Source of the DNA: Candidatus Edwardsbacteria bacterium
GTDB lineage: Bacteria; Edwardsbacteria; AC1; EtOH8
Assembly: GCA_018821925.1 (NCBI GenBank)
Contig: JAHJLF010000041.1
Coordinates: forward strand, 1 to 58,201
Reading direction: 5' to 3'
Length of the DNA stretch: 58,201 bases
This document shows, piece after piece, positions 1 to 58,201 of the stretch; within the stretch, counting starts at the first letter, position 1, and each line of letters begins with the position of its first letter. The notes under the pieces are model-generated. The model was not told where the DNA came from, made no database searches, and saw only the letters and a list, made by a program, of their open reading frames with translations. The position numbers and the translations under genes were made by a program.

Positions 1-147
1 ACGCTTCTTTATCTGTAATATATATTTGTAATAATAAAATTGATTTTCAATTAAAATACGTTTACAATAACAAAAGGTTACATGTTTAATTAATGCGTCA
101 GGATAAAACAAATCTTTACCAATCAGAACAGAGGTTATTGAAAATCA

Positions 148-176
148 TTGACATTCAAGCTATTTTATATTATATT
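148..176 (+). promoter_or_regulatory. sigma-70-type promoter of the response regulator
   Basis: The sequence shows TTGACA at 148-153, a 17-base spacer and TATATT at 171-176. The expected transcription start is about 183, which is directly at the ATG at 184, so the message may be leaderless. The TTG at 148 that could open a longer reading frame is the -35 box itself and is unlikely to be a start codon. Bases 1-147 are AT-rich and I see nothing else in them. Confidence 0.6.
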
Positions 177-183
177 TATCTCC

Positions 184-822
184 ATGAGAGCATATAAATT
201 ACTGATTGTGGATGATGAGCCAAACATAACCAGAATATTGGCTTATGAACTGAAAAAAGAGGGCTATGATGTCATTATAGCCAATGATGGCCGGGAGGGC
301 CTGGAAAGGGCTAAAAACGAGAAGCCGGACCTGATCGTTTCGGATATAATGATGCCCAATGTGGATGGCTATGATTTTTGCCGCCAACTTAAGGAGGACC
401 CCAATCTCAGATCAATTCCGTTTATTTTCCTGACGGCCAAGACCGCGATGGATAATAAGGTCTATGGTTATTCCCTAGGCGCCCAGAAATATCTTACCAA
501 GCCGGTCAACAAGGAGGAACTTCTCAAGGCCGTTAACATCAGGTTGAAGTACTCCAACGAAGCTATAAAATTGTTTGCCAAAAAGGCCAAAAAATTCGAA
601 GGCGATCTGTACATCATCTCCATCTTCAGCCTGATAGACATGTTCTCCATCGGAGCATGGTCAGGGTTCGTCGATTTGAAGTCGGTTGACGGCAGGATGG
701 GAAGGGTAGAGGTCTTTGAGGGTCGTATCCAGAAATGTACCATCGACGGGGAGGAGGATGCCAACACCTGGACGACCCTTCTGGGATGGAACCAGGGCAC
801 CTTCAAAGCGGTGCATGAATAA
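184..822 (+). CDS. response regulator with C-terminal DUF4388/PATAN-like domain
   Basis: The first 120 residues are a CheY-type receiver. The acidic pair is D10/D11, the phosphoacceptor is D54 in SDIMMP, the switch threonine is T84 and the conserved lysine is K106 in TKP. The last 85 or so residues have no DNA-binding helix. They look like the DUF4388/PATAN domain, with short strands and an FxVDLKS-like start, found in PatA-type regulators. It probably passes a phosphorylation signal by protein contact. No histidine kinase lies beside it, so its partner is unknown. The start at 184 is chosen because the upstream TTG lies in the promoter and the receiver fold begins at once (MRAYKLLIVDDE). No Shine-Dalgarno is visible, which fits a leaderless message. 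The receiver call is firm; the C-terminal assignment is moderate. Confidence 0.85.
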   Translation: MRAYKLLIVDDEPNITRILAYELKKEGYDVIIANDGREGLERAKNEKPDLIVSDIMMPNVDGYDFCRQLKEDPNLRSIPFIFLTAKTAMDNKVYGYSLGAQKYLTKPVNKEELLKAVNIRLKYSNEAIKLFAKKAKKFEGDLYIISIFSLIDMFSIGAWSGFVDLKSVDGRMGRVEVFEGRIQKCTIDGEEDANTWTTLLGWNQGTFKAVHE

Positions 823-833
823 ACAGAAGACAA

Positions 834-862
834 GCTCCGGTCAACCCGGAGCATTTTTTTTG
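834..862 (+). terminator. intrinsic terminator after the response regulator
   Basis: GCTCCGG at 834-840 pairs with CCGGAGC at 846-852 around a 5-base loop and is followed by a run of eight T. It isolates the response regulator from the lysine exporter genes. Confidence 0.85.
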
Positions 863-925
863 CTTGTATTTTGGCGGGAGATGAGATAAATTATCAAGGT
901 AAATGAAAGAGATATAAATAAACAT

Positions 926-1201
926 ATGTTCACAGTTTTGGCTATTATGTCCGCCGGGATCATCCTGGGATATATGATCCGTAATAAAATAAGGTTTATA
1001 AAATATATTGATCACTCCATCAATATAGCCATATATCTTTTGCTGTTTCTGTTAGGTATCTCGGTGGGGGGTAACCGGACCGTCATGGACAATCTGGGAT
1101 CATTGGGTTTCAATGCCCTGTTGTTGGCGGCGGGCGCGGTAGCCGGCAGTGTCGGGCTCTCGTATCTGACATATAAATTGTTCTTTGCCGCCGACAAATG
1201 A
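926..1201 (+). CDS. lysO: lysine exporter LysO (DUF340), N-terminal part as a separate gene
   Basis: A 91-residue, almost wholly hydrophobic protein with about three membrane segments. It matches the N-terminal third of LysO/YbjE, the inner-membrane exporter of lysine (and thialysine). The FLLGISVGGN stretch is the N-terminal copy of the motif that recurs as FLVGIGIGAD in the next gene. In E. coli LysO is one chain of about 300 residues; here the two parts are separate genes sharing ATGA at 1198-1201, so they are almost certainly translated together and assemble. The weak ribosome site is a purine-rich stretch before 926. This is a split form rather than a damaged gene, because both parts are intact and tightly coupled. 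Confidence 0.75.
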   Translation: MFTVLAIMSAGIILGYMIRNKIRFIKYIDHSINIAIYLLLFLLGISVGGNRTVMDNLGSLGFNALLLAAGAVAGSVGLSYLTYKLFFAADK

Positions 1202-1800
1202 AGAACTCACTGATCATTGTTGGCTTCTTCGCATTGGGTGTTATTCTGGCCGTAACTTCATTGGTTCCGGAGGCGATCATCAGAATTGACCTCAGCGCCT
1301 ATGCCTTGTATATACTGATGTTCCTGGTGGGCATCGGCATCGGCGCCGACCGGAAGGCCTGGGAGATATTGAAAAACGCCAGGCTGAAGATTGTTCTGGT
1401 GCCACTCACCGTGATCATAGGCACCTTGATGGGAGTGTCTTTTATATCTGTATTTCTCAAAGACATCAACCTGCGGGAATCCCTGGCGGTTGGCGCGGGC
1501 TTCGGGTATTACAGCCTTTCCAGCATTTTCATCGGACAGATCAGCGGCCAGGCCCTGGGGGTGGTGGCCCTGATATCCAACATCTCTCGGGAGATAATCA
1601 CCCTGTTGGGCACACCGCTGCTGGTCCGGTATTTCGGCAAACTGGCGCCGATAGCCTCCGGTGGGGCAACCTCCATGGATACCACGCTCCCTATCATAAC
1701 CAAATTCACCGGCAAGGAATATGCCATCATATCCGTTTTCAGCGGAGTGGTGCTGACCATATTGGTGCCGTTCCTGGTGACATTTATTTTGAAGTTTTGA
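1198..1800 (+). CDS. lysO: lysine exporter LysO (DUF340), C-terminal part
   Basis: A 200-residue membrane protein with about six hydrophobic segments. It carries hallmarks of the DUF340/LysO family: FLVGIGIGAD near residue 45, GFGYYSLSS near residue 100 and GATSMDTTLP near residue 160. The family exports L-lysine across the inner membrane. Its start codon overlaps the stop of the preceding small gene (ATGA), indicating translational coupling and a two-subunit transporter. No lysine riboswitch is visible upstream of the pair. Family membership is well supported; substrate is from the family. Confidence 0.8.
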   Translation: MKNSLIIVGFFALGVILAVTSLVPEAIIRIDLSAYALYILMFLVGIGIGADRKAWEILKNARLKIVLVPLTVIIGTLMGVSFISVFLKDINLRESLAVGAGFGYYSLSSIFIGQISGQALGVVALISNISREIITLLGTPLLVRYFGKLAPIASGGATSMDTTLPIITKFTGKEYAIISVFSGVVLTILVPFLVTFILKF

Positions 1801-1843
1801 GTCCCGAAATATTTGCTCTCCATATTATAGGATCGGAGGTTTT

Positions 1844-3148
1844 ATGACCCCTTACGAAATAATCTATAAAAAGCGCAACGGCGGGGAGCTTACGCCGGGG
1901 GAGATCAAATGGTTCATATCCGGCTATACCGCCGGGGATATCCCCGATTACCAAGCAGCTGCTTTGCTGATGGCTATCTTCCTGAAGGGCATGACTGCAC
2001 CGGAGACCACCGAGCTGGCCATGGCCATGATGAACTCCGGCCGGGTGTTCGATCTGTCGGACATTCCCGGCATCAAGGTTGACAAGCATTCCACCGGCGG
2101 AGTGGGGGACAAGGTCTCCATTATCCTGGCTCCCATTGTGGCCGCGGCCGGCGTGCCGGTGCCGATGGTCAGCGGGCGGGGCCTGGGCCACACCGGCGGG
2201 ACGCTGGACAAACTGGAATCGATCCCCGGGTTCCGTACCAACCTTTCCTACGAAGAGTTCCGCCACACTCTGGCTCGGATAGGACTGGCAATGATGGGGC
2301 AGACCCCGGACTTGGCCCCGGCCGACAAAAAACTCTATGCCCTGCGCGACGTCACCGCCACGGTGGACTGTATACCTTTGATAGCCGCGTCCATCATGTC
2401 CAAGAAACTGGCCGAAGGGGCCGATGGGCTGGTGCTGGACGTCAAGACTGGTAGCGGGGCCTTCATGCAGAAACAGGAGGATGCCTTGGCGCTCACTAAA
2501 ACGATGACCGCCATCGGGCAAGGAATGGGAAAAAAGATGAAATCCCTGATCACCGACATGAACCAGCCGCTGGGACGCACTGTCGGCAATGCCCTGGAGA
2601 TAGAGGAATGCGTGGACTGCCTGAAGGGCAGCGGTCCCGGAGACCTGATGGAAGTGACCTATGCCCTGGGGGCCGAGATGCTGGTAATGGGCGAGCGGGC
2701 GACGGACGTGGAATCAGGTAGAAGAATATTGCAACAGGTAGTAACCTCGGGACAAGGCCTGGAGAAATTCCGTGAGATGGTATCCGCCCACGGCGGGAAT
2801 GTTAAAGTGGCCGATGACTATAAGAATATCCTGCCACAAGCCAAGCATGGCGTAGAAGCCAAAGCCGATAAATCAGGATATATTTATTCCATGGACAACC
2901 GGGAGGTGGGATTGGCCGGAGTATTTTTAGGATGCGGCCGACTGAAGATGGAGGATATCATCGACCCAGCGGTTGGCTTCATATTTGAACGCAAGATAGG
3001 GGATGCCGTAAAGCCCGGGGATACCATCGTCAAAGTGCTTTGCAACGATGAACAGAAGGGCCGGGAAGCTGCCCGGCGTCTGGTGAACTGCATCAATATA
3101 TCTGAAGCAAAGCCGGAAGCGGTTAAATTGATAAAAGAGATAATATAG
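1844..3148 (+). CDS. pdp: pyrimidine-nucleoside (thymidine) phosphorylase
   Basis: This enzyme splits thymidine, deoxyuridine or uridine with phosphate into base and (deoxy)ribose-1-phosphate for nucleoside salvage. At 434 residues it has the usual family length. The phosphate-binding signature KHSTGGVGDK starts at residue 81, followed by the glycine-rich VSGRGLGHTGGTLDK. The helical N-terminal domain (MTPYEIIYKKRNG) and the C-terminal PYNP barrel domain (about 345-420) are all present. A good ribosome site, GGAGG, lies just before the ATG at 1844. Thymidine phosphorylase (deoA) and the broader pyrimidine-nucleoside phosphorylase (pdp) cannot be told apart here. A palindromic repeat follows the stop codon. 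Confidence 0.92.
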   Translation: MTPYEIIYKKRNGGELTPGEIKWFISGYTAGDIPDYQAAALLMAIFLKGMTAPETTELAMAMMNSGRVFDLSDIPGIKVDKHSTGGVGDKVSIILAPIVAAAGVPVPMVSGRGLGHTGGTLDKLESIPGFRTNLSYEEFRHTLARIGLAMMGQTPDLAPADKKLYALRDVTATVDCIPLIAASIMSKKLAEGADGLVLDVKTGSGAFMQKQEDALALTKTMTAIGQGMGKKMKSLITDMNQPLGRTVGNALEIEECVDCLKGSGPGDLMEVTYALGAEMLVMGERATDVESGRRILQQVVTSGQGLEKFREMVSAHGGNVKVADDYKNILPQAKHGVEAKADKSGYIYSMDNREVGLAGVFLGCGRLKMEDIIDPAVGFIFERKIGDAVKPGDTIVKVLCNDEQKGREAARRLVNCINISEAKPEAVKLIKEII

Positions 3149-3149
3149 A

Positions 3150-3222
3150 CCTAACCCCTGCCCCTTCCCCGCAAGGGAAGGGATTCATATAGCCCCTCAC
3201 CGTGGAGGTGGATAAGGGGGCG
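3150..3222. repeat. C-rich palindromic repeat, copy A
   Basis: CCCCTTCCC at 3161-3169 pairs with GGGAAGGGG-like sequence ending at 3182, followed by a second C-rich/G-rich pairing (CCCCTCACC...GGGGG). It belongs to the same dispersed family as elements at 13394, 30640, 38217, 48697 and 49563. It fills the gap between the phosphorylase and dehydrogenase genes. Confidence 0.6.
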
Positions 3223-3258
3223 GTCATAAATATTAACAACAATGAAAAAACAGCCGTT

Positions 3259-4032
3259 ATGATAGAATTTAAAAATAAGATTGTACTTATAACAGGGGCT
3301 TCCAGTGGCATTGGCCAAGCCTCTGCGGTGGAGTTCGCCAAGCATGGCGCAAAGCTCATCTTGGCCGCTAGGCGTAAGGACAGGCTGGACGAATTGGCTT
3401 CCAAGCTGGTCAATGAGCACAAGGCCGAAGTGCTCACGTTAGAACTGGATGTCAGAAACCAAAAGGACGTTCAGAAGGCCATAGACGGCTTGCCGGCAGA
3501 ATGGGCGAATATCGATATTCTGTTGAACAACGCCGGGCTTTCCCGGGGGCTGGAGAAGATCCAGGAAGGGGTCATCCAGAACTGGGAGGAGATGATAGAT
3601 ACCAACATCAAGGGCCTGCTTTATGTCACCCGGGCGGTGATGCCAGGCATGGTCAAACGTAACTCCGGGCACATAGTCAACATCGGCTCCATTGCCGGAC
3701 ACGAGGTCTATCCCGGGGGAAATGTATACTGCGCCACCAAGCATGCGGTAAAGGCCCTCAATAAGGCTATGCGCATGGATGCCTTTGGCACCAATATCCG
3801 GGTAAGCAGCATCGATCCCGGCATGGCGGAGACGGAATTCTCCCTGGTGCGTTTCAGGGGAGATTCCGAAAAGGCCAAGAAAGTATATCAGGGGACCAGA
3901 CCGCTTCAAGCCGAGGATATCGCCCAGGCAGTGGTGTGGTCCTGCACCAGGCCGTCCCATGTTAATATCGAGGATATGATCATCACTGCCACCGACCAGG
4001 CCTCCGCAACCATGGTGAACCGAAAACAATAA
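3259..4032 (+). CDS. short-chain dehydrogenase/reductase, YdfG-like
   Basis: A classical NAD(P)-dependent short-chain dehydrogenase of 257 residues. The cofactor motif GASSGIG begins near residue 12, NNAG is near residue 90, the catalytic serine lies in NIGSIAG and the catalytic pair is YxxxK in YCATKHA. The DPGMAETEFS and QAEDIA segments fit the YdfG/serine-3-dehydrogenase branch, whose members oxidise L-serine, L-allo-threonine or 3-hydroxy acids or reduce malonic semialdehyde. The actual substrate is not known. A GTG-started longer frame from 3202 would be translated from the palindromic repeat, so the ATG at 3259 is preferred. There is no clear ribosome site. The Mo/W-element promoter starts only 4 bases after its stop. 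Confidence 0.87.
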   Translation: MIEFKNKIVLITGASSGIGQASAVEFAKHGAKLILAARRKDRLDELASKLVNEHKAEVLTLELDVRNQKDVQKAIDGLPAEWANIDILLNNAGLSRGLEKIQEGVIQNWEEMIDTNIKGLLYVTRAVMPGMVKRNSGHIVNIGSIAGHEVYPGGNVYCATKHAVKALNKAMRMDAFGTNIRVSSIDPGMAETEFSLVRFRGDSEKAKKVYQGTRPLQAEDIAQAVVWSCTRPSHVNIEDMIITATDQASATMVNRKQ

Positions 4033-4035
4033 AAT

Positions 4036-4064
4036 TTGACAGAAACATCAAGTTCTGATATAAT
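4036..4064 (+). promoter_or_regulatory. consensus sigma-70 promoter of the tungstate transporter unit
   Basis: A perfect TTGACA at 4036-4041, 17-base spacer and perfect TATAAT at 4059-4064. Transcription would begin near 4071, some ten bases before the riboswitch-like element. A promoter this strong in front of a conditional terminator is the usual arrangement for riboswitch control. Confidence 0.85.
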
Positions 4065-4081
4065 CCATTGAATTATTCTCC

Positions 4082-4205
4082 GATCCCGTTTTTCTAAAAC
4101 TTCAAATGTCATGAAAACCGGGACGGTCTTCGCCGCAAGGCGGACAAGGGTAAGGCTGGAAACGGCCCTGCCTCCCGTATTTGGAAAGGAGAGGTGAAAG
4201 GGATC
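4082..4205 (+). promoter_or_regulatory. Moco/Tuco-type riboswitch candidate upstream of tupABC
   Basis: The element is closed by GATCCC at 4082-4087 pairing with GGGATC at 4200-4205. Inside are a GGACGG segment, a short CCGC-AAGG-CGG hairpin at about 4133-4143, a second GC arm (GGCTGGAAACGGCC), and a 3' block GCCTCCC...GGAAAGGAGAGG..GAAAGGG. That last block resembles the conserved 3' part of the molybdenum-cofactor RNA motif as I remember it. Known Moco/Tuco RNAs control Mo/W cofactor biosynthesis and molybdate or tungstate transporters, which is what lies downstream (tupABC, moeA, mobB). The terminators that follow suggest transcriptional control. I could not fold it or score it against the family model. 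Confidence 0.7.
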
Positions 4206-4211
4206 ATTATG

Positions 4212-4236
4212 CCCCATCAACCTTGATGGGGTTTTT
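4212..4236 (+). terminator. terminator 1 of the riboswitch expression platform
   Basis: CCCCATCAA at 4212-4220 pairs with TTGATGGGG at 4223-4231 and is followed by TTTTT. It lies 6 bases after the closing stem of the putative aptamer, where the expression platform would be. Confidence 0.85.
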
Positions 4237-4238
4237 GT

Positions 4239-4270
4239 ATCCGTCCTGTTCCAGCGGGACGGATTTTGTT
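4239..4270 (+). terminator. terminator 2, in tandem
   Basis: ATCCGTCC at 4239-4246 pairs with GGACGGAT at 4257-4264, followed by TTT-G-TTTTT. It begins three bases after the T-run of terminator 1, so two intrinsic terminators stand back to back before tupA. Confidence 0.75.
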
Positions 4271-4311
4271 TTTCCATCAACCATATACCATAAACACATC
4301 AAGGAGGAAAA

Positions 4312-5139
4312 ATGAAGAGGTTTGCAACACTGGCTCTGTCACTGCTTCTGGTCCTGTCTCTGCTGGCGCCGCTGGCCCAGGCCAAGGACAAGCCCAAGCT
4401 TATCCTGGCCACCACTACCAGCACCATGGATTCGGGGCTGCTGGATTTCCTGGTTCCCATCTTCGAAAAGGAGAACGGCTGCAAGGTTCAGGTGATCTCG
4501 GTGGGGACCGGAGCCGCCATCCGCTATGGCAAGGACGGCAATGCCGATGTAGTGCTGGTGCACGATCCGGTGGCCGAGGCCCAGGTGGTCAAACAGGGAT
4601 TTTTCGTGGAACGGAAATACCTGATGTACAACGATTTTGTCATCGTCGGCCCGGCCTATGATCCGGCCGGCATCAAGGGTTTGACCTCGGTAGCCGAGGC
4701 CCTGAAAAAGATTCAGTCAACCCAGGCGACCTTTGTTTCTCGGGCCGATCAATCCGGCACCCACAAAAAGGAACAACGGCTGTGGGCCGCCGCCGGGCTT
4801 GATCCCAAAGGTTCATGGTACCTGGAAGCCGGCGCCGGGATGGAGGCGGTGCTGCGCATCGCCAACGAGAAGCGGGCCTATTGCCTGACCGACCGCGGGA
4901 CCTATCTGGCCCACCAGAAAGAATATGAGTTGACAATAGTGATCGAGGGCGATAAGGAAATGTTCAATCCTTATCACGTTATGCTGGTGTCCCCGGCCAA
5001 ATATCCTTTTGTCAACAATTCGCTGGCCAGGAAATTCTCTGACTTTTTGACCACGGAGCGCGGACAGAAGATGATCGCCGAATACGGGGTTGACAAATAC
5101 GGCCAACCCCTGTTCTACCCGGCGGCGGAGAAGAAGTAG
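4312..5139 (+). CDS. tupA: tungstate ABC transporter substrate-binding protein
   Basis: An exported binding protein of 275 residues. A signal peptide (MKRFATLALSLLL..., cleavage after AQA near residue 24) leads into TTTSTMDSGLLD, the anion-binding TTS motif of TupA-type tungstate binders. It is followed by VGTGAAI and DVVLVHDP near residues 65-85, and by SRADQSGTH near 145, all typical of TupA rather than ModA. The family binds tungstate with very high affinity in the periplasm and delivers it to TupBC. An AAGGAGG ribosome site precedes the ATG. It is the first gene after the riboswitch-like element, and a 69-base AT-rich gap separates it from tupB. The tungstate preference is from family resemblance. 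Confidence 0.9.
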   Translation: MKRFATLALSLLLVLSLLAPLAQAKDKPKLILATTTSTMDSGLLDFLVPIFEKENGCKVQVISVGTGAAIRYGKDGNADVVLVHDPVAEAQVVKQGFFVERKYLMYNDFVIVGPAYDPAGIKGLTSVAEALKKIQSTQATFVSRADQSGTHKKEQRLWAAAGLDPKGSWYLEAGAGMEAVLRIANEKRAYCLTDRGTYLAHQKEYELTIVIEGDKEMFNPYHVMLVSPAKYPFVNNSLARKFSDFLTTERGQKMIAEYGVDKYGQPLFYPAAEKK

Positions 5140-5208
5140 ATAAAAGTAATATTTCTATCTGCTATAATTATTATTGTCTTTTAAATTTAATTTTGGTATC
5201 ATCATCTT

Positions 5209-5904
5209 ATGTTCAACTTGATCCAAAGCATGAAACAGGCCATGGGGATGCTATCGCAGTTCGACGCCGAGATCTGGCAGATCGTTCTGATGTCCCTGAG
5301 GGTCTCGCTGGCTTCTTCGGTGATCGCCATTTGCCTGGCAATCCCGCTGTCATTTGCCATTACACAGAATGAATTCCGGGGCAAGAGGGTGGTCATCGGG
5401 GCGGTCAATAGTTTCATCGCCGTTCCGGCGGTGGTGATCGGGCTGGTGTGTTACCTGCTGCTGTCGCGCTCCGGACCGCTGGGGTTCTGGCACCTGCTGT
5501 ACAGCCCATCGGCCATGATCACTGCCCAGAGCTTGCTGGCCCTGCCGTTGATGACCGGGCTCTGTATCGCAGCCCTGCAGGGCCTGGGACATCGGGTGAG
5601 GGAGACCATGGTCACCCTGGGGGCCGGCCGCCGGCATCTGACACTGGGCATAATGCGGGAGGTCCGGTTTGCTTTGGCGGCGGCCTTCATCACCGGGTTC
5701 TCCCGGGTGCTGGGCGAGACCGGCATGACCATGATGGTGGGCGGCAATATCAAAGGCGAGACCAGGGTAATGACCACCGCCATCGCTTTGGAGACCATCA
5801 AGGGCAATTTTGAACTGGGGATCGCCCTGGGGATTGTTTTATTGGTTGTTGCAATCGGCATCAACGTCGTCCTGCAATTAGTGCAGGGGAGGGCCGGGCG
5901 ATGA
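5209..5904 (+). CDS. tupB: tungstate ABC transporter permease
   Basis: A 231-residue inner-membrane permease with about five or six membrane segments. The EAA-type loop near residues 130-150 (ETMVTLGAGRRHLTLGIM) is where it touches the ATPase. GETGMTMMVGGNI near residue 170 is characteristic of TupB. It forms the membrane channel of the TupABC tungstate importer. The gene overlaps tupC by ATGA at 5901-5904. The gap before it carries a TATAAT-like box near 5162 but no matching -35 site, so read-through from tupA is the likelier source of transcription. Confidence 0.88.
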   Translation: MFNLIQSMKQAMGMLSQFDAEIWQIVLMSLRVSLASSVIAICLAIPLSFAITQNEFRGKRVVIGAVNSFIAVPAVVIGLVCYLLLSRSGPLGFWHLLYSPSAMITAQSLLALPLMTGLCIAALQGLGHRVRETMVTLGAGRRHLTLGIMREVRFALAAAFITGFSRVLGETGMTMMVGGNIKGETRVMTTAIALETIKGNFELGIALGIVLLVVAIGINVVLQLVQGRAGR

Positions 5905-6971
5905 GGATAGCGGTTCAGAATATCTCCAAGAGCTTCGACGGGAAAGCGGTGTTAAAAGACATCTCCCTGACCATAGAAAAACCCGGCATCTATGCCTTGG
6001 TGGGGCCCAACGGCTCCGGCAAGACCACCCTGATGCGGATGCTGGCCCTGCTGGAGAGGACCGATTCCGGTACACTGAAATACAAGGTGCGGGACACTGA
6101 GGGATATGCGTCCCTGAATACCACTCCCAGGATCAGGAAAAGGATGGCGCTGATACATAATCCGGCTGTGATGTTCTCCGGCAGCGTGAAGTACAACGCC
6201 GGCTACGGCCTCCGGGTAAGGGGCGTTTCCCGGGATATGCGAATGAAAAAAGTTTTACAATCCCTGGAAAGCCTTTCGCTGGGCGGGTTTGAAAAACGGG
6301 AGGCCAGAACCCTGTCGGCCGGGGAGATCCAGCGGGTGGCCCTGGCCCGGGCCCTGGTGATTGACCCGGAGCTGATATTCCTGGACGAACCCACCGCCAA
6401 CCTGGATCCATTGAGCGCCAAGCTGATAGAGCAGACCATACTGGAACTGGCCCGCCGGGGAAAGAAGGTGGTTTTGGCCACCCACAATCTCTGGCAGGTG
6501 GAGCGGATAGCCGACTGGGTGTGGTTTCTGAACGACGGGATAATATCCATCTCCGGCACGGCCCAGGATGTCCTGCACAAGGGCGACCAGGCTTTTTGGG
6601 GAAAATTTCTGGGCCGGGATAATATGTTTGCCGGGGAAATTGTTGATTTGAAAAATGGAAAATCCTTCAAGGTAGGCAACGTATCTTTTGAAGTTGCCAG
6701 CGACATAACTGGTCCGGCTATGGCCAGTCTGAATCCCAACGAAATAATTTTATCCGCCCAGAAGCTGACCAGCAGCGCCCGCAATGTGATGGAGGGCGTG
6801 ATCACCGAGGCGGTTTCCGAGGGCGGGCTTTACAAGATCACGGTGGATGTGGGCCTGCCGCTGATCGTGGCCATCACCAAGGCCTCGTGGGACGAGATGG
6901 GGTTGCAGGAGGGCAGCAAGGTGTATGCGGTGTTCAAGGCCAGCAGTGTCAGGGTATGGCGGGAAGAATAA
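5901..6971 (+). CDS. tupC: tungstate ABC transporter ATP-binding protein with TOBE-like C-terminus
   Basis: An ABC ATPase of 356 residues. Walker A is GPNGSGKTT near residue 35, the signature is LSAGEIQR near 137, Walker B is LIFLDEP near 158 and the switch histidine is in ATHNL near 192. The last 120 residues (from about 235) form two beta-rich repeats consistent with a TOBE/MOP-like regulatory module, which in molybdate and tungstate ATPases can bind the oxyanion and limit uptake. TupC proteins are often shorter, so this tail makes it closer to ModC/WtpC in layout. Translation is coupled to tupB by a four-base overlap. Confidence 0.87.
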   Translation: MRIAVQNISKSFDGKAVLKDISLTIEKPGIYALVGPNGSGKTTLMRMLALLERTDSGTLKYKVRDTEGYASLNTTPRIRKRMALIHNPAVMFSGSVKYNAGYGLRVRGVSRDMRMKKVLQSLESLSLGGFEKREARTLSAGEIQRVALARALVIDPELIFLDEPTANLDPLSAKLIEQTILELARRGKKVVLATHNLWQVERIADWVWFLNDGIISISGTAQDVLHKGDQAFWGKFLGRDNMFAGEIVDLKNGKSFKVGNVSFEVASDITGPAMASLNPNEIILSAQKLTSSARNVMEGVITEAVSEGGLYKITVDVGLPLIVAITKASWDEMGLQEGSKVYAVFKASSVRVWREE

Positions 6972-6998
6972 TCTATATAATGAATGAAGGAGAAAACA

Positions 6999-8060
6999 AT
7001 GAGTAAAATTGGATTTACTGAAGGGCCCTGCCCTGTATGTAATTATAAAGAATCAAAGTTTAAAGAAGCTCTAATATCAGAAAAAATATATGGACAATAT
7101 TTAGAAATCGATTGTCCTCGCTGTGGAAATTATGCCTTTATATTAGATGATTTTGACGATATTCATGAGTTGTTGCTTAGTATCATTAATGAGGATGAAT
7201 TATATTGGTTCCTCGGTTATACTAGAGAACAAACAGAAATTAGAGATTATAATATTGTAAATAAACTACGCTCAGAAGCAGGGACAACTGAATCTTTGTC
7301 TTATAAATACAATAAATTGCGCAACGAACCTTTCATAAGAATTGAAAAGGATAAGATAAAAGAACAAATAATATTTGCAATCAAACAAGCACCTAAAACG
7401 CCCCATGATAAAGCAATTAAATTATTAACCAATTTAGCGAACAGCAATAGATTCCCAGGGAATTTAATACCCCTTGATTCAGAGAAAGATTATACGGCTT
7501 CATACAGCGGAAGTGCTGAAGAATTTCGTTACTATCTTGAATATTTAGAGAAAAATGATTATATAAATATTCGTGGGACTAATTGTATAATTACAGTCAA
7601 TGGTTGGAAGGTTGTGAATGAAGTACAGACCATGAAAAATTTACCCCAATGTTTCGTAGCCATGTGGTTTGATCAAAGTATGGATAATATTTATCTTAAT
7701 ATTGAAAAAGCGATAAATGACGCGGGTTATAAACCCGTTAGAGTAGACAAAGAACACTATACTGGTGATATAAATGATAAAATTATTTCCGAGATTCGTA
7801 AAAGCAAATTTATTATTGCGGATTATACAGGGCAAAGGCATGGTGTATATTATGAAGCCGGATTTGCAAGGGGCTTGGGAATAGAGGTTATTTCTACCTG
7901 TAGGAAAGACGAGATCGATGATTTGCATTTTGATACTTCACATTTAAATCATATAACTTGGGAAACGAATGTTGAAATATATCAAAAGTTAAAAGATAGA
8001 ATATTGGCTGTATTTGGTCAAGGGCCAATAAAAAATAACGAAAATCAAGATAGCAAATAG
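6999..8060 (+). CDS. zinc-ribbon protein with nucleoside 2-deoxyribosyltransferase/TIR-like C-terminal domain
   Basis: A 353-residue protein of unknown role. It opens with a zinc ribbon (C11-x2-C14 and C39-x2-C42) and continues with a helical middle. It ends, from about residue 218, with a Rossmann-like domain: CFVAMWFD, then ISEIRKSKFIIADYTGQ, then GVYYEAGFARG with E286. That pattern (Ser/Thr-rich turn, then Y-E-x-G-x-A) is typical of the deoxyribosyltransferase/TIR-like superfamily, which cleaves N-glycosidic bonds in nucleosides or NAD-like molecules and is recurrent in antiviral effectors. A strong site, AAGGAGA, six bases before the ATG at 6999 decides the start over 6984. The gene is clearly AT-rich while both neighbours are GC-rich, suggesting transfer into the tup-moeA operon. 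Function is inferred only. Confidence 0.6.
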   Translation: MSKIGFTEGPCPVCNYKESKFKEALISEKIYGQYLEIDCPRCGNYAFILDDFDDIHELLLSIINEDELYWFLGYTREQTEIRDYNIVNKLRSEAGTTESLSYKYNKLRNEPFIRIEKDKIKEQIIFAIKQAPKTPHDKAIKLLTNLANSNRFPGNLIPLDSEKDYTASYSGSAEEFRYYLEYLEKNDYINIRGTNCIITVNGWKVVNEVQTMKNLPQCFVAMWFDQSMDNIYLNIEKAINDAGYKPVRVDKEHYTGDINDKIISEIRKSKFIIADYTGQRHGVYYEAGFARGLGIEVISTCRKDEIDDLHFDTSHLNHITWETNVEIYQKLKDRILAVFGQGPIKNNENQDSK

Positions 8061-8061
8061 C

Positions 8062-9273
8062 ATGATATCATTTCACGAAGCCAGAAATAAAATACTGGAG
8101 GGCATAAAACCTTTGCCCCCAGAAAAGTGCCGTCTGGAGGACTTTTTGGGCAGAATACTGGTCCAGGATGTCGCGGCCTCGTTTGACATCCCCCAAAAGG
8201 ACAACTCGGCCATGGACGGTTTTGCTATCATTGCGGCTGATGTGGCAAATGCCTCACAGGATGATCCTGTGACACTGCAAGTCATCGAGGACGTGCCGGC
8301 CGGTAAGGTTGCGACCAAATCACTAAAACCGGGGCAGGCCATTCGCATTATGACCGGGGCGCAGATACCAGAGGGAGCGGATGCGGTGGTGCCAGTAGAA
8401 TTGACCAGCAAGGGAATACAGAATATTGAAGTTAGAATATTGAAGGCGGTCAGGCAGGGGGCAAATATTCGCAGACAAGGCGAGGATGTAAAGTCCGGGC
8501 AAATGCTGATTACCAAAGGAACCAGGCTGCGGCCGCAGGAAGTGGGCTTGATCGCTTCTCTGGGCCTTATGGAAGTTTTGGTGACCAAGCAGCCGGTGGT
8601 GGGAATAATCTCCAGCGGCAATGAGATCGCCGCACCGGGACAGACGTTAAAGCCCGGTCAGATATACGATGCCAACCGCTTCAGCATAGCAGGGCAGGTT
8701 AAAGAGGCCGGGGCAGTGGCCAAGGATTACGGCATTGTGCCGGACGATCTGTCGGCCATAAAAGGAATTTTGAATAAGGCAGCGCAGGATTGCGATGTGA
8801 TCATAACCTCGGGCGGGGTTTCGGTGGGCGACTATGATCTGATGAAGCAGGTTCTGTCCGAACTGGGGCAGATGAATTTCTGGCAGGTGAAACAGAAGCC
8901 GGGAAAGCCACTGGCCTTTGGGCATATCAACGGCAAGCCGGTGGTGGGATTACCGGGCAACCCGGTATCCTCGATGGTGGTCTGTGACCAGTATGTGCGG
9001 CCGCTGATGTTGAAGATGCAGGGCTGCGCTGCCATTTTCAAAACTGCCATTACCGCAGTATGCGATCAGGCCATAAAAAAACCGGCCGGGAAAACCCAAT
9101 TCCTGCGTGCCAAGGTAAAATGGCAAGACGGCGCGTATCACACAGTTCTCACCGGGCCGCAGGGTTCGGGAATACTGACCTCCATGGTTCAGGCCGACGG
9201 GCTGATGATCCTGCCGGAAGAATGCGACGGGGTAAAACAGGGGGATATGGTGTCTGTCGAATTGTTTGGGTAA
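8062..9273 (+). CDS. moeA: molybdopterin molybdenumtransferase
   Basis: MoeA inserts molybdate (or tungstate) into adenylylated molybdopterin to give the active cofactor. The 403 residues carry the full set: PQKDNSAMDG near residue 47, RIMTGAQIPEGAD near 95, the MoCF fold with SSGNE near 187 and TSGGVSVGDYD near 253, LPGNPVSSMV near 298, and a C-terminal beta-barrel from about 325. The start at 8062 follows the previous stop by one base, so it is likely read in the same transcript as tupABC. Placement beside a tungstate importer suggests the cell makes a tungsten cofactor, as many anaerobes do. Confidence 0.93.
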   Translation: MISFHEARNKILEGIKPLPPEKCRLEDFLGRILVQDVAASFDIPQKDNSAMDGFAIIAADVANASQDDPVTLQVIEDVPAGKVATKSLKPGQAIRIMTGAQIPEGADAVVPVELTSKGIQNIEVRILKAVRQGANIRRQGEDVKSGQMLITKGTRLRPQEVGLIASLGLMEVLVTKQPVVGIISSGNEIAAPGQTLKPGQIYDANRFSIAGQVKEAGAVAKDYGIVPDDLSAIKGILNKAAQDCDVIITSGGVSVGDYDLMKQVLSELGQMNFWQVKQKPGKPLAFGHINGKPVVGLPGNPVSSMVVCDQYVRPLMLKMQGCAAIFKTAITAVCDQAIKKPAGKTQFLRAKVKWQDGAYHTVLTGPQGSGILTSMVQADGLMILPEECDGVKQGDMVSVELFG

Positions 9274-9344
9274 ATGGGACACGGATGAACACGGATTTTT
9301 AACTGTTCACTTTGTAAACTGTAAACTAATAAACTGGTAAAGCC
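9274..9344. repeat. intergenic repeat-like sequence between moeA and mobB
   Basis: ACACGGATGAACACGGATTT at 9278-9297 is a direct near-repeat. GTTCACTTTGTAAACTGTAAACT at about 9304-9326 is a second low-complexity motif. Similar words recur at 16932-16956 (CGCTGATTGACGCGGATT) and, on the other strand, inside the C-terminal domains of the genes at 45795 and 47256. No promoter is obvious. Confidence 0.4.
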
Positions 9345-9989
9345 ATGCAGCCAATCATCTCTTTCGTCGGACACTCCAACTCCGGCAAGACCACCCTGAT
9401 CGAGCAGATAGTCCGCGACCTGGCCCGCAAGGGCTACCGGGTTGGGGTGCTCAAGCACACCCACGGCGCCATCAAGGCCGATAAAAAAGGGACCGACACC
9501 GACCGGTTCCGGCTGGCCGGGGCCGGGATATCCTCCATTTGCGATGACAAACTGCTGGTAAGGTTTGAGAAGGCCGCAGGCCATAAGCCCAAGGATATCG
9601 TCCACGCGTTGAGCCGGGAACTGGACCTGCTGATCATCGAAGGCTACAAGAAGGAACATTTCCCCAAGGTATTGTTCTCCGATCAATTGGCGGATGCAGA
9701 TCCAAAGGGCATCATCGCTACAGTGGGCAAGAAAAAGCCTGCCTCCAGCAAGGTCCGGCATTTTCAACCATCAAAAATATCCGATATCGCCAAGTGGCTG
9801 GAGCGGGATATCATCATCCCCGGCCGGAAAAGCCGCCAGGTGGTCATCGAGGTGGACGGCAAAAGGCTTCCACTCAATGATTTTGTGGCCGATATTATCA
9901 AGGAAACCATCCGCGGGGCGCTGGGTACGCTCAAGGGCGGCAAAGGCCGTAAGATAGATATCTCTATTGACTTCGGGCGGAAAATATAG
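9345..9989 (+). CDS. mobB: molybdopterin-guanine dinucleotide biosynthesis protein MobB
   Basis: A P-loop protein of 214 residues with Walker A GHSNSGKTTL near residue 7, typical of MobB. KHTHGAIKADKKGTDTDR near residue 40 and LDLLIIEGYKKE near 90 are also family hallmarks. MobB binds GTP and assists MobA in attaching GMP to the cofactor, giving the bis-MGD form used by formate dehydrogenases and related enzymes. No mobA is in the window. The last 55 residues are an extension with a VVIEVDGKRLPLNDFV segment; this tail is seen in anaerobe MobB proteins and may be a small separate domain. It belongs to the Mo/W module. Confidence 0.88.
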   Translation: MQPIISFVGHSNSGKTTLIEQIVRDLARKGYRVGVLKHTHGAIKADKKGTDTDRFRLAGAGISSICDDKLLVRFEKAAGHKPKDIVHALSRELDLLIIEGYKKEHFPKVLFSDQLADADPKGIIATVGKKKPASSKVRHFQPSKISDIAKWLERDIIIPGRKSRQVVIEVDGKRLPLNDFVADIIKETIRGALGTLKGGKGRKIDISIDFGRKI

Positions 9990-10025
9990 TATCCTTAGCC
10001 AAAATTGTGTTTGGAGGAAAGTGAT

Positions 10026-10535
10026 ATGTACAAATTGATTTTGTCCCTTTTGGCCGTGCTGGTCATCTCCGGCTGCGGCAAGAAGGAGGAGCCAAAGGTG
10101 GCGGAGGTGCCGGAGCCGGCAAAACCGGCCATGGTCGCCAGCATCGGCTTCATCAAGGGCGATGTCCAGAAGCTGCTGAGCGGTAAGTGGGAACCGGCCG
10201 CCACTGGCGACACCCTGTACAAGGGCGACTGCCTGAGCATCCCCGAAAAGGCCGAGCTCCAGCTCATCGATGCCCGGGGCGGGAAGCTGAACCTGACCGG
10301 ACCCCAGACGGATGAAGTGACCAATCTGTTGGAAAAGACCGCTGCTGCCTCAGAAGCCAAGGCGGGAAGCAAGGTCATAAAAAGCATTAAGAAGATCCAG
10401 GGCACTAAGCAGACCCTTACCGAACAGACGCCCACCGCCGTTGCCGGCATACGCGGGACAGCCGGCCGCAAGCCCCCGCCTCCCGATTCCACCCTGCCGG
10501 ACAGCTCTTCCAAAATAAATCAGACGGAAAAGTAA
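10026..10535 (+). CDS. FecR-domain lipoprotein
   Basis: A 169-residue lipoprotein. The signal sequence ends in the lipobox LVISGC, so the cysteine near residue 16 would be acylated. After a linker of Pro/Glu/Val comes a FecR-like beta domain: ASIGFIKGDVQ, GDTLYKGDCL, and later TPTAVAGIRGTAG. The VRGT-like motif here is AGIRGTAG. Such domains are found in envelope sensing and scaffold proteins; ligand unknown. A good ribosome site, GGAGGAAAG, precedes the ATG at 10026, which is preferred over an upstream in-frame start at 10005. It sits in an operon-like run between mobB and rho, only three bases before rho. Confidence 0.75.
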   Translation: MYKLILSLLAVLVISGCGKKEEPKVAEVPEPAKPAMVASIGFIKGDVQKLLSGKWEPAATGDTLYKGDCLSIPEKAELQLIDARGGKLNLTGPQTDEVTNLLEKTAAASEAKAGSKVIKSIKKIQGTKQTLTEQTPTAVAGIRGTAGRKPPPPDSTLPDSSSKINQTEK

Positions 10536-10538
10536 TAT

Positions 10539-11825
10539 TTGGATATTGTCGAGCTTAAATCCAAGACGGTCTCCGAACTGTGCAGCATAGCCAAGGAGCT
10601 GGACATCCAGGGGGCCAGCGGGTTGAAGAAGCAGGAGATCATCTATAAGATCCTGCAGGCCCAAGCCGTGCGCAACGGACTGGTGTTCGGCGGCGGGGTG
10701 CTGGAGGTACTGCCGGACGGGTTCGGGTTCCTGCGCTCGCCCGATTACAGCTACATGCCGGGCCCGGACGACATCTACGTGGGGCCCACCCAGGTCAAAC
10801 GCTTTCTGCTGCGCACCGGAGACCTGGTGACCGGACAGATAAGGCCGCCCAAGGAGGGCGAGAAGAACTTTGCTCTTTTAAAGGTCGAGGCCATTGACCA
10901 GGAGAACCCGGAGACGGCCCGGGACCGGATTTTTTTTGACAACCTGACCGCGCTGTATCCCCAGGAGAGGATAGTGCTGGAACGGGGCGCCTCCGATTTC
11001 TCGATGCGGGTGATGGACCTGCTGGCGCCCATCGGCAAGGGCCAGCGGGGCCTGCTGGTTTCGCCGCCCCGGGCCGGAAAGACGGTGCTGCTGCAGGATA
11101 TCGCCAACAGCATCACCGCCAACCATCCCGAGATCGTGCTGTTCATCTTGCTGATCGACGAGCGGCCGGAGGAGGTCACCGACATGCAGCGGCACGTCAA
11201 GGCCGAGGTCTTCAGCTCCACTTTCGACGAACCTCCCGAGAGGCATGTCCAGGTGGCCGACATGGTGCTGGAGAGGGCCAAGCGGCTGGTGGAGCGGAAG
11301 AAGGACGTGGTGATCCTGCTGGATTCCATCACCCGGCTGGCCCGGGCCAACAATCAGGTGATACCCCATTCCGGCAAGACCCTGTCCGGCGGGGTGGACT
11401 CCAACGCTCTACAGAGACCCAAAAGGTTCTTCGGCACGGCCCGCAACATAGAGGAGGGCGGCAGCCTGACCATCATCGCCACCGCCCTGGTGGAGACCGG
11501 CAGCCGGATGGACGAGGTGATCTTCGAGGAGTTCAAGGGCACCGGCAACATGGAGCTGGTGCTGGACCGCAAGCTGGCCGACCGCCGGATATTCCCGGCC
11601 ATAGACATCAACCGCTCCGGCACCCGCAAGGAGGAATTGCTGCTGGGGCCCGAGGCCCTCAACCGGTCGTGGGTCCTGCGGAAGCTGTTGAGCGATATGA
11701 ACCCGGTGGAGGCCATGGAATTCCTGATCTCACGCCTCAAGGGCACCAAATCCAACAAGGATTTTATCACCGCCATGAGCGCCTTCGAGGGCCGGGAGAA
11801 CAACGACAAAAAATCCAGAAACTGA
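10539..11825 (+). CDS. rho: transcription termination factor Rho
   Basis: A hexameric RNA-dependent ATPase that ends transcripts lacking intrinsic terminators. The N-terminal Rho_N helix-extended-helix covers residues 1-45, the RNA-binding cold-shock-like barrel 50-120 ([12 protein letters not shown]) and the ATPase core follows. Walker A is PPRAGKT at 176-182 with K181. [14 protein letters not shown], the Q-loop-like [14 protein letters not shown] and the R-loop [11 protein letters not shown] are conserved. Total length is 428. The start is TTG at 10539: it gives the canonical [10 protein letters not shown] and follows GGAAAAG. rpmE directly after rho is a common bacterial order. Confidence 0.96.
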
Positions 11826-11863
11826 AAATAATAGAAAATAATCAATAAATCAACGAGGTCAAA

Positions 11864-12229
11864 ATGAGAAAAGGCATCCATCCCAAGTACGAGACTACCA
11901 CCATCACCTGCGCCTGTGGCAACGTGATCGATACCAAATCCACCACCAAGGAAATCCGGGTGGAGATATGCTCCAGCTGTCATCCCTATTTCACCGGCAA
12001 ACAGAAACTGATGGACACCGCCGGCCGGGTGGAACGTTTCAACAAGCGTTACCGCAAGGAAGGCACAGCGGTCAAAGAGGAAACGGCTGTCAAGAAAGAA
12101 GCCGCCGTCAAACCGGAAGTTGTCGTCAAGAAGGAAATAGTCGTCAAGCCGGAAGCAGCCCCCAAGAAGGAAGCGGCCGCCAAGAAAGCAGCAGCCCCCA
12201 AGAAGGAAACTGTCGCCAAGAAAAAATAG
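11864..12229 (+). CDS. rpmE: 50S ribosomal protein L31 with long Lys/Ala/Glu tail
   Basis: Residues 1-68 are a normal zinc-type L31 ([16 protein letters not shown]...), with ligands C16, C18, C36 and C39 and the [13 protein letters not shown] signature. L31 bridges the ribosomal subunits. Residues 69-121 are an unusual tail made of repeated Lys-Lys-Glu-Ala/Val and Lys-Pro-Glu units with Ala/Pro, presumably disordered and strongly charged. The DNA of the tail is itself repetitive (GTCAAGAAGGAA variants), so its length may vary between strains. It follows rho after 38 bases and ends before a clear terminator. Confidence 0.93.
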
Positions 12230-12255
12230 ATAAGGCCTGTCCATAATATACATAT

Positions 12256-12293
12256 GCAACATCGGGCCAGGCCTGCCTGATGTTGCTTTTTTG
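12256..12293 (+). terminator. terminator after rpmE
   Basis: GCAACATC at 12256-12263 pairs with GATGTTGC at 12279-12286 and is followed by TTTTTT. It ends the run that starts with the Mo/W genes or with the FecR-like gene. Confidence 0.88.
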
Positions 12294-12314
12294 TTTTGAG
12301 ATGATTATATTAAG

Positions 12315-12529
12315 GTGAGCGCCCACGATATGAGCAATGCTTCCGGCTTGGATGCCGTCGCCTACGAACTGGCCGACCGCTACCGCGACGGCCGCTGGCC
12401 CGAGCTCAAGGGCGGGAATGGAAAGCGGTATGGGCCTTCCTGCTTGGGGATCTGAGAAAACGCTGTCCCGGTTTCACTGAGGCGGATTACGCCGGGGCGC
12501 TGGAGAAGGGCTTTGCTGACAGCCGGTAG
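12315..12529 (+). pseudogene. frameshifted small gene remnant
   Basis: From GTG 12315 (or ATG 12330) the frame reads ...LDAVAYELADRYRDGRWPEL and then, at about 12413, continues sensibly only in another frame: EWKAVWAFLLGDLRKRC, ending ...ALEKGFADSR at TAG 12527-12529. The first frame meets a stop at 12453. Joined, the two halves give one acidic/aromatic protein of about 71 residues with the GC-rich codon use of the chromosome. This looks like one indel in a formerly intact small gene. I do not recognise the family. An assembly error could mimic the frameshift. Confidence 0.55.
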
Positions 12530-12628
12530 GGCAGGCTGGGTGCGGTGATATTTTTGTTCAGAGCGAAGAATTATTTTTTGGTAAAAAATAATAATTTTTA
12601 AAATACATATAAATAATGAGATGTAAAA

Positions 12629-13315
12629 ATGGGTAACTCTATTAGTTGGACATGTCCCTTTTGTGGTCGTGATACAACCATTAATGATGATCGGTTTAGT
12701 GCCTCACGTCACACTTTCGATATGGATAATAAATTAGGCAAACAGGTGTTAAAAACAATTGTGATTGTTTGTCCTAACAGTAATTGTAGAGAAGCGTCTA
12801 TTACTGCTTATCTTGGTTCTTATACAGACGTAATAGGTGGTTTTGGAACGAAAGAAAAAGACGAACCACCGCATTCGGTGTGGCCATTGCGTCCACAAGC
12901 AAAAATAAAGATATATCCTGACTATGTGCCGGAAGTAATTATTAAAGATTATCAAGAAGCATGTTTAATTAAGAATTTTTCGCCAAAAGCATCTGCCACA
13001 CTTTCAAGAAGATGTCTTCAAGGCATGATCAGAGGTGTGTGGGATGTTAAAAAAAATAGGTTAGTTGATGAAATTGATGCCTTGAAGAATAAAATTGATG
13101 CCTTAAGTTGGGAAGCAATAGACAGTATAAGACATATCGGCAATATTGGCGCCCATATGGAAAAAGATATTAATCTTATTTTAGAAGTTGAACCTAAAGA
13201 AGCTGAACTTTTAATAGGTCTAATTGAAACGTTAATTACCGAATGGTATGTAAATAAACATGAACGTGAAGCAAGAATGAATAAAATCATCGAAGTTGCT
13301 AAAAATAAAATATAA
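12629..13315 (+). CDS. DUF4145-domain protein with N-terminal zinc ribbon
   Basis: A 228-residue protein. The first 60 residues carry paired cysteines (C9-x2-C12 in TCPFCG, and CPNSNC near 55), a likely zinc ribbon. The rest matches the DUF4145 pattern: a predicted helical region with SPKASATLSRRCLQGMIR near residue 120 and the DSIRHIGNIGAH motif near 170. DUF4145 occurs alone or fused to restriction and other defence nucleases; its biochemical role is not known to me. The gene is AT-rich, lies between two gene remnants and has no strong ribosome site, all consistent with recent arrival. Confidence 0.72.
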   Translation: MGNSISWTCPFCGRDTTINDDRFSASRHTFDMDNKLGKQVLKTIVIVCPNSNCREASITAYLGSYTDVIGGFGTKEKDEPPHSVWPLRPQAKIKIYPDYVPEVIIKDYQEACLIKNFSPKASATLSRRCLQGMIRGVWDVKKNRLVDEIDALKNKIDALSWEAIDSIRHIGNIGAHMEKDINLILEVEPKEAELLIGLIETLITEWYVNKHEREARMNKIIEVAKNKI

Positions 13316-13328
13316 ACGGAGCATTCAC

Positions 13329-13388
13329 ATGCCAAACAAGATTCGCATACTCATTGCCAAGCCCGGGCGGATCAGATGCGAGGGTTAG
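13329..13388 (+). pseudogene. 5' stub of methylmalonyl-CoA mutase cobalamin-binding subunit gene
   Basis: After a GGAG site, the ATG at 13329 opens MPNKIRILIAKPG, which matches the conserved start of the small cobalamin-binding domain of methylmalonyl-CoA mutase and relatives (normally continuing Leu/Met-Asp-Gly-His-Asp-Arg-Gly). Homology stops abruptly at Gly13 (base 13367). Six unrelated codons and a TAG follow, then the palindromic repeat at 13394. The rest of the gene, which should add 110 or more residues including the cobalt-ligand histidine, is missing. I read it as a deletion scar. The match is from memory of the family motif. Confidence 0.6.
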
Positions 13389-13393
13389 GTACG

Positions 13394-13456
13394 GACCTCA
13401 CCCCTGCCCCTCTCCTAAAGCATTAGGAGAGGGAGGACGCAAGGCAGGGCGAGGTC
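13394..13456. repeat. C-rich palindromic repeat, copy B
   Basis: A nested palindrome. The outer arm GACCTCACCCCTGCC at 13394-13408 pairs with GGCAGGGCGAGGTC at 13443-13456. The inner arm is CCTCTCCTAA...TTAGGAGAGG. It starts 6 bases after the stop of the mutase stub, so it marks or caused the deletion boundary. Confidence 0.7.
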
Positions 13457-13505
13457 AAAGCGATTGGGTGTTGCAAAAACTAAAAGAAGAAATAAGATAA
13501 TCAAA

Positions 13506-15440
13506 ATGAAGAAATCACTGATTCTGACAATAATCGCCGCGGTATTCCTCACGACTACACAGGGCCTCCGGGCCGAGGAGATCAACAAAAATACCCTGAT
13601 CCCGGTGAATATATACATCACCACCCATGATGATGTTTATAAATTTAATACCCTGGGGGTGAACATCGAGGAACTGCGGGACGGCTATATTGAGGCCCGT
13701 ATTTCCCAGGCCAAGATAGATGAGCTTACTTCTTCAGGTTGGAAGGTGGAGGCCAGGGAAGAGGAAAGGGTCGATCCCAAGATCATCTCGGCCTATCATG
13801 ACTATTCTTGGATGACGGCCAAGCTGGATTCGGTATGCATCCTTTATCCTGGCATTGCCAGAAAATACAGCATGGGTCTTAGCCAGCTGGGTTATACTCA
13901 ATGGGCCTTTTTGATCACTGACAATCCGGATATTGATGAGAACGAGGCCGAGGTAAGGTTCACGGCCACCATTCACGGGAACGAGCCGGTGGGCACCGAG
14001 ATGTGCCTGGCCATGATCGACTCTTTGACCCAGGGATATACCCTGGGAACTCCGGAGATCACCGCATTGGTTGATAACCGGGAGATATGGTTTGTGCCCA
14101 TGTATAATCCGGACGGCAACACAAACACAAGCCGAAGTTTAAACAATGGGGTGGATCCAAATCGAAATTTCCCAGTGCCTGACGGAACTATCGGCGATGA
14201 CTTAACATATACAAATTATATTGAAACGCAAAATTTCATTGATTTCTGGAGCAAGAGACGGGCAGTATTGTCGGCTACTTATCACGGAGGGGCGCTGATC
14301 GCCAATTATCCCTGGGATTATTTAGATTCTTCTGTAACACCGGTTTTAAATCCAGCAGATTTATTTTTACTTAAAGAAGTTTCTCTTGGATATAGCCGGC
14401 TTAATCTGCCAATGTATTATACGCCAGATGCCCCTTTTGCACCCGCTAATGCAGCAGATAGCGGTGTGATATATGGTTATACCTGGTATCCGGTTTATGG
14501 TAGTTTACAGGATTGGTCGTACCATGCCACTTCCTGCGTTGATATAACCATGGAGATCTCATCCAATAAATGGCCCTCGGCCAGTAGCCTGCCGGCATTT
14601 TGGAGCGACAACCGGGAGGCCATGCTTTATTTCATTCGCCAGGCCGGCTGGGGCGTGCAGGGGATTGTCACCGACTCGCTGACCGGGCTGCCCATCAACT
14701 GGGCTTCGGTGGTCCCCTTCGGGATAGACAAGCCGGTCTACACCGACACCATCGGCGATTACCACCGGATGCTGATGACAGATCAGTACGATTTGGCTTT
14801 CACGGCCATCGGGTATCACGAAAAGTGGGCCTCCGATATCCGGGTAAGGATCGACAGCGTTACCAATCTGGACATGCAACTGGCGCCGATACTGATCACG
14901 GGCATTGTCAGCGATAGTGACAGCGGGAGCCCCATCCCCGGGGCGCTGGTGGAGATCGTCAACCTAAGAAGCGACACCACCGACGGCATCGGTGCCTACC
15001 AGATGCGCTGGAATCAGGACGACTATTACAGCCTGAGGGCCTCGGCCACGGGATATAACACCATCATCTACGACAGCCTGAAGTTCGAGAACGACAGCAC
15101 CATCAATTTCAGCCTGTCCACCGACAGCGGAGTGGCCGGAAGGCCGGGGGTCAATGTCTTTATCACCCGGCTGGAACAGCCTTATCCCAATCCCGGCCGT
15201 TCTACGACTAAATTTCACTTCCAGCTGGCGGCCTCCGGTCAAGCTTGCCTGGATATTTATGATATTACGGGCCGCAGGGTAAAGAGCCTGCCCCAGGGAA
15301 CCGTGCCGGCCGGAGTGGTCCGGCCCTTCACCTGGGACGGCAGCGATCAGTCAGGGAAAAAGGTTTCGGCCGGGGTCTATTTCTGCCGGCTGTCGGCTCT
15401 GGGCATCGAAAGATCGGTCCGATTCATCATGTTGAAATGA
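13506..15440 (+). CDS. secreted M14 zinc carboxypeptidase with T9SS sorting domain
   Basis: A 644-residue exported metallopeptidase. A signal peptide (MKKSLILTIIAAVFL..., cut near residue 23) is followed by a propeptide-like region and the M14 catalytic domain (about 95-375). Zinc ligands are H157 and E160 in HGNE and H260 in YHGG, the substrate arginine lies in DPNRNF and the catalytic glutamate is E350 in DITMEIS. Two carboxypeptidase-regulatory-like beta domains follow (about 380-455 and 460-535), then a C-terminal sorting domain from YPNPGRS to RFIMLK. It would trim peptides outside the cell or at its surface. The ATG at 13506 is chosen because it opens the signal peptide. It overlaps no neighbour, and thiC follows after a terminator. 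Confidence 0.88.
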   Translation: MKKSLILTIIAAVFLTTTQGLRAEEINKNTLIPVNIYITTHDDVYKFNTLGVNIEELRDGYIEARISQAKIDELTSSGWKVEAREEERVDPKIISAYHDYSWMTAKLDSVCILYPGIARKYSMGLSQLGYTQWAFLITDNPDIDENEAEVRFTATIHGNEPVGTEMCLAMIDSLTQGYTLGTPEITALVDNREIWFVPMYNPDGNTNTSRSLNNGVDPNRNFPVPDGTIGDDLTYTNYIETQNFIDFWSKRRAVLSATYHGGALIANYPWDYLDSSVTPVLNPADLFLLKEVSLGYSRLNLPMYYTPDAPFAPANAADSGVIYGYTWYPVYGSLQDWSYHATSCVDITMEISSNKWPSASSLPAFWSDNREAMLYFIRQAGWGVQGIVTDSLTGLPINWASVVPFGIDKPVYTDTIGDYHRMLMTDQYDLAFTAIGYHEKWASDIRVRIDSVTNLDMQLAPILITGIVSDSDSGSPIPGALVEIVNLRSDTTDGIGAYQMRWNQDDYYSLRASATGYNTIIYDSLKFENDSTINFSLSTDSGVAGRPGVNVFITRLEQPYPNPGRSTTKFHFQLAASGQACLDIYDITGRRVKSLPQGTVPAGVVRPFTWDGSDQSGKKVSAGVYFCRLSALGIERSVRFIMLK

Positions 15441-15458
15441 AAGAGGGAAATTTAATCA

Positions 15459-15491
15459 GGCGGCGGACCGACAGGGCCCGTCGCCTTTTTT
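15459..15491 (+). terminator. terminator after the carboxypeptidase gene
   Basis: GGCGGCGG at 15459-15466 pairs (one G-U) with CCGTCGCC at 15478-15485, followed by TTTTTT. It separates the peptidase from the thiC promoter. Confidence 0.82.
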
Positions 15492-15518
15492 ATGAGGCAT
15501 TGCCGGGCCGTGTGTTTC

Positions 15519-15547
15519 TTGACTTTTAAGCTGCAATGTCGTATCAT
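15519..15547 (+). promoter_or_regulatory. thiC promoter
   Basis: TTGACT at 15519-15524, 17-base spacer, TATCAT at 15542-15547. The start of transcription would be near 15554, leaving about 28 bases before the GTG at 15582. This supports the GTG start and leaves no room for a TPP riboswitch, which commonly precedes thiC. Confidence 0.65.
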
Positions 15548-15581
15548 TCTTCTTCGGGATTTAAACGAAAGGGAGTGCCAG

Positions 15582-16850
15582 GTGATAAATTTAAACGAAT
15601 CCATCTTAAAACGCATTGCCGAAGAGGAAAAGGTTCCTTTTGAGCATATAAAAAATGGCGTGGAGCAGGGGACCATCGTGGTTCCCATGAACAAGAACCA
15701 CCGTCTGCTCAAACCCTGCGCGGTGGGAGCCGGGATGCGGATAAAGGTCAACGCCAACATCGGGACTTCGCAGGACCTGTCGGACCTGGCCGGCGAGTTG
15801 GAGAAGCTGAAGGCGGCCATAGGAGCCGGGGCCGATGCCATCATGGACCTGTCCACCGGCGGGGATATCGACGCCATCCGGCGGGAGATCATCAATCAAT
15901 GCCCGGTTCCGCTGGGCACGGTGCCCATCTACCAGGCGGCCATCGAGGCCGCCGCCAAAAAAAAATCCTTAGTGGAGATGACGCCCGACGAGATCTTTGC
16001 GGTCATCGAGAAGCAGGCCCAGGACGGGGTGGATTTCATCACCGTCCATTGCGGGGTCAACCTGCAATCGGTGGCCCGCTACAAGGAGGAGGGCCGGGTG
16101 ACCGGGGTGGTCAGCCGGGGTGGGGCTTTTATGATAGAATGGATGAATTTCAACAAGGCCGAGAATCCGCTATACAGCCAGTTCGACCGCCTGCTGGACA
16201 TCTGCAAGGAACATAACGTCACCTTAAGCCTGGGGGACGGCTTCCGTCCCGGCTGTGTGGCCGATGCCACCGACCGGGCCCAGTTAGAGGAACTGCTGAT
16301 CCTGGGCGAGCTGGTGGACCGGGCCCGCCAGGCCGGGGTCCAGGCCATGGTGGAGGGGCCGGGGCATGTTTCCATGGACCAGATCGAGACCAATATTAAA
16401 ATTCAAAAGGAGATATGCAAGGGGGCGCCGTTCTACGTGCTGGGACCGTTAGTCACCGATATCGCCCCGGGGTACGATCATATCACCGCGGCCATCGGCG
16501 GGGCCTGGGCGGCCTACTTCGGGGCGGACTTCCTGTGTTATGTGACGCCGTCGGAGCATCTGCGTTTGCCCACCCTGGAGGACGTCCGGGAAGGGGTGAT
16601 AGTCCTGCGGATAGCGGCCCACGCGGCCGACCTTGCCAAAAAAGCGCCCGGCGCGGCGGACTGGGACCGGGCCATGTCCCAGGCCAGAAAGAAGCTGGAC
16701 TGGAAGAAGCAGATAGAACTGTCCATCAACCCGCCGTACGCCCGGCAGGTGTTCGAATCGGCTCCCCAAAAGGAGTCCGGGGTCTGCACCATGTGCGGGG
16801 AATTCTGCGCCATGAAAAAGATGAACGAAGTGCTGGACGACAAAAAGTAA
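15582..16850 (+). CDS. thiC: phosphomethylpyrimidine synthase
   Basis: ThiC is a radical SAM enzyme that rearranges aminoimidazole ribotide into the pyrimidine half of thiamine. The 423 residues match the short form of the family. Visible motifs are NANIGTS near residue 62, MDLSTGGDI near 87, HCGVN near 148, MVEGPGHV near 255, [22 protein letters not shown] near 305-326 and the C-terminal iron-sulfur ligands C402, C405 and C409. The GTG at 15582 sits seven bases after AAAGGGA and downstream of the promoter. A longer frame from 15492 would start inside the preceding terminator. No other thiamine genes are near, and no TPP riboswitch is visible. Confidence 0.95.
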
Positions 16851-16852
16851 AC

Positions 16853-16987
16853 TTTGCCACAGAGGCTCAGAGACACAGAAATTATTATTGTTGCCTTGTC
16901 ATTCTCGCGAATGCGGGAATCCAGGGAACAAATAGCACGCTGATTGACGCGGATTATTTTGCCACAGAGGCACGGAGACTCAGAGGA
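16853..16987. repeat. composite repeat region between thiC and the next gene
   Basis: Two copies of TTGCCACAGAGGC-like sequence (about 16853-16880 and 16957-16986) flank a TGTCATTCTCGCGAATGCGGGAAT hairpin at 16897-16920 and a CGCTGATTGACGCGGATT word near 16938-16955. All belong to short dispersed repeat types seen elsewhere in the window (29391, 35172, 39592, 9278). No coding potential is seen. Confidence 0.6.
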
Positions 16988-17037
16988 TTATATTATGGAG
17001 GTGGGACATAAATTTTTGTGAACGGGTATCTTAATAA

Positions 17038-18024
17038 ATGATACTAAAAAAATCTGGAATAGACATAGAGAAGATCACAGTTCCATTTCGGGATTTTAAA
17101 AGGTCTGATATTGCATCAGACCTTTGTCATGCAAAACTTATTGCCTTTGGCGAAAATCCCCATGCAGTAGCAGAGTACTATTCTTTCTACATTGATGCGA
17201 TACAGTATCTCTTGAATCAGGAGAAAAAAGTACTGATACTGCTGGAATACCCGTATTGGCATAATTATTATCTGGATGATTTTATTGAGGGACATAACGA
17301 GAAGTTTCTTGAATATGCTTTTTTTGACGGCGAAACAAGTGCGCTCTACGGGACAGGCTTAAAGCAGTTTTATTCAAGAGTTCAGGCACTTTACAAACTT
17401 TATCCCAAGAAGATAGCTTGCAGGCATATCGATGCCATTATGTCGCCATTGGGTCAGGAGCGAATTCAGATCGTGGAATCCTTGGATAAGGCTAAATGGG
17501 AAGTAAATAGGACCATCAAAGAATACCAGAAGAAAAATGAACCTGAAAAGTGGTCCGAGCTACGTGAGCAGTTCATGTTCAACGAGGCTATGGAATCCCA
17601 TCAGCAATTAAAGCCAGATGTTATGGTGGTAATAACCGGTAGCTTTCATGCCAGGAAGAAAGGTGGGCATCCTTTAAGCGATAAATATATGCAATCCCTG
17701 ACAGCGTTAATTTCGGAAAGACTAAATATCGTGCCGCTTAGCATATTGATCACTATCCTTGAAGGCCAGTATGCAAAGCTTGAATATCGGGATAATAAAT
17801 TAGAAAAAATAGCAGTCAACTGTAGCGAGTGGGGCCAGGAGGATACGCAAATGGCATATAAAAATACCACCCGTAATCTATCGGGAGATATATTTATGAC
17901 CAAGTTGAATGATTTTGCAGAGAAGATGGACAACCCGGAGGATTTATATTATGATTGGATTTCCAATCACGATTATATCGTTGCGTTAAGAAACGGTTCA
18001 GCAGATCTTTCAGTGAAAATTTAA
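17038..18024 (+). CDS. putative EreA/ChaN-like superfamily protein, unknown function
   Basis: A 328-residue soluble protein that I do not recognise with certainty. Near residue 39 it has AFGENPHAVAEYYSF and near residue 71 LLEYPYWHN. Near residue 200 it has VVITGSFHARKKGGHPL. A G-E-x-x-H motif early and a G-S-x-H-A motif late are the arrangement of the erythromycin-esterase/ChaN/TraB (TIKI-like) hydrolase superfamily, where these residues line a metal or catalytic site. It is AT-rich compared with thiC and the helicase. Its stop lies two bases before the helicase start, so the two could be co-translated. The ATG at 17038 lacks a strong ribosome site. It follows a repeat-filled gap. Confidence 0.5.
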   Translation: MILKKSGIDIEKITVPFRDFKRSDIASDLCHAKLIAFGENPHAVAEYYSFYIDAIQYLLNQEKKVLILLEYPYWHNYYLDDFIEGHNEKFLEYAFFDGETSALYGTGLKQFYSRVQALYKLYPKKIACRHIDAIMSPLGQERIQIVESLDKAKWEVNRTIKEYQKKNEPEKWSELREQFMFNEAMESHQQLKPDVMVVITGSFHARKKGGHPLSDKYMQSLTALISERLNIVPLSILITILEGQYAKLEYRDNKLEKIAVNCSEWGQEDTQMAYKNTTRNLSGDIFMTKLNDFAEKMDNPEDLYYDWISNHDYIVALRNGSADLSVKI

Positions 18025-18026
18025 CA

Positions 18027-20810
18027 ATGCCGAAAAAGATAAAAGAAAATATTCAAGAGCTGCCTAAGGCGGTGGAGACTGTTCTGCCCCTCGCCTTTGT
18101 TGCGGTGGACATCGAGACCACCGGCCTTAACTGGGACCGGGACCAGATCATCGAACTGGGTGCGGTCAGGGTGGAGAACGGGGCGGTAACCGCCCGGTTT
18201 CAAACCCTGGTCCATTCCGAGCGGAAGGTGCCGCCGTTCATCCAGGGGCTAACCGGCATCACCCAGGCCGAGATAGACGAAGCTCCGCCCCTGGAGGGGT
18301 GCGCCGCTGATCTCCAGCAGTTCGTGGGGGAATTGCCGCTGGTGTTCCATAACGCTCAGTTCGACCTGAAATTTCTTAAAGCCGCCATGGAGATCGCCAA
18401 TCCCTGCTGGGATACCCTAAGCCTGGCCCGGGCCCTGCTTCCCGATAACAAAAGCCACAGCTTAAAGAACCTTTGCTTGGCTTACGGGATCGATCCCGGG
18501 CAGGCCCACCGGGCCGACGACGACGCCCATTCCACCGCTTTGCTGTTCCTTAAGCTTTATGACCATCTGCTGGACCTGGATCTGCCGATGCTGCAGGCGA
18601 TGTCGCACCTGGCCCTGCCGTTCCACCGCCTGCTGCTGAGCCGGGCGATATCGGAGACCAGGCAGACCGGCATCACGGCCGATCATAAAACAGACCGGGA
18701 GAAAATTCCGGCCGGCGCGTCGGCCCCCAGGGTCGATGCCCTGGACGAGGTCTTCGGCCCGGATAAACGACTGGCCGAGGTCCTGGGGGCGGGCTACGAA
18801 TCCCGCCAGGAGCAGATGGACATGGCCCGTTCGGTGATGGAGGCCTTTGACAATGAGGAGTATTTGTGCGTGGAGGCCGGCACCGGCACCGGCAAGAGCC
18901 TGGCCTATCTGGCCCCGGCGGCCATCTGGTCTCGCCTGAACAACGAGAGGGTGGTGATCTCCACCCACACCAAGACCCTCCAGGAGCAGCTTTACGGCAA
19001 GGACGTGCCGATCCTGCGTTCGGCCGCCGGATATTTCAACGCTGCCGTGCTCAAAGGCCGGAACAATTATCTGTGCTGGCGCCGCTGGCAGGAGGTGATG
19101 CTGCACCCCGAGCTATTTTTGACCCCGGATGAAAGGGAGGAGGCCCTGATCCTGTGCCGGTGGGCCGGGACCACGTCCGGCGGGGATGTCGCCGAGCACC
19201 GGGGGTTCTCCCCCGGCCGGGCGCCCGGATTGTGGGGCAAGATCTGCTCCGACCATACCGCCTGCCATAACCACCGCTGCAAATTCGTTAAGAAATGCTT
19301 CATGGCGCAGGCCAGGAAAAGGGCCGAGGAAGCCGACCTGGTGATCGTCAACCATTCCTTGCTTTTCACCGACCTGGTGATGCCCAGCGGGGTACTGCCG
19401 GATTACCAGCGGGTGATAATCGACGAGGCCCACAACATCGAGAAGACGGCCACCGACTTTCTGGGATACAACCTGGACCGCTGGACGGTGTCCCGGTTCC
19501 TGTCCGGGATATTCAACCGGAGCCCGGTGGAGTCCGGCCTGCTGCCGACCCTGAATCACTGGCTGAAAAAATCCGGCCTCAACAAGGACGTGGTTGGATC
19601 CATCGAGAAATCATCGCTGGATGTAGTCCAGCAGATACTGGAGGCCGGCAAAGCCTCGGACCGGTTCTTCAAACGGAAGTGGGAGCTGGGCGATCCCAAG
19701 GGCCGGCAGGAGAAAAGGCGCTATCTGGAGGGCGACGGCTTCCAGCAATCGGTGCTGGACCAGTCCCAGGAGTTGATGTCTCTTTTAGACCGGCTGACCG
19801 ATTCCCTGAGTCTGTTGAACCAGTGGCTGGCGGACGTGGAGGCGGCCGACTCCGACGAATTAGACACCCTGCGCCAGGAGATATCCGGCCGCAGCCTGGA
19901 GGCCAGGAATATCAACAACACCCTGGGCAAGCTGGCCACAGCCGATGACAAGGGCTACATCTTCTGGATGGAGCCGGGCGACCGCAATCACGGGATCAAG
20001 CTGGTGGCCGGGCCGCTGGAGGTGGGGCAGGTGCTGGCCAAGATCCTGTTCCCCCGGGTCAAGACGGCGGTGTTCACCTCGGCCACCCTGGCGGTGGACG
20101 GAAAATTCGATTTCTTCAAGAACCGGGTAGGGCTGTCGCTGGTGGACCAGGACCGGGTGATCTGCTCCGCTTTGGCGTCGCCCTTCGACTTCAATAAACA
20201 GGCGGCCATCTTCGTGCCCACCTATCTGCCGTCGCCCAAACTGCCGGATTACGATAAGGCCTTCAACGATATGGTCCAGGAAGTGCTGGAGTCCACAAAG
20301 GTGGGGACCCTGGTGCTGTTCACCGCCTTCGATCAATTAAAGAGAAGCTACCAGCAGGTGCAGGAGAGCGGCAACCTGAAAGTTCTGGCCCAGTGGCTGG
20401 ACGGCAACCCGGCCCAGTTAGTGGAGCGGTCGCTGAACGAGAAGGACACCATCATCTTCGGCACCAACAGTTTCTGGGAGGGGGTGGACCTGCCGGGCCA
20501 GGCCTGCGAACTGCTGATCATCGCCCGCCTGCCGTTCTCGGTGCCCAGCGATCCTCTGGTCAGCGCCCGCTGCCAGGCCATCGAGCAGGCCGGGGGCAGT
20601 TCCTTCAACCAGTACCTGCTGCCCGAGGCGGTGATCCGCTTCCGCCAGGGGTTCGGGAGACTGATTCGCAGCCGGACCGATTTCGGGGCGGTGGTGGTGG
20701 GCGACAGCCGGATAACCGCCACCGAATACGGCAAGGTCTTTATCCGGTCACTGCCCAAGATGCCGCTGTTCATCTGCCGGGATCTGGATGAGTTGCTGGA
20801 GAATTTGTAG
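18027..20810 (+). CDS. dinG: DinG-family helicase with N-terminal DEDDh exonuclease
   Basis: A 927-residue fusion. Residues 20-190 are a DnaQ-like 3'-5' exonuclease: D and E in AVDIETTG, D in NAQFD and the H/D pair in HRADDDAH. From about residue 250 comes an XPD/DinG-type helicase: Walker A EAGTGTGKS with K290, DEAH at 466-469, and the cysteine set around NNYLCW and CSDHTACHNHRCKFVKKC, suggesting a 4Fe-4S cluster. Motifs GTNSFWEGVDLPG and RFRQGFGRLIRS close the protein. Such fusions are known in Firmicutes and other phyla and act in DNA repair or R-loop removal. The ATG at 18027 is preferred; a longer frame from 17955 would overlap the previous gene. Confidence 0.92.
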   Translation: MPKKIKENIQELPKAVETVLPLAFVAVDIETTGLNWDRDQIIELGAVRVENGAVTARFQTLVHSERKVPPFIQGLTGITQAEIDEAPPLEGCAADLQQFVGELPLVFHNAQFDLKFLKAAMEIANPCWDTLSLARALLPDNKSHSLKNLCLAYGIDPGQAHRADDDAHSTALLFLKLYDHLLDLDLPMLQAMSHLALPFHRLLLSRAISETRQTGITADHKTDREKIPAGASAPRVDALDEVFGPDKRLAEVLGAGYESRQEQMDMARSVMEAFDNEEYLCVEAGTGTGKSLAYLAPAAIWSRLNNERVVISTHTKTLQEQLYGKDVPILRSAAGYFNAAVLKGRNNYLCWRRWQEVMLHPELFLTPDEREEALILCRWAGTTSGGDVAEHRGFSPGRAPGLWGKICSDHTACHNHRCKFVKKCFMAQARKRAEEADLVIVNHSLLFTDLVMPSGVLPDYQRVIIDEAHNIEKTATDFLGYNLDRWTVSRFLSGIFNRSPVESGLLPTLNHWLKKSGLNKDVVGSIEKSSLDVVQQILEAGKASDRFFKRKWELGDPKGRQEKRRYLEGDGFQQSVLDQSQELMSLLDRLTDSLSLLNQWLADVEAADSDELDTLRQEISGRSLEARNINNTLGKLATADDKGYIFWMEPGDRNHGIKLVAGPLEVGQVLAKILFPRVKTAVFTSATLAVDGKFDFFKNRVGLSLVDQDRVICSALASPFDFNKQAAIFVPTYLPSPKLPDYDKAFNDMVQEVLESTKVGTLVLFTAFDQLKRSYQQVQESGNLKVLAQWLDGNPAQLVERSLNEKDTIIFGTNSFWEGVDLPGQACELLIIARLPFSVPSDPLVSARCQAIEQAGGSSFNQYLLPEAVIRFRQGFGRLIRSRTDFGAVVVGDSRITATEYGKVFIRSLPKMPLFICRDLDELLENL

Positions 20811-20840
20811 CAACGGTGATAAAATATTGATCCGATGTCG

Positions 20841-20869
20841 TTGACTATATTGACTGGCGGTATTATTAT
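20841..20869 (+). promoter_or_regulatory. probable promoter of the YVTN protein gene
   Basis: TTGACT at 20841-20846, 17-base spacer and TATTAT at 20864-20869. It lies 50 bases before the ATG at 20920. There is no intrinsic terminator after dinG. Confidence 0.45.
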
Positions 20870-20919
20870 AATGTCAGACAACTTATAACTTACAACCAAA
20901 TAAGGAATATTGAGAACAT

Positions 20920-23900
20920 ATGAAACGGCTATCATTTAGTATCCTGGTCGGACTTATAGTTACAACTATTTATTCGTCGGCCCGAGCCGACTGGATCACA
21001 AAGACGATATTGGTCAATTCCAATCCCAGCGCCGCGGCCATCAATCCGGTGACTAATAAGATCTACGTTTCGAACGGTTACACCGGCACATTGCAGGTGA
21101 TCGATGGAGCAACCAATGCGACCACCACTGTCGCAGGCATGTCGAATCCCCAGGGCATCGCGGTCGACCCGGTGAAGAACAAGATCTTCGTGGCCAACAC
21201 CAATAATACCGTCACCGTGATCGACGGCGCTACCAATGCAACCACCATCTTGCCGGCAGGTTCAGGCACATACTCCATCGCGGTGAACCCGGCGACCAAC
21301 AAAGCCTATGCGGTGAACAGCAGCAGCAACACCGTTACCATCATCAACGGGACCACCCTTGATACTGCTACCGTGGCGGTGGGGTCCAGCCCCAATCAAA
21401 TAGCGGTCAATCCGGTAACCAATAAAATATACGTGGTCAACCGCAGCGGCAATTCAATCTCGGTTATCGACGGTTCTAATAACAGCGTTACGACCGTGCC
21501 AGTTGGCTCAAGCCCCCAGGGCATCGCTTTAAACACTGTTACCAATAAGATATATGTGGCTAATAACGCCAGCAATACCGTGACAGAGATCGACGGTCTT
21601 ACCAACGATACCACCAGCGTGGCCACGGCCGCCGGGCCCATCGCGGTGGCGGTGAATCCGTCCACTAACAGGATATATGCGGTCTGCATGAGTGGAAATA
21701 CGGTCACTGTCATTGACGGGGCGTCCCGCGATACCACTCTTATCCCGGGCGGTGCATGGATGCAGTACGTTTCCGTGAATCCGATCACCAATAAAATTTA
21801 CGTTGTCAACGGAGGTGCTGGGGCTTCGGTCATGGTGATAGACGGGGCCACAAACGCCACTTCAACACTCACCTCCGGGACTATGACACCGTTCCTTCGG
21901 GCCGTGGTGGTGAACCCGGTGACCAATAAGATCTATATCGCCGTGGACCGGAACACCGGCAGCAGCTACAATGTCACGGTGATAGACGGCTCCAGCAACA
22001 AACCCGCCACAGTGACCGCGGCCAACCAGCCCCAGGATGTGGCCGTCAATCCGGTGACCAACAAAATCTACGTGGCCAACCACGGGTTCGGGGCCAACAG
22101 CGTGACGGTAATAGACGGGGCCACCAACGCCAAGGTCGATGTCGGCGCCGGGACCTATCCGGCCGCGGTGGCGGTCAATCCGGTTACCAACAAAATATAT
22201 GCGGCCAACGAGAACAGTAACAATGTCACGGTGATCGACGGGGCCACCAATGCCACAGCAACGGTCATCGCCGGGACCAGGCCCTATGCGGTGGCGGTCA
22301 ACCCGGTGACCAACAAGGTTTACGTGGCCAACGTCGGTAGCGCCAGCGTCACGGTAATCGACGGGGCCACCAACGCCACCACCACCGTGGCCGTGGGCAC
22401 CCAGCCCTGCCGTGTGGCGGTCAATCCGGTGACCAACCGGATCTACGTGGCCAATGCCGCCAGCAATAATGTTACGGTGATTGACGGGGCCACCAACCAT
22501 ACTGCCACGGTGCCGGCCGGAGGCGCCCCTTGGTCGCTGGCGGTCAACTCGGTGACCAACAAGATCTACGTGGCCAACATGAGCAGCGCCAACGTGACGG
22601 TGATCGACGGGGCCAACAACGCCACCGCCACCGTCAGCGCAGGCTCATACCCCTATTCCGTGGCGGTGAACCCGGCCACCAACAAGGCCTACGTGGCCAA
22701 CTTTTACGGCAACAGCGTCACGGTAATCAACGGGGCCACCAACGATACGGCCACGGTGGCGGTAGGGACCTACCCCTACGCGGTGGCGGTGGATCCGGTC
22801 AGCAACAAGGTCTACGTGGCCAATTCCGGGAGCAACAATCTTACAGTGATCGACGGGGCCACCAAGAGCACGACCACCGCAAGTACGGGCACAGATCCCA
22901 GGGCGGTGGCGGTCAATCCGGTGACCAACAAGATTTATACGGCCAATTACGGCAGCAGCAATGCCACGGTGATAGACGCGGTACCGGTCTCCGAGAGCGG
23001 AGTGCGGGCCGTGATTGATTCACTATCCGGGAATGTGGCCTATCAAACCAAGCCTGTTCTGACCGGCAAGGCCGTTAACCGGTGGATCCCAAGTAAAACA
23101 AACATGATGGGCGTGCTTAACGACTGGATGGCAGGGCAGGAGGCATGGAACTGGGCGGCCGGTCCTTTCGACAGCACCTCGTCGGATTCAATCGGTTGGA
23201 CATACAACTGGGGAACCGATTCCCTGCTGTTCGGGGAAAATTTCATCAATATCGTGCCCCTGGAGATGCAGTCGGCCGGCACCAACAACCTGGGCTTGGG
23301 CACGCCATTCGCCGGGAACATGCTGACCTATCCGGTCTATTACCTGGACAGCATTCCGCCAGCACAGGTTACACTCGTCGCTCCGGTGCATGATACATTG
23401 ATCGGAGACAGTATAATATCTTTTGTCTGGCACAAGGCAAGCGACAATTACAGCTTAGGGCATTACAAATTTCAGGTTGCCTCTAACGATTCATTTTCAC
23501 CAGCCTTCAGGGATACCATGGTCAGCGATACCACGGCCGTTCTGACGCTTTCTTCAAGCGACACCATCTACTACTGGCGGGTGAGAGCGGTGGATGCCTG
23601 CGGCAATGTAGGAGAGTATTCGGCAACCTGGAAGTTTGAGATTGATGTCACCAGCCCGGCTGTGCCAACGCTTCTTACCCCGGCCGACAATGCCTGGCTG
23701 ACCTTGGACACAGCTTTCTGCACCTGGAGTGCAGTTGCCAAATCGGGCAAGGCCGCACCGGTCTATTATGTTTTAAAAGCTTATTTGTTGTCCGATACCA
23801 TCAATCCTGTTATTATTGACACCACCAGCCTGACAATTGATACGTTATTAATATCAGAAAACCGCTACCGCTGGCTGGTGGAGGCCCATGATGAGGCTGG

Positions 23901-25143
23901 TAACCCGCCGGGGATCTCGGATGCCTTCAATTTCGGGTATGATGTAACCCCTCCGGCAACAGCTACGTTGATCATTCCCAATGACAGCTTGATCACCAAC
24001 CAAAGCAATAACAATTTTATCTGGAATAGCTGTTTTGATAGCATCAGCGGGTTGAAGGAGTATACTCTGCAATATGCCTATGATATGAGCTTCAGTGACG
24101 GCCTGGCCGAGACCACACTGACCGATACCAGTATAACTCTGGCTATGGCCGATAGCAATTACTACTGGCGGGTTATAGCGAGAGACACGGTTAGTAATGT
24201 CAGCGTATCTGATATCAGATATTTATCAATAGATACTCAAGATCCCAATATTCCCAGCCTGTCAGCCCCAATCGACAATTTATGGACGGAGGACACCACC
24301 ATAATCTGCAGCTGGGGTGAAGTGACCAAGAAGGCCAAGGCCAGCGAGGTGTCATATGTGATCCAATTAGACACCACCAACACTTTTGCTACCCCCATCA
24401 TTGAAGACACCACCGGCATCCTGTTGGATACCTTCAACCTGGCCGAGGGACAGTACTACTGGCGGGTGATGGCCTACGACCTGGCCGGGAACTACGGGAC
24501 CTACTCAACCTATCGTAAGTTCGGGATAGATACCACGGCCCCGCTGTTCCAAAGCGTAAAAGCGCTGCCCGACGATCCGGGCGCGCCCTACGGCCCGTAT
24601 GAAGTGACAAGCAGTATCTACGACCTGAGCGGGGTAAAATATGCTTATATGTTCACACAGATCAACGGCGGCAGCTGGGACAGCACAGCGATGTTCTTTT
24701 CATCCGACAGTTTAAGAGACAGCATACCGGAATTAAATCCGGCCACCGACGAGACCTTGAGTGTCAGTTATTACATCAAGGCAACCGACATGCTGGATCA
24801 TCAAAATACCAGCAGTACCTATAGCTTTAAGGCTATAGGGCCATTGGGAGTGGCAGGGAAGCCGACATCAATTATTCCGACAGTCTATGCTTTGGATAAC
24901 GCTTATCCCAACCCTTCAAGAGGGCAGACCACTTTCAAGTATCAACTGCCGAAGGAATCCAAGGTCAGCCTTACGGTTTACAACGTGGTAGGCCAAATGA
25001 TCAAACGGTTCGATGTTGGCACCAAGCCTGCCGGATATCACCAGATAAGCTGGAAAGACAATACTTTGCCCAACGGGGTCTATATCTACCAGCTTAAAGC
25101 GGGAACATTCAGTTCCACCAGGAAACTGATGGTGCTTAGGTAA
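20920..25143 (+). CDS. giant secreted YVTN beta-propeller protein with FN3/Ig-like repeats and T9SS domain
   Basis: A 1407-residue exported protein. After a signal peptide (cut near residue 24, ARA), 16 repeats of about 41-46 residues run to roughly residue 690, each of the form AVNPVTNKIYVAN...VTVIDGATNATxTV. This is the YVTN-type beta-propeller repeat; 16 units could make two 8-bladed or other propellers. A unique region of about 110 residues follows, then four FN3/Ig-like modules (about 820-1210, each with YYWRV). The C-terminal sorting domain runs from NAYPNPSRG to RKLMVLR. The propeller repeats are also very similar in DNA, so unequal recombination could change their number. Probably a surface adhesin or scaffold; ligand unknown. 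Confidence 0.87.
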   Translation: MKRLSFSILVGLIVTTIYSSARADWITKTILVNSNPSAAAINPVTNKIYVSNGYTGTLQVIDGATNATTTVAGMSNPQGIAVDPVKNKIFVANTNNTVTVIDGATNATTILPAGSGTYSIAVNPATNKAYAVNSSSNTVTIINGTTLDTATVAVGSSPNQIAVNPVTNKIYVVNRSGNSISVIDGSNNSVTTVPVGSSPQGIALNTVTNKIYVANNASNTVTEIDGLTNDTTSVATAAGPIAVAVNPSTNRIYAVCMSGNTVTVIDGASRDTTLIPGGAWMQYVSVNPITNKIYVVNGGAGASVMVIDGATNATSTLTSGTMTPFLRAVVVNPVTNKIYIAVDRNTGSSYNVTVIDGSSNKPATVTAANQPQDVAVNPVTNKIYVANHGFGANSVTVIDGATNAKVDVGAGTYPAAVAVNPVTNKIYAANENSNNVTVIDGATNATATVIAGTRPYAVAVNPVTNKVYVANVGSASVTVIDGATNATTTVAVGTQPCRVAVNPVTNRIYVANAASNNVTVIDGATNHTATVPAGGAPWSLAVNSVTNKIYVANMSSANVTVIDGANNATATVSAGSYPYSVAVNPATNKAYVANFYGNSVTVINGATNDTATVAVGTYPYAVAVDPVSNKVYVANSGSNNLTVIDGATKSTTTASTGTDPRAVAVNPVTNKIYTANYGSSNATVIDAVPVSESGVRAVIDSLSGNVAYQTKPVLTGKAVNRWIPSKTNMMGVLNDWMAGQEAWNWAAGPFDSTSSDSIGWTYNWGTDSLLFGENFINIVPLEMQSAGTNNLGLGTPFAGNMLTYPVYYLDSIPPAQVTLVAPVHDTLIGDSIISFVWHKASDNYSLGHYKFQVASNDSFSPAFRDTMVSDTTAVLTLSSSDTIYYWRVRAVDACGNVGEYSATWKFEIDVTSPAVPTLLTPADNAWLTLDTAFCTWSAVAKSGKAAPVYYVLKAYLLSDTINPVIIDTTSLTIDTLLISENRYRWLVEAHDEAGNPPGISDAFNFGYDVTPPATATLIIPNDSLITNQSNNNFIWNSCFDSISGLKEYTLQYAYDMSFSDGLAETTLTDTSITLAMADSNYYWRVIARDTVSNVSVSDIRYLSIDTQDPNIPSLSAPIDNLWTEDTTIICSWGEVTKKAKASEVSYVIQLDTTNTFATPIIEDTTGILLDTFNLAEGQYYWRVMAYDLAGNYGTYSTYRKFGIDTTAPLFQSVKALPDDPGAPYGPYEVTSSIYDLSGVKYAYMFTQINGGSWDSTAMFFSSDSLRDSIPELNPATDETLSVSYYIKATDMLDHQNTSSTYSFKAIGPLGVAGKPTSIIPTVYALDNAYPNPSRGQTTFKYQLPKESKVSLTVYNVVGQMIKRFDVGTKPAGYHQISWKDNTLPNGVYIYQLKAGTFSSTRKLMVLR
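21030..22990 (+). repeat. tandem coding repeats, 16 units of about 123-138 bp
   Basis: The propeller units repeat at the DNA level. GGTGACCAACAA(G/A)AT(C/T)TACGTGGCCAAC-like words return in almost every unit, especially from about 22040 to 22960. The later units are more alike than the early ones, which points to recent expansion there. Confidence 0.8.
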
Positions 25144-25167
25144 CTACTTTAAACATAGCTGAAGTAT

Positions 25168-25203
25168 AAGGGGGTTGTTTTTAAATGACAGCCCCTTGTT
25201 TTC
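25168..25203 (+). terminator. probable terminator after the YVTN gene
   Basis: AAGGGG at 25168-25173 pairs with CCCCTT at 25192-25197, extended after one bulged G by a weaker five-pair stem, and followed by GTTTTC. Weaker than the others in the window. Confidence 0.6.
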
Positions 25204-25228
25204 ATGGCAAAATAATAATATATTATAG

Positions 25229-25257
25229 TTGACAAACGTAATAAAAAGTATTAGTAT
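25229..25257 (+). promoter_or_regulatory. promoter of the Kelch protein gene
   Basis: TTGACA at 25229-25234, 17-base spacer and TAGTAT at 25252-25257, in an AT-rich stretch. Transcription would start near 25264, 40 bases before the ATG at 25304. Confidence 0.6.
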
Positions 25258-25303
25258 AAAATTGCAAACCCCAAAAAATTAAATTCAAATGGAGGAGGAA
25301 AAC

Positions 25304-27511
25304 ATGAGAAAACTCTTGTTTGCCGGTCTTGGTTTGTTGGCAACGGTAACGCTTTGGGCTACCCAACCCACCATATCGACTTCTTCGGTATCGGTAGCAT
25401 TACCCAATGAAACCATCCAGCCAGACAAAGCCCCAGATAATCCCAAGGTTATAACCTGGACAACCACCGATTCCATTAATCCGGCCGCTTCCCGGGTGGC
25501 GGCTGTGGCCACTATGGGCAAGGTGTACCGTTTGGGCGGGGATGCCACCGGAGTATACTCTAGCAGTCTTCAGCAATATGATCCGGCCGCCGGACTCTGG
25601 GTTGCTAAAACCCTCATGCAGGTGGGCCTTTCAAACTTATGCGCCGCAGAATGGCATGATGAGATCTATGTCCCCGGAGGATATGATGGAAGTTACAGGG
25701 CTATCCTGCAAAGATACAACCAGCCTTCTGATACCTGGTACGCGGGGTTGGACAGTATGCCGGAAGGGCGGATCGCTTCTTCCTGCGCAGTGGTGGGAGA
25801 TACTTTATATGTGTTCGGCGGAACTAACGCATCCGGAATTTCTCGTTCCTGTTATGCCTATAGTTTTAATCAGAATATCTGGACAATAAAGGACAGCATG
25901 CCCACTGCCAGAAGCTATTCGGCGGCCGTAACTGTCAACGGAAAGATATATGTTCTGGGAGGCTACACCGGAGTTGATCTGAATACGGTGGAAATGTACG
26001 ATCCGGCAACAGGGGTATGGACCACCAAGACCCCGATGCTGACCGCTCGGGGCGGTCTGGGCGCTGCCAATATCGGCGGCAGGATATATGTTTTCGGCGG
26101 GGGCTGGTACACCTATCTGAACACTGTGGAATATTACATCCCCGAAGCCGATACAGCCGGGGGCACTCCCTGGGTAGCCGATGACAGCTTTGTTACCGGC
26201 CGGCGCACTATTGGCGTGGCTGCTTTAGGCAACGATGCCTATGTGGTCGGAGGATGGAACGGAAGCTATAGAAACAATGTCGAGGTGGGGACGACTGATG
26301 CTCCCGTTGTCAACGATGTCGAAGTTATCCAGATCGAGATACCTCAGTATCTGGGAAATTACGGAGTAGTGGTCCCGGTTTGCGTCAATGTCCGGAACAA
26401 CGGGCCGCACCGCCAGTACAATGTGCCGGTAACCCTTGCTATAGACAGCGCCGGCACGGAACAATATCATCTTAACAGTTACTGCAACCTGGATTCAGCC
26501 GGCACGACCACCATTATTTTTCCCGAATGGACTTCTTCAAAGACTGCCGGGACCATTCATACTTTCAGGGCCTGGGTCAACTGGGCCCTGGACCAGAATG
26601 CCGCCAACGATACTTTGACCGTTACCAGCGAGATCAAGGACGCGGTTTGGTATCAAAGGGCGATCGGGACTCCGACCGGCCATGCAGCCCAGAATTTTGA
26701 GGCTGCTTATGACATTTATGACTGCTGGCTGATGGATGATTTCTGGATCTCCGGCCCGGATTCCTTATGGCTTGACTCCATCTATGTATTTGGAACGTAT
26801 GGCTCGACCGGTCCACTGGACAGCATCCAGTTCATCATCATGCCGGACAGCGCTGGAGTTCCCGGTTTCCCGGCTTTCAGCCAGCCTTTATGGACGGGAA
26901 ATTATACGCCTGCAAATTATTCCGACAGTCTGGGCAGTTTCAAGGTTCGTTTCCCGGAACAGGTCAAAGTGTACGGGAATAATCCCGGATTGTGGATGGC
27001 TTTTCAGGCTCAGATGAATGTTGATGTCGGCGGACAATGGTTTATGAACCAGACCGGATACAACATGCGCGGCAGTTATGGAGGATTTTTCTACAATCCC
27101 AACGGCGGGTTTGGCATGGGCACGGAATACATTCCTAAAAGCTCGGCCTGGGCAGGGGTGACCGATCACAGCTTCATCCTGTTCGGCAGCCTTACTCCCA
27201 CCGGAGTAACGGGTAAGCCGGATGTTTCATCCTGCAAATTCGCCATGAGATCGGCCTGGCCCAACCCGATGCACGGAACTTCCAGCATCTCCTATAGTCT
27301 TCCCAAGGAAGAATCGGTCAGGCTGGCGGTCTACTCCATCACCGGACAACTGGTCAGAACATTGGTCAATACCAACCAGGCAGCCGGGATGCATAATATC
27401 ACCTGGAATGGCCGCGATAATAAGGGGAACAAAGTATCTGCCGGAGTGTATCTGTACCGGTTGTCAGCCGGTTCCAATGCGGCCACGGGCAAAATGGTGG
27501 TCATTCGTTAA
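25304..27511 (+). CDS. secreted Kelch-repeat protein with T9SS sorting domain
   Basis: A 735-residue exported protein. A signal peptide (MRKLLFAGLGLLATVTLWA) leads to six Kelch repeats between about residues 45 and 325, marked by YRLGG, YVPGGYDG, YVFGG, YVLGGYTG, YVFGGG and YVVGGWNG. These form a beta-propeller. A CARDB-like stretch (about 330-440) and a galactose-binding-like or jelly-roll region follow, then the sorting domain with AWPNPMHG and, at the end, KMVVIR. The start at 25304 is set by an excellent GGAGGAGG site; an ATG at 25289 just before it lacks one. Function is probably surface binding or polymer recognition; no catalytic residues are evident. Confidence 0.86.
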   Translation: MRKLLFAGLGLLATVTLWATQPTISTSSVSVALPNETIQPDKAPDNPKVITWTTTDSINPAASRVAAVATMGKVYRLGGDATGVYSSSLQQYDPAAGLWVAKTLMQVGLSNLCAAEWHDEIYVPGGYDGSYRAILQRYNQPSDTWYAGLDSMPEGRIASSCAVVGDTLYVFGGTNASGISRSCYAYSFNQNIWTIKDSMPTARSYSAAVTVNGKIYVLGGYTGVDLNTVEMYDPATGVWTTKTPMLTARGGLGAANIGGRIYVFGGGWYTYLNTVEYYIPEADTAGGTPWVADDSFVTGRRTIGVAALGNDAYVVGGWNGSYRNNVEVGTTDAPVVNDVEVIQIEIPQYLGNYGVVVPVCVNVRNNGPHRQYNVPVTLAIDSAGTEQYHLNSYCNLDSAGTTTIIFPEWTSSKTAGTIHTFRAWVNWALDQNAANDTLTVTSEIKDAVWYQRAIGTPTGHAAQNFEAAYDIYDCWLMDDFWISGPDSLWLDSIYVFGTYGSTGPLDSIQFIIMPDSAGVPGFPAFSQPLWTGNYTPANYSDSLGSFKVRFPEQVKVYGNNPGLWMAFQAQMNVDVGGQWFMNQTGYNMRGSYGGFFYNPNGGFGMGTEYIPKSSAWAGVTDHSFILFGSLTPTGVTGKPDVSSCKFAMRSAWPNPMHGTSSISYSLPKEESVRLAVYSITGQLVRTLVNTNQAAGMHNITWNGRDNKGNKVSAGVYLYRLSAGSNAATGKMVVIR

Positions 27512-27524
27512 CTTTTCCATTTGC

Positions 27525-27558
27525 GGCAACCTCTCTTAAGTCTTTAAGAGAGGTTGCC
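27525..27558. repeat. strong inverted repeat after the Kelch gene
   Basis: GGCAACCTCTCTTAA at 27525-27539 is the reverse complement of TTAAGAGAGGTTGCC at 27544-27558, a 15-pair stem. No T-run follows, so it may stabilise the 3' end of the message rather than terminate it. Confidence 0.75.
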
Positions 27559-27568
27559 TGGGAATATG

Positions 27569-27602
27569 AAGGGAGCTGTTTTAAACGGCTCCCTTAAATT
27601 TT
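27569..27602 (+). terminator. probable terminator downstream of the Kelch gene
   Basis: AAGGGAGC at 27569-27576 pairs with GCTCCCTT at 27588-27595, followed by AAATTTT. The T-run is short. From here to 27649 I see nothing further. Confidence 0.6.
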
Positions 27603-27649
27603 ATGGTCTTATATATCCTCTTCTGTTACGATATCCTGTCCTTTTATCC

Positions 27650-27678
27650 TTGACATAAACGTTTATTGGTGTTAAAAT
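27650..27678 (+). promoter_or_regulatory. promoter of the cPGS-like gene
   Basis: TTGACA at 27650-27655, 17-base spacer and TAAAAT at 27673-27678. It leaves a leader of about 200 bases before the ATG at 27885. The leader holds a 23-codon open frame (27697-27768, MEIFRMSLSRNYILDW...) with no ribosome site; I see no known riboswitch in it. Confidence 0.7.
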
Positions 27679-27884
27679 ACAACTCTAATTTCACAAATGG
27701 AAATATTCCGTATGTCGTTATCACGTAATTACATATTAGACTGGCTTCGGGAAGACCCTTTCGACTGAATTTAGAAACATTTCGGGCATTTGCACAATCG
27801 CTGTATTATTTACTTTACTGCGTGGCATTGCCCTTTTTATTTTAACCGAAAATAAATGAATCAAATAAACAGGAGAACCTACAG

Positions 27885-29204
27885 ATGTCCAAAAAAAGAA
27901 TTCTGATCATGGGAGCCGCCGGGCGCGACTTCCATAATTTCAACACCTATTTCCGCAACAACAAGGATTACGAAGTGGTGGCCTTTACCGCCACCCAGAT
28001 CCCCGATATAGCCGGGCGTAAATATCCGGCGGCCCTGGCCGGAAAGCTTTATCCCAAGGGCATCTCCATCTACGACGAGAAGGACCTCACCAAGCTGATC
28101 GCCAAGCTGAAGGTCGACCAGGTGGTGTTCGCCTACTCCGATGTGCCCTACGCCTACGTCATGGGCAAGGCGGCCGTGGTCAACGCCGCCGGGGCGGACT
28201 TCATGATGCTGGGACCCAAGGATACCATGATCAAGTCCACCAAGCCGTTGATCTCCGTCTGCGCGGTGCGCACCGGCAGCGGCAAGAGCCAGACCACCCG
28301 CCGGGTGATCGAGATCCTGATGGCCATGGGCAAGAAGGTGGTGGCCATCCGCCATCCCATGCCCTACGGCGACCTGGTCAAGCAGAAGGTCCAGCGTTTT
28401 GCCACGGTGGAAGACCTGGCCAAGCACAAATGTACCATCGAGGAGATGGAGGAGTACGAACCGCATGTGGTGCGCGGCAACGTTATCTACGCCGGGGTGG
28501 ACTACGAGGCCATTTTGCGCCAGGCCGAGAAGGAGGCCGATGTCATCGTCTGGGACGGCGGCAACAACGACTTCTCCTTCTACAAGTCCGACCTGGAGAT
28601 CGTGGTGGTGGATCCGCACCGCCCGGGACACGAGCTGTCATATTATCCGGGCGAGGTCAACCTGCGCCGGGCCGATGTCATCATCATCAACAAGGAGGAC
28701 AGCGCCCGCAAGGAGGACATCAAAACAGTCAAAGCCAACATCAAAATGGCCAACCCCCGGGCGCTGGTCATCGACGCCGATTCGCCGGTAACGGTGGAAC
28801 AGCCCAAGAGCCTAAAAGGGAAGAGGGTGCTGGTGATCGAGGACGGCCCGACCCTGACCCACGGCGAGATGAAGTACGGCGCCGGGGTGGTGGCGGCCAA
28901 AAAACACGGCGTGGCCAAGATGATCGACCCCCGCCCCTACGCGGTGGGCACCATCGCCGACACTTTTAAGAAATATCCCGGCATCGGGGTGTTGCTGCCG
29001 GCCATGGGCTATTCCGACAAGCAGATCAGCGACCTTCAGGCCACCATCAACCGGACCCCCTGCGACATGTACGTGGTGGGAACGCCCATCGACCTGCGCC
29101 GCTTAGTAAAATTTCCCAAACCGGCGGTGAGGGTGAGCTACGATCTGAAGGAGACCTCCAAGCCCGACCTAAGTGCGGCCATCAGGAAAATCATCAAGAA
29201 ATAA
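27885..29204 (+). CDS. cyclic 2,3-diphosphoglycerate synthetase-like P-loop protein
   Basis: A 439-residue soluble protein. It opens with a Rossmann-like region (RILIMGAAGRDFHNFN) and has a P-loop AVRTGSGKSQTTRR near residue 127. Later motifs are RHPMPYGDLVKQ near 150, VIVWDGGNNDFSFY near 223, VVDPHRPGHELSYYPGE near 242, DGPTLTHGEMKYGAG near 325 and VGTPIDLRRL near 400. These match proteins named after archaeal cyclic 2,3-diphosphoglycerate synthetase, which closes 2,3-bisphosphoglycerate into a cyclic thermoprotectant with ATP. Bacterial members often sit, as here, beside carbamate kinase, so their true reaction may be different. AGGAGAA precedes the ATG. The domain call is solid; the reaction in this organism is uncertain. 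Confidence 0.8.
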   Translation: MSKKRILIMGAAGRDFHNFNTYFRNNKDYEVVAFTATQIPDIAGRKYPAALAGKLYPKGISIYDEKDLTKLIAKLKVDQVVFAYSDVPYAYVMGKAAVVNAAGADFMMLGPKDTMIKSTKPLISVCAVRTGSGKSQTTRRVIEILMAMGKKVVAIRHPMPYGDLVKQKVQRFATVEDLAKHKCTIEEMEEYEPHVVRGNVIYAGVDYEAILRQAEKEADVIVWDGGNNDFSFYKSDLEIVVVDPHRPGHELSYYPGEVNLRRADVIIINKEDSARKEDIKTVKANIKMANPRALVIDADSPVTVEQPKSLKGKRVLVIEDGPTLTHGEMKYGAGVVAAKKHGVAKMIDPRPYAVGTIADTFKKYPGIGVLLPAMGYSDKQISDLQATINRTPCDMYVVGTPIDLRRLVKFPKPAVRVSYDLKETSKPDLSAAIRKIIKK

Positions 29205-29690
29205 AAACCCCGACTCATCGCAACGGCCTCATTCCTCTGTGCTTTCAGGAGATTTCCCGATGACGCAGGGGATGGGGTCTTTGCCGTGATATCAACCAAA
29301 CCAGAAAAGCTGGAAACCAATTAGACAGGACGGCGTTCAGCCTTCTGAATTTTAGAAAATATTGACTTTTGGGAAAAGAATATCACTTTGTGTCATTCCC
29401 GAGTAGTCGGGAATCCACTAAAAAAACCTGGATTCCTGCTTTCGCAGGAATGACATAATCATGCTAATTATTGATTTCATAATTTGCAACACCCTATGCT
29501 CTTGGTGCAGGGTACTTCACAAATAAAACAACGTTTCTGATGCATGCTCTGAACAGTTACGATATTTTTTAATGAAACGCTCATCCTTGAACTACGGGGT
29601 TTCGATCGAGAATTCCAATCATCATGTGAATCATGTCAAAAAGGTTGCCCATTCCCTAAACTACATTTATTATCCACTAACGAGAAAGAT
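29205..29690. other. 486-base intergenic region with repeat hairpins
   Basis: The first 85 bases contain a possible long stem (ACCCC...CATCG near 29207-29220 with CGATG...GGGGT ending about 29279). A TGTCATTCC...GGAATGACA element lies at 29391-29455. The rest is AT-rich without a convincing gene, promoter or known RNA. A 63-codon frame starting at 29572 overlaps arcC and looks spurious. Confidence 0.6.
29391..29455. repeat. TGTCATTCC-type palindromic repeat, full copy
   Basis: The ends TGTCATTCC and GGAATGACA are inverted copies. Inside are two hairpins, ATTCCCGA-gtag-TCGGGAAT and ATTCCTGC-tttc-GCAGGAAT. Related copies lie at 16897 and 35172. The layout is like a small non-autonomous mobile or REP-like element. 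Confidence 0.7.
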
Positions 29691-30635
29691 ATGCCCCAAA
29701 ATAAAACCGCGGTGGTGGCCCTGGGCGGCAACGCCATCGGCGCCACAGGCAAGGAAGACATAGGCCAGCAATTCGCCAACACCAGGCAGGCGGTGCAGGC
29801 CATTACCGAGCTTATCAAGGAAGGCTACAACCTGGCCATCTCCCACGGCAACGGCCCTCAGGTGGGCAACGCCCTTCTCCGGGTGGAGCGCACCTTTCCG
29901 GACGGCATCCCGGCCCTGCCGCTGGGTGTGATCGTGGCCGACACCGAGGGCGGGATGGGCTACATGATAGAGCAGTCCCTGCAGAACCAGCTGGTCAAGG
30001 AAAAGATCGGCCGGGAGGTGGTGACCATAGTCACCCAGGTGGTGGTGGACAAGGACGACCCGTCGATATTGAATCCCTCCAAACCTATCGGACCCTATTA
30101 CCAACCGGAGGAGGTGGAGGCCCTGCAAAAGCGCGGCTGGGTGGTCCGGGAGGATGCCGGGCGGGGCTATCGCCGCTTCGTGCCGTCCCCCATCCCCCGC
30201 TCCATCGTCAACCGCAAGACTATCAAACAACTGGTGCATTCCGGGACCATCGTCATCGCCGCCGGGGGCGGAGGAGTGCCGGTCTATGCCAGGACTGACG
30301 GGAGCTACGAAGGGGTGGATGCGGTAATAGACAAGGACCGGGCCTCGGCAGTCCTGGCCCGCGATATTGAGGCCGAGACGCTCTTGATACTGACCTCGGT
30401 GGAAAAAGTTTCGCTGAACTATAAAAAGCCGGATCAGAAGGACCTGGACAGGATCACCCTGGCCGAGGCCAAAAAATTCCTGGCCGATGGCCATTTCGCC
30501 GCCGGGAGCATGGGGCCCAAGATCGAGGCCGCCATCCAGTTTTTGGAATACGGCGGGAAGCAGGTGATCATTACTTCCTTGGAAGAGGCGGCCCAGGCCC
30601 TGAAGGGTCAGGCGGGGACCCGGATCACGGCGTAA
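29691..30635 (+). CDS. arcC: carbamate kinase
   Basis: Carbamate kinase moves phosphate between carbamoyl phosphate and ADP, normally making ATP at the end of arginine, agmatine, allantoin or purine-derived carbamoyl degradation. The 314 residues show VALGGNAIG near residue 9, SHGNGPQVGN near 58, the DTEGGMGYMIEQ signature near 83, IAAGGGGVPV near 187 and GSMGPKIEAA near 270. All are typical of the family. It follows the cPGS-like gene after a long repeat-rich gap, so co-transcription is not certain. No carbamoyltransferase gene is in the window. Confidence 0.94.
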   Translation: MPQNKTAVVALGGNAIGATGKEDIGQQFANTRQAVQAITELIKEGYNLAISHGNGPQVGNALLRVERTFPDGIPALPLGVIVADTEGGMGYMIEQSLQNQLVKEKIGREVVTIVTQVVVDKDDPSILNPSKPIGPYYQPEEVEALQKRGWVVREDAGRGYRRFVPSPIPRSIVNRKTIKQLVHSGTIVIAAGGGGVPVYARTDGSYEGVDAVIDKDRASAVLARDIEAETLLILTSVEKVSLNYKKPDQKDLDRITLAEAKKFLADGHFAAGSMGPKIEAAIQFLEYGGKQVIITSLEEAAQALKGQAGTRITA

Positions 30636-30639
30636 CACC

Positions 30640-30720
30640 GACCTAACCCCCGTCCCCTTCCCAGAGCCCGCCCTGAGGAATTCACCTTATTTGACAAATG
30701 AAAGGCGGGAAGGGGCGTTG
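30640..30720. repeat. C-rich palindromic repeat, copy C
   Basis: CCCCTTCCC at 30654-30662 pairs with GGGAAGGGG at 30707-30715 around a 44-base loop. Its left edge ACCTAACCCC matches the left edge of copy A. Confidence 0.6.
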
Positions 30721-30723
30721 CAG

Positions 30724-30743
30724 GGACATGATGCATCATGTCC
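30724..30743. repeat. perfect 20-bp palindrome before the methyltransferase gene
   Basis: GGACATGATG followed by its exact reverse complement CATCATGTCC, 21 bases before the ATG at 30765. It could be an operator or another member of the hairpin family at 33978-34080, since its flanks (TTGCAGGG...) resemble theirs. Confidence 0.7.
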
Positions 30744-30764
30744 GGAAAATATAGAATTTAGCAA

Positions 30765-31688
30765 ATGAAAGCTATGCAAAATCTCCCTAAACAAAGAGTT
30801 TGGACAAAAGATTATCTTGAACTCAGCAGAAAGAATTTGTTTGATAATGAATTCTTGCCAATATTTTTTAAATTTCTTTCAATAAAAAATAACAGTAAGA
30901 TTTTGGATGTTGGAACCGGATTAGGTTATATTGCACGATTGCTGTATGCCCAAAAGAAATCAATAGACATTACAGGCATTGATATTAATAAAAGATTAAT
31001 AAAGCTGGCGACAAAAGAATCTTGTATTGCGAAACAAAAAATTAAATATGCGGCGATGGACGCATATTCCCTGAAATTTCCCGATGCGTTTTTCGATTTA
31101 GTAATAGAACAAACGGTGCTTATTAATTTACCCAGGCCTGATAAAATTATAAAAGAAATGATAAGGGTTACCAAGCCTGGTGGATTGATCGTAGCAATTG
31201 AACCAGTGGTTCAATATGATCATCATAATGTATATAGGCCCAATGAGGATAAGCCGGAGGAAAAGGAAGCAGAAATTATTTATGATTTTATAATGGATAA
31301 AATCATAAAATATCGCAAAATAAATGGCATTGATGAATTTATTGCCGTAAAACTGCCGTCGTTGTTTAAATCTTATGGTCTAAGCAATGTAGAAAGTAAA
31401 ATAATGGGCAAGGTAACGCAGGGATCGCCTTTTTCTAATGTGGAAAAATTAAAAAAATATCTAAAAAAAGAATTAGCGGAAAACGAAAAAGGATATTCAT
31501 ATACTCTTAGGGAAGCTGTAAAGGCCGGGGTTTCACTGCAGGTGATAAAAAAGGCAAGGGGGATGACCATTAAACGTTTAAGGAACTCTTTGAAGAATTT
31601 TGACGAAACCGTGCAATTATATAATGATCAACTTATTTGCCAAACTCTCTTAATAACAAAAGGAAGAAAAAATCAACACATTTGTTAA
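30765..31688 (+). CDS. class I SAM-dependent methyltransferase
   Basis: A 307-residue protein with a Methyltransf_11/25 core. The SAM motif ILDVGTGLGY lies near residue 46, the acidic residue after strand 2 is in GIDINKR near 73, motif II (FFDLVIEQTVLINL) is near 110 and VTKPGGLIVAIEP near 137 is motif III. The C-terminal 150 residues are lysine-rich with an all-helical look and should define the substrate, which I cannot name. The gene is AT-rich and stands alone between carbamate kinase and the kor operon, with a palindrome before it. This suggests an acquired accessory gene. No clear ribosome site is visible. Confidence 0.78.
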   Translation: MKAMQNLPKQRVWTKDYLELSRKNLFDNEFLPIFFKFLSIKNNSKILDVGTGLGYIARLLYAQKKSIDITGIDINKRLIKLATKESCIAKQKIKYAAMDAYSLKFPDAFFDLVIEQTVLINLPRPDKIIKEMIRVTKPGGLIVAIEPVVQYDHHNVYRPNEDKPEEKEAEIIYDFIMDKIIKYRKINGIDEFIAVKLPSLFKSYGLSNVESKIMGKVTQGSPFSNVEKLKKYLKKELAENEKGYSYTLREAVKAGVSLQVIKKARGMTIKRLRNSLKNFDETVQLYNDQLICQTLLITKGRKNQHIC

Positions 31689-31718
31689 ATTAAAACATTT
31701 AATATATTTGGAGGCTTT

Positions 31719-31982
31719 ATGGCCAAAAATACCGATGTGATGAAGGCCAGGCTGATCATCGAGGAGGATTTCAGAAAGGGCTATGATCTGCCGGTGTATG
31801 TCTACAAGCCCTGGTGTAAATCCTGCGAGATCTGCGTGACTTTCTGTCCCAAGAACGTTCTGGAGATGGGCGAGGACCGCAAGCCTATAGTAGCCCGTCC
31901 CGATGATTGTATTCTCTGCAAACAGTGCGAAATCAGATGCCCCGATCTGGCCATCTTCGTTACCAAGGAGAAGAAGAAATGA
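31719..31982 (+). CDS. korD: 2-oxoacid:ferredoxin oxidoreductase, ferredoxin-like delta subunit
   Basis: An 87-residue bis-[4Fe-4S] protein with cysteine sets CKSCEICVTFCP near residue 32 and CILCKQCEIRCP near 65. In the four-subunit enzymes this subunit passes electrons from the catalytic core to free ferredoxin. It has a good GGAGG site before the ATG and overlaps korA by ATGA at 31979. It is the first of korDABC. Confidence 0.9.
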   Translation: MAKNTDVMKARLIIEEDFRKGYDLPVYVYKPWCKSCEICVTFCPKNVLEMGEDRKPIVARPDDCILCKQCEIRCPDLAIFVTKEKKK

Positions 31983-33115
31983 ATAAAGACATCAGATTAT
32001 TACAGGGCAACGAAGCCTGCGCTTTGGGGGCCATCTACGCTGGATGCGATTTCTTTGGGGGCTATCCCATAACGCCCTCCACCGAGATCGCCGAGGACAT
32101 GGCCCTGATGCTGCCGAAAAAAGGCGGCAAGTTCATCCAGATGGAGGACGAGATCGCCGGCATTGGCACCATCCTGGGGGCCGCCGCCGCCGGGGCCAAG
32201 GCCATGACCGCCACCTCCGGGCCGGGTTTCTCCCTGATGATGGAGCTTCTGGGATACGGCTGCATGGCCGAGATCCCCTGCGTCATCGTCAACGTTCAGC
32301 GGGGCGGGCCGTCCACCGGACTGCCCACCAAGGGCGCCCAGGCCGATGTGATGCAGACCCGCTGGGGCACCCACGGCGACCATCGCACCATCGCACTGTG
32401 CCCCTCTTCGGTGGAGGAATCGTTCAAGCTTACGGTCAGGGCCTTCAACCTGGCCGAGAAATTCCGGATGCCGGTGATTCTGCTTTTAGACGAGTTCATC
32501 GGGCATATGCGGGAGAAGATGGATATCCCGGCTCCCGGGGAGCTGGAGGTTTATACCCATCCCCAGCCGACCGCCAAACCGGAGGGATATCTGCATTACG
32601 GAGACGACACCAGCGTGGGCGGGCCGTACGCCTCCATGGGCAGTGGATACCGCTTTAATATCACCGGGCTGACCCACGACAAGCGCGGCTTCCCCACCGG
32701 AAGGTCGGACGAGATCAAGTGGAAGATGGACCGGCTGCGGGATAAGGTGGAGCAACACCGGCCGGAGCTGATCGAGGTAGATAAGGAATTCATGGATGAC
32801 GCCGAGATAGCGGTGTTCTCATACGGCGGGGCCGCCCGCAGCGCCCAACAGGCCATCAGAGAGGCCCGGGCCAAGGGCATCAAGGCTGGATTAGTGAGGC
32901 CCACCACCATCTGGCCGTTCCCGGATAAGGCCATCGAAGAAGTGCTGCGCAAGGTCAAAGTCATGATCGTGGCCGAGATCAACCAGGGACAGCTGTTAGG
33001 AGAGGTTCAGCGGTTAAACCAGTCCCACACCAAAGTGGTTCCGGTCCAGCGCTACGATGGCGAGATGCTGACCCCCAACGAAGTGCTGAACGCCATTGTG
33101 GAGGTGACGAAATGA
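31979..33115 (+). CDS. korA: 2-oxoacid:ferredoxin oxidoreductase subunit alpha
   Basis: 378 residues. The start MNKDIRLLQGNEACALGAIYAG, GGYPITPSTEIAE near residue 25 and TATSGPGFSLM near 78 identify the alpha subunit of the 2-oxoacid:ferredoxin oxidoreductase family. The family converts a 2-oxoacid and CoA into acyl-CoA, CO2 and reduced ferredoxin. QRGGPSTGLPTK near residue 106 is the CoA/substrate-side motif. A separate small ferredoxin subunit first and gamma last suggest 2-oxoglutarate synthase (Kor), but branched-chain 2-oxoacids are possible. The ATG at 31979 overlaps the korD stop; longer frames from 31907 lie inside korD. Confidence 0.9.
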   Translation: MNKDIRLLQGNEACALGAIYAGCDFFGGYPITPSTEIAEDMALMLPKKGGKFIQMEDEIAGIGTILGAAAAGAKAMTATSGPGFSLMMELLGYGCMAEIPCVIVNVQRGGPSTGLPTKGAQADVMQTRWGTHGDHRTIALCPSSVEESFKLTVRAFNLAEKFRMPVILLLDEFIGHMREKMDIPAPGELEVYTHPQPTAKPEGYLHYGDDTSVGGPYASMGSGYRFNITGLTHDKRGFPTGRSDEIKWKMDRLRDKVEQHRPELIEVDKEFMDDAEIAVFSYGGAARSAQQAIREARAKGIKAGLVRPTTIWPFPDKAIEEVLRKVKVMIVAEINQGQLLGEVQRLNQSHTKVVPVQRYDGEMLTPNEVLNAIVEVTK

Positions 33116-33933
33116 GAATGCATCCATCCTACGAAATGCTGCGGCCGGGAAAGAAATTCCCCCATGTCTGGTGCCCGGGCTGCGGCCACGGTATCGTTCA
33201 GGGGGCCATCATCCGGGCGGTGCAGAAACTGGGCTGGCCCCGCGATGAGATCGTGATGGTCTCCGGGATCGGCTGTTCCTCCCGGATGCCGGTGTATCTG
33301 GACTTCAACAGCCTGCACACCGCCCACGGCCGGGCCATCGCCTTTGCCACCGGGGTCAAACTGCACAATCCCAAACTGCACGTGATAGTCATCACCGGGG
33401 ACGGCGACGCTTTGGCCATCGGGGGAAATCATTTCATCCATGCTGCCCGCCGCAACGCCGACATAACGGTCATCCTGTTGAACAACAATATCTACGGCAT
33501 GACAGGCGGACAATATTCTCCCACCACCCCCATCGGCAAGCGGGCATCCACCGCGCCCTACGGCACGGCCGAGCGGGATTTCGACCCCTGCGCCCTGGCC
33601 AAGGCAGCCGGAGCGGCCTTTACCGCCCGGGGGGTGGCCTACAACGCGATGGAGATGGAAAAGCTGATCGAGACCGCCCTGACCAAGAAGGGATTCTCAG
33701 TGGTGGAGGCCATCAGTCCCTGTCCCACCCTCTATGGCCGTTTGAACAAGGAGGGCAACGCGGTCAAAATGCTGCAATGGCAGAAGGCCAACACCATCAA
33801 TATCAAGGCCGCCGAAAAACTGCCGATGGATCAGGTCACCGGCAAGATAGTGACCGGCATTTTCCACGATGTGGAGACCATCCCCTATACCGAGATCTAC
33901 AACCGGATCATACAAAAGGCCCAGGGGAAGTAG
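33112..33933 (+). CDS. korB: 2-oxoacid:ferredoxin oxidoreductase subunit beta
   Basis: 273 residues forming the thiamine-diphosphate subunit. The motif runs from GDGDALAIGGNHF near residue 103 to NNNIYGMTGGQYSPTTP near 127, which gives the magnesium/TPP signature GDG...NN. PGCGHGI near residue 22 and GIGCSS near 53 supply conserved iron-sulfur and TPP contacts. It overlaps korA by ATGA at 33112-33115, so korDAB are translationally coupled. Confidence 0.92.
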   Translation: MRMHPSYEMLRPGKKFPHVWCPGCGHGIVQGAIIRAVQKLGWPRDEIVMVSGIGCSSRMPVYLDFNSLHTAHGRAIAFATGVKLHNPKLHVIVITGDGDALAIGGNHFIHAARRNADITVILLNNNIYGMTGGQYSPTTPIGKRASTAPYGTAERDFDPCALAKAAGAAFTARGVAYNAMEMEKLIETALTKKGFSVVEAISPCPTLYGRLNKEGNAVKMLQWQKANTINIKAAEKLPMDQVTGKIVTGIFHDVETIPYTEIYNRIIQKAQGK

Positions 33934-33977
33934 GGAACAGTGATCGGATGATAGGGAACGGATGATGGGGATCCGGG

Positions 33978-34080
33978 AGTAAGGGCGCGGCTACCGCGCC
34001 CCAACAGATAAACGGATAACCAGTAAGGGCGCGGTAACCGCGCCCCAACAAAGTAAGGGCCGATATATCGGCCCCAACAG
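33978..34080. repeat. three co-varying hairpin repeats between korB and korC
   Basis: Units at 33978-34007, 34022-34051 and 34052-34080 share the frame AGTAAGGG...CCCCAACA. Units 1 and 2 have stem GCGG/CCGC around CTA or TAA. Unit 3 has stem CCGAT/ATCGG instead, so the sequence changed on both sides but pairing was kept. The last unit ends 10 bases before the korC ATG. Confidence 0.8.
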
Positions 34081-34090
34081 AGGATATAAA

Positions 34091-34633
34091 ATGAAGAACA
34101 GATACGAGATACGCCTCTCCGGCTCCGGCGGGCAGGGGATGATCACCGCCGGGATAATACTGGCCGAGGCCGCCGGGGTCTACGATGGCAAGTGCGTGGT
34201 GCAGTCGCAGAGCTACGGGCCGGAGGCCCGGGGCGGGGCCAGCAAGGCCGAGGTTATCATCTCCGACAAGGAGATATTCTACCCCAAGGCCACCGCCATC
34301 GACATCCTGCTGGCCATGACCCAGGAGGCCTGGGAAAAATACAGCAGCGACCTCAACCCCGATGCCGTGGCCATAGTGGATTCCTGGTATGTCAAAGATG
34401 TCGACCAGCCGGGGGTGATCAGCCTGCCCTTAAGCCAGAAGGCTCGCGAGGAGGTGGGGCTGGAGATCATCGCCAATGTGATCGCCCTGGCAGCCATCGC
34501 CGAGATCACCGGGGTGGTCAGCAAGGAGGCCCTGGAGAAAGCACTGTTTTCCCGCATACCCAAGGGGACCGAGGAGAAGAACAAGAAAGCCCTGGAGATA
34601 GGCTTTCAGCTGGGAAAGGAAGCCAAGAAATGA
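34091..34633 (+). CDS. korC: 2-oxoacid:ferredoxin oxidoreductase subunit gamma
   Basis: 180 residues. GSGGQGMITAGIILAEAA at residues 10-27 and SYGPEARGGASKAEVI near 40 are the gamma-subunit hallmarks. It lies 157 bases after korB, across the three hairpin repeats, so expression may be set partly by those structures. The ATG at 34091 follows AGAGGATATAAA. A four-base ATGA at 34630-34633 would allow coupling to the ndk reading frame. Confidence 0.92.
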   Translation: MKNRYEIRLSGSGGQGMITAGIILAEAAGVYDGKCVVQSQSYGPEARGGASKAEVIISDKEIFYPKATAIDILLAMTQEAWEKYSSDLNPDAVAIVDSWYVKDVDQPGVISLPLSQKAREEVGLEIIANVIALAAIAEITGVVSKEALEKALFSRIPKGTEEKNKKALEIGFQLGKEAKK

Positions 34634-34656
34634 CCGGCCATCATCCCAAGGGGCCT

Positions 34657-35121
34657 ATGGAACGGACCCTGCTTATAATCAAGCCCGATGCCGTGCAGCG
34701 CGGACTGATCGGCGAGATCCTCCACCGGGTGGAGCTGGACGGCTTCCTGTTCATAGCCATGAGGATGGTAAAAATGACCGGGATCCAGGCCAGGGGGTTT
34801 TACCGGATGCACCGAAAAAAGTCATTTTTTAAAGAACTGGTGAAATTCATGACCTCGGACCGCTGTGTGCTGTGCGTGCTGGAGAGGGAGAACGCCATCG
34901 CCAGCCTGCGCCAGCTGGTGGGCAGCACCGATCCCGACCAGGCCGCCTTCGGCACCATCCGCCATGATTATGCCACGGCCACCCGCTTCAATTGCGTCCA
35001 CGCCTCCGATTCCCCGGAATCGGCCCAGCGGGAGGTGCATTTCTTTTTCAAGGAGAGCGCCCTGGTCAGGATCCGCCACCGGATCAAACGGATCTACAGC
35101 ATGCCGTTCGCCAGGAGGTGA
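34657..35121 (+). CDS. ndk: nucleoside diphosphate kinase
   Basis: Ndk balances NTP pools by ping-pong phosphate transfer on a histidine. From MERTLLIIKPDAVQRG the 154 residues follow the family, with the active-site histidine H115 in NCVHASDS and the downstream SPESAQREV. The usual GDFG before it reads HDYA here, a minor departure. The frame is also open from ATG 34630, overlapping the korC stop and adding nine residues. I prefer 34657 because it matches the family start and follows AAGGGG. Tight linkage to korC suggests shared transcription. Confidence 0.9.
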   Translation: MERTLLIIKPDAVQRGLIGEILHRVELDGFLFIAMRMVKMTGIQARGFYRMHRKKSFFKELVKFMTSDRCVLCVLERENAIASLRQLVGSTDPDQAAFGTIRHDYATATRFNCVHASDSPESAQREVHFFFKESALVRIRHRIKRIYSMPFARR

Positions 35122-35171
35122 TCGGGATACGGGCCAAATAGTTATTACTCCAGCAACTAAATACAGCAATA

Positions 35172-35252
35172 TGTCATTCCCGCAAAGGCGGGAATCCAGG
35201 CCTGGATGCCATTCGGAATTTATCCCGTACCTGATACGGGGATGGCATGACA
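35172..35252. repeat. TGTCATTCC-type palindromic repeat, third copy
   Basis: It begins TGTCATTCCCGC with an inner CCCGC-aaag-GCGGG hairpin and ends GATGGCATGACA, with a second hairpin ATCCCGTA...TACGGGGAT. It keeps the TGTCAT/ATGACA ends of the element at 29391. Confidence 0.65.
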
Positions 35253-35301
35253 ATATGCTATTGACCTATTTAAACGCGAAGTAATAAATTGATTTGGTAC
35301 C

Positions 35302-35361
35302 CTTAACCCAACCACTATTTGTCCGCCGCAGCATAAGCGTAGGAGGAAGGGCTGGGTTAAG
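35302..35361 (+). promoter_or_regulatory. long hairpin in the ackA leader
   Basis: CTTAACCCA at 35302-35310 pairs with TGGGTTAAG at 35353-35361 around a 42-base loop that holds a CCGCCGCAGC...GCGTAGGAGG segment. It is 68 bases before the GTG of ackA. It may be a repeat or a leader structure; no known riboswitch class was recognised. Confidence 0.45.
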
Positions 35362-35429
35362 AGGCGATGGGGTTATCGGGTCTTATTTTGTTAACAAAAA
35401 CCTTTAAATATATTTCAAGAGGTGCACAA

Positions 35430-36755
<1,326 letters not shown>

Positions 36756-36771
36756 TCTTTACAGAGTTTAT

Positions 36772-37659
36772 ATGTTCAAATATTTTATTAAGAATAATCT
36801 GTTTCCTTATTTATTGCTTTTTATTTTAATCGCTCAAAATGCAAAAGCTGATATATTTGCATTTCAAAACACACCACCTTCGCAATTGTGGGTCAATAAT
36901 CAAAAAGGTTGCAGTTACTTGTCAGTGAATGGTATTTACTTATTTCCGGGCGGTTCAAAATATATCGGCCCGGATTGGAACGGGAAGCCTGGGTTGGGCG
37001 CTGCATTAAGATACGGCCGATGTTTTATTGACAATATCGGTATTGATTTTGATGTTGCCTATTATGCCGTTGATGCTGAATACAACGAAAAGGTGGATAA
37101 CGGGAAATCCGGCCGAACGGCTGTCAATATTACTTATAATATTATAAACGGAGATCAAAAAGACAGCTTGGGCAATGTTGTATCGTCACGGCCTTCGTTA
37201 GCGGTGCAAGCAGGTTATGCTTGGAGCAGTTTTGCTTTCCACATACAATACTATGCGGTTCCCGAAGACATGCCGTATTGTCCCATGTCTGTCAACTATG
37301 AGAATTCCGGGTTTGAAGTTCCGCTGGGTTTTGGCCTGAGCATCCCGATCTCTCACCGGTTGTCGACGCAGCTTTATTTCAAGTATATTTACCATTGCCA
37401 ATCAAATTCTTATCAGGTGCCGGTATATCAATACAACGTGATAATCAACGATTATGATTGGTATCACGATCAGTTTGATGAATTAAGGAAATATAATGTG
37501 ATTGATTATGGATTTGCATTGGGATTTATCCCATTCAATAAAAAGAAAAGTATAAAAATGTTTTCCGGATGCAGCCTTTCAAAAGCCGACGACCAAAAAG
37601 AAAACAATATTTCATTCAGTTTCGGGCTTATGAAAGAGTGGGGCAAGAAATATAAATGA
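36772..37659 (+). CDS. probable outer-membrane beta-barrel protein
   Basis: A 295-residue exported protein of unknown function. The signal peptide runs to about AKA at residue 26. The mature part alternates hydrophobic and polar residues with many aromatic ends (for example LAVQAGYAWSSFAFHIQYYAV and STQLYFKYIYH), the look of an outer-membrane beta-barrel such as an OmpA- or OmpW-like porin. It ends in FGLMKEWGKKYK rather than a terminal phenylalanine. It is AT-richer than its neighbours. The ATG at 36772 is chosen because it opens the signal peptide; the frame from 36712 lies within ackA. Confidence 0.6.
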   Translation: MFKYFIKNNLFPYLLLFILIAQNAKADIFAFQNTPPSQLWVNNQKGCSYLSVNGIYLFPGGSKYIGPDWNGKPGLGAALRYGRCFIDNIGIDFDVAYYAVDAEYNEKVDNGKSGRTAVNITYNIINGDQKDSLGNVVSSRPSLAVQAGYAWSSFAFHIQYYAVPEDMPYCPMSVNYENSGFEVPLGFGLSIPISHRLSTQLYFKYIYHCQSNSYQVPVYQYNVIINDYDWYHDQFDELRKYNVIDYGFALGFIPFNKKKSIKMFSGCSLSKADDQKENNISFSFGLMKEWGKKYK

Positions 37660-37686
37660 GTTCAGTTTTATTTTACGCGGTATAAA

Positions 37687-38217
37687 GTGAAGATCAGGGT
37701 CAATGAATTAAGGGAGGGTTTCAATTCCTACCGGGTTGAAAGCAAAGGCCAGATCGGGGATCCTCCGGACTTTGCCGATCTTTCGGGCGATCTGATCATC
37801 GAGAAATGCGGCACCACTCTGAGGGTCAAGGGGTCGCTGAATTTTACCGCCCTCCAGGAATGTTCCCGCTGTCTGAACGATTTCGAGTGCGCCGTTAGCC
37901 AGCCCGTGGAGCTTTTCTACCGCACCGGAAAGCTGGAGGATGCTCTGATCGGTAAAGAGGCGGAGCTTAAATCCGACGATCTGAACGTGATAGCCTACAA
38001 GGGCAACGAATTGGATATCTGGCCGGACATCAGGGAGGCCATGATGCTGGCCCTGCCCATGAAGCCGCTCTGTTCGGACGACTGCCGGGGCATATGTTCC
38101 GGCTGCGGCCAGGATCTCAACAGCGGGAAATGCAAGTGCCGCAAGGAATCCATGGATCCCCGCTGGGAGGGCCTGCTGAAGCTGACGGAGAAAAAGCCGG
38201 CCAGGAAAAAGAAATAG
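37687..38217 (+). CDS. yceD: YceD/DUF177 family protein
   Basis: A 176-residue protein of the DUF177 family. In other bacteria it is encoded upstream of rpmF and affects 23S rRNA accumulation. Visible are the first cysteine pair CSRCL near residue 58 and the second cluster CSDDCRGICSGCGQDLN near 127-143, which probably bind a metal. A Lys-rich tail (EKKPARKKK) closes it. The start is GTG at 37687 with no strong ribosome site. rpmF does not follow here; a palindromic repeat begins at the stop codon, so the usual yceD-rpmF pair has been broken. Confidence 0.82.
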   Translation: MKIRVNELREGFNSYRVESKGQIGDPPDFADLSGDLIIEKCGTTLRVKGSLNFTALQECSRCLNDFECAVSQPVELFYRTGKLEDALIGKEAELKSDDLNVIAYKGNELDIWPDIREAMMLALPMKPLCSDDCRGICSGCGQDLNSGKCKCRKESMDPRWEGLLKLTEKKPARKKK

Positions 38218-38266
38218 ACCTCCCCCTGCCCCCTCCTTGATTAAGGAGGGGATTAAGGGGTGGTCT
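38217..38266. repeat. C-rich palindromic repeat, copy D
   Basis: CCCCTCCTT at 38230-38238 pairs with AAGGAGGGG at 38243-38251, flanked by GACC...CCCCC and GGGG-TGGTC. It starts on the last base of the yceD stop codon. Confidence 0.75.
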
Positions 38267-38297
38267 AACGAATCCCAGAATATCCCTGCCAAGTAAA

Positions 38298-39281
38298 ATG
38301 GAAGCAAAATATTATAAAAAGACCGGGGGCGATGTTGTCCAATGCCTGCTGTGCCCCCACCTTTGCCGGATAGCTCCGGGCCAGGCCGGGCTGTGCTGGG
38401 TCAGGCGAAATCAGAACGGAATGCTGGAGGCCCTAAGCTACGGGCAGGTGGTCTCGCTGTCCATGGATCCCATCGAGAAAAAGCCGCTGTTTCATTTTCA
38501 TCCCGGGAAGCAGATACTGTCCACCGGGCCCAACGGCTGCAATTTGGATTGCCAGTTCTGCCAGAATTGGGAGATCTCCCAGCGGGAGGTGCCGACAGAA
38601 TATGTCGAACCGCAAAAGCTGGTGGATCTGGCTATCAAATCTGACTCCATCGGCATCGCCTATACCTATACCGAGCCTTTCATCTGGTTCGAATATCTGC
38701 TGGATGCCTGCCGGCTGGCCCGTGAGAAGGGACTGGCCAACGTGCTGGTTACCAACGGAACGGTCAACCGGGAGCCGCTGGAGGAGATCCTGCCCCTGAT
38801 AGATGCCATGAATATTGACCTGAAGAGCATGGACGCCGTCTTCTACAAAAAGACCTGCCGGGGCGACCTAAAAACGGTACTTGACACCATAAAGACGGCG
38901 CACGGTAAATGTCATTTGGAAATAACCAACCTGGTGATCCCCGGGCTGAACGACTCGGAAAAGAACCTGGACGACCTGGCGGAATTCATCAAAAGCGTGG
39001 ACCCGCTGATCCCGCTGCATCTTTCCCGGTATTTTCCGCAGTATAAGACCCGGATCGAACCAACGCCTGAAAACACGCTGCTTAAGTTCCACGAACGGTC
39101 ATTGCAGGATCTTAAATACGTCTATCTGGGAAATGTCAGCCTGCCGGGGAAAGAGGATACCAAGTGCCCGCAGTGCGGGAAGGTACTGATAGAACGCCGG
39201 GGATACCGGACAACAATAACCGGAATAAAAAACAAGAACTGCCAAAATTGCGGCAGGAAGGCCGATATTATCGGCCTTTGA
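38298..39281 (+). CDS. amrS: AmmeMemoRadiSam-system radical SAM enzyme (AmrS)
   Basis: A 327-residue radical SAM protein. The N-terminal CLLCPHLCRIAPGQAGLC zinc-like cluster is near residues 15-32. The 4Fe-4S motif is CNLDCQFCQNW near residue 80, and SDSIGIAYTYTEPFIWFEYLLD and TNGTVNREPL follow. These are hallmarks of the AmrS/PflA-like family linked to MEMO1 and AMMECR1 proteins. An extra zinc ribbon (CPQCG...CQNCG) occupies the last 40 residues. No AMMECR1 or MEMO1 gene is present in this window. The reaction of the system is not settled; a radical modification is inferred. Confidence 0.87.
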   Translation: MEAKYYKKTGGDVVQCLLCPHLCRIAPGQAGLCWVRRNQNGMLEALSYGQVVSLSMDPIEKKPLFHFHPGKQILSTGPNGCNLDCQFCQNWEISQREVPTEYVEPQKLVDLAIKSDSIGIAYTYTEPFIWFEYLLDACRLAREKGLANVLVTNGTVNREPLEEILPLIDAMNIDLKSMDAVFYKKTCRGDLKTVLDTIKTAHGKCHLEITNLVIPGLNDSEKNLDDLAEFIKSVDPLIPLHLSRYFPQYKTRIEPTPENTLLKFHERSLQDLKYVYLGNVSLPGKEDTKCPQCGKVLIERRGYRTTITGIKNKNCQNCGRKADIIGL

Positions 39282-39296
39282 AAAGAGGGGTGAGTT

Positions 39297-39566
39297 ATGG
39301 CTCTTAAAAGAAGAGGGGTGGGTTTATTTCTGCTGATACTGCTGGGCGGGGCCCTGTTGGGCAGCGCGGTGGGCGATCTGGTGGGATATCTTCTACCCAG
39401 CGGCGTGGTGCACGATTTCTTCACCAAGGCGGTGACTCCGGGGGTCAGCCCGCCGGTTACCATCAATCTGTTAGTGATGACATTGACCCTGGGATTCACC
39501 TTCAAGCTCAACATCATCGCTTTGCTGGGGGTGATACTGATGGCCTACCTGTTGAAGTGGTTTTAA
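39297..39566 (+). CDS. DUF4321 small membrane protein
   Basis: An 89-residue protein with two membrane segments (about 8-30 and 60-85) around a GGALLGSAVGDLVGYLLP segment typical of DUF4321. The family is common in Firmicutes and related groups; no role is known. It starts 15 bases after amrS with an AGAGGGGTGAG site and probably shares its transcript. Confidence 0.75.
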   Translation: MALKRRGVGLFLLILLGGALLGSAVGDLVGYLLPSGVVHDFFTKAVTPGVSPPVTINLLVMTLTLGFTFKLNIIALLGVILMAYLLKWF

Positions 39567-39591
39567 AATTTATTTGTGCGCGATAGCCTAT

Positions 39592-39618
39592 TTAACCACC
39601 AAGACACCAAGAAAATAA
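39592..39618. repeat. ACCACCAAGACACCAAGA-type repeat word
   Basis: A short direct-repeat word (ACCACCAAGACACCAAGAAA) similar in style to the CCACAGAGGC repeats at 16853. Within the 335-base gap 39567-39901 the other identified items are the terminator and promoter listed next. Confidence 0.35.
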
Positions 39619-39692
39619 ACAAGTGTGCCCCCATTAAAAAGCGGTGCAGTTGATCAGGGATCATTATAAACTTTAGATTATTGAAATAATCA

Positions 39693-39729
39693 TAGCCCGG
39701 CTTGAATATCAGGCCGGGCTAAACTTTTT
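39693..39729 (+). terminator. strong terminator after DUF4321
   Basis: TAGCCCGGC at 39693-39701 pairs with GCCGGGCTA at 39713-39721, followed by AAC and TTTTT. It separates the yceD-amrS side from the AT-rich gene that follows. Confidence 0.88.
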
Positions 39730-39754
39730 AGTAGCAATATACAAAGTTTTACTA

Positions 39755-39784
39755 TTGACTTATTAATGGGTTTAGATATATCAT
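39755..39784 (+). promoter_or_regulatory. possible promoter of the AT-rich gene
   Basis: TTGACT at 39755-39760, 18-base spacer and TATCAT at 39779-39784. The 118 bases to the ATG at 39902 contain an open frame of 58 codons (39766-39942, MGLDISYKDRKVNG...) in another phase, with no ribosome site. Confidence 0.45.
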
Positions 39785-39901
39785 ACAAAGATCGCAAGGT
39801 AAATGGGCCGGACGCTTATACGGTTTCGGCAAAGTTGTTTGATGTTCTGAGGGATAATACAACGAAGTTGGGAACTGTAAAAAATAACTTTGGAGGTCTC
39901 T

Positions 39902-41104
39902 ATGAAGGTAGTTGGGGATATAAGAAAAAGAATCCTTCATGAAGTATGTAACCAATTAACTGGTGATAAATTAGAATTTGATAGGGATGCTATCATAAGA
40001 AATGTTATCGTCTTAGATCATTTTATTATTAAATCGTATGGCTTAGAAATTCCTGTATTAATAGATATTTTTGGTTATTATGGGTTTAAGGAATTATTAG
40101 AAAACAAAGTAATTAGCTTCAATTTTGATTTTATTTTGCCTGGTTTAAAAGATGAGGGAAAACTCCCCAAAGATATATTTAAAGTCGCATTAATAAAACC
40201 TTCAAATGTTGACGAGGCTGTAAGTAAATGCCTTGCTAATGTTAATGATGTTCAAAATATTACATACAAGCAAAAAATAAAGTTAAAAGGCTTAATTGCA
40301 GACCATTTTTTCACTAATGAACAAGCAGAGATGAATGAGTGCCTGAGTTCATTTGATAGCGATATTACTAAAAGTGATATACTATCGCAAAGTATTAACC
40401 ATTATTGTTACTCTAATTATGGTAAATTTTTAAATGAAAAGTCAATTAAAGTGGAAATCGACACGGGTATTGATGGTTATAAAATAAAATCGAATATTAA
40501 TGAGGTTATTGGGTCAAAAGATGATCCCGAAAGGATGATAATAAAAAAATCAATATTTAGTGTTTTGTCTCTCAACCGTCATTTATATAAAATGTTAAAA
40601 TACAATACAATGTCAGCTTTCAGGGAGGCAGAGATCCCCCTATATGAAAATAAATTAACTCTAATTGCCAGGCATTTTTCTACAGGAAGGCCGATAAATA
40701 ATTTTAATAAAGTTATTGAAATTGCAAATTTCCCAGATTTTACTGATGTAACTGTCAATGTTGACAAATTAATAAAATTGCGTGATAGTCAGGAATGTAT
40801 TTTATTCAGAGATTGGCTATGGTCGGTTGATAGTATTTCTGATAGAGAGATAAATGGAATTATTAATGATTTTAGAAATAGAGTTGGTGTTGTGCTTAAT
40901 AAGCCTGGAATGAAAATTATAAGATGGTTAGCATCAACGGGCATTGGTGGTATCGAACCAATAAGCGGAACATTAATAAGTATTGTTGATAAATTTATCG
41001 TTGAAAAAATATTCCCTAACAAGGGATTGACTTCTTTTATAAACGATAAACTGCCTTCGTTATTTAGTGATAAAATGGATGAAAATGCGAAAAAAGAAAG
41101 ATAA
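39902..41104 (+). CDS. unknown AT-rich protein
   Basis: A 400-residue protein that I do not recognise. It has no signal peptide. The first 130 residues are mixed helix and strand with a hydrophobic stretch IPVLIDIFGYYGFKELL near residue 52. The middle (about 130-260) is rich in Asn, Ser and charged residues. The last part has a glycine patch (ASTGIGGIEPISGTLISIVDKF, around 350-372) that could be a membrane-associated helix. GGAGG five bases before the ATG at 39902 decides the start. It has its own promoter and terminators on both sides, and AT-rich codon use unlike tilS or amrS. This suggests an acquired cargo gene, possibly defence-related, but that is a guess. Confidence 0.65.
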   Translation: MKVVGDIRKRILHEVCNQLTGDKLEFDRDAIIRNVIVLDHFIIKSYGLEIPVLIDIFGYYGFKELLENKVISFNFDFILPGLKDEGKLPKDIFKVALIKPSNVDEAVSKCLANVNDVQNITYKQKIKLKGLIADHFFTNEQAEMNECLSSFDSDITKSDILSQSINHYCYSNYGKFLNEKSIKVEIDTGIDGYKIKSNINEVIGSKDDPERMIIKKSIFSVLSLNRHLYKMLKYNTMSAFREAEIPLYENKLTLIARHFSTGRPINNFNKVIEIANFPDFTDVTVNVDKLIKLRDSQECILFRDWLWSVDSISDREINGIINDFRNRVGVVLNKPGMKIIRWLASTGIGGIEPISGTLISIVDKFIVEKIFPNKGLTSFINDKLPSLFSDKMDENAKKER

Positions 41105-41149
41105 CAAATTCCGCGTTTTGTTCAACATATCCCTGTCCAATTAAACCCC

Positions 41150-41178
41150 GGGCGGCAAATTGCCGCCCATTTTATTTT
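41150..41178 (+). terminator. terminator after the AT-rich gene
   Basis: GGGCGGCAA at 41150-41158 pairs with TTGCCGCCC at 41160-41168, followed by ATTTTATTTT. In practice about seven pairs and a five-base loop would form. Confidence 0.8.
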
Positions 41179-41225
41179 CATTTATCCTTGCCAGAACAGG
41201 CCTTATATGTTATCATTCATGATAA

Positions 41226-42623
41226 ATGTTCAATAATTCACCATTAAATAAAATGCGGGAATTCATCATTTCCCGCAGGCTGATAAAGCCCAAGGACAAG
41301 GTGCTGGTGGCCCTTTCCGGCGGGCCGGATTCGGTCTTTCTGCTGTATGCCCTGCTGGCCCTGCGGAATGAATTAAAGATAAATATAATTGCCGGGCATT
41401 TAAACCATTGCCTGAGGGGTGCGGAGTCTAATAAGGACGAGATTTTCGCCAAGACCCTGGCCAAAAAAGAGGGGATCAAAATGATCTCCGCCAAACGCGA
41501 TGTGGCCGGATACGCCAAGAGGAAGAAGCTTTCCATTGAGACCGCGGCCCGCGAACTTCGGCGGGAGTTTCTTCTCAAAACTGCTGATAAATACAACTGC
41601 CAAAAGATCGCCACCGGACATAACCTCAACGACCAGGCCGAGACGGTGCTGATGCACATCATCCGGGGCTCGGGGCTCACCGGCCTTAAGGGCATCCCGG
41701 CGGTCAACGGAAAATTCATCCGGCCCATGCTGGGCATCAGCCGTGAGGAGATCCTGGAATATCTTCGGGTAAATAAGATCGCCTGGCGGGAGGACAGCAC
41801 CAATAAAAGCCCGGATCATACCCGGAACAGGATCCGCCTGACCCTGATCCCGCAGTTGAAAAAATACAACCCGCAGATCATCCAATCATTATCCAATCTG
41901 GCCGAGTCCGCCGGGTCCGATCTGGACCTGGTCGAGCAGCTGGCTGAACAGGCTTTCAAGCAGACGGCCAAAATCCATAAGGCCAAAATTAATATTGACT
42001 TATCATTATTTAATAGTTATAATAAAGGGTTACAAAGGAACGTTTTGAGGCTGGCGGTTCTACATCTTGCCCGGCAAGGGGTTGCCCCCAGCTTTGAGGC
42101 TGTTGAAAATTGTATTCATCTGATGGCTGGCCGGGTGGGCAGCCGGTTTGAAATATTGCCCGGAATCTGGTGTATCATTGGATATAAAACTGCGGAGATC
42201 GCCGGAGCACCGGCTAGTACGGCAGTAAATATGGGGGCCGCCGCCAAAAAGTTAACGATCCCCGGGAGGACGGCCTTTAACAGCCATCTGATCAGATTGA
42301 AAATCATCGGATCTCAGATATTGGGAAAGACCCTGATCCGAAGCGCCGATGCCGTCTATTACGACTGGGACCGACTGAAAAATAGGGATCTAACGGTGGG
42401 AAAACGCCAGCCGGGCGACGCCATGGTACCCTTCGGGTCGTCTCACAAGAAGAAGACCAAGGAGATCTTCATAGAAGCCAAGGTGCCCCAGGCCAAGCGC
42501 GACTCTTGGCCGGTGGTCAGGTGCGGGAGCGAGATAATCTGGCTGGCCGGATTGAAGCGCTCCAACCATGCACCGGTAAACAAGGAGACCAAAAATATCC
42601 TGAAGCTGGAATTTATAAAATGA
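41226..42623 (+). CDS. tilS: tRNA(Ile)-lysidine synthase
   Basis: TilS joins lysine to C34 of the CAU anticodon of one isoleucine tRNA, so that it reads AUA. The PP-loop SGGPDS is at residues 31-36, and GHNLNDQAETVLMHIIRGSGL near residue 135 and REDSTNKSPDHTRNRIR near 185 are conserved in the family. The 465-residue length fits, with TilS substrate-binding and C-terminal domains in the second half (GDAMVPFG, VRCGSEIIWLAGLK). It overlaps hpt by ATGA at 42620-42623. tilS-hpt-ftsH is a common bacterial order. Confidence 0.94.
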   Translation: MFNNSPLNKMREFIISRRLIKPKDKVLVALSGGPDSVFLLYALLALRNELKINIIAGHLNHCLRGAESNKDEIFAKTLAKKEGIKMISAKRDVAGYAKRKKLSIETAARELRREFLLKTADKYNCQKIATGHNLNDQAETVLMHIIRGSGLTGLKGIPAVNGKFIRPMLGISREEILEYLRVNKIAWREDSTNKSPDHTRNRIRLTLIPQLKKYNPQIIQSLSNLAESAGSDLDLVEQLAEQAFKQTAKIHKAKINIDLSLFNSYNKGLQRNVLRLAVLHLARQGVAPSFEAVENCIHLMAGRVGSRFEILPGIWCIIGYKTAEIAGAPASTAVNMGAAAKKLTIPGRTAFNSHLIRLKIIGSQILGKTLIRSADAVYYDWDRLKNRDLTVGKRQPGDAMVPFGSSHKKKTKEIFIEAKVPQAKRDSWPVVRCGSEIIWLAGLKRSNHAPVNKETKNILKLEFIK

Positions 42624-43153
42624 TCCGCAACGGTTCAAAAAATATCCTTATCTCCCGGGAGCAGATACAGCAGAGGATCGCCGATATGGGGCGGGAGATT
42701 TCCGGGGATTATAGCGACAAAAACCCGGTATTGGTCGGTGTCTTGAGAGGCGCTTTCGTCTTTCTGGCCGACCTGATCCGGGCCGTAACCATCCCCCTGG
42801 AGGTGGATTTCATCTCGGTGGCCAGCTACGGCAGCCAGACCAACTCCAGCGGAGTGGTGCGCCTGCTGCAGGATCTGAACACCAACATCAAGGGGCGGGA
42901 TGTCATACTGGTGGAGGACATCGTGGACACCGGGATCACCCTGTCATACTTGATCGACAACCTGAAGACCAGGAACCCCGCCAGCCTGGTGATCTGCGCC
43001 CTGTTGGACAAGAAGGAGCGGCGCCAGAAGGAGTCGGGAATTTTAAAATACGTCGGGTTTACCATACCCGATAAATTCGTCATCGGTTACGGCCTGGACC
43101 ATGCTCAGCAATACCGTAACCTGCCATATGTAAGCTGGGTCGAGGAGGAATAG
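42620..43153 (+). CDS. hpt: hypoxanthine phosphoribosyltransferase
   Basis: Hpt salvages hypoxanthine or guanine with PRPP to give IMP or GMP. The 177 residues show GVLRGAFVFLADL near residue 40, the flexible-loop SYGSQTNSSG near 72 and the PRPP motif VILVEDIVDTGIT near 94. VGYTI-like VGFTIPDKFVIGYGLD near 145-160 binds the purine. The ATG at 42620 overlaps the tilS stop, and ftsH follows with no spacing. Confidence 0.95.
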   Translation: MIRNGSKNILISREQIQQRIADMGREISGDYSDKNPVLVGVLRGAFVFLADLIRAVTIPLEVDFISVASYGSQTNSSGVVRLLQDLNTNIKGRDVILVEDIVDTGITLSYLIDNLKTRNPASLVICALLDKKERRQKESGILKYVGFTIPDKFVIGYGLDHAQQYRNLPYVSWVEEE

Positions 43154-45106
43154 ATGGCCAATCCCGTCAAACAAAATAGAAACAAGCGGATGAATAAACT
43201 GCCGCCGGTCCCCAACTGGAGGAGCGGCACCAGCACCCTGCTGTTCTGGGTGATCATCTTCATGCTGGGGATCACCATGTATCAGCTATTCTCCGGCGGC
43301 CGGGAGAAGCAGATGGATATCATCTATTCCCAGTTCCGCGAGGAGATCAACGCCGGGAACATAACCCAGGTCACCTTTTACGACCGGGAGGTCAAGGGGA
43401 AATTCAAGACTCCCAAGGTCAAGGTGGAAAGGGCCATCCGCAGCGAATACCCCAAGTTCAAGACCTACCTGCCCATTGAGGATCCCGGGCTGATAGCCGA
43501 ACTGGAGAGCCGGGGCATCCAGATCAAGGCCGAGAACACCGCGCCCAGCCCGATATTGTCATTTTTGATGAACTGGGGATTTCTGATCGTCATCGGCGTG
43601 CTGTGGTTCGTCTTCATGCGCCAGATGCAGGGCGGCCAGAAGGGGGTCTTCTCCTTCGGCAAGAGCAAGGCCAAACTGCTTTCCGAGGACCGCATCAAGA
43701 TAACCTTCAGCGACGTGGCCGGGGCCGACGAGGCCAAGGATGATCTGCAGGAGATAATCGGCTTCCTGAAGGAGCCCAAAAAATTCACCAAGCTGGGCGG
43801 CAAGATCCCCAAGGGGGCCCTGCTGCTGGGCCCTCCGGGGACCGGCAAGACCCTTTTAGCCAAGGCGGTGGCCGGCGAGGCCGCAGTGCCGTTCTTCTCC
43901 ATCTCCGGCTCGGACTTCGTGGAGATGTTCGTGGGGGTGGGGGCGGCCCGGGTGCGCGACCTGTTCGAGCAGGGCAAGCGCAGCGCCCCATGCATCATCT
44001 TCATAGATGAGATAGACGCGGTGGGCCGCCACCGGGGGGCCGGGATCGGGGGCGGGCATGACGAGCGGGAGCAGACCCTGAACGCCCTGCTGGTGGAGAT
44101 GGACGGTTTTGCCGGGAACGAGGGGGTGATAATCGTGGCCGCCACCAACCGTCCCGATGTGTTGGATCCCGCCCTGTTACGGCCGGGGAGGTTCGACCGG
44201 GTGATAGTGGTGGACCGGCCGGACGTGGTGGGCCGGGAGGGCATCCTCAAGGTCCATACCAAGAACAAGCCTCTGTCCGAGGACGTCAACCTGAAAGTGC
44301 TGGCCCGCAGCACCCCTGGCTTCTCCGGGGCCGACATCGCCAATATGGTCAACGAAGCCGCTCTGCTGGCCGCCCGCCGGAACCGCGACAAGGTGTTCAT
44401 GATAGATTTCGAGGAGGCCAAGGACAAGGTGCTGATGGGCGCCGAGCGCCGCAGCATGGTGATCTCCGAGGAAGAGAAGAAGATGACCGCCTTTCACGAG
44501 GCCGGGCACACCCTGGTCAGCCGGCTGACCCCCGGCACCGATCCCATCCACAAGGTGACCATCATTCCCCGGGGCCGGGCCCTGGGGGTCACGGTCTCCC
44601 TGCCGATAGACGAGAAGCATAACTATTCCCGCACCTGGTGCATCAACCAGATAACCACCATGCTGGGGGGAAGGGCGGCCGAGCAGCTGGTGTTCGACGA
44701 GCTGTCCACCGGATCGGGCAACGACCTGGAGAAGGCCACAAATTTGGCCCGCAAGATGGTCTGCGAATGGGGCATGAGCGACAAGCTGGGCCCGCTGACC
44801 TTCGGCAAGAAGGACGAGGAGGTCTTTTTGGGCCGGGACTACGGGCACACCAAGAATTATTCCGAGCAGACCGCGGAACTGATAGACTCCGAGATCCGTT
44901 CCCTGGTGGAGGGGGCCAACAAGAAGGCCAAGGCTCTCCTGAAGGAAAATGTAGAAAAACTCCACGCCCTATCGCAGGCCCTGCTGGAGCGGGAATGCTT
45001 AGACGGCCAGGAGGTGGAGATGATAATCAAGGGCGAGCAACTGCCGCCCAAACTGGAAAAGAACGATGAAAAGAAAAACAATGACATCCCAAAAGTCCCG
45101 GCCTAA
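43154..45106 (+). CDS. ftsH: ATP-dependent zinc metalloprotease FtsH
   Basis: A membrane-anchored AAA+ protease that degrades misfolded membrane proteins and short-lived regulators. The 650 residues hold two membrane segments (about 25-43 and 135-152) around a periplasmic domain. The AAA domain has Walker A GPPGTGKT at 226-233, Walker [12 protein letters not shown] and the SRH near [17 protein letters not shown]. The zinc site HEAGH begins at residue 448, with the third ligand in the [11 protein letters not shown] region. The C-terminus is short and charged ([11 protein letters not shown]). It starts right at the hpt stop and overlaps folE by 41 bases. Confidence 0.96.
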
Positions 45107-45677
45107 AGCGTCAGCCGGCATCGATATCGCGGGCATAGAGAAAGCCATCCGCCAGCTGCTGCTGGCCATCGGCGAGGATCCGGAGCGCGAGGGACTGAAA
45201 GAGACCCCCTGCCGGGTGGCCCGGATGTACCAGGAGATCCTGTCCGGCATGGCCGACGATCCCATCGATCAGCTGACGGTGTACACCGCCAAGAACGAGG
45301 ACGAGATGATATTAGTCAAGGATATCTCTTTCTACTCGGTCTGTGAGCACCACCTGTTGCCGTTCTTCGGCCGGGTGCACATCGCCTATATTCCGCGCAA
45401 CAATAAGATCACCGGATTCTCCAGCTTAGTGAAAGTGGTGGAGGCTATGGCCAAGAGGCTGCAGTTGCAGGAACGGCTGGCCGCCGATATCGCCGATCTT
45501 ATAATGAAGAAGCTGAAGCCGCTGGGGGTGCTGGTGGTGGTGGAGGCCGAGCACCTGTGCCTGACCATGCGGGGGGTCAAGAAGCCCGGTTCTTCTGTCG
45601 TCACCTCGGCCATCCGGGGCGGGATGAAACGGGAGTCCACCCGGCTGGAGGCGCTGTCGCTGATCAAGGGACGATAG
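45066..45677 (+). CDS. folE: GTP cyclohydrolase I
   Basis: FolE opens GTP to dihydroneopterin triphosphate, the first step of folate synthesis. The 203 residues contain ETPCRVARMY near 46, the zinc-site CEHHLLPFFGRVHIAYIP near 93-110, and EHLCLTMRGVKKPGS near 160, which provides the other zinc cysteine. The longest ATG frame starts at 45066 and overlaps ftsH by 41 bases; an ATG at 45081 is equally possible, both after weak GGAAAAG/GAAAAG sites. folP, needed later in the same pathway, lies 3 kb downstream with two cargo genes between. Confidence 0.94.
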   Translation: MKRKTMTSQKSRPKASAGIDIAGIEKAIRQLLLAIGEDPEREGLKETPCRVARMYQEILSGMADDPIDQLTVYTAKNEDEMILVKDISFYSVCEHHLLPFFGRVHIAYIPRNNKITGFSSLVKVVEAMAKRLQLQERLAADIADLIMKKLKPLGVLVVVEAEHLCLTMRGVKKPGSSVVTSAIRGGMKRESTRLEALSLIKGR

Positions 45678-45722
45678 GGGCTTCCCACGAAAATCGTGAA
45701 AGAATTTTATTTGCTCATAAGC

Positions 45723-45774
45723 TTACAATTCCCTGTAGCATATGCCATATGGTAGATAACTTTAGGGGATTAAC
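45723..45774 (+). promoter_or_regulatory. conserved leader element, copy 1
   Basis: 52 bases from TTACAATTCCCTGTAG to TAGGGGATTAAC. Copy 2 at 47185-47236 is identical in length and at 48 of 52 positions. The centre TGCCATATGGTA is near-palindromic (one G-U), and CCCT...AGGGG can form an outer stem. The reading phase relative to the gene differs between copies, so it acts as nucleic acid, not protein. It ends 20 bases before the ATG at 45795. Confidence 0.7.
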
Positions 45775-45794
45775 GAACAAGGAGGGAACCAACC

Positions 45795-47153
45795 ATGTCC
45801 AAGAAAATGTCCATCTGGCTGATGACAACGGTTGTGTGTTGTTTTGCGGTGGCAACTCTTTCAGCCCAGGGGTGGGTGATGCAGACAAACCCCCTTGGTG
45901 CTGACACAGGCTTAGGCAAAGTGCAATTCGTCAGCCCCACCGAGGGATGGATATCAGCCAGCGATGGCAGATTGCTTCACACCACAAATGCCGGAACCAA
46001 TTGGTCGGTCGTGACGCCGTTTCCCAACGATACCGTGACCTCCATGAGCGATCCGTCTATTACTATGTCGTGGGCAAATCAGACTCATGGCTGGAAAATG
46101 AACTGGCTGGGAACAGGTTTTGCCGATGCCCATGGCGCTGTGATCCACAAAACGTCCAATGGCGGGGGAGCCTGGGAAAAGAAAGTGCTTTCGACCGAGG
46201 CGGGCGCGTTGGGCCTGCAAGTGCAGTTTGTTGACACCAACAACGGTTGGGTCTCAATTTACTATCCTGCCAACGATAGCATGAGCACTTTACGAAGCAC
46301 CGATGGTGGTGACACGTGGAGCCCGATTGAAACGGCGGGTATTTTTCACTTTGTTGATACGAACAACGGTTGGGCGTGTGGGACCCAAAGCATTTACCAC
46401 TTTATTCGTAACACCACAAATGGGGGAACGGGCTGGTCGCTGCAATATGTAGATTCTACACCAGGCCAATTCCAGGCCATCCAGTTCACTGACCTTAACA
46501 ACGGCTGGGCGGTTGGCGACAGCGGCAAGATAATTAAAACGACTGACGGCGGCATCAATTGGATGTCGGTTGCCAATACCGGCATCCATTCCTCCTCAAA
46601 GAGCAAGTGCATTTTCTTTTTGAATGCAGCCATAGGTTGGATCGGGACAAACGATGGCATCCCTGATCAAAATCCCGATAGGATCATCCTCTATACTGAC
46701 GATGGCGGTTCAAGCTGGACAAAGCAAAACCTGCCAATCGCTGGCGCTGTATTCAGCATTTTCTTTTGGGATGCCAACAACGGATGGTATGCCGGAGAAT
46801 ACGGCGACAGCCTTAGTTTTAGCGGCATCATCGCTCATACAACAAATGGTGGAACAGGAGTGGAGGGGAAGCCGGGCAACGACAAATTTACAGTTGAGAA
46901 TTTACAGTTAAAAGTTGCCGGGAATACCATAAAATATCAAATTCCCACAGCGGGAAGGGTAAGTTTAAAGGTCTTCAACCTGCTGGGGCAGGAGGTGCGT
47001 TCTCTGGTAAATGAGTTTAAAAGCTCCGGAGTTTACAGTTTACAGTGGAACGGCTGTGATGCAAGCAAACGCAGGGTCTCCAGCGGAGTGTATATTATCC
47101 GGTTAGAGTCAGAAGGACATAGTGCGACAGCAAAAATGGTGGTGGTAAGATAA
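45795..47153 (+). CDS. secreted Ycf48/BNR-repeat protein with T9SS sorting domain
   Basis: A 452-residue exported protein. The signal peptide starts MSKKMSIWLMTTVVCCFAV and is almost the same as that of the next gene. The body (about 30-355) has repeated units with GW, TTNAGTNWS, STDGGDTWS, KTTDGGINW and YTDDGGSSW, the BNR/Ycf48-type propeller signature. A linker GVEGKPG leads into the sorting domain that ends KMVVVR. A strong AAGGAGGG site precedes the ATG. The protein is likely a surface or secreted propeller; its ligand is unknown. Its signal peptide and tail are duplicated in the following gene while the body is different. Confidence 0.85.
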   Translation: MSKKMSIWLMTTVVCCFAVATLSAQGWVMQTNPLGADTGLGKVQFVSPTEGWISASDGRLLHTTNAGTNWSVVTPFPNDTVTSMSDPSITMSWANQTHGWKMNWLGTGFADAHGAVIHKTSNGGGAWEKKVLSTEAGALGLQVQFVDTNNGWVSIYYPANDSMSTLRSTDGGDTWSPIETAGIFHFVDTNNGWACGTQSIYHFIRNTTNGGTGWSLQYVDSTPGQFQAIQFTDLNNGWAVGDSGKIIKTTDGGINWMSVANTGIHSSSKSKCIFFLNAAIGWIGTNDGIPDQNPDRIILYTDDGGSSWTKQNLPIAGAVFSIFFWDANNGWYAGEYGDSLSFSGIIAHTTNGGTGVEGKPGNDKFTVENLQLKVAGNTIKYQIPTAGRVSLKVFNLLGQEVRSLVNEFKSSGVYSLQWNGCDASKRRVSSGVYIIRLESEGHSATAKMVVVR

Positions 47154-47184
47154 GGTCTGCTAAAATTTGGACGCACGTTTAAGG

Positions 47185-47236
47185 TTACAATTCCCTGTAG
47201 TTTCTGCCATATGGCAGATAACTTTAGGGGATTAAC
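47185..47236 (+). promoter_or_regulatory. conserved leader element, copy 2
   Basis: Matches copy 1 at 45723-45774 at 48 of 52 positions. Here the central palindrome is perfect (CTGCCATATGGCAG at 47204-47217), while copy 1 has a wobble at one pair. It ends 19 bases before the ATG at 47256. Confidence 0.7.
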
Positions 47237-47255
47237 AAACAAACAAGGGAGAACC

Positions 47256-48692
47256 ATGTCCAAGAAAATGTCCATCTGGCTGATGACAGCGGTTGTGTGC
47301 TGCCTTGCGGCGGCAACTGCCATGGCCCAAGCAAAATTCGTAGAATTTCCCGTTGCTGTGGGAAGGGATAGTACGTTTAGCGCATGCGCGATCTGGGGCG
47401 GGTCATCCGGCACGGGTATAGTAGCCATACTTGGCGATACGCTTGATCAAAACAATATTACTGTCCAGTTTATCTATCCTCCGGATAGCTTAATTGGTGA
47501 CAGGATATCATTTGGCAGGCAGGGTGCTTTCCCCGGACCATTGGGCGCATTTGATGAAATCAACTATCTCCTTGTTTGGAAAGAATTCAATGGCGATGTC
47601 AACGGGCAATTCATCAGTCCTTCGGGCACTCTGGTGGGATCGTACTTTACAATTGGATCTAACGTGTCTTTAAAACAGTCGAGCTTATATGGATTGGCGT
47701 TCAGCGATTCTACTTACTTGGTGGTGTTTGTCAAGGCCGATACTCTTCTCTACGGACAGATGGTAGGCAAAAACGGAGTTCTGCTCGGCGGCCAAGTGCA
47801 GATCAGCAGTAATCTTGCTCGTGAAGTTTCTCTCGCCTATGACGGCACTAACTATCTGGCGGCTTGGTGCGATGATGGCAATGGCAGGGATATTTATGGG
47901 CAGTTCGTAAGCCCGTCAGGGGTCTTGGTGGGCACGAACTTCTTAATAGATGGCGGTCCTTATCGCAGTGACAACCCGGTATCACTTGCTTTTGACGGTT
48001 TAAGGTATCTGGTGGCTTTTCATGATCAGGCCAACAATATTGACAGCACCGGGTGGAATCTTTTTGGACGCTTTGTTACTGTTTCAGGGATTGTCCAGGA
48101 GAAAATTACTATCTGTGATTCTACGAAAGCCCCAATTATGCCCAGTGTCGCTTTCGATGGCGATCACTACTTGGCAACCTGGACCCAATTGGTTGATCTT
48201 ACTTTAATGGGCCAATTCTGGACTCCAGCGGGTGTGCCTATAGACGCGCCATTTATAATATTTAATACAGTGGTCGGCAGGATACCCTTTGGCGGATCCG
48301 GATTCGGAGGCGGCTGGTTTTTGGTTGTCGGCTCCCGGATGGATTCTAGTTTTACCGATGGTGATGTTTACGGGGCATTCATTCCAAAGTATACCGGGGT
48401 GGAGGGGAAGCCGGGCAGCGATAAGTTAACAGTTGAGAGTTTACAGTTAAGAGTTACCGGGAATGCCATCAAATACCAAATCCCCCAATCGGGTATTGCA
48501 AACCTTAAGATTTACAACCTGCTGGGGCAGGAGGTGCGGACCCTGGTAAATGAGTTTAAAAGTTCCGGAGTTTACAGTTTACAGTGGAATGGCTGTGATG
48601 CTAGCAATCACAGGGTTTCCAGCGGAGTGTATCTTATCCGGTTGGAGTCAGAAGGACGGGGTGCAACGGCAAAAATGGTGGTGGTGAGGTGA
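47256..48692 (+). CDS. secreted repeat protein with T9SS sorting domain, paralogous ends to preceding gene
   Basis: A 478-residue exported protein. The signal peptide (MSKKMSIWLMTAVVCCLAAA) and the last 95 residues are near copies of the previous gene, but the body is unrelated. The body has about five units of 50 residues, each with (S/K)xxGxLVGxxF and a YLVV/YLAAW core, for example ISPSGTLVGSYF, VGKNGVLLGGQV and VSPSGVLVGTNF. That layout suggests another beta-propeller. The start at 47256 matches the paralog; an in-frame ATG at 47211 lies inside the leader element. GGGAGAACC precedes the start. Its function is unknown; it is likely exported by type IX secretion. Confidence 0.82.
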   Translation: MSKKMSIWLMTAVVCCLAAATAMAQAKFVEFPVAVGRDSTFSACAIWGGSSGTGIVAILGDTLDQNNITVQFIYPPDSLIGDRISFGRQGAFPGPLGAFDEINYLLVWKEFNGDVNGQFISPSGTLVGSYFTIGSNVSLKQSSLYGLAFSDSTYLVVFVKADTLLYGQMVGKNGVLLGGQVQISSNLAREVSLAYDGTNYLAAWCDDGNGRDIYGQFVSPSGVLVGTNFLIDGGPYRSDNPVSLAFDGLRYLVAFHDQANNIDSTGWNLFGRFVTVSGIVQEKITICDSTKAPIMPSVAFDGDHYLATWTQLVDLTLMGQFWTPAGVPIDAPFIIFNTVVGRIPFGGSGFGGGWFLVVGSRMDSSFTDGDVYGAFIPKYTGVEGKPGSDKLTVESLQLRVTGNAIKYQIPQSGIANLKIYNLLGQEVRTLVNEFKSSGVYSLQWNGCDASNHRVSSGVYLIRLESEGRGATAKMVVVR

Positions 48693-48696
48693 CACA

Positions 48697-48727
48697 CCCC
48701 CGACCCCTCTTATTTAGAGGGGAGATA
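48697..48727. repeat. C-rich palindromic repeat, copy E (short)
   Basis: CCCCTCT at 48704-48710 pairs with AGAGGGG at 48716-48722. It lies between the paralog stop and folP and is the shortest of the family. Confidence 0.55.
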
Positions 48728-48737
48728 AAAGCATAGT

Positions 48738-49586
48738 ATGTTCTGGCAATGCGGCAAATATAAATTCGACACGGCTGACAAGCCCCTGATAATGGGCATC
48801 CTCAACCTGACCCCGGATTCCTTTTCCGATGGTGGCAGGTTCAATACGACAGACAAGGCCCTGGTTCAAGCCATAAAGATGATAGAGCAGGGAGCCGACA
48901 TCATAGACATCGGGGGCGAATCCACCCGGCCGGGTGCGGATAAGGTTTCAGTTGAAGAAGAAATAGCCAGGGTGGTTCCGGTCATCGAAGCGCTGGCAAA
49001 AAAATCTGACATTCCGATTTCGATAGACACTTATAAATCCGAAGTAGCTCGCAGGTCGTTGGAGGCAGGAGTTTCCATAATCAACGACATCTCCGGACTG
49101 CGTTTCGATCAGAATATGGCCGGGGTGGCGGCGGAGTTTAAGGCCGGGCTGGTGCTGATGCACATCAAGGGTACTCCGGAGGACATGCAAAAGGACCCGC
49201 AGTATGACGATCTGCTGGACGAGATAAAAAAATATCTAAAAGACTCGATCAAGATCGCCCTGGAGGCCGGGGTGGAAAGGTCGGCCATCGCCATAGACCC
49301 GGGCATCGGCTTCGGCAAGACGGTGGAGCATAACCTGAGCCTGATAAAAAATCTGACCTATTTCAAGGATCTGGACTGCCCCATAGTGATCGGAGCTTCA
49401 CGAAAATCTTTCATCGGGAAATTGAACAACGATATCCCGGCCGATGAACGCCTGCCGGGCAGCTTGGCGGCGGCCGTACTGGCGGTGCAGAACGGTGCGG
49501 CCATCATCCGCTGCCACGATGTGGCCGAGACTAAGCAGGCGCTGAGAGTGGCACAGGCTATAACCACCCCTTTATCCCCTCCTTGA
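48738..49586 (+). CDS. folP: dihydropteroate synthase
   Basis: FolP joins dihydropterin pyrophosphate and p-aminobenzoate to dihydropteroate, the step blocked by sulfonamides. The 282 residues include MGILNLTPDSFSDGG near residue 15, DIIDIGGESTRPGA near 55-68, SIDTYKSEV near 95, NDISG near 114, DPGIGFGKTVEHNL near 190 and GASRKSFIG near 220. The final residues TPLSPP and the TGA are encoded by the palindromic repeat at 49563-49610, so the natural C-terminus was replaced or extended by a repeat. A weak ribosome site precedes the ATG. Confidence 0.94.
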   Translation: MFWQCGKYKFDTADKPLIMGILNLTPDSFSDGGRFNTTDKALVQAIKMIEQGADIIDIGGESTRPGADKVSVEEEIARVVPVIEALAKKSDIPISIDTYKSEVARRSLEAGVSIINDISGLRFDQNMAGVAAEFKAGLVLMHIKGTPEDMQKDPQYDDLLDEIKKYLKDSIKIALEAGVERSAIAIDPGIGFGKTVEHNLSLIKNLTYFKDLDCPIVIGASRKSFIGKLNNDIPADERLPGSLAAAVLAVQNGAAIIRCHDVAETKQALRVAQAITTPLSPP

Positions 49587-49610
49587 TCAAGGAGGGGACG
49601 AGGGTGGTCT
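49563..49610. repeat. C-rich palindromic repeat, copy F, supplying the folP stop codon
   Basis: ACCACCC at 49563-49569 pairs with GGGTGGT at 49603-49609. The core CCCCTCCTTGATCAAGGAGG(GG) at 49576-49597 is a perfect 22-base palindrome. The TGA of folP (49584-49586) lies at its centre. Confidence 0.8.
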
Positions 49611-49637
49611 AAAAGTATCTTAATTTTTCAAAAGAAT

Positions 49638-50486
49638 ATGTTAATGGATAAACTCTTTCCCACATTCCACCTTCCCGGCGTGCTGTCGTTCCTGACGGTG
49701 CGGCCGCTGGATATCTTGGACATAATCCTGGTGGCCTACATCATCTATCGGATATTCCACCTGATGAAGGGCACCAGAGCGGTCCAGATCATGTTCGGCC
49801 TGCTGGTGCTGATCGCCATTGCCATAGTGGCCCAGCTGTACCAGCTGCCCGGCACCAGCTGGGTGATATCCAGCCTGAAGACGGTGTGGGTGGTGGCCTT
49901 CGTGATACTGTTCCAGCCGGAGATCCGCAACGCCATGACCCAGCTGGGGCGGAACCGCTTTCTGGGAATATTTTTAAAGGGCGAGGTGCGGGCCATAGAG
50001 GAAGTGGTCAAGGTCTGCCAGGCCCTGCTGGTCAGGGGCTACGGGGCCATCATCGTGCTGGAGAAGAACGACGGTCTTAAGAACTACACTGCAACCGGGG
50101 TGGAGTTGAACGCCCGCCTGACCGAGCAGCTGCTGGTCTCCCTGTTCGTGCCCGACGGGCCGCTGCATGACGGGGCGGTGATCATCCGGGGGGAGACGGT
50201 GGTGGCTGCCAGCTGCACCCTGCCCATCACCAAGGACCCCAATTTCTCCGGCGAACACGGGATGCGCCACCGGGCCGCAGTGGGCCTCTCGGAGGAGACC
50301 GATGCCGTGGCGGTGGTGGTCTCCGAGGAGAAACAGTCCATCTCCATCGCCCGATACGGGAAACTGATCGAACTGGAGAACATCCAGGAACTGCGGGAAA
50401 AACTTAACCGGGCATTGCACACCAAGGCCGGCCCGGCGGAAATGAAAGAAAATAAACCGGCTGACATAAATATCAAGGAGAATTAG
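49638..50486 (+). CDS. cdaA: diadenylate cyclase CdaA (c-di-AMP synthase)
   Basis: CdaA condenses two ATP into cyclic di-AMP, a second messenger for potassium, osmotic and wall homeostasis. The 282 residues start with about three membrane segments (to about residue 95). The DAC domain follows with LHDGAVIIRGE (D178 in DGA) and MRHRAAVGLSEETDAV (R210-H211-R212), both catalytic motifs. A charged tail closes the protein. The start could be 49638 or the ATG at 49644; neither has a strong site. It directly precedes the DUF2723 gene. CdaA beside folP is a recurrent order. Confidence 0.93.
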   Translation: MLMDKLFPTFHLPGVLSFLTVRPLDILDIILVAYIIYRIFHLMKGTRAVQIMFGLLVLIAIAIVAQLYQLPGTSWVISSLKTVWVVAFVILFQPEIRNAMTQLGRNRFLGIFLKGEVRAIEEVVKVCQALLVRGYGAIIVLEKNDGLKNYTATGVELNARLTEQLLVSLFVPDGPLHDGAVIIRGETVVAASCTLPITKDPNFSGEHGMRHRAAVGLSEETDAVAVVVSEEKQSISIARYGKLIELENIQELREKLNRALHTKAGPAEMKENKPADINIKEN

Positions 50487-53042
50487 ATGATCAAGGAAAC
50501 CAAGACCAGGCTGTGGATCGGGCTGGGGATATTCCTCACCGCCTTCATAGTCTACCTGAGGACCATGGCTCCCACCGCCTCTTTCTGGGACTGCGGGGAG
50601 TTCATAACCGTCTCCCAGATTTTGGGCATCCCTCACCCGCCGGGCTATCCGCTGTATGCCATCGTGGGCCGGGTGACCATCATGCTGCTGCCTTTCTTCA
50701 AGGAGATAGCCTTCCGGGTGAACCTGCTGTCGCCGTTCTTCTCGGCCCTGACCATCGCCATAGTCTATCTGCTGACCGTCAAGCTGATCGTGGTCTGGAA
50801 GGGGGAGCCCAAGGATAAGCTGGATGAGATAATAATTCACCTAGCCGGCGCTTCAGCCGCCCTGTCCCTGGCATTCTCCCCCACCTGGTGGGACAATTCC
50901 ATTGAGACCGAGGTCTACGGCATCGCCATGTTCATGATGTCCATGACGGTCTGGCTGGCCTTGCGGTGGCGGGACCAGATCGGGAAAGTGGGCAACCGCA
51001 AGATGCTGCTGCTGATCGTCTACCTCTTCGTTCTGGGCATCGCCGGGCATATGTCCACTCTGCTGGCGGCCGGGCCGATATTCCTGTTCGTTCTGCTGGT
51101 CGATTGGCGGGCCCTGGTGGACTGGAAATTTTTGGGCTGGGCGACCGGGCTGATATTTGCCGGGATCACCATAAATTATTATCTGCTGCTGAGAGCCAAC
51201 CTGGACCCGGCCCTCAACATGTGCAACCCCCGCAACTGGGATTCGCTGATGTACGTGCTGCAGCGAAAGCAGTACGAGCCTTTCAATTTCTTCACCCGGC
51301 GCGAGGATTTCATGTACCAGTTCGGCCACATGTTCCTGCGCTATTTCAGCTGGCAGTTCGCGCCAATAATCAAGCCCGGCGCTTCCGCCCTGCACAGCGC
51401 TCCGGCCCTGTGGATCGCTTCGCTGCCCGTGGTGCTGGGGGCTTACGGGGCGGTATGCCACCTGATCGAAAAGGAGGAGAAAAAATTCGGGATCACCGCG
51501 GCGGTTTTGCTGGTGGTGGGTGTTCTGGTGGCCCTGTTCACCAACAGCCCGATGGCGACCATGCTGATAGCCCTGGGGGTGGTGGCCGGTTTCTTCCATA
51601 CCTATAAACGCAAGGACAAGAGTTTTGCCATCGTTGGCCCGGCTTTCATCATCGCCAGCCTGGGGCTGGTGGTCTATCTGAACATGGCCAATCCCCAGCC
51701 CCGGGAGCGGGATTACATCTTCGCTCCGGCCTACCTGTTCTTCGCGGTCTGGATAGGGATGGGCGGCTGGCGGCTGATGCAGTACGCCAAAGAGATGCTC
51801 CGGGAAAAGTCGGCCAAATGGTCCAGGCTGGCGCCCATCGCCCTGGGAACGATATTTATTCTGATAGCGCTGTTCAATGTCAAACAGTATTATTTTGAGA
51901 AGAACCGCTCCGACAACTGGATACCCAACGATTACGGCTACAATATTCTGCAGTCGGCCCAGCCGGGGGGGATCGTGTTTACCAACGGGGATAACGACAC
52001 CTACCCGGTGTGGTTCATGCAGGAGACCAACGGAGTGCGCCAGGATGTCCGGATAGTCAACCTGTCGCTGGCCAACACCGACTGGTATCTCAAGCAGGCC
52101 ATCCGCCACGGCGTCCCGCTGGACCTCTCCGAGTACCAGATCGACCAACTGGCCGGCCGGGGCTATATCACCGAGGACCGCCAGATATTCAAATTGTCCG
52201 ACATTGCCATCAGGGTGATCATCGCCTCCAATGCCGGCAAGAAACTTTCCTTCCAGCAGGTGCTGGCCCCAGCCGACAGTTTTGCCAAACTGGTGTTCGA
52301 TAAAGATTACAAGGAGAAATATCCGGTCTACTTCGCAGTCACCGTCTCCGACGACAACCTGGCGGGTCTGCAGAAACATCTGTCGTTCGAGGGCCTGCTG
52401 TACCGGGTGACGCCCCGGGTGTCCAACAAACAGGTCAACCTGGAGCTTACCCAGAAGAACATTACCGAGGTCTACCGTTACCGGGGCATCACCGATCCTG
52501 GAGTCTTCAAGGATGACAACACCCAAAGGCTTTTAGGCAACTACGCCGTGGCCTACTGGCAGCTGGGGATGGCCATGCGGAAGCAGGCCGAGGCCGAGCG
52601 GGCCGCCAAAAAGGAGGACCGCTATCGTGAATGGATGCTGAAATCCATCGAACAATTTCAGCAGGCTTATAATATCCTGCCCAACGAACCGGCCAGCTAC
52701 AACTGGCTGGGGGTGGCCTATGCCGAACTGGGGGACTACGCCAAGGCTTCCGAATGGCTGCACAAACTAGTCGAGAAGGACCCGGCCAACCCCTATGCCA
52801 AGATGCAGATCGGCGGCGTTTTCCAGCAGGGCCGGATGTATGACTCGGCCGAATATTACTACCAGCAGACCCTTATGCAGGATCCCAACCTGGCCGAGGC
52901 CTACGGCAGGCTGTATCAGCTGTACATGGAACAGAAAAAATATGATAAAGCGGCCTCCATTTTGCAGGACTGGCTGCGCAAGAATCCCAACGATCCGGTG
53001 GCCGGAAAGATGCTGCGTGATCTGCAGCAAAAAATGCGCTGA
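50487..53042 (+). CDS. DUF2723 membrane protein with C-terminal TPR repeats
   Basis: An 851-residue inner-membrane protein. The start has MAPTASFWDCGEFITVSQILGIPHPPGYPLY near residues 27-57, the hallmark of DUF2723, a GT-C-like glycosyltransferase-fold family; the D-C-G-E acidic pair would be the catalytic or metal-binding site. About ten membrane segments run to residue 460. A soluble region with TNGDNDTYPVWF near 510 follows, then three TPR repeats (about 730-845). It probably moves a sugar from a lipid carrier to a protein or envelope molecule. AAGGAG precedes the ATG, which directly follows the cdaA stop; the stop overlaps hypA. Confidence 0.85.
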   Translation: MIKETKTRLWIGLGIFLTAFIVYLRTMAPTASFWDCGEFITVSQILGIPHPPGYPLYAIVGRVTIMLLPFFKEIAFRVNLLSPFFSALTIAIVYLLTVKLIVVWKGEPKDKLDEIIIHLAGASAALSLAFSPTWWDNSIETEVYGIAMFMMSMTVWLALRWRDQIGKVGNRKMLLLIVYLFVLGIAGHMSTLLAAGPIFLFVLLVDWRALVDWKFLGWATGLIFAGITINYYLLLRANLDPALNMCNPRNWDSLMYVLQRKQYEPFNFFTRREDFMYQFGHMFLRYFSWQFAPIIKPGASALHSAPALWIASLPVVLGAYGAVCHLIEKEEKKFGITAAVLLVVGVLVALFTNSPMATMLIALGVVAGFFHTYKRKDKSFAIVGPAFIIASLGLVVYLNMANPQPRERDYIFAPAYLFFAVWIGMGGWRLMQYAKEMLREKSAKWSRLAPIALGTIFILIALFNVKQYYFEKNRSDNWIPNDYGYNILQSAQPGGIVFTNGDNDTYPVWFMQETNGVRQDVRIVNLSLANTDWYLKQAIRHGVPLDLSEYQIDQLAGRGYITEDRQIFKLSDIAIRVIIASNAGKKLSFQQVLAPADSFAKLVFDKDYKEKYPVYFAVTVSDDNLAGLQKHLSFEGLLYRVTPRVSNKQVNLELTQKNITEVYRYRGITDPGVFKDDNTQRLLGNYAVAYWQLGMAMRKQAEAERAAKKEDRYREWMLKSIEQFQQAYNILPNEPASYNWLGVAYAELGDYAKASEWLHKLVEKDPANPYAKMQIGGVFQQGRMYDSAEYYYQQTLMQDPNLAEAYGRLYQLYMEQKKYDKAASILQDWLRKNPNDPVAGKMLRDLQQKMR

Positions 53043-53386
53043 TGCACGAACTGGCCATCACCCAGAGCCTGGTCAAGATCGCCCTGTCCAAGGCCGAAGA
53101 GGTCGGCGCCCTGCGAATAAGGAAGATCAACCTGAAGATCGGCCGCCTGACCGGATACGTGCCGGAGGCGGTGGAGATGAACTTTGAGATGATGACCCCC
53201 GGCACCAGGGCCGAGGGGGCCGAGCTGGACATCCAGTGGGTTCCCATCAGGTGCCGCTGCCGGGACTGCGGGGCCGAGTACCAATCGGACGAGCTGGATC
53301 TTACCTGCCCCAAATGCGGCATTTTAAGCGGCCAGATAATCGACGGCCGGGAGATGTTCATAGACAGCATCGAAATCGATAATTGA
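53042..53386 (+). CDS. hypA: hydrogenase nickel-insertion protein HypA
   Basis: HypA delivers nickel to [NiFe]-hydrogenase (or urease). The 114 residues start with MHELAIT, whose N-terminal histidine binds nickel, and hold a zinc site CRDCGAEYQ...CPKCG near residues 73-97. The start codon overlaps the DUF2723 stop (TGATG). hypB follows. No other hyp genes or hydrogenase are in this window. Confidence 0.93.
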   Translation: MHELAITQSLVKIALSKAEEVGALRIRKINLKIGRLTGYVPEAVEMNFEMMTPGTRAEGAELDIQWVPIRCRCRDCGAEYQSDELDLTCPKCGILSGQIIDGREMFIDSIEIDN

Positions 53387-53397
53387 ATTCACTGCAT

Positions 53398-54069
53398 ATG
53401 ACAGAGATCAAAATACTGAAAAATATCCTGGACGAGAACCGCCACCGGGCGGATGACAATCGCCAAGTGTTCAATAAGCACGGCATCCTGGCGCTTAATT
53501 TCATCGCCTCGCCCGGGGCCGGCAAGACCACCCTGCTGGAGAAGACCATCTCCGGCCTGAAAGGCAGACTGGAGTTTGCCGTGATCGAGGGAGATATAAC
53601 CGGGGATTACGATGCCCGGCGGCTGGCGGCCCTGGGCATTCCGGTGGTGCAGATAAACACCGAAGGAGGCTGTCATCTGGATGCCGGGATGGTGCACAGG
53701 GCCTTTCAGGATTTTCAGCTTGATAAGATGGATATTCTGGCGGTGGAGAACGTGGGCAACCTGGTCTGCCCGGCGGAGTTCGATCTGGGCGAAGCTTTTA
53801 AGGTGGTGGTGCTCTCAGTTCCGGAGGGCGATGACAAACCGGCCAAATACCCGCTGATCTTCTCCGAGGCCGGGGCGGTGATATTCTCCAAGATCGATCT
53901 GCTTAAAGCGGTGAACTTTGATATGGATAAGGCCCGGGCCGATGTGCGGAAGATAAACCGGGAGGCTCCCATCTTCGAACTGTCGGCCACCACCGGGCAG
54001 GGTATGGCGGAATGGATGGACTGGCTGGCCAGAAGAGCCGATGAACAGAAGAAATCCAAAACGGGATGA
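53398..54069 (+). CDS. hypB: hydrogenase nickel-incorporation GTPase HypB
   Basis: HypB is a GTPase that works with HypA in nickel delivery. The 223 residues show the P-loop SPGAGKTTLLEKT near residue 40, IEGDITGDYDARR near 66, NVGNLVCPAEFDLGE near 120, and SKIDLL near 165. No N-terminal histidine-rich stretch is present, so it lacks the nickel-storage extension. The ATG at 53398 is preferred; a frame from a TTG at 53383 overlaps the hypA stop. The ribosome site is weak. Confidence 0.93.
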   Translation: MTEIKILKNILDENRHRADDNRQVFNKHGILALNFIASPGAGKTTLLEKTISGLKGRLEFAVIEGDITGDYDARRLAALGIPVVQINTEGGCHLDAGMVHRAFQDFQLDKMDILAVENVGNLVCPAEFDLGEAFKVVVLSVPEGDDKPAKYPLIFSEAGAVIFSKIDLLKAVNFDMDKARADVRKINREAPIFELSATTGQGMAEWMDWLARRADEQKKSKTG

Positions 54070-54073
54070 GGCG

Positions 54074-55300
54074 TTGAACAGATATATCGATATTATCGGC
54101 GGCGGGCCGGCCGGGATGATGGCGGCCATCATCGCCGCCGGGAAAGGCGGCCGGGTGCGGCTCTGGGAGAAGAACGGCTCCTTGGGCCGCAAACTTTTAG
54201 CCACCGGCAACGGCCGCTGCAATTTCACCAATCAGAACATATCATTGGATAATTATCACGGCGGGGACCGTATACTGGCCGGAGGCATTCTTGACAATTT
54301 CGGATTGGAGAGCACACTGGAATTTTTCGAGGGACTGGGACTCACTTATTACGCCGACAGCCGGGGGAGATATTTCCCCCGCAGCAACGAGGCCCCATCG
54401 GTGCTGTTCTGCCTGGAACAGGAAATGGAGCGGTTGGGGGTGGAGGTCAATCTGCGGTCCGAAATAGTGGCCCTGGCCAGAACCGCTGATGGCTGGGAGG
54501 TTCGCCAAAGGGGGCATTCGCATAAATCCGATGCGGTCATCCTGGCCTGCGGCGGGGCGGCCAGTCCGCAGTTCGGTTCCACCGGGCAGGGTTACGAGAT
54601 GGCATCGAAACTGAGCCATGCCGTCGTTCCCCCGGAGCCGGCCCTGGTGCCGGTAATGCTGGCCGGGAACTGGTTTCACAAGCTCCAGGGATTGAGGATG
54701 GACCTTAGGCTGACCATCAGCCGGGACGGCAAAACCATCTTTGAGATCATCGACGAAGGGTTGTTTACCCACTACGGTCTCTCCGGGCCGCTGGCCCTGA
54801 AGGCCAGCCGAATGGTAACAGGTCCGGGACTGGAGTGCCGGATCAATTTCCTGCCTTATATCAATGAAACAGAGGTCATCACTCAACTGAAGGCCAGAAG
54901 GGAAACACTGGCTTCCCGGCTAGCCAAGGATTTTTTAATCGGACTGCTGCCGGAGAAGCTGGGGCTGACCATGATGCTCCAAAGCAGTTTGAACATCGAT
55001 TCGTCATGCCGGGAGATCTCCGAGCAGCAAATGCAGGTCTTGTTGATAAACCTCTGCCGCTGGCAGGTGAATGTCAAGGGTCTGCGACCTTTCAAGGAGG
55101 CCCAGGTCACGGCCGGCGGGGTGGACTGCCGGCAAATTTTTCCCGAAAGCCTGATGTCCAAGAAAGCGCCGGGGCTGTTCTTCTGCGGCGAGGTGCTGGA
55201 TGTGGACGGAGATACCGGGGGCTATAATCTTCAATGGTGCTGGAGCTCGGGATATGCGGCCGGCAATGTTGCGGCCGAGTATGTGATGAAGAAACAGTAA
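54074..55300 (+). CDS. YhiN/HI0933-family FAD-dependent oxidoreductase
   Basis: A flavoprotein of about 408 residues. DIIGGGPAGMMAA near residue 5 is the FAD-binding dinucleotide motif. SLGRKLLATGNGRCNFTN near 35-52 is the clear family signature, and ACGGAASPQFGSTGQGYEMA near 155 and GEVLDVDGDTGGYNLQWCWSSGYAAG near 370-395 complete it. The substrate is unknown for the family as a whole. I prefer the TTG at 54074, which follows GATGAGG and gives MNRYIDIIGGG. An ATG at 54041 would add 11 residues and overlap hypB by 29 bases. Confidence 0.85.
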   Translation: MNRYIDIIGGGPAGMMAAIIAAGKGGRVRLWEKNGSLGRKLLATGNGRCNFTNQNISLDNYHGGDRILAGGILDNFGLESTLEFFEGLGLTYYADSRGRYFPRSNEAPSVLFCLEQEMERLGVEVNLRSEIVALARTADGWEVRQRGHSHKSDAVILACGGAASPQFGSTGQGYEMASKLSHAVVPPEPALVPVMLAGNWFHKLQGLRMDLRLTISRDGKTIFEIIDEGLFTHYGLSGPLALKASRMVTGPGLECRINFLPYINETEVITQLKARRETLASRLAKDFLIGLLPEKLGLTMMLQSSLNIDSSCREISEQQMQVLLINLCRWQVNVKGLRPFKEAQVTAGGVDCRQIFPESLMSKKAPGLFFCGEVLDVDGDTGGYNLQWCWSSGYAAGNVAAEYVMKKQ

Positions 55301-55334
55301 ATCTTATTGATCTATTATTGACTCCCAAAATATC

Positions 55335-55754
55335 ATGAAATATAATGAAATCATGTCCCATCTAGGTAATAATATCTCTATTGTACCTTTCAAAAGGATC
55401 TCAGCGGAAGCCCGGCTGGGGCTGTGCCTGTTGATCATATCCATCGGGGCGCCCACTGTCCGGGCATCGGAGATCTCCCCCCGGCCCATAGAGATCGACA
55501 CCACCCTTACCCTAAAACAGATCGCCCGCCGAAATCAGGTGCCGGCGGAAAAACTGACTAAGTACTTGAATCTACCTCCGCAGCAGGAATCCATAAGACC
55601 CATGCAGGCAGACTGCAATGTTCGCCAGATAGAAAACGCCATTGTAAATATTCGCTCGCTCGGCGCCAATAAGGCCTCAAATAACTGGTACTTTGCATTG
55701 GCCAAGTTCGCCAAATGGGCCTTAAAATTAATCGCTAAGGTGTTTATAGAATAA
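55335..55754 (+). CDS. small exported or anchored protein with a LysM-like helix pair
   Basis: A 139-residue protein. A hydrophobic segment (GLCLLIISIGAP, about 29-40) precedes TVRASE, so it is either a cleaved signal or a membrane anchor with a long basic N-terminus. TLKQIARRNQVPAEKLTKYLNLP (about residues 57-79) has the look of a LysM-like or helical wall-binding motif. A second hydrophobic helix lies at the C-terminus. An ATG at 55353 is an alternative start. It overlaps the amidase gene (TAATG at 55752-55756), so a shared cell-wall role is plausible. Confidence 0.6.
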   Translation: MKYNEIMSHLGNNISIVPFKRISAEARLGLCLLIISIGAPTVRASEISPRPIEIDTTLTLKQIARRNQVPAEKLTKYLNLPPQQESIRPMQADCNVRQIENAIVNIRSLGANKASNNWYFALAKFAKWALKLIAKVFIE

Positions 55755-57538
55755 TGAAAAAAATCAGCCTTATCCTTATCCTGCTTATCGCTGCGGGGTC
55801 GGCCCAATCGGCTCCCAAAATAGACTTGGTCTATCCCCCGGAGGGGGCCGATATCGGGCCGGTATCCTGGTCGTTCATCCTGGGTTCGGTCACACCCGGC
55901 AGCCAGCTGTCGGTCAACGGCCGCAAGGTGGATGTCTACAAGACAGGGGCCTTTCTGGCTTATATTCCGTTTGACTCCGGAGAGTTCATCATCCAATTGT
56001 CAGCTTTGGATGCCTCCGGCATCGCCACCCTGGATCGCAAAGTGAATGTGGCTCAGCGCAAAAGGACCATCAGGCCGGACAGCCTGTGCATCCTGCACGG
56101 CTCGATCAACCCCAATTACAATTTGAGCTTGCCTGTTGGCGAACGCCTATATGTCTCCTTCCAGGGGACGCCCGGCTGCAAGGCCAGTTTTTCGGTGGGC
56201 CGGAGTCTTGGATTTCCCATGCAAGAGCAGAATGCCGCCACCGAGGCCGATGACAAGATATTGGCTTTTTCCGATTCCTCCACGGCCGACACCTCAGTGG
56301 TGCCCGGCATCTACGGAGGATCCTGTCTTATACAAGGCAGCGAGGGATGGGAAAGCCAGCGAATATACTTCTATCTGGTTGATCTATTGGGAAATGCCGT
56401 GATTGATTCCACCGGTCCCATCATCAGCAATTGGGATGATACCCGCCAGGTCTTTGCCAAAGTGAAAGATTCCATTGCGGTGCTCAAGACTGCCCCGGGC
56501 CTGGGATATGAGATGTTCATGCCCAGGGGAATGATCCTGCAGATCAACGGAATTCACGACCAATATTACCGGCTGAAACTTACCGAGACCAAGGAGGCCT
56601 GGGTTAAAAAAAGCTCAGTTGAGTTTTTCCCGGCAGGGAAAATATTTCGAACCGCCAAGCTGGCTTTGGTCAAGACGGCCAAGGCCGCCCGCGGTAGTCA
56701 ACTGAGCATCTCGCTGTCACGGCCTTCGGTCTATCAGGTCTTTCCTGGATCCGACGGGCGCAGCCTGAAGATCTTGCTCTATGACGTCCAGGCTGACATG
56801 GACTGGGTGCGTTACGATCCGGCCGATGGTTTTGTGAACGATATCCGCTGGAGACAGGTTGACAGCCGCACCGTGGAATTGGAAATGTCTCTCAACAACA
56901 AATTATGGGGTTACAGCGCGGCATACCAGAAGAACACCTTGGTGTTGTCGCTCACGGCTCCGCCAGCCATCAATAAAAAGAATCCTTTCAAAGGGCTGAA
57001 AATTGCCCTGGATCCCGGGCATTCCCCGGACAATGGCGCGGTAGGGCCCTTGCGGACCCTGGAGAAGGATATCAACTGGCAGATCACCCAGCGGCTGGGC
57101 CGGATGCTGAAAAAGGAGGGAGCCTCGGTTCTCTACACCCGGGAGAATGGCGAGGGGGCCAGCATCTACCAGCGGCCCAGCCGGGCGGCGGGCTGGAAGG
57201 CCGATCTTTTAGTCAGCATTCACAACAACGCCTCGCCGGACGGGGCCAACCCGCTGCTTAACAGCGGGTATTCCACCTATTATTACCAGCCCTATAGTCG
57301 GGGGCTGGCCGAGACGGTCCACCGCCAGTTCCAGAAAAATCTGCCGCTTAACGATCATGGCCTTTTCTACGGCAACCTGGTGCTGTGCCGGGCCACCGAG
57401 TTTCCCTCCATCCTGGTGGAGCCGGCCTTCATCATCGTGCCCCGCGAGGAGGCTTTGCTGCTGGACGGGGCTTTCCAGGAGAAGATCGCCAAGGCGGTAT
57501 ATACGGGGATAAAGGAATTTTTACTAAACACGAAGTGA
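55754..57538 (+). CDS. secreted N-acetylmuramoyl-L-alanine amidase (Amidase_3)
   Basis: A 594-residue exported enzyme that cuts the amide between MurNAc and the peptide of peptidoglycan. The signal peptide (MKKISLILILLIAAGSAQS) is followed by a roughly 390-residue beta-rich region, including an SH3-like stretch near 245-290. The Amidase_3 domain is at about 415-590. The zinc ligands are H423 in DPGHS, E437 in LEKD and H490 in SIHNN, with the catalytic E556 in LVEPAF. It is translationally coupled to the small gene before it and is the last gene before an AT-rich stretch. Confidence 0.92.
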   Translation: MKKISLILILLIAAGSAQSAPKIDLVYPPEGADIGPVSWSFILGSVTPGSQLSVNGRKVDVYKTGAFLAYIPFDSGEFIIQLSALDASGIATLDRKVNVAQRKRTIRPDSLCILHGSINPNYNLSLPVGERLYVSFQGTPGCKASFSVGRSLGFPMQEQNAATEADDKILAFSDSSTADTSVVPGIYGGSCLIQGSEGWESQRIYFYLVDLLGNAVIDSTGPIISNWDDTRQVFAKVKDSIAVLKTAPGLGYEMFMPRGMILQINGIHDQYYRLKLTETKEAWVKKSSVEFFPAGKIFRTAKLALVKTAKAARGSQLSISLSRPSVYQVFPGSDGRSLKILLYDVQADMDWVRYDPADGFVNDIRWRQVDSRTVELEMSLNNKLWGYSAAYQKNTLVLSLTAPPAINKKNPFKGLKIALDPGHSPDNGAVGPLRTLEKDINWQITQRLGRMLKKEGASVLYTRENGEGASIYQRPSRAAGWKADLLVSIHNNASPDGANPLLNSGYSTYYYQPYSRGLAETVHRQFQKNLPLNDHGLFYGNLVLCRATEFPSILVEPAFIIVPREEALLLDGAFQEKIAKAVYTGIKEFLLNTK

Positions 57539-57582
57539 TTCTGATTAAGTGGTTTAAACTTAATATTTAATTTGGTTTTAAA

Positions 57583-58201
57583 ATGGAAACAACTAAAATA
57601 TCTGTATTGGGCGAAGAAGTAAAAATAACGGATCAGCAGTTCGCTGTGCTTGAATATATCTATAAAGGCACTTTTGATGATAGTGAAAACAATGTGATTG
57701 ATATTTTATTTAGAGTTGGTGCAAGAAAACTAAGGAAAATATTCGAAGATGATGCTCCCGCTATTGATGCCCTTGAAAATATACATTTGATTGAAAAACG
57801 AATAATCGAAAACGATGAATATTATTATTTGACTCCCAAGGGATTATATCTATGCATCTTCCCAAGGTCAGATTTTGAGTTAGTTAAAGTATATTGCGAA
57901 ATCATAAAAATGTGGTTTAATGAAAACCCAGACATTGATATTATTAAATCAGATAATATCGAAAAGGGTTTTACTGAACGACCTCAACCAAGAAAGCTTG
58001 ATGGACAACCATTATTGCCCCCTCTTAAGACAAAACGTCTTTGGCCTCTTGTCAAATTTTTAAAACTTTATAATACCATAAAAGTCAGTTCTTGTGATGG
58101 CAATAATTGGTATTGCTCTATCCCTGAAGATATTGAAGATTTGGATAAAAAAGATATAAATAGTTACTTGTTAGATAGATATAAAAAAGAAGAGGATGAT
58201 A
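57583..58201 (+). CDS. unknown AT-rich gene, truncated by the window end
   Basis: From ATG 57583 an open frame of at least 206 codons continues without a stop to base 58201, so the 3' end is outside. I do not recognise the family. The first 100 residues (VLGEEVKITDQQFAVLEYIYKG... and ALENIHLIEKRIIENDEYYYLTPKG) have the helix-turn-helix and wing layout of a winged-helix domain, so it could be a regulator or DNA-binding module. Later residues are rich in Lys, Asp and Pro. Base composition is much lower in GC than the amidase before it, similar to the other accessory genes. No clear ribosome site. Confidence 0.55.
   Translation, partial: METTKISVLGEEVKITDQQFAVLEYIYKGTFDDSENNVIDILFRVGARKLRKIFEDDAPAIDALENIHLIEKRIIENDEYYYLTPKGLYLCIFPRSDFELVKVYCEIIKMWFNENPDIDIIKSDNIEKGFTERPQPRKLDGQPLLPPLKTKRLWPLVKFLKLYNTIKVSSCDGNNWYCSIPEDIEDLDKKDINSYLLDRYKKEEDD

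Follow-up and report, generated by a model that had tools for sequence, protein, structure and literature searches.

A P3-bearing Moco-family RNA precedes tungstate-uptake genes in Edwardsbacteria and is predicted to act by transcription attenuation

Results

A Moco RNA with a P3 stem heads the tup operon

The tungstate-uptake operon of Edwardsbacteria is headed by a Moco RNA that carries P3, the stem by which the molybdenum subtype of this riboswitch family has been told from the tungsten subtype, and this apparent exception to the P3 rule in a whole phylum is the main interest of the element. We analysed a stretch of 58,201 nucleotides, hereafter the window; it forms contig C41 of a genome of the phylum that measures 2.44 Mb and is 99% complete. 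An Rfam scan of the whole window gave a single match, a full-length Moco RNA (RF01055), which is also the only copy in that genome. The locus is ordered promoter, Moco RNA, two terminator-like hairpins, tupA, tupB, tupC, an unknown gene, moeA and mobB (Table 1). The element is genuine and a good representative of an established class of riboswitches, from which binding of Moco or Tuco by the leader RNA is predicted.

Table 1. Features of the Moco RNA leader and of the genes behind it, in window coordinates
Feature	Position	Strand	Basis or remark
sigma-70 promoter TTGACA-17-TATAAT, 12/12, TG ahead of -10	4036..4064	+	sequence
Moco RNA aptamer RF01055, full-length match	4066..4207	+	87.1 bits against a gathering score of 36; model positions 1-135 of 135
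P1, UUCUCC/GGAGAG	4076..4081, pairs with 4188-4193	+	Rfam alignment; columns nearly invariant in 8 homologous RNAs
P2 hairpin, holds the GATCCC 5′ strand	4084..4123	+	Rfam alignment; two-sided changes among relatives
P3 hairpin, published Moco-subtype mark	4129..4144	+	separate hairpin in 8/8 homologues
P4 hairpin with GAAA loop	4148..4173	+	Rfam alignment; two-sided changes among relatives
block GGAAAGGAGAGG (3′ strands of P5 and P1), predicted to act as antiterminator strand	4183..4194	+	invariant in 8 homologues
terminator 1 (T1), 9 pairs, UUUUU tail	4211..4232	+	private to the window's genome; uncoupled (p 0.96)
T2 5′ arm and loop, predicted antiterminator partner able to pair with the block	4238..4252	+	complementarity, shuffle tests, partition functions
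terminator 2 (T2), 11 pairs, U-rich tail	4239..4264	+	position conserved in 8/8 leaders
AGGAGG ribosome-binding site of tupA	4302..4307	+	sequence
tupA, tungstate-binding protein	4312..5139	+	best family; score under the NCBIfam equivalog cut-off
tupB, permease	5209..5904	+	family match
tupC, ATPase with TOBE domain	5901..6971	+	family match
moeA, molybdopterin metal insertion	8062..9273	+	family match; order conserved in relatives
mobB	9345..9989	+	family match; order conserved in relatives

Alignment of eight homologous RNAs showed that P1, P2, P4, P5 and the conserved core were present, with 95-100% of the cells in those helices paired and two-sided changes at 10 pairs, including pairs in P2 and P4. 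The whole-leader fold beat 200 of 200 shuffles (z = -3.67). When the homologues were folded individually, all eight formed P3 as a separate hairpin of 6-7 pairs, whose stems varied among them (CCGCU/AGCGG, CCGCC/GGCGG and CAGCC/GGCUG); because the MAFFT columns were misaligned at P3, this call rests on the individual folds, without pair counts.

A preceding sequence-only reading had correctly spotted the element: it had described a perfect consensus promoter, a Moco/Tuco-like riboswitch with a 3′ block, and control of tungstate uptake by tup and perhaps of moeA and mobB. The family and its place before the genes of a tungstate ABC transporter were confirmed, the promoter proved to be a 12/12 match in all eight homologous leaders, the block was found where it had been placed, and the gene order was conserved. 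That reading would have been given up for lack of a Moco-model score and of conserved structure; it survived with 87.1 bits and the 10 two-sided pairs. Its label was right about the family and needs refining as to subtype, since P3, the Moco-subtype mark, is present and yet the genes are of the tungsten type. The proposed closing helix GATCCC/GGGATC was rejected. Both strings are real (4082-4087 and 4200-4205, spanning 124 bases), and the closed element of 124 bases was a misreading of them, because GATCCC belongs to the 5′ side of P2, where it pairs with the CGGGA strand, and GGGATC is missing from that position in relatives and hence not conserved. It is P1 that closes the aptamer.

The RF01055 element occurred as one copy each in eight of the 10 Edwardsbacteria genomes, with scores of 77.6-87.5 bits. 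In one of the other two (G009) the contig begins at tupA, so that there is no leader to judge. In the other (G006) tupA is present and no RF01055 element was found in its leader even by a permissive Rfam search; a degraded element in this genome was rejected, given the missing Rfam match and a different leader sequence. The element is followed by tupA in five genomes and by pruA and then tupA in three, and the general order is RNA-(pruA)-tupA-(tupA2-porin)-tupB-tupC-moeA-mobB-FecR-like gene, some genomes having missing genes or contig ends. Between tupA and moeA in the window, no terminator-like site was found outside coding sequence, and the genes are presumed to be co-transcribed.

Several accessory genes were observed in these operons. 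In the window, a gene with a weak nucleoside deoxyribosyltransferase match (6984-8060; 358 aa) separates tupC from moeA; relatives have an IS200-type transposase gene at this place or no gene at all, and the gap therefore resembles an insertion spot. The pruA gene (L-glutamate gamma-semialdehyde dehydrogenase) was found at E <= 1e-100 in four of the 10 genomes and in all four lay within the riboswitch-tup operon, ahead of tupA in three (L039:1624-3252, L040 and L036) and, in G004 (G004:C34:30478-32094), behind the second tupA gene; our guess is that this NAD-dependent dehydrogenase replaces a tungsten enzyme under cofactor shortage. In several relatives, tupA and tupB are separated by the gene of a Porin_O_P-family porin (L039:5198-6403, L040:5492-6706, L041:4860-5960), which is possibly an outer-membrane route for tungstate; the window has neither this porin nor a second tupA.

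P3 and the choice between molybdenum and tungsten

Regulski et al. (2008) reported that P3-bearing Moco RNAs are found exclusively with MPT/Moco genes and that P3-lacking RNAs are mostly found in tungsten users (PMC2408646), and since 2008 the discrimination between Mo and W in this riboswitch family has rested on that P3 correlation. The window RNA has the stem of the Moco subtype and not the P3-less form of the Tuco subtype. Like the E. coli moaA RNA of the P3-bearing subtype (PMC2408646), it contains P1-P5 with P3 and the GCCUCCC...GGAAAGGAG core, and it stands before Mo/W cofactor genes. Unlike that RNA, however, it precedes tungstate-uptake genes, tupABC with moeA also present, in genomes where neither ModA nor WtpA was found (10 of 10), so that its company is not restricted to MPT/Moco genes. 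Its targets are those of the P3-lacking (Tuco) RNAs before tup operons, which also have tupABC and often moeA next, but it differs from them in having P3.

Tungsten metabolism of the kind expected with Tuco RNAs was found in these organisms, as tup and the N-terminal domain of a tungsten-type aldehyde oxidoreductase (AOR) were present in all 10 genomes. The AOR of the window's genome matches solved tungsten AORs, and the closest solved relative of TupA is a tungstate-binding protein. MoaA was likewise present in 10 of 10. We give an even chance to the reading that P3 does not code metal specificity, in which case the P3-bearing RNA of Edwardsbacteria would sense the tungsten cofactor, or either cofactor, and would control tungstate uptake. 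A serious competitor, to which we assign somewhat less than an even chance, is that the ligand is the molybdenum cofactor, which is what P3 predicts, with tup as the sole oxyanion importer bringing in molybdate as well, and that the P3 rule stands. This would suit the presence of P3, the finding of no other recognised Mo/W importer than tup, a formate-dehydrogenase-like protein that could take either metal, the Mo hydroxylases present in three of the genomes (G004, G005 and G009), and the discrimination of the E. coli P3-bearing RNA against Tuco (PMC2408646). In contrast, the TupA family members studied prefer tungstate and tup is cited as tungstate-specific (PMC2408646), and the tungstate-binding relative of TupA, the AOR in every genome and the failure to find any Mo hydroxylase in the window's genus also speak for tungsten.

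To place the tungsten reading among other lineages, we used 100 RF01055 loci from outside the phylum, with the P3 state determined by folding (10 with P3 and 90 without). The 10 P3-bearing loci precede moaA (3), modA (4) or wtp genes (3), and because of the last three, P3-bearing RNAs are not purely molybdenum RNAs in other lineages. A tupA gene lay within the fetched flank at none of the 10 P3-bearing and at 23 of the 90 P3-lacking loci, a difference that does not reach significance by itself (Fisher p 0.11); AOR was found at eight of the P3-lacking loci. From these counts, set against a P3-bearing RNA before tup here, the P3 rule appears as a loose one elsewhere and Edwardsbacteria as an exception to it. 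The three loci with wtp (tungstate/molybdate) transporter genes downstream of a P3-bearing RNA (L121, L141 and L109) belong to one family, f31, and represent a possible second exception. If P3 indeed does not code the metal, the published sequence rule that separates Moco from Tuco riboswitches would fail across a whole phylum. The question can be put to the test, because the phylum provides P3-bearing RNAs that occur naturally in a tungsten context and can be compared with P3-lacking RNAs that precede the same genes.

The second of two tandem terminators is the one predicted to be coupled to the aptamer

Two back-to-back terminator-like hairpins ahead of tupA, also described in the sequence-only reading, were recovered in our analysis. 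In 3000 dinucleotide shuffles of 4195-4311, one hairpin of at least 9 pairs arose in 20 and two arose in none; the paired strong hairpins are therefore not a product of chance. Of the 11 strong terminator-like sites in the window, no other two lie close together. T1 was absent from all seven relatives and no other leader had a T1 of such quality, the leader L004 (G003) having one weak T1-like candidate at linker positions 16-41, without a good U-tract. Another Moco leader, L104 (G326), also carries two back-to-back strong terminators, and dual terminators thus recur in the Moco family.

In all eight leaders, the best downstream partner of the block GGAAAGGAGAGG was the 5′ arm of the last terminator. 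Although these arms vary in sequence (ATCCGTCCTGTTCC, CCCATCCTGTTCC, CCTATCCTTCC, CCGATCCTTTG, CTGCCCTTTTCTCC), they remain complementary to the block. A first shuffle test, in which five last terminators were detected, gave p values of 0.002-0.038 each (0.022 for T2 of the window) and a combined value of 6e-6, which is a guide only because the genomes are related and the eight leaders are not independent. When the test was repeated with longer loops allowed, all eight leaders were included and p was 0.002-0.055 (0.054 for T2 of the window). The window's own p of 0.02-0.05 should be read with the caveat that a block rich in purines easily finds a partner in any arm rich in pyrimidines. For the arm of T1, p was 0.96 in both runs, that is, no complementarity to the block.

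Partition functions of the growing transcript showed that P1 and the pairing of the block with downstream sequence are mutually exclusive. At 192 nt, P1 stood at 0.01 and the downstream pairing at 0.61 when no P1 bonus was applied, against 0.99 and 0.05 with a bonus of -6 kcal/mol, an arbitrary value that mimics the ligand in what is an equilibrium calculation. Four relatives behaved alike, and T1 formed in both modelled states. Because the completed T2 wins in the model without ligand too, kinetic control is assumed. A terminator arm that is complementary to an aptamer strand and exclusive with P1 is the arrangement of a transcription-terminating OFF riboswitch, and T2 has it by prediction. 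The earlier proposal that T2 is an unlinked, basal terminator is thereby turned around: since conservation (T2 in eight of eight leaders, T1 private), complementarity and partition functions all favour T2, we take T2 as switched and T1 as unlinked. T1 as the controlled terminator was rejected, being neither conserved nor complementary and forming in either modelled state.

A model for control by transcription attenuation

We consider it likely that the P3-bearing Moco-family riboswitch is an OFF switch that works by transcription attenuation, and it probably turns off the tungstate-uptake genes when the cofactor is plentiful. The strong promoter would start the leader, and a bound pterin cofactor, in these organisms most probably the one that carries tungsten or else one with either metal, would keep P1 closed and the block within the aptamer, whereupon T2 would form and transcription would end. 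When cofactor is lacking, the block would capture the emerging 5′ arm of T2; because T2 would then be blocked and tupABC, moeA and mobB transcribed, both uptake and metal insertion should go up under cofactor shortage. In E. coli, the genes behind the Moco RNA are repressed by it (PMC2408646), and RNA-seq evidence of termination exists for the E. coli Moco riboswitch (PMC12121620). Masking of the ribosome site has been described for the E. coli RNA, whereas termination of transcription is predicted for the window RNA. This provides a concrete attenuation model, with conserved complementarity between block and terminator, for a riboswitch family whose action has mainly been described at the level of translation, in E. 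coli.

T1 sits in the loop of the predicted antiterminator, outside aptamer control, and would most likely cut output regardless of ligand, its termination efficiency being, like that of T2, a prediction. A strong unregulated T1 upstream of T2 would waste much of the range of the switch, which is a point against the model. It is conceivable, though we doubt it, that T1 is a pause or spacer hairpin and no practical terminator, a local form of the relatives' variable hairpin that helps the block to meet the T2 arm. Inverted repeats without a proper U-tract do lie between aptamer and terminator in several relatives, and both the place of T1 inside the antiterminator loop and its short U-tract (UUUUUGU) agree with such a role, but it has the stem and tail of an ordinary intrinsic terminator. 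We regard it as improbable that T1 works or co-works, with the aptamer controlling both hairpins, or that the tandem pair tightens the OFF state as doubled terminators can. The stem of 9 pairs (-15.0 kcal/mol) with five U speaks for such a role, and a dual terminator acts behind the c-di-GMP riboswitch Bc1 (PMC11218506), in which two intrinsic terminators, separated by a few tens of bases, likewise lie behind one aptamer; the missing complementarity to the block, the formation of T1 in either state and its absence from the relatives argue against it. Bc1 is moreover of a different aptamer class, and its T1 unfolds with ligand, the response being masked by a T2 that remains folded; in the window leader, by contrast, T2 is the predicted switched terminator.

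Compact Moco RNA variants in other genomes

Five compact RF01055 variants were observed elsewhere (L172, L174, L175, L176 and L177, in G022, G117, G380, G309 and G156), with 39-47 bits, just over the cut-off. They lack P3 and the CUAA...AUG internal loop of P2, and carry GCCUGCC...GCAAAGG. In four of the five, the 5′ arm of the terminator is the 3′ strand of P1 itself, and an ON switch is therefore predicted for those four; no case of such an arrangement was found in Regulski et al. (2008). All five variants precede enzyme genes, namely AOR (L172 and L176) and a formate dehydrogenase whose reading frame a UGA codon apparently splits (L174, L175 and L177).
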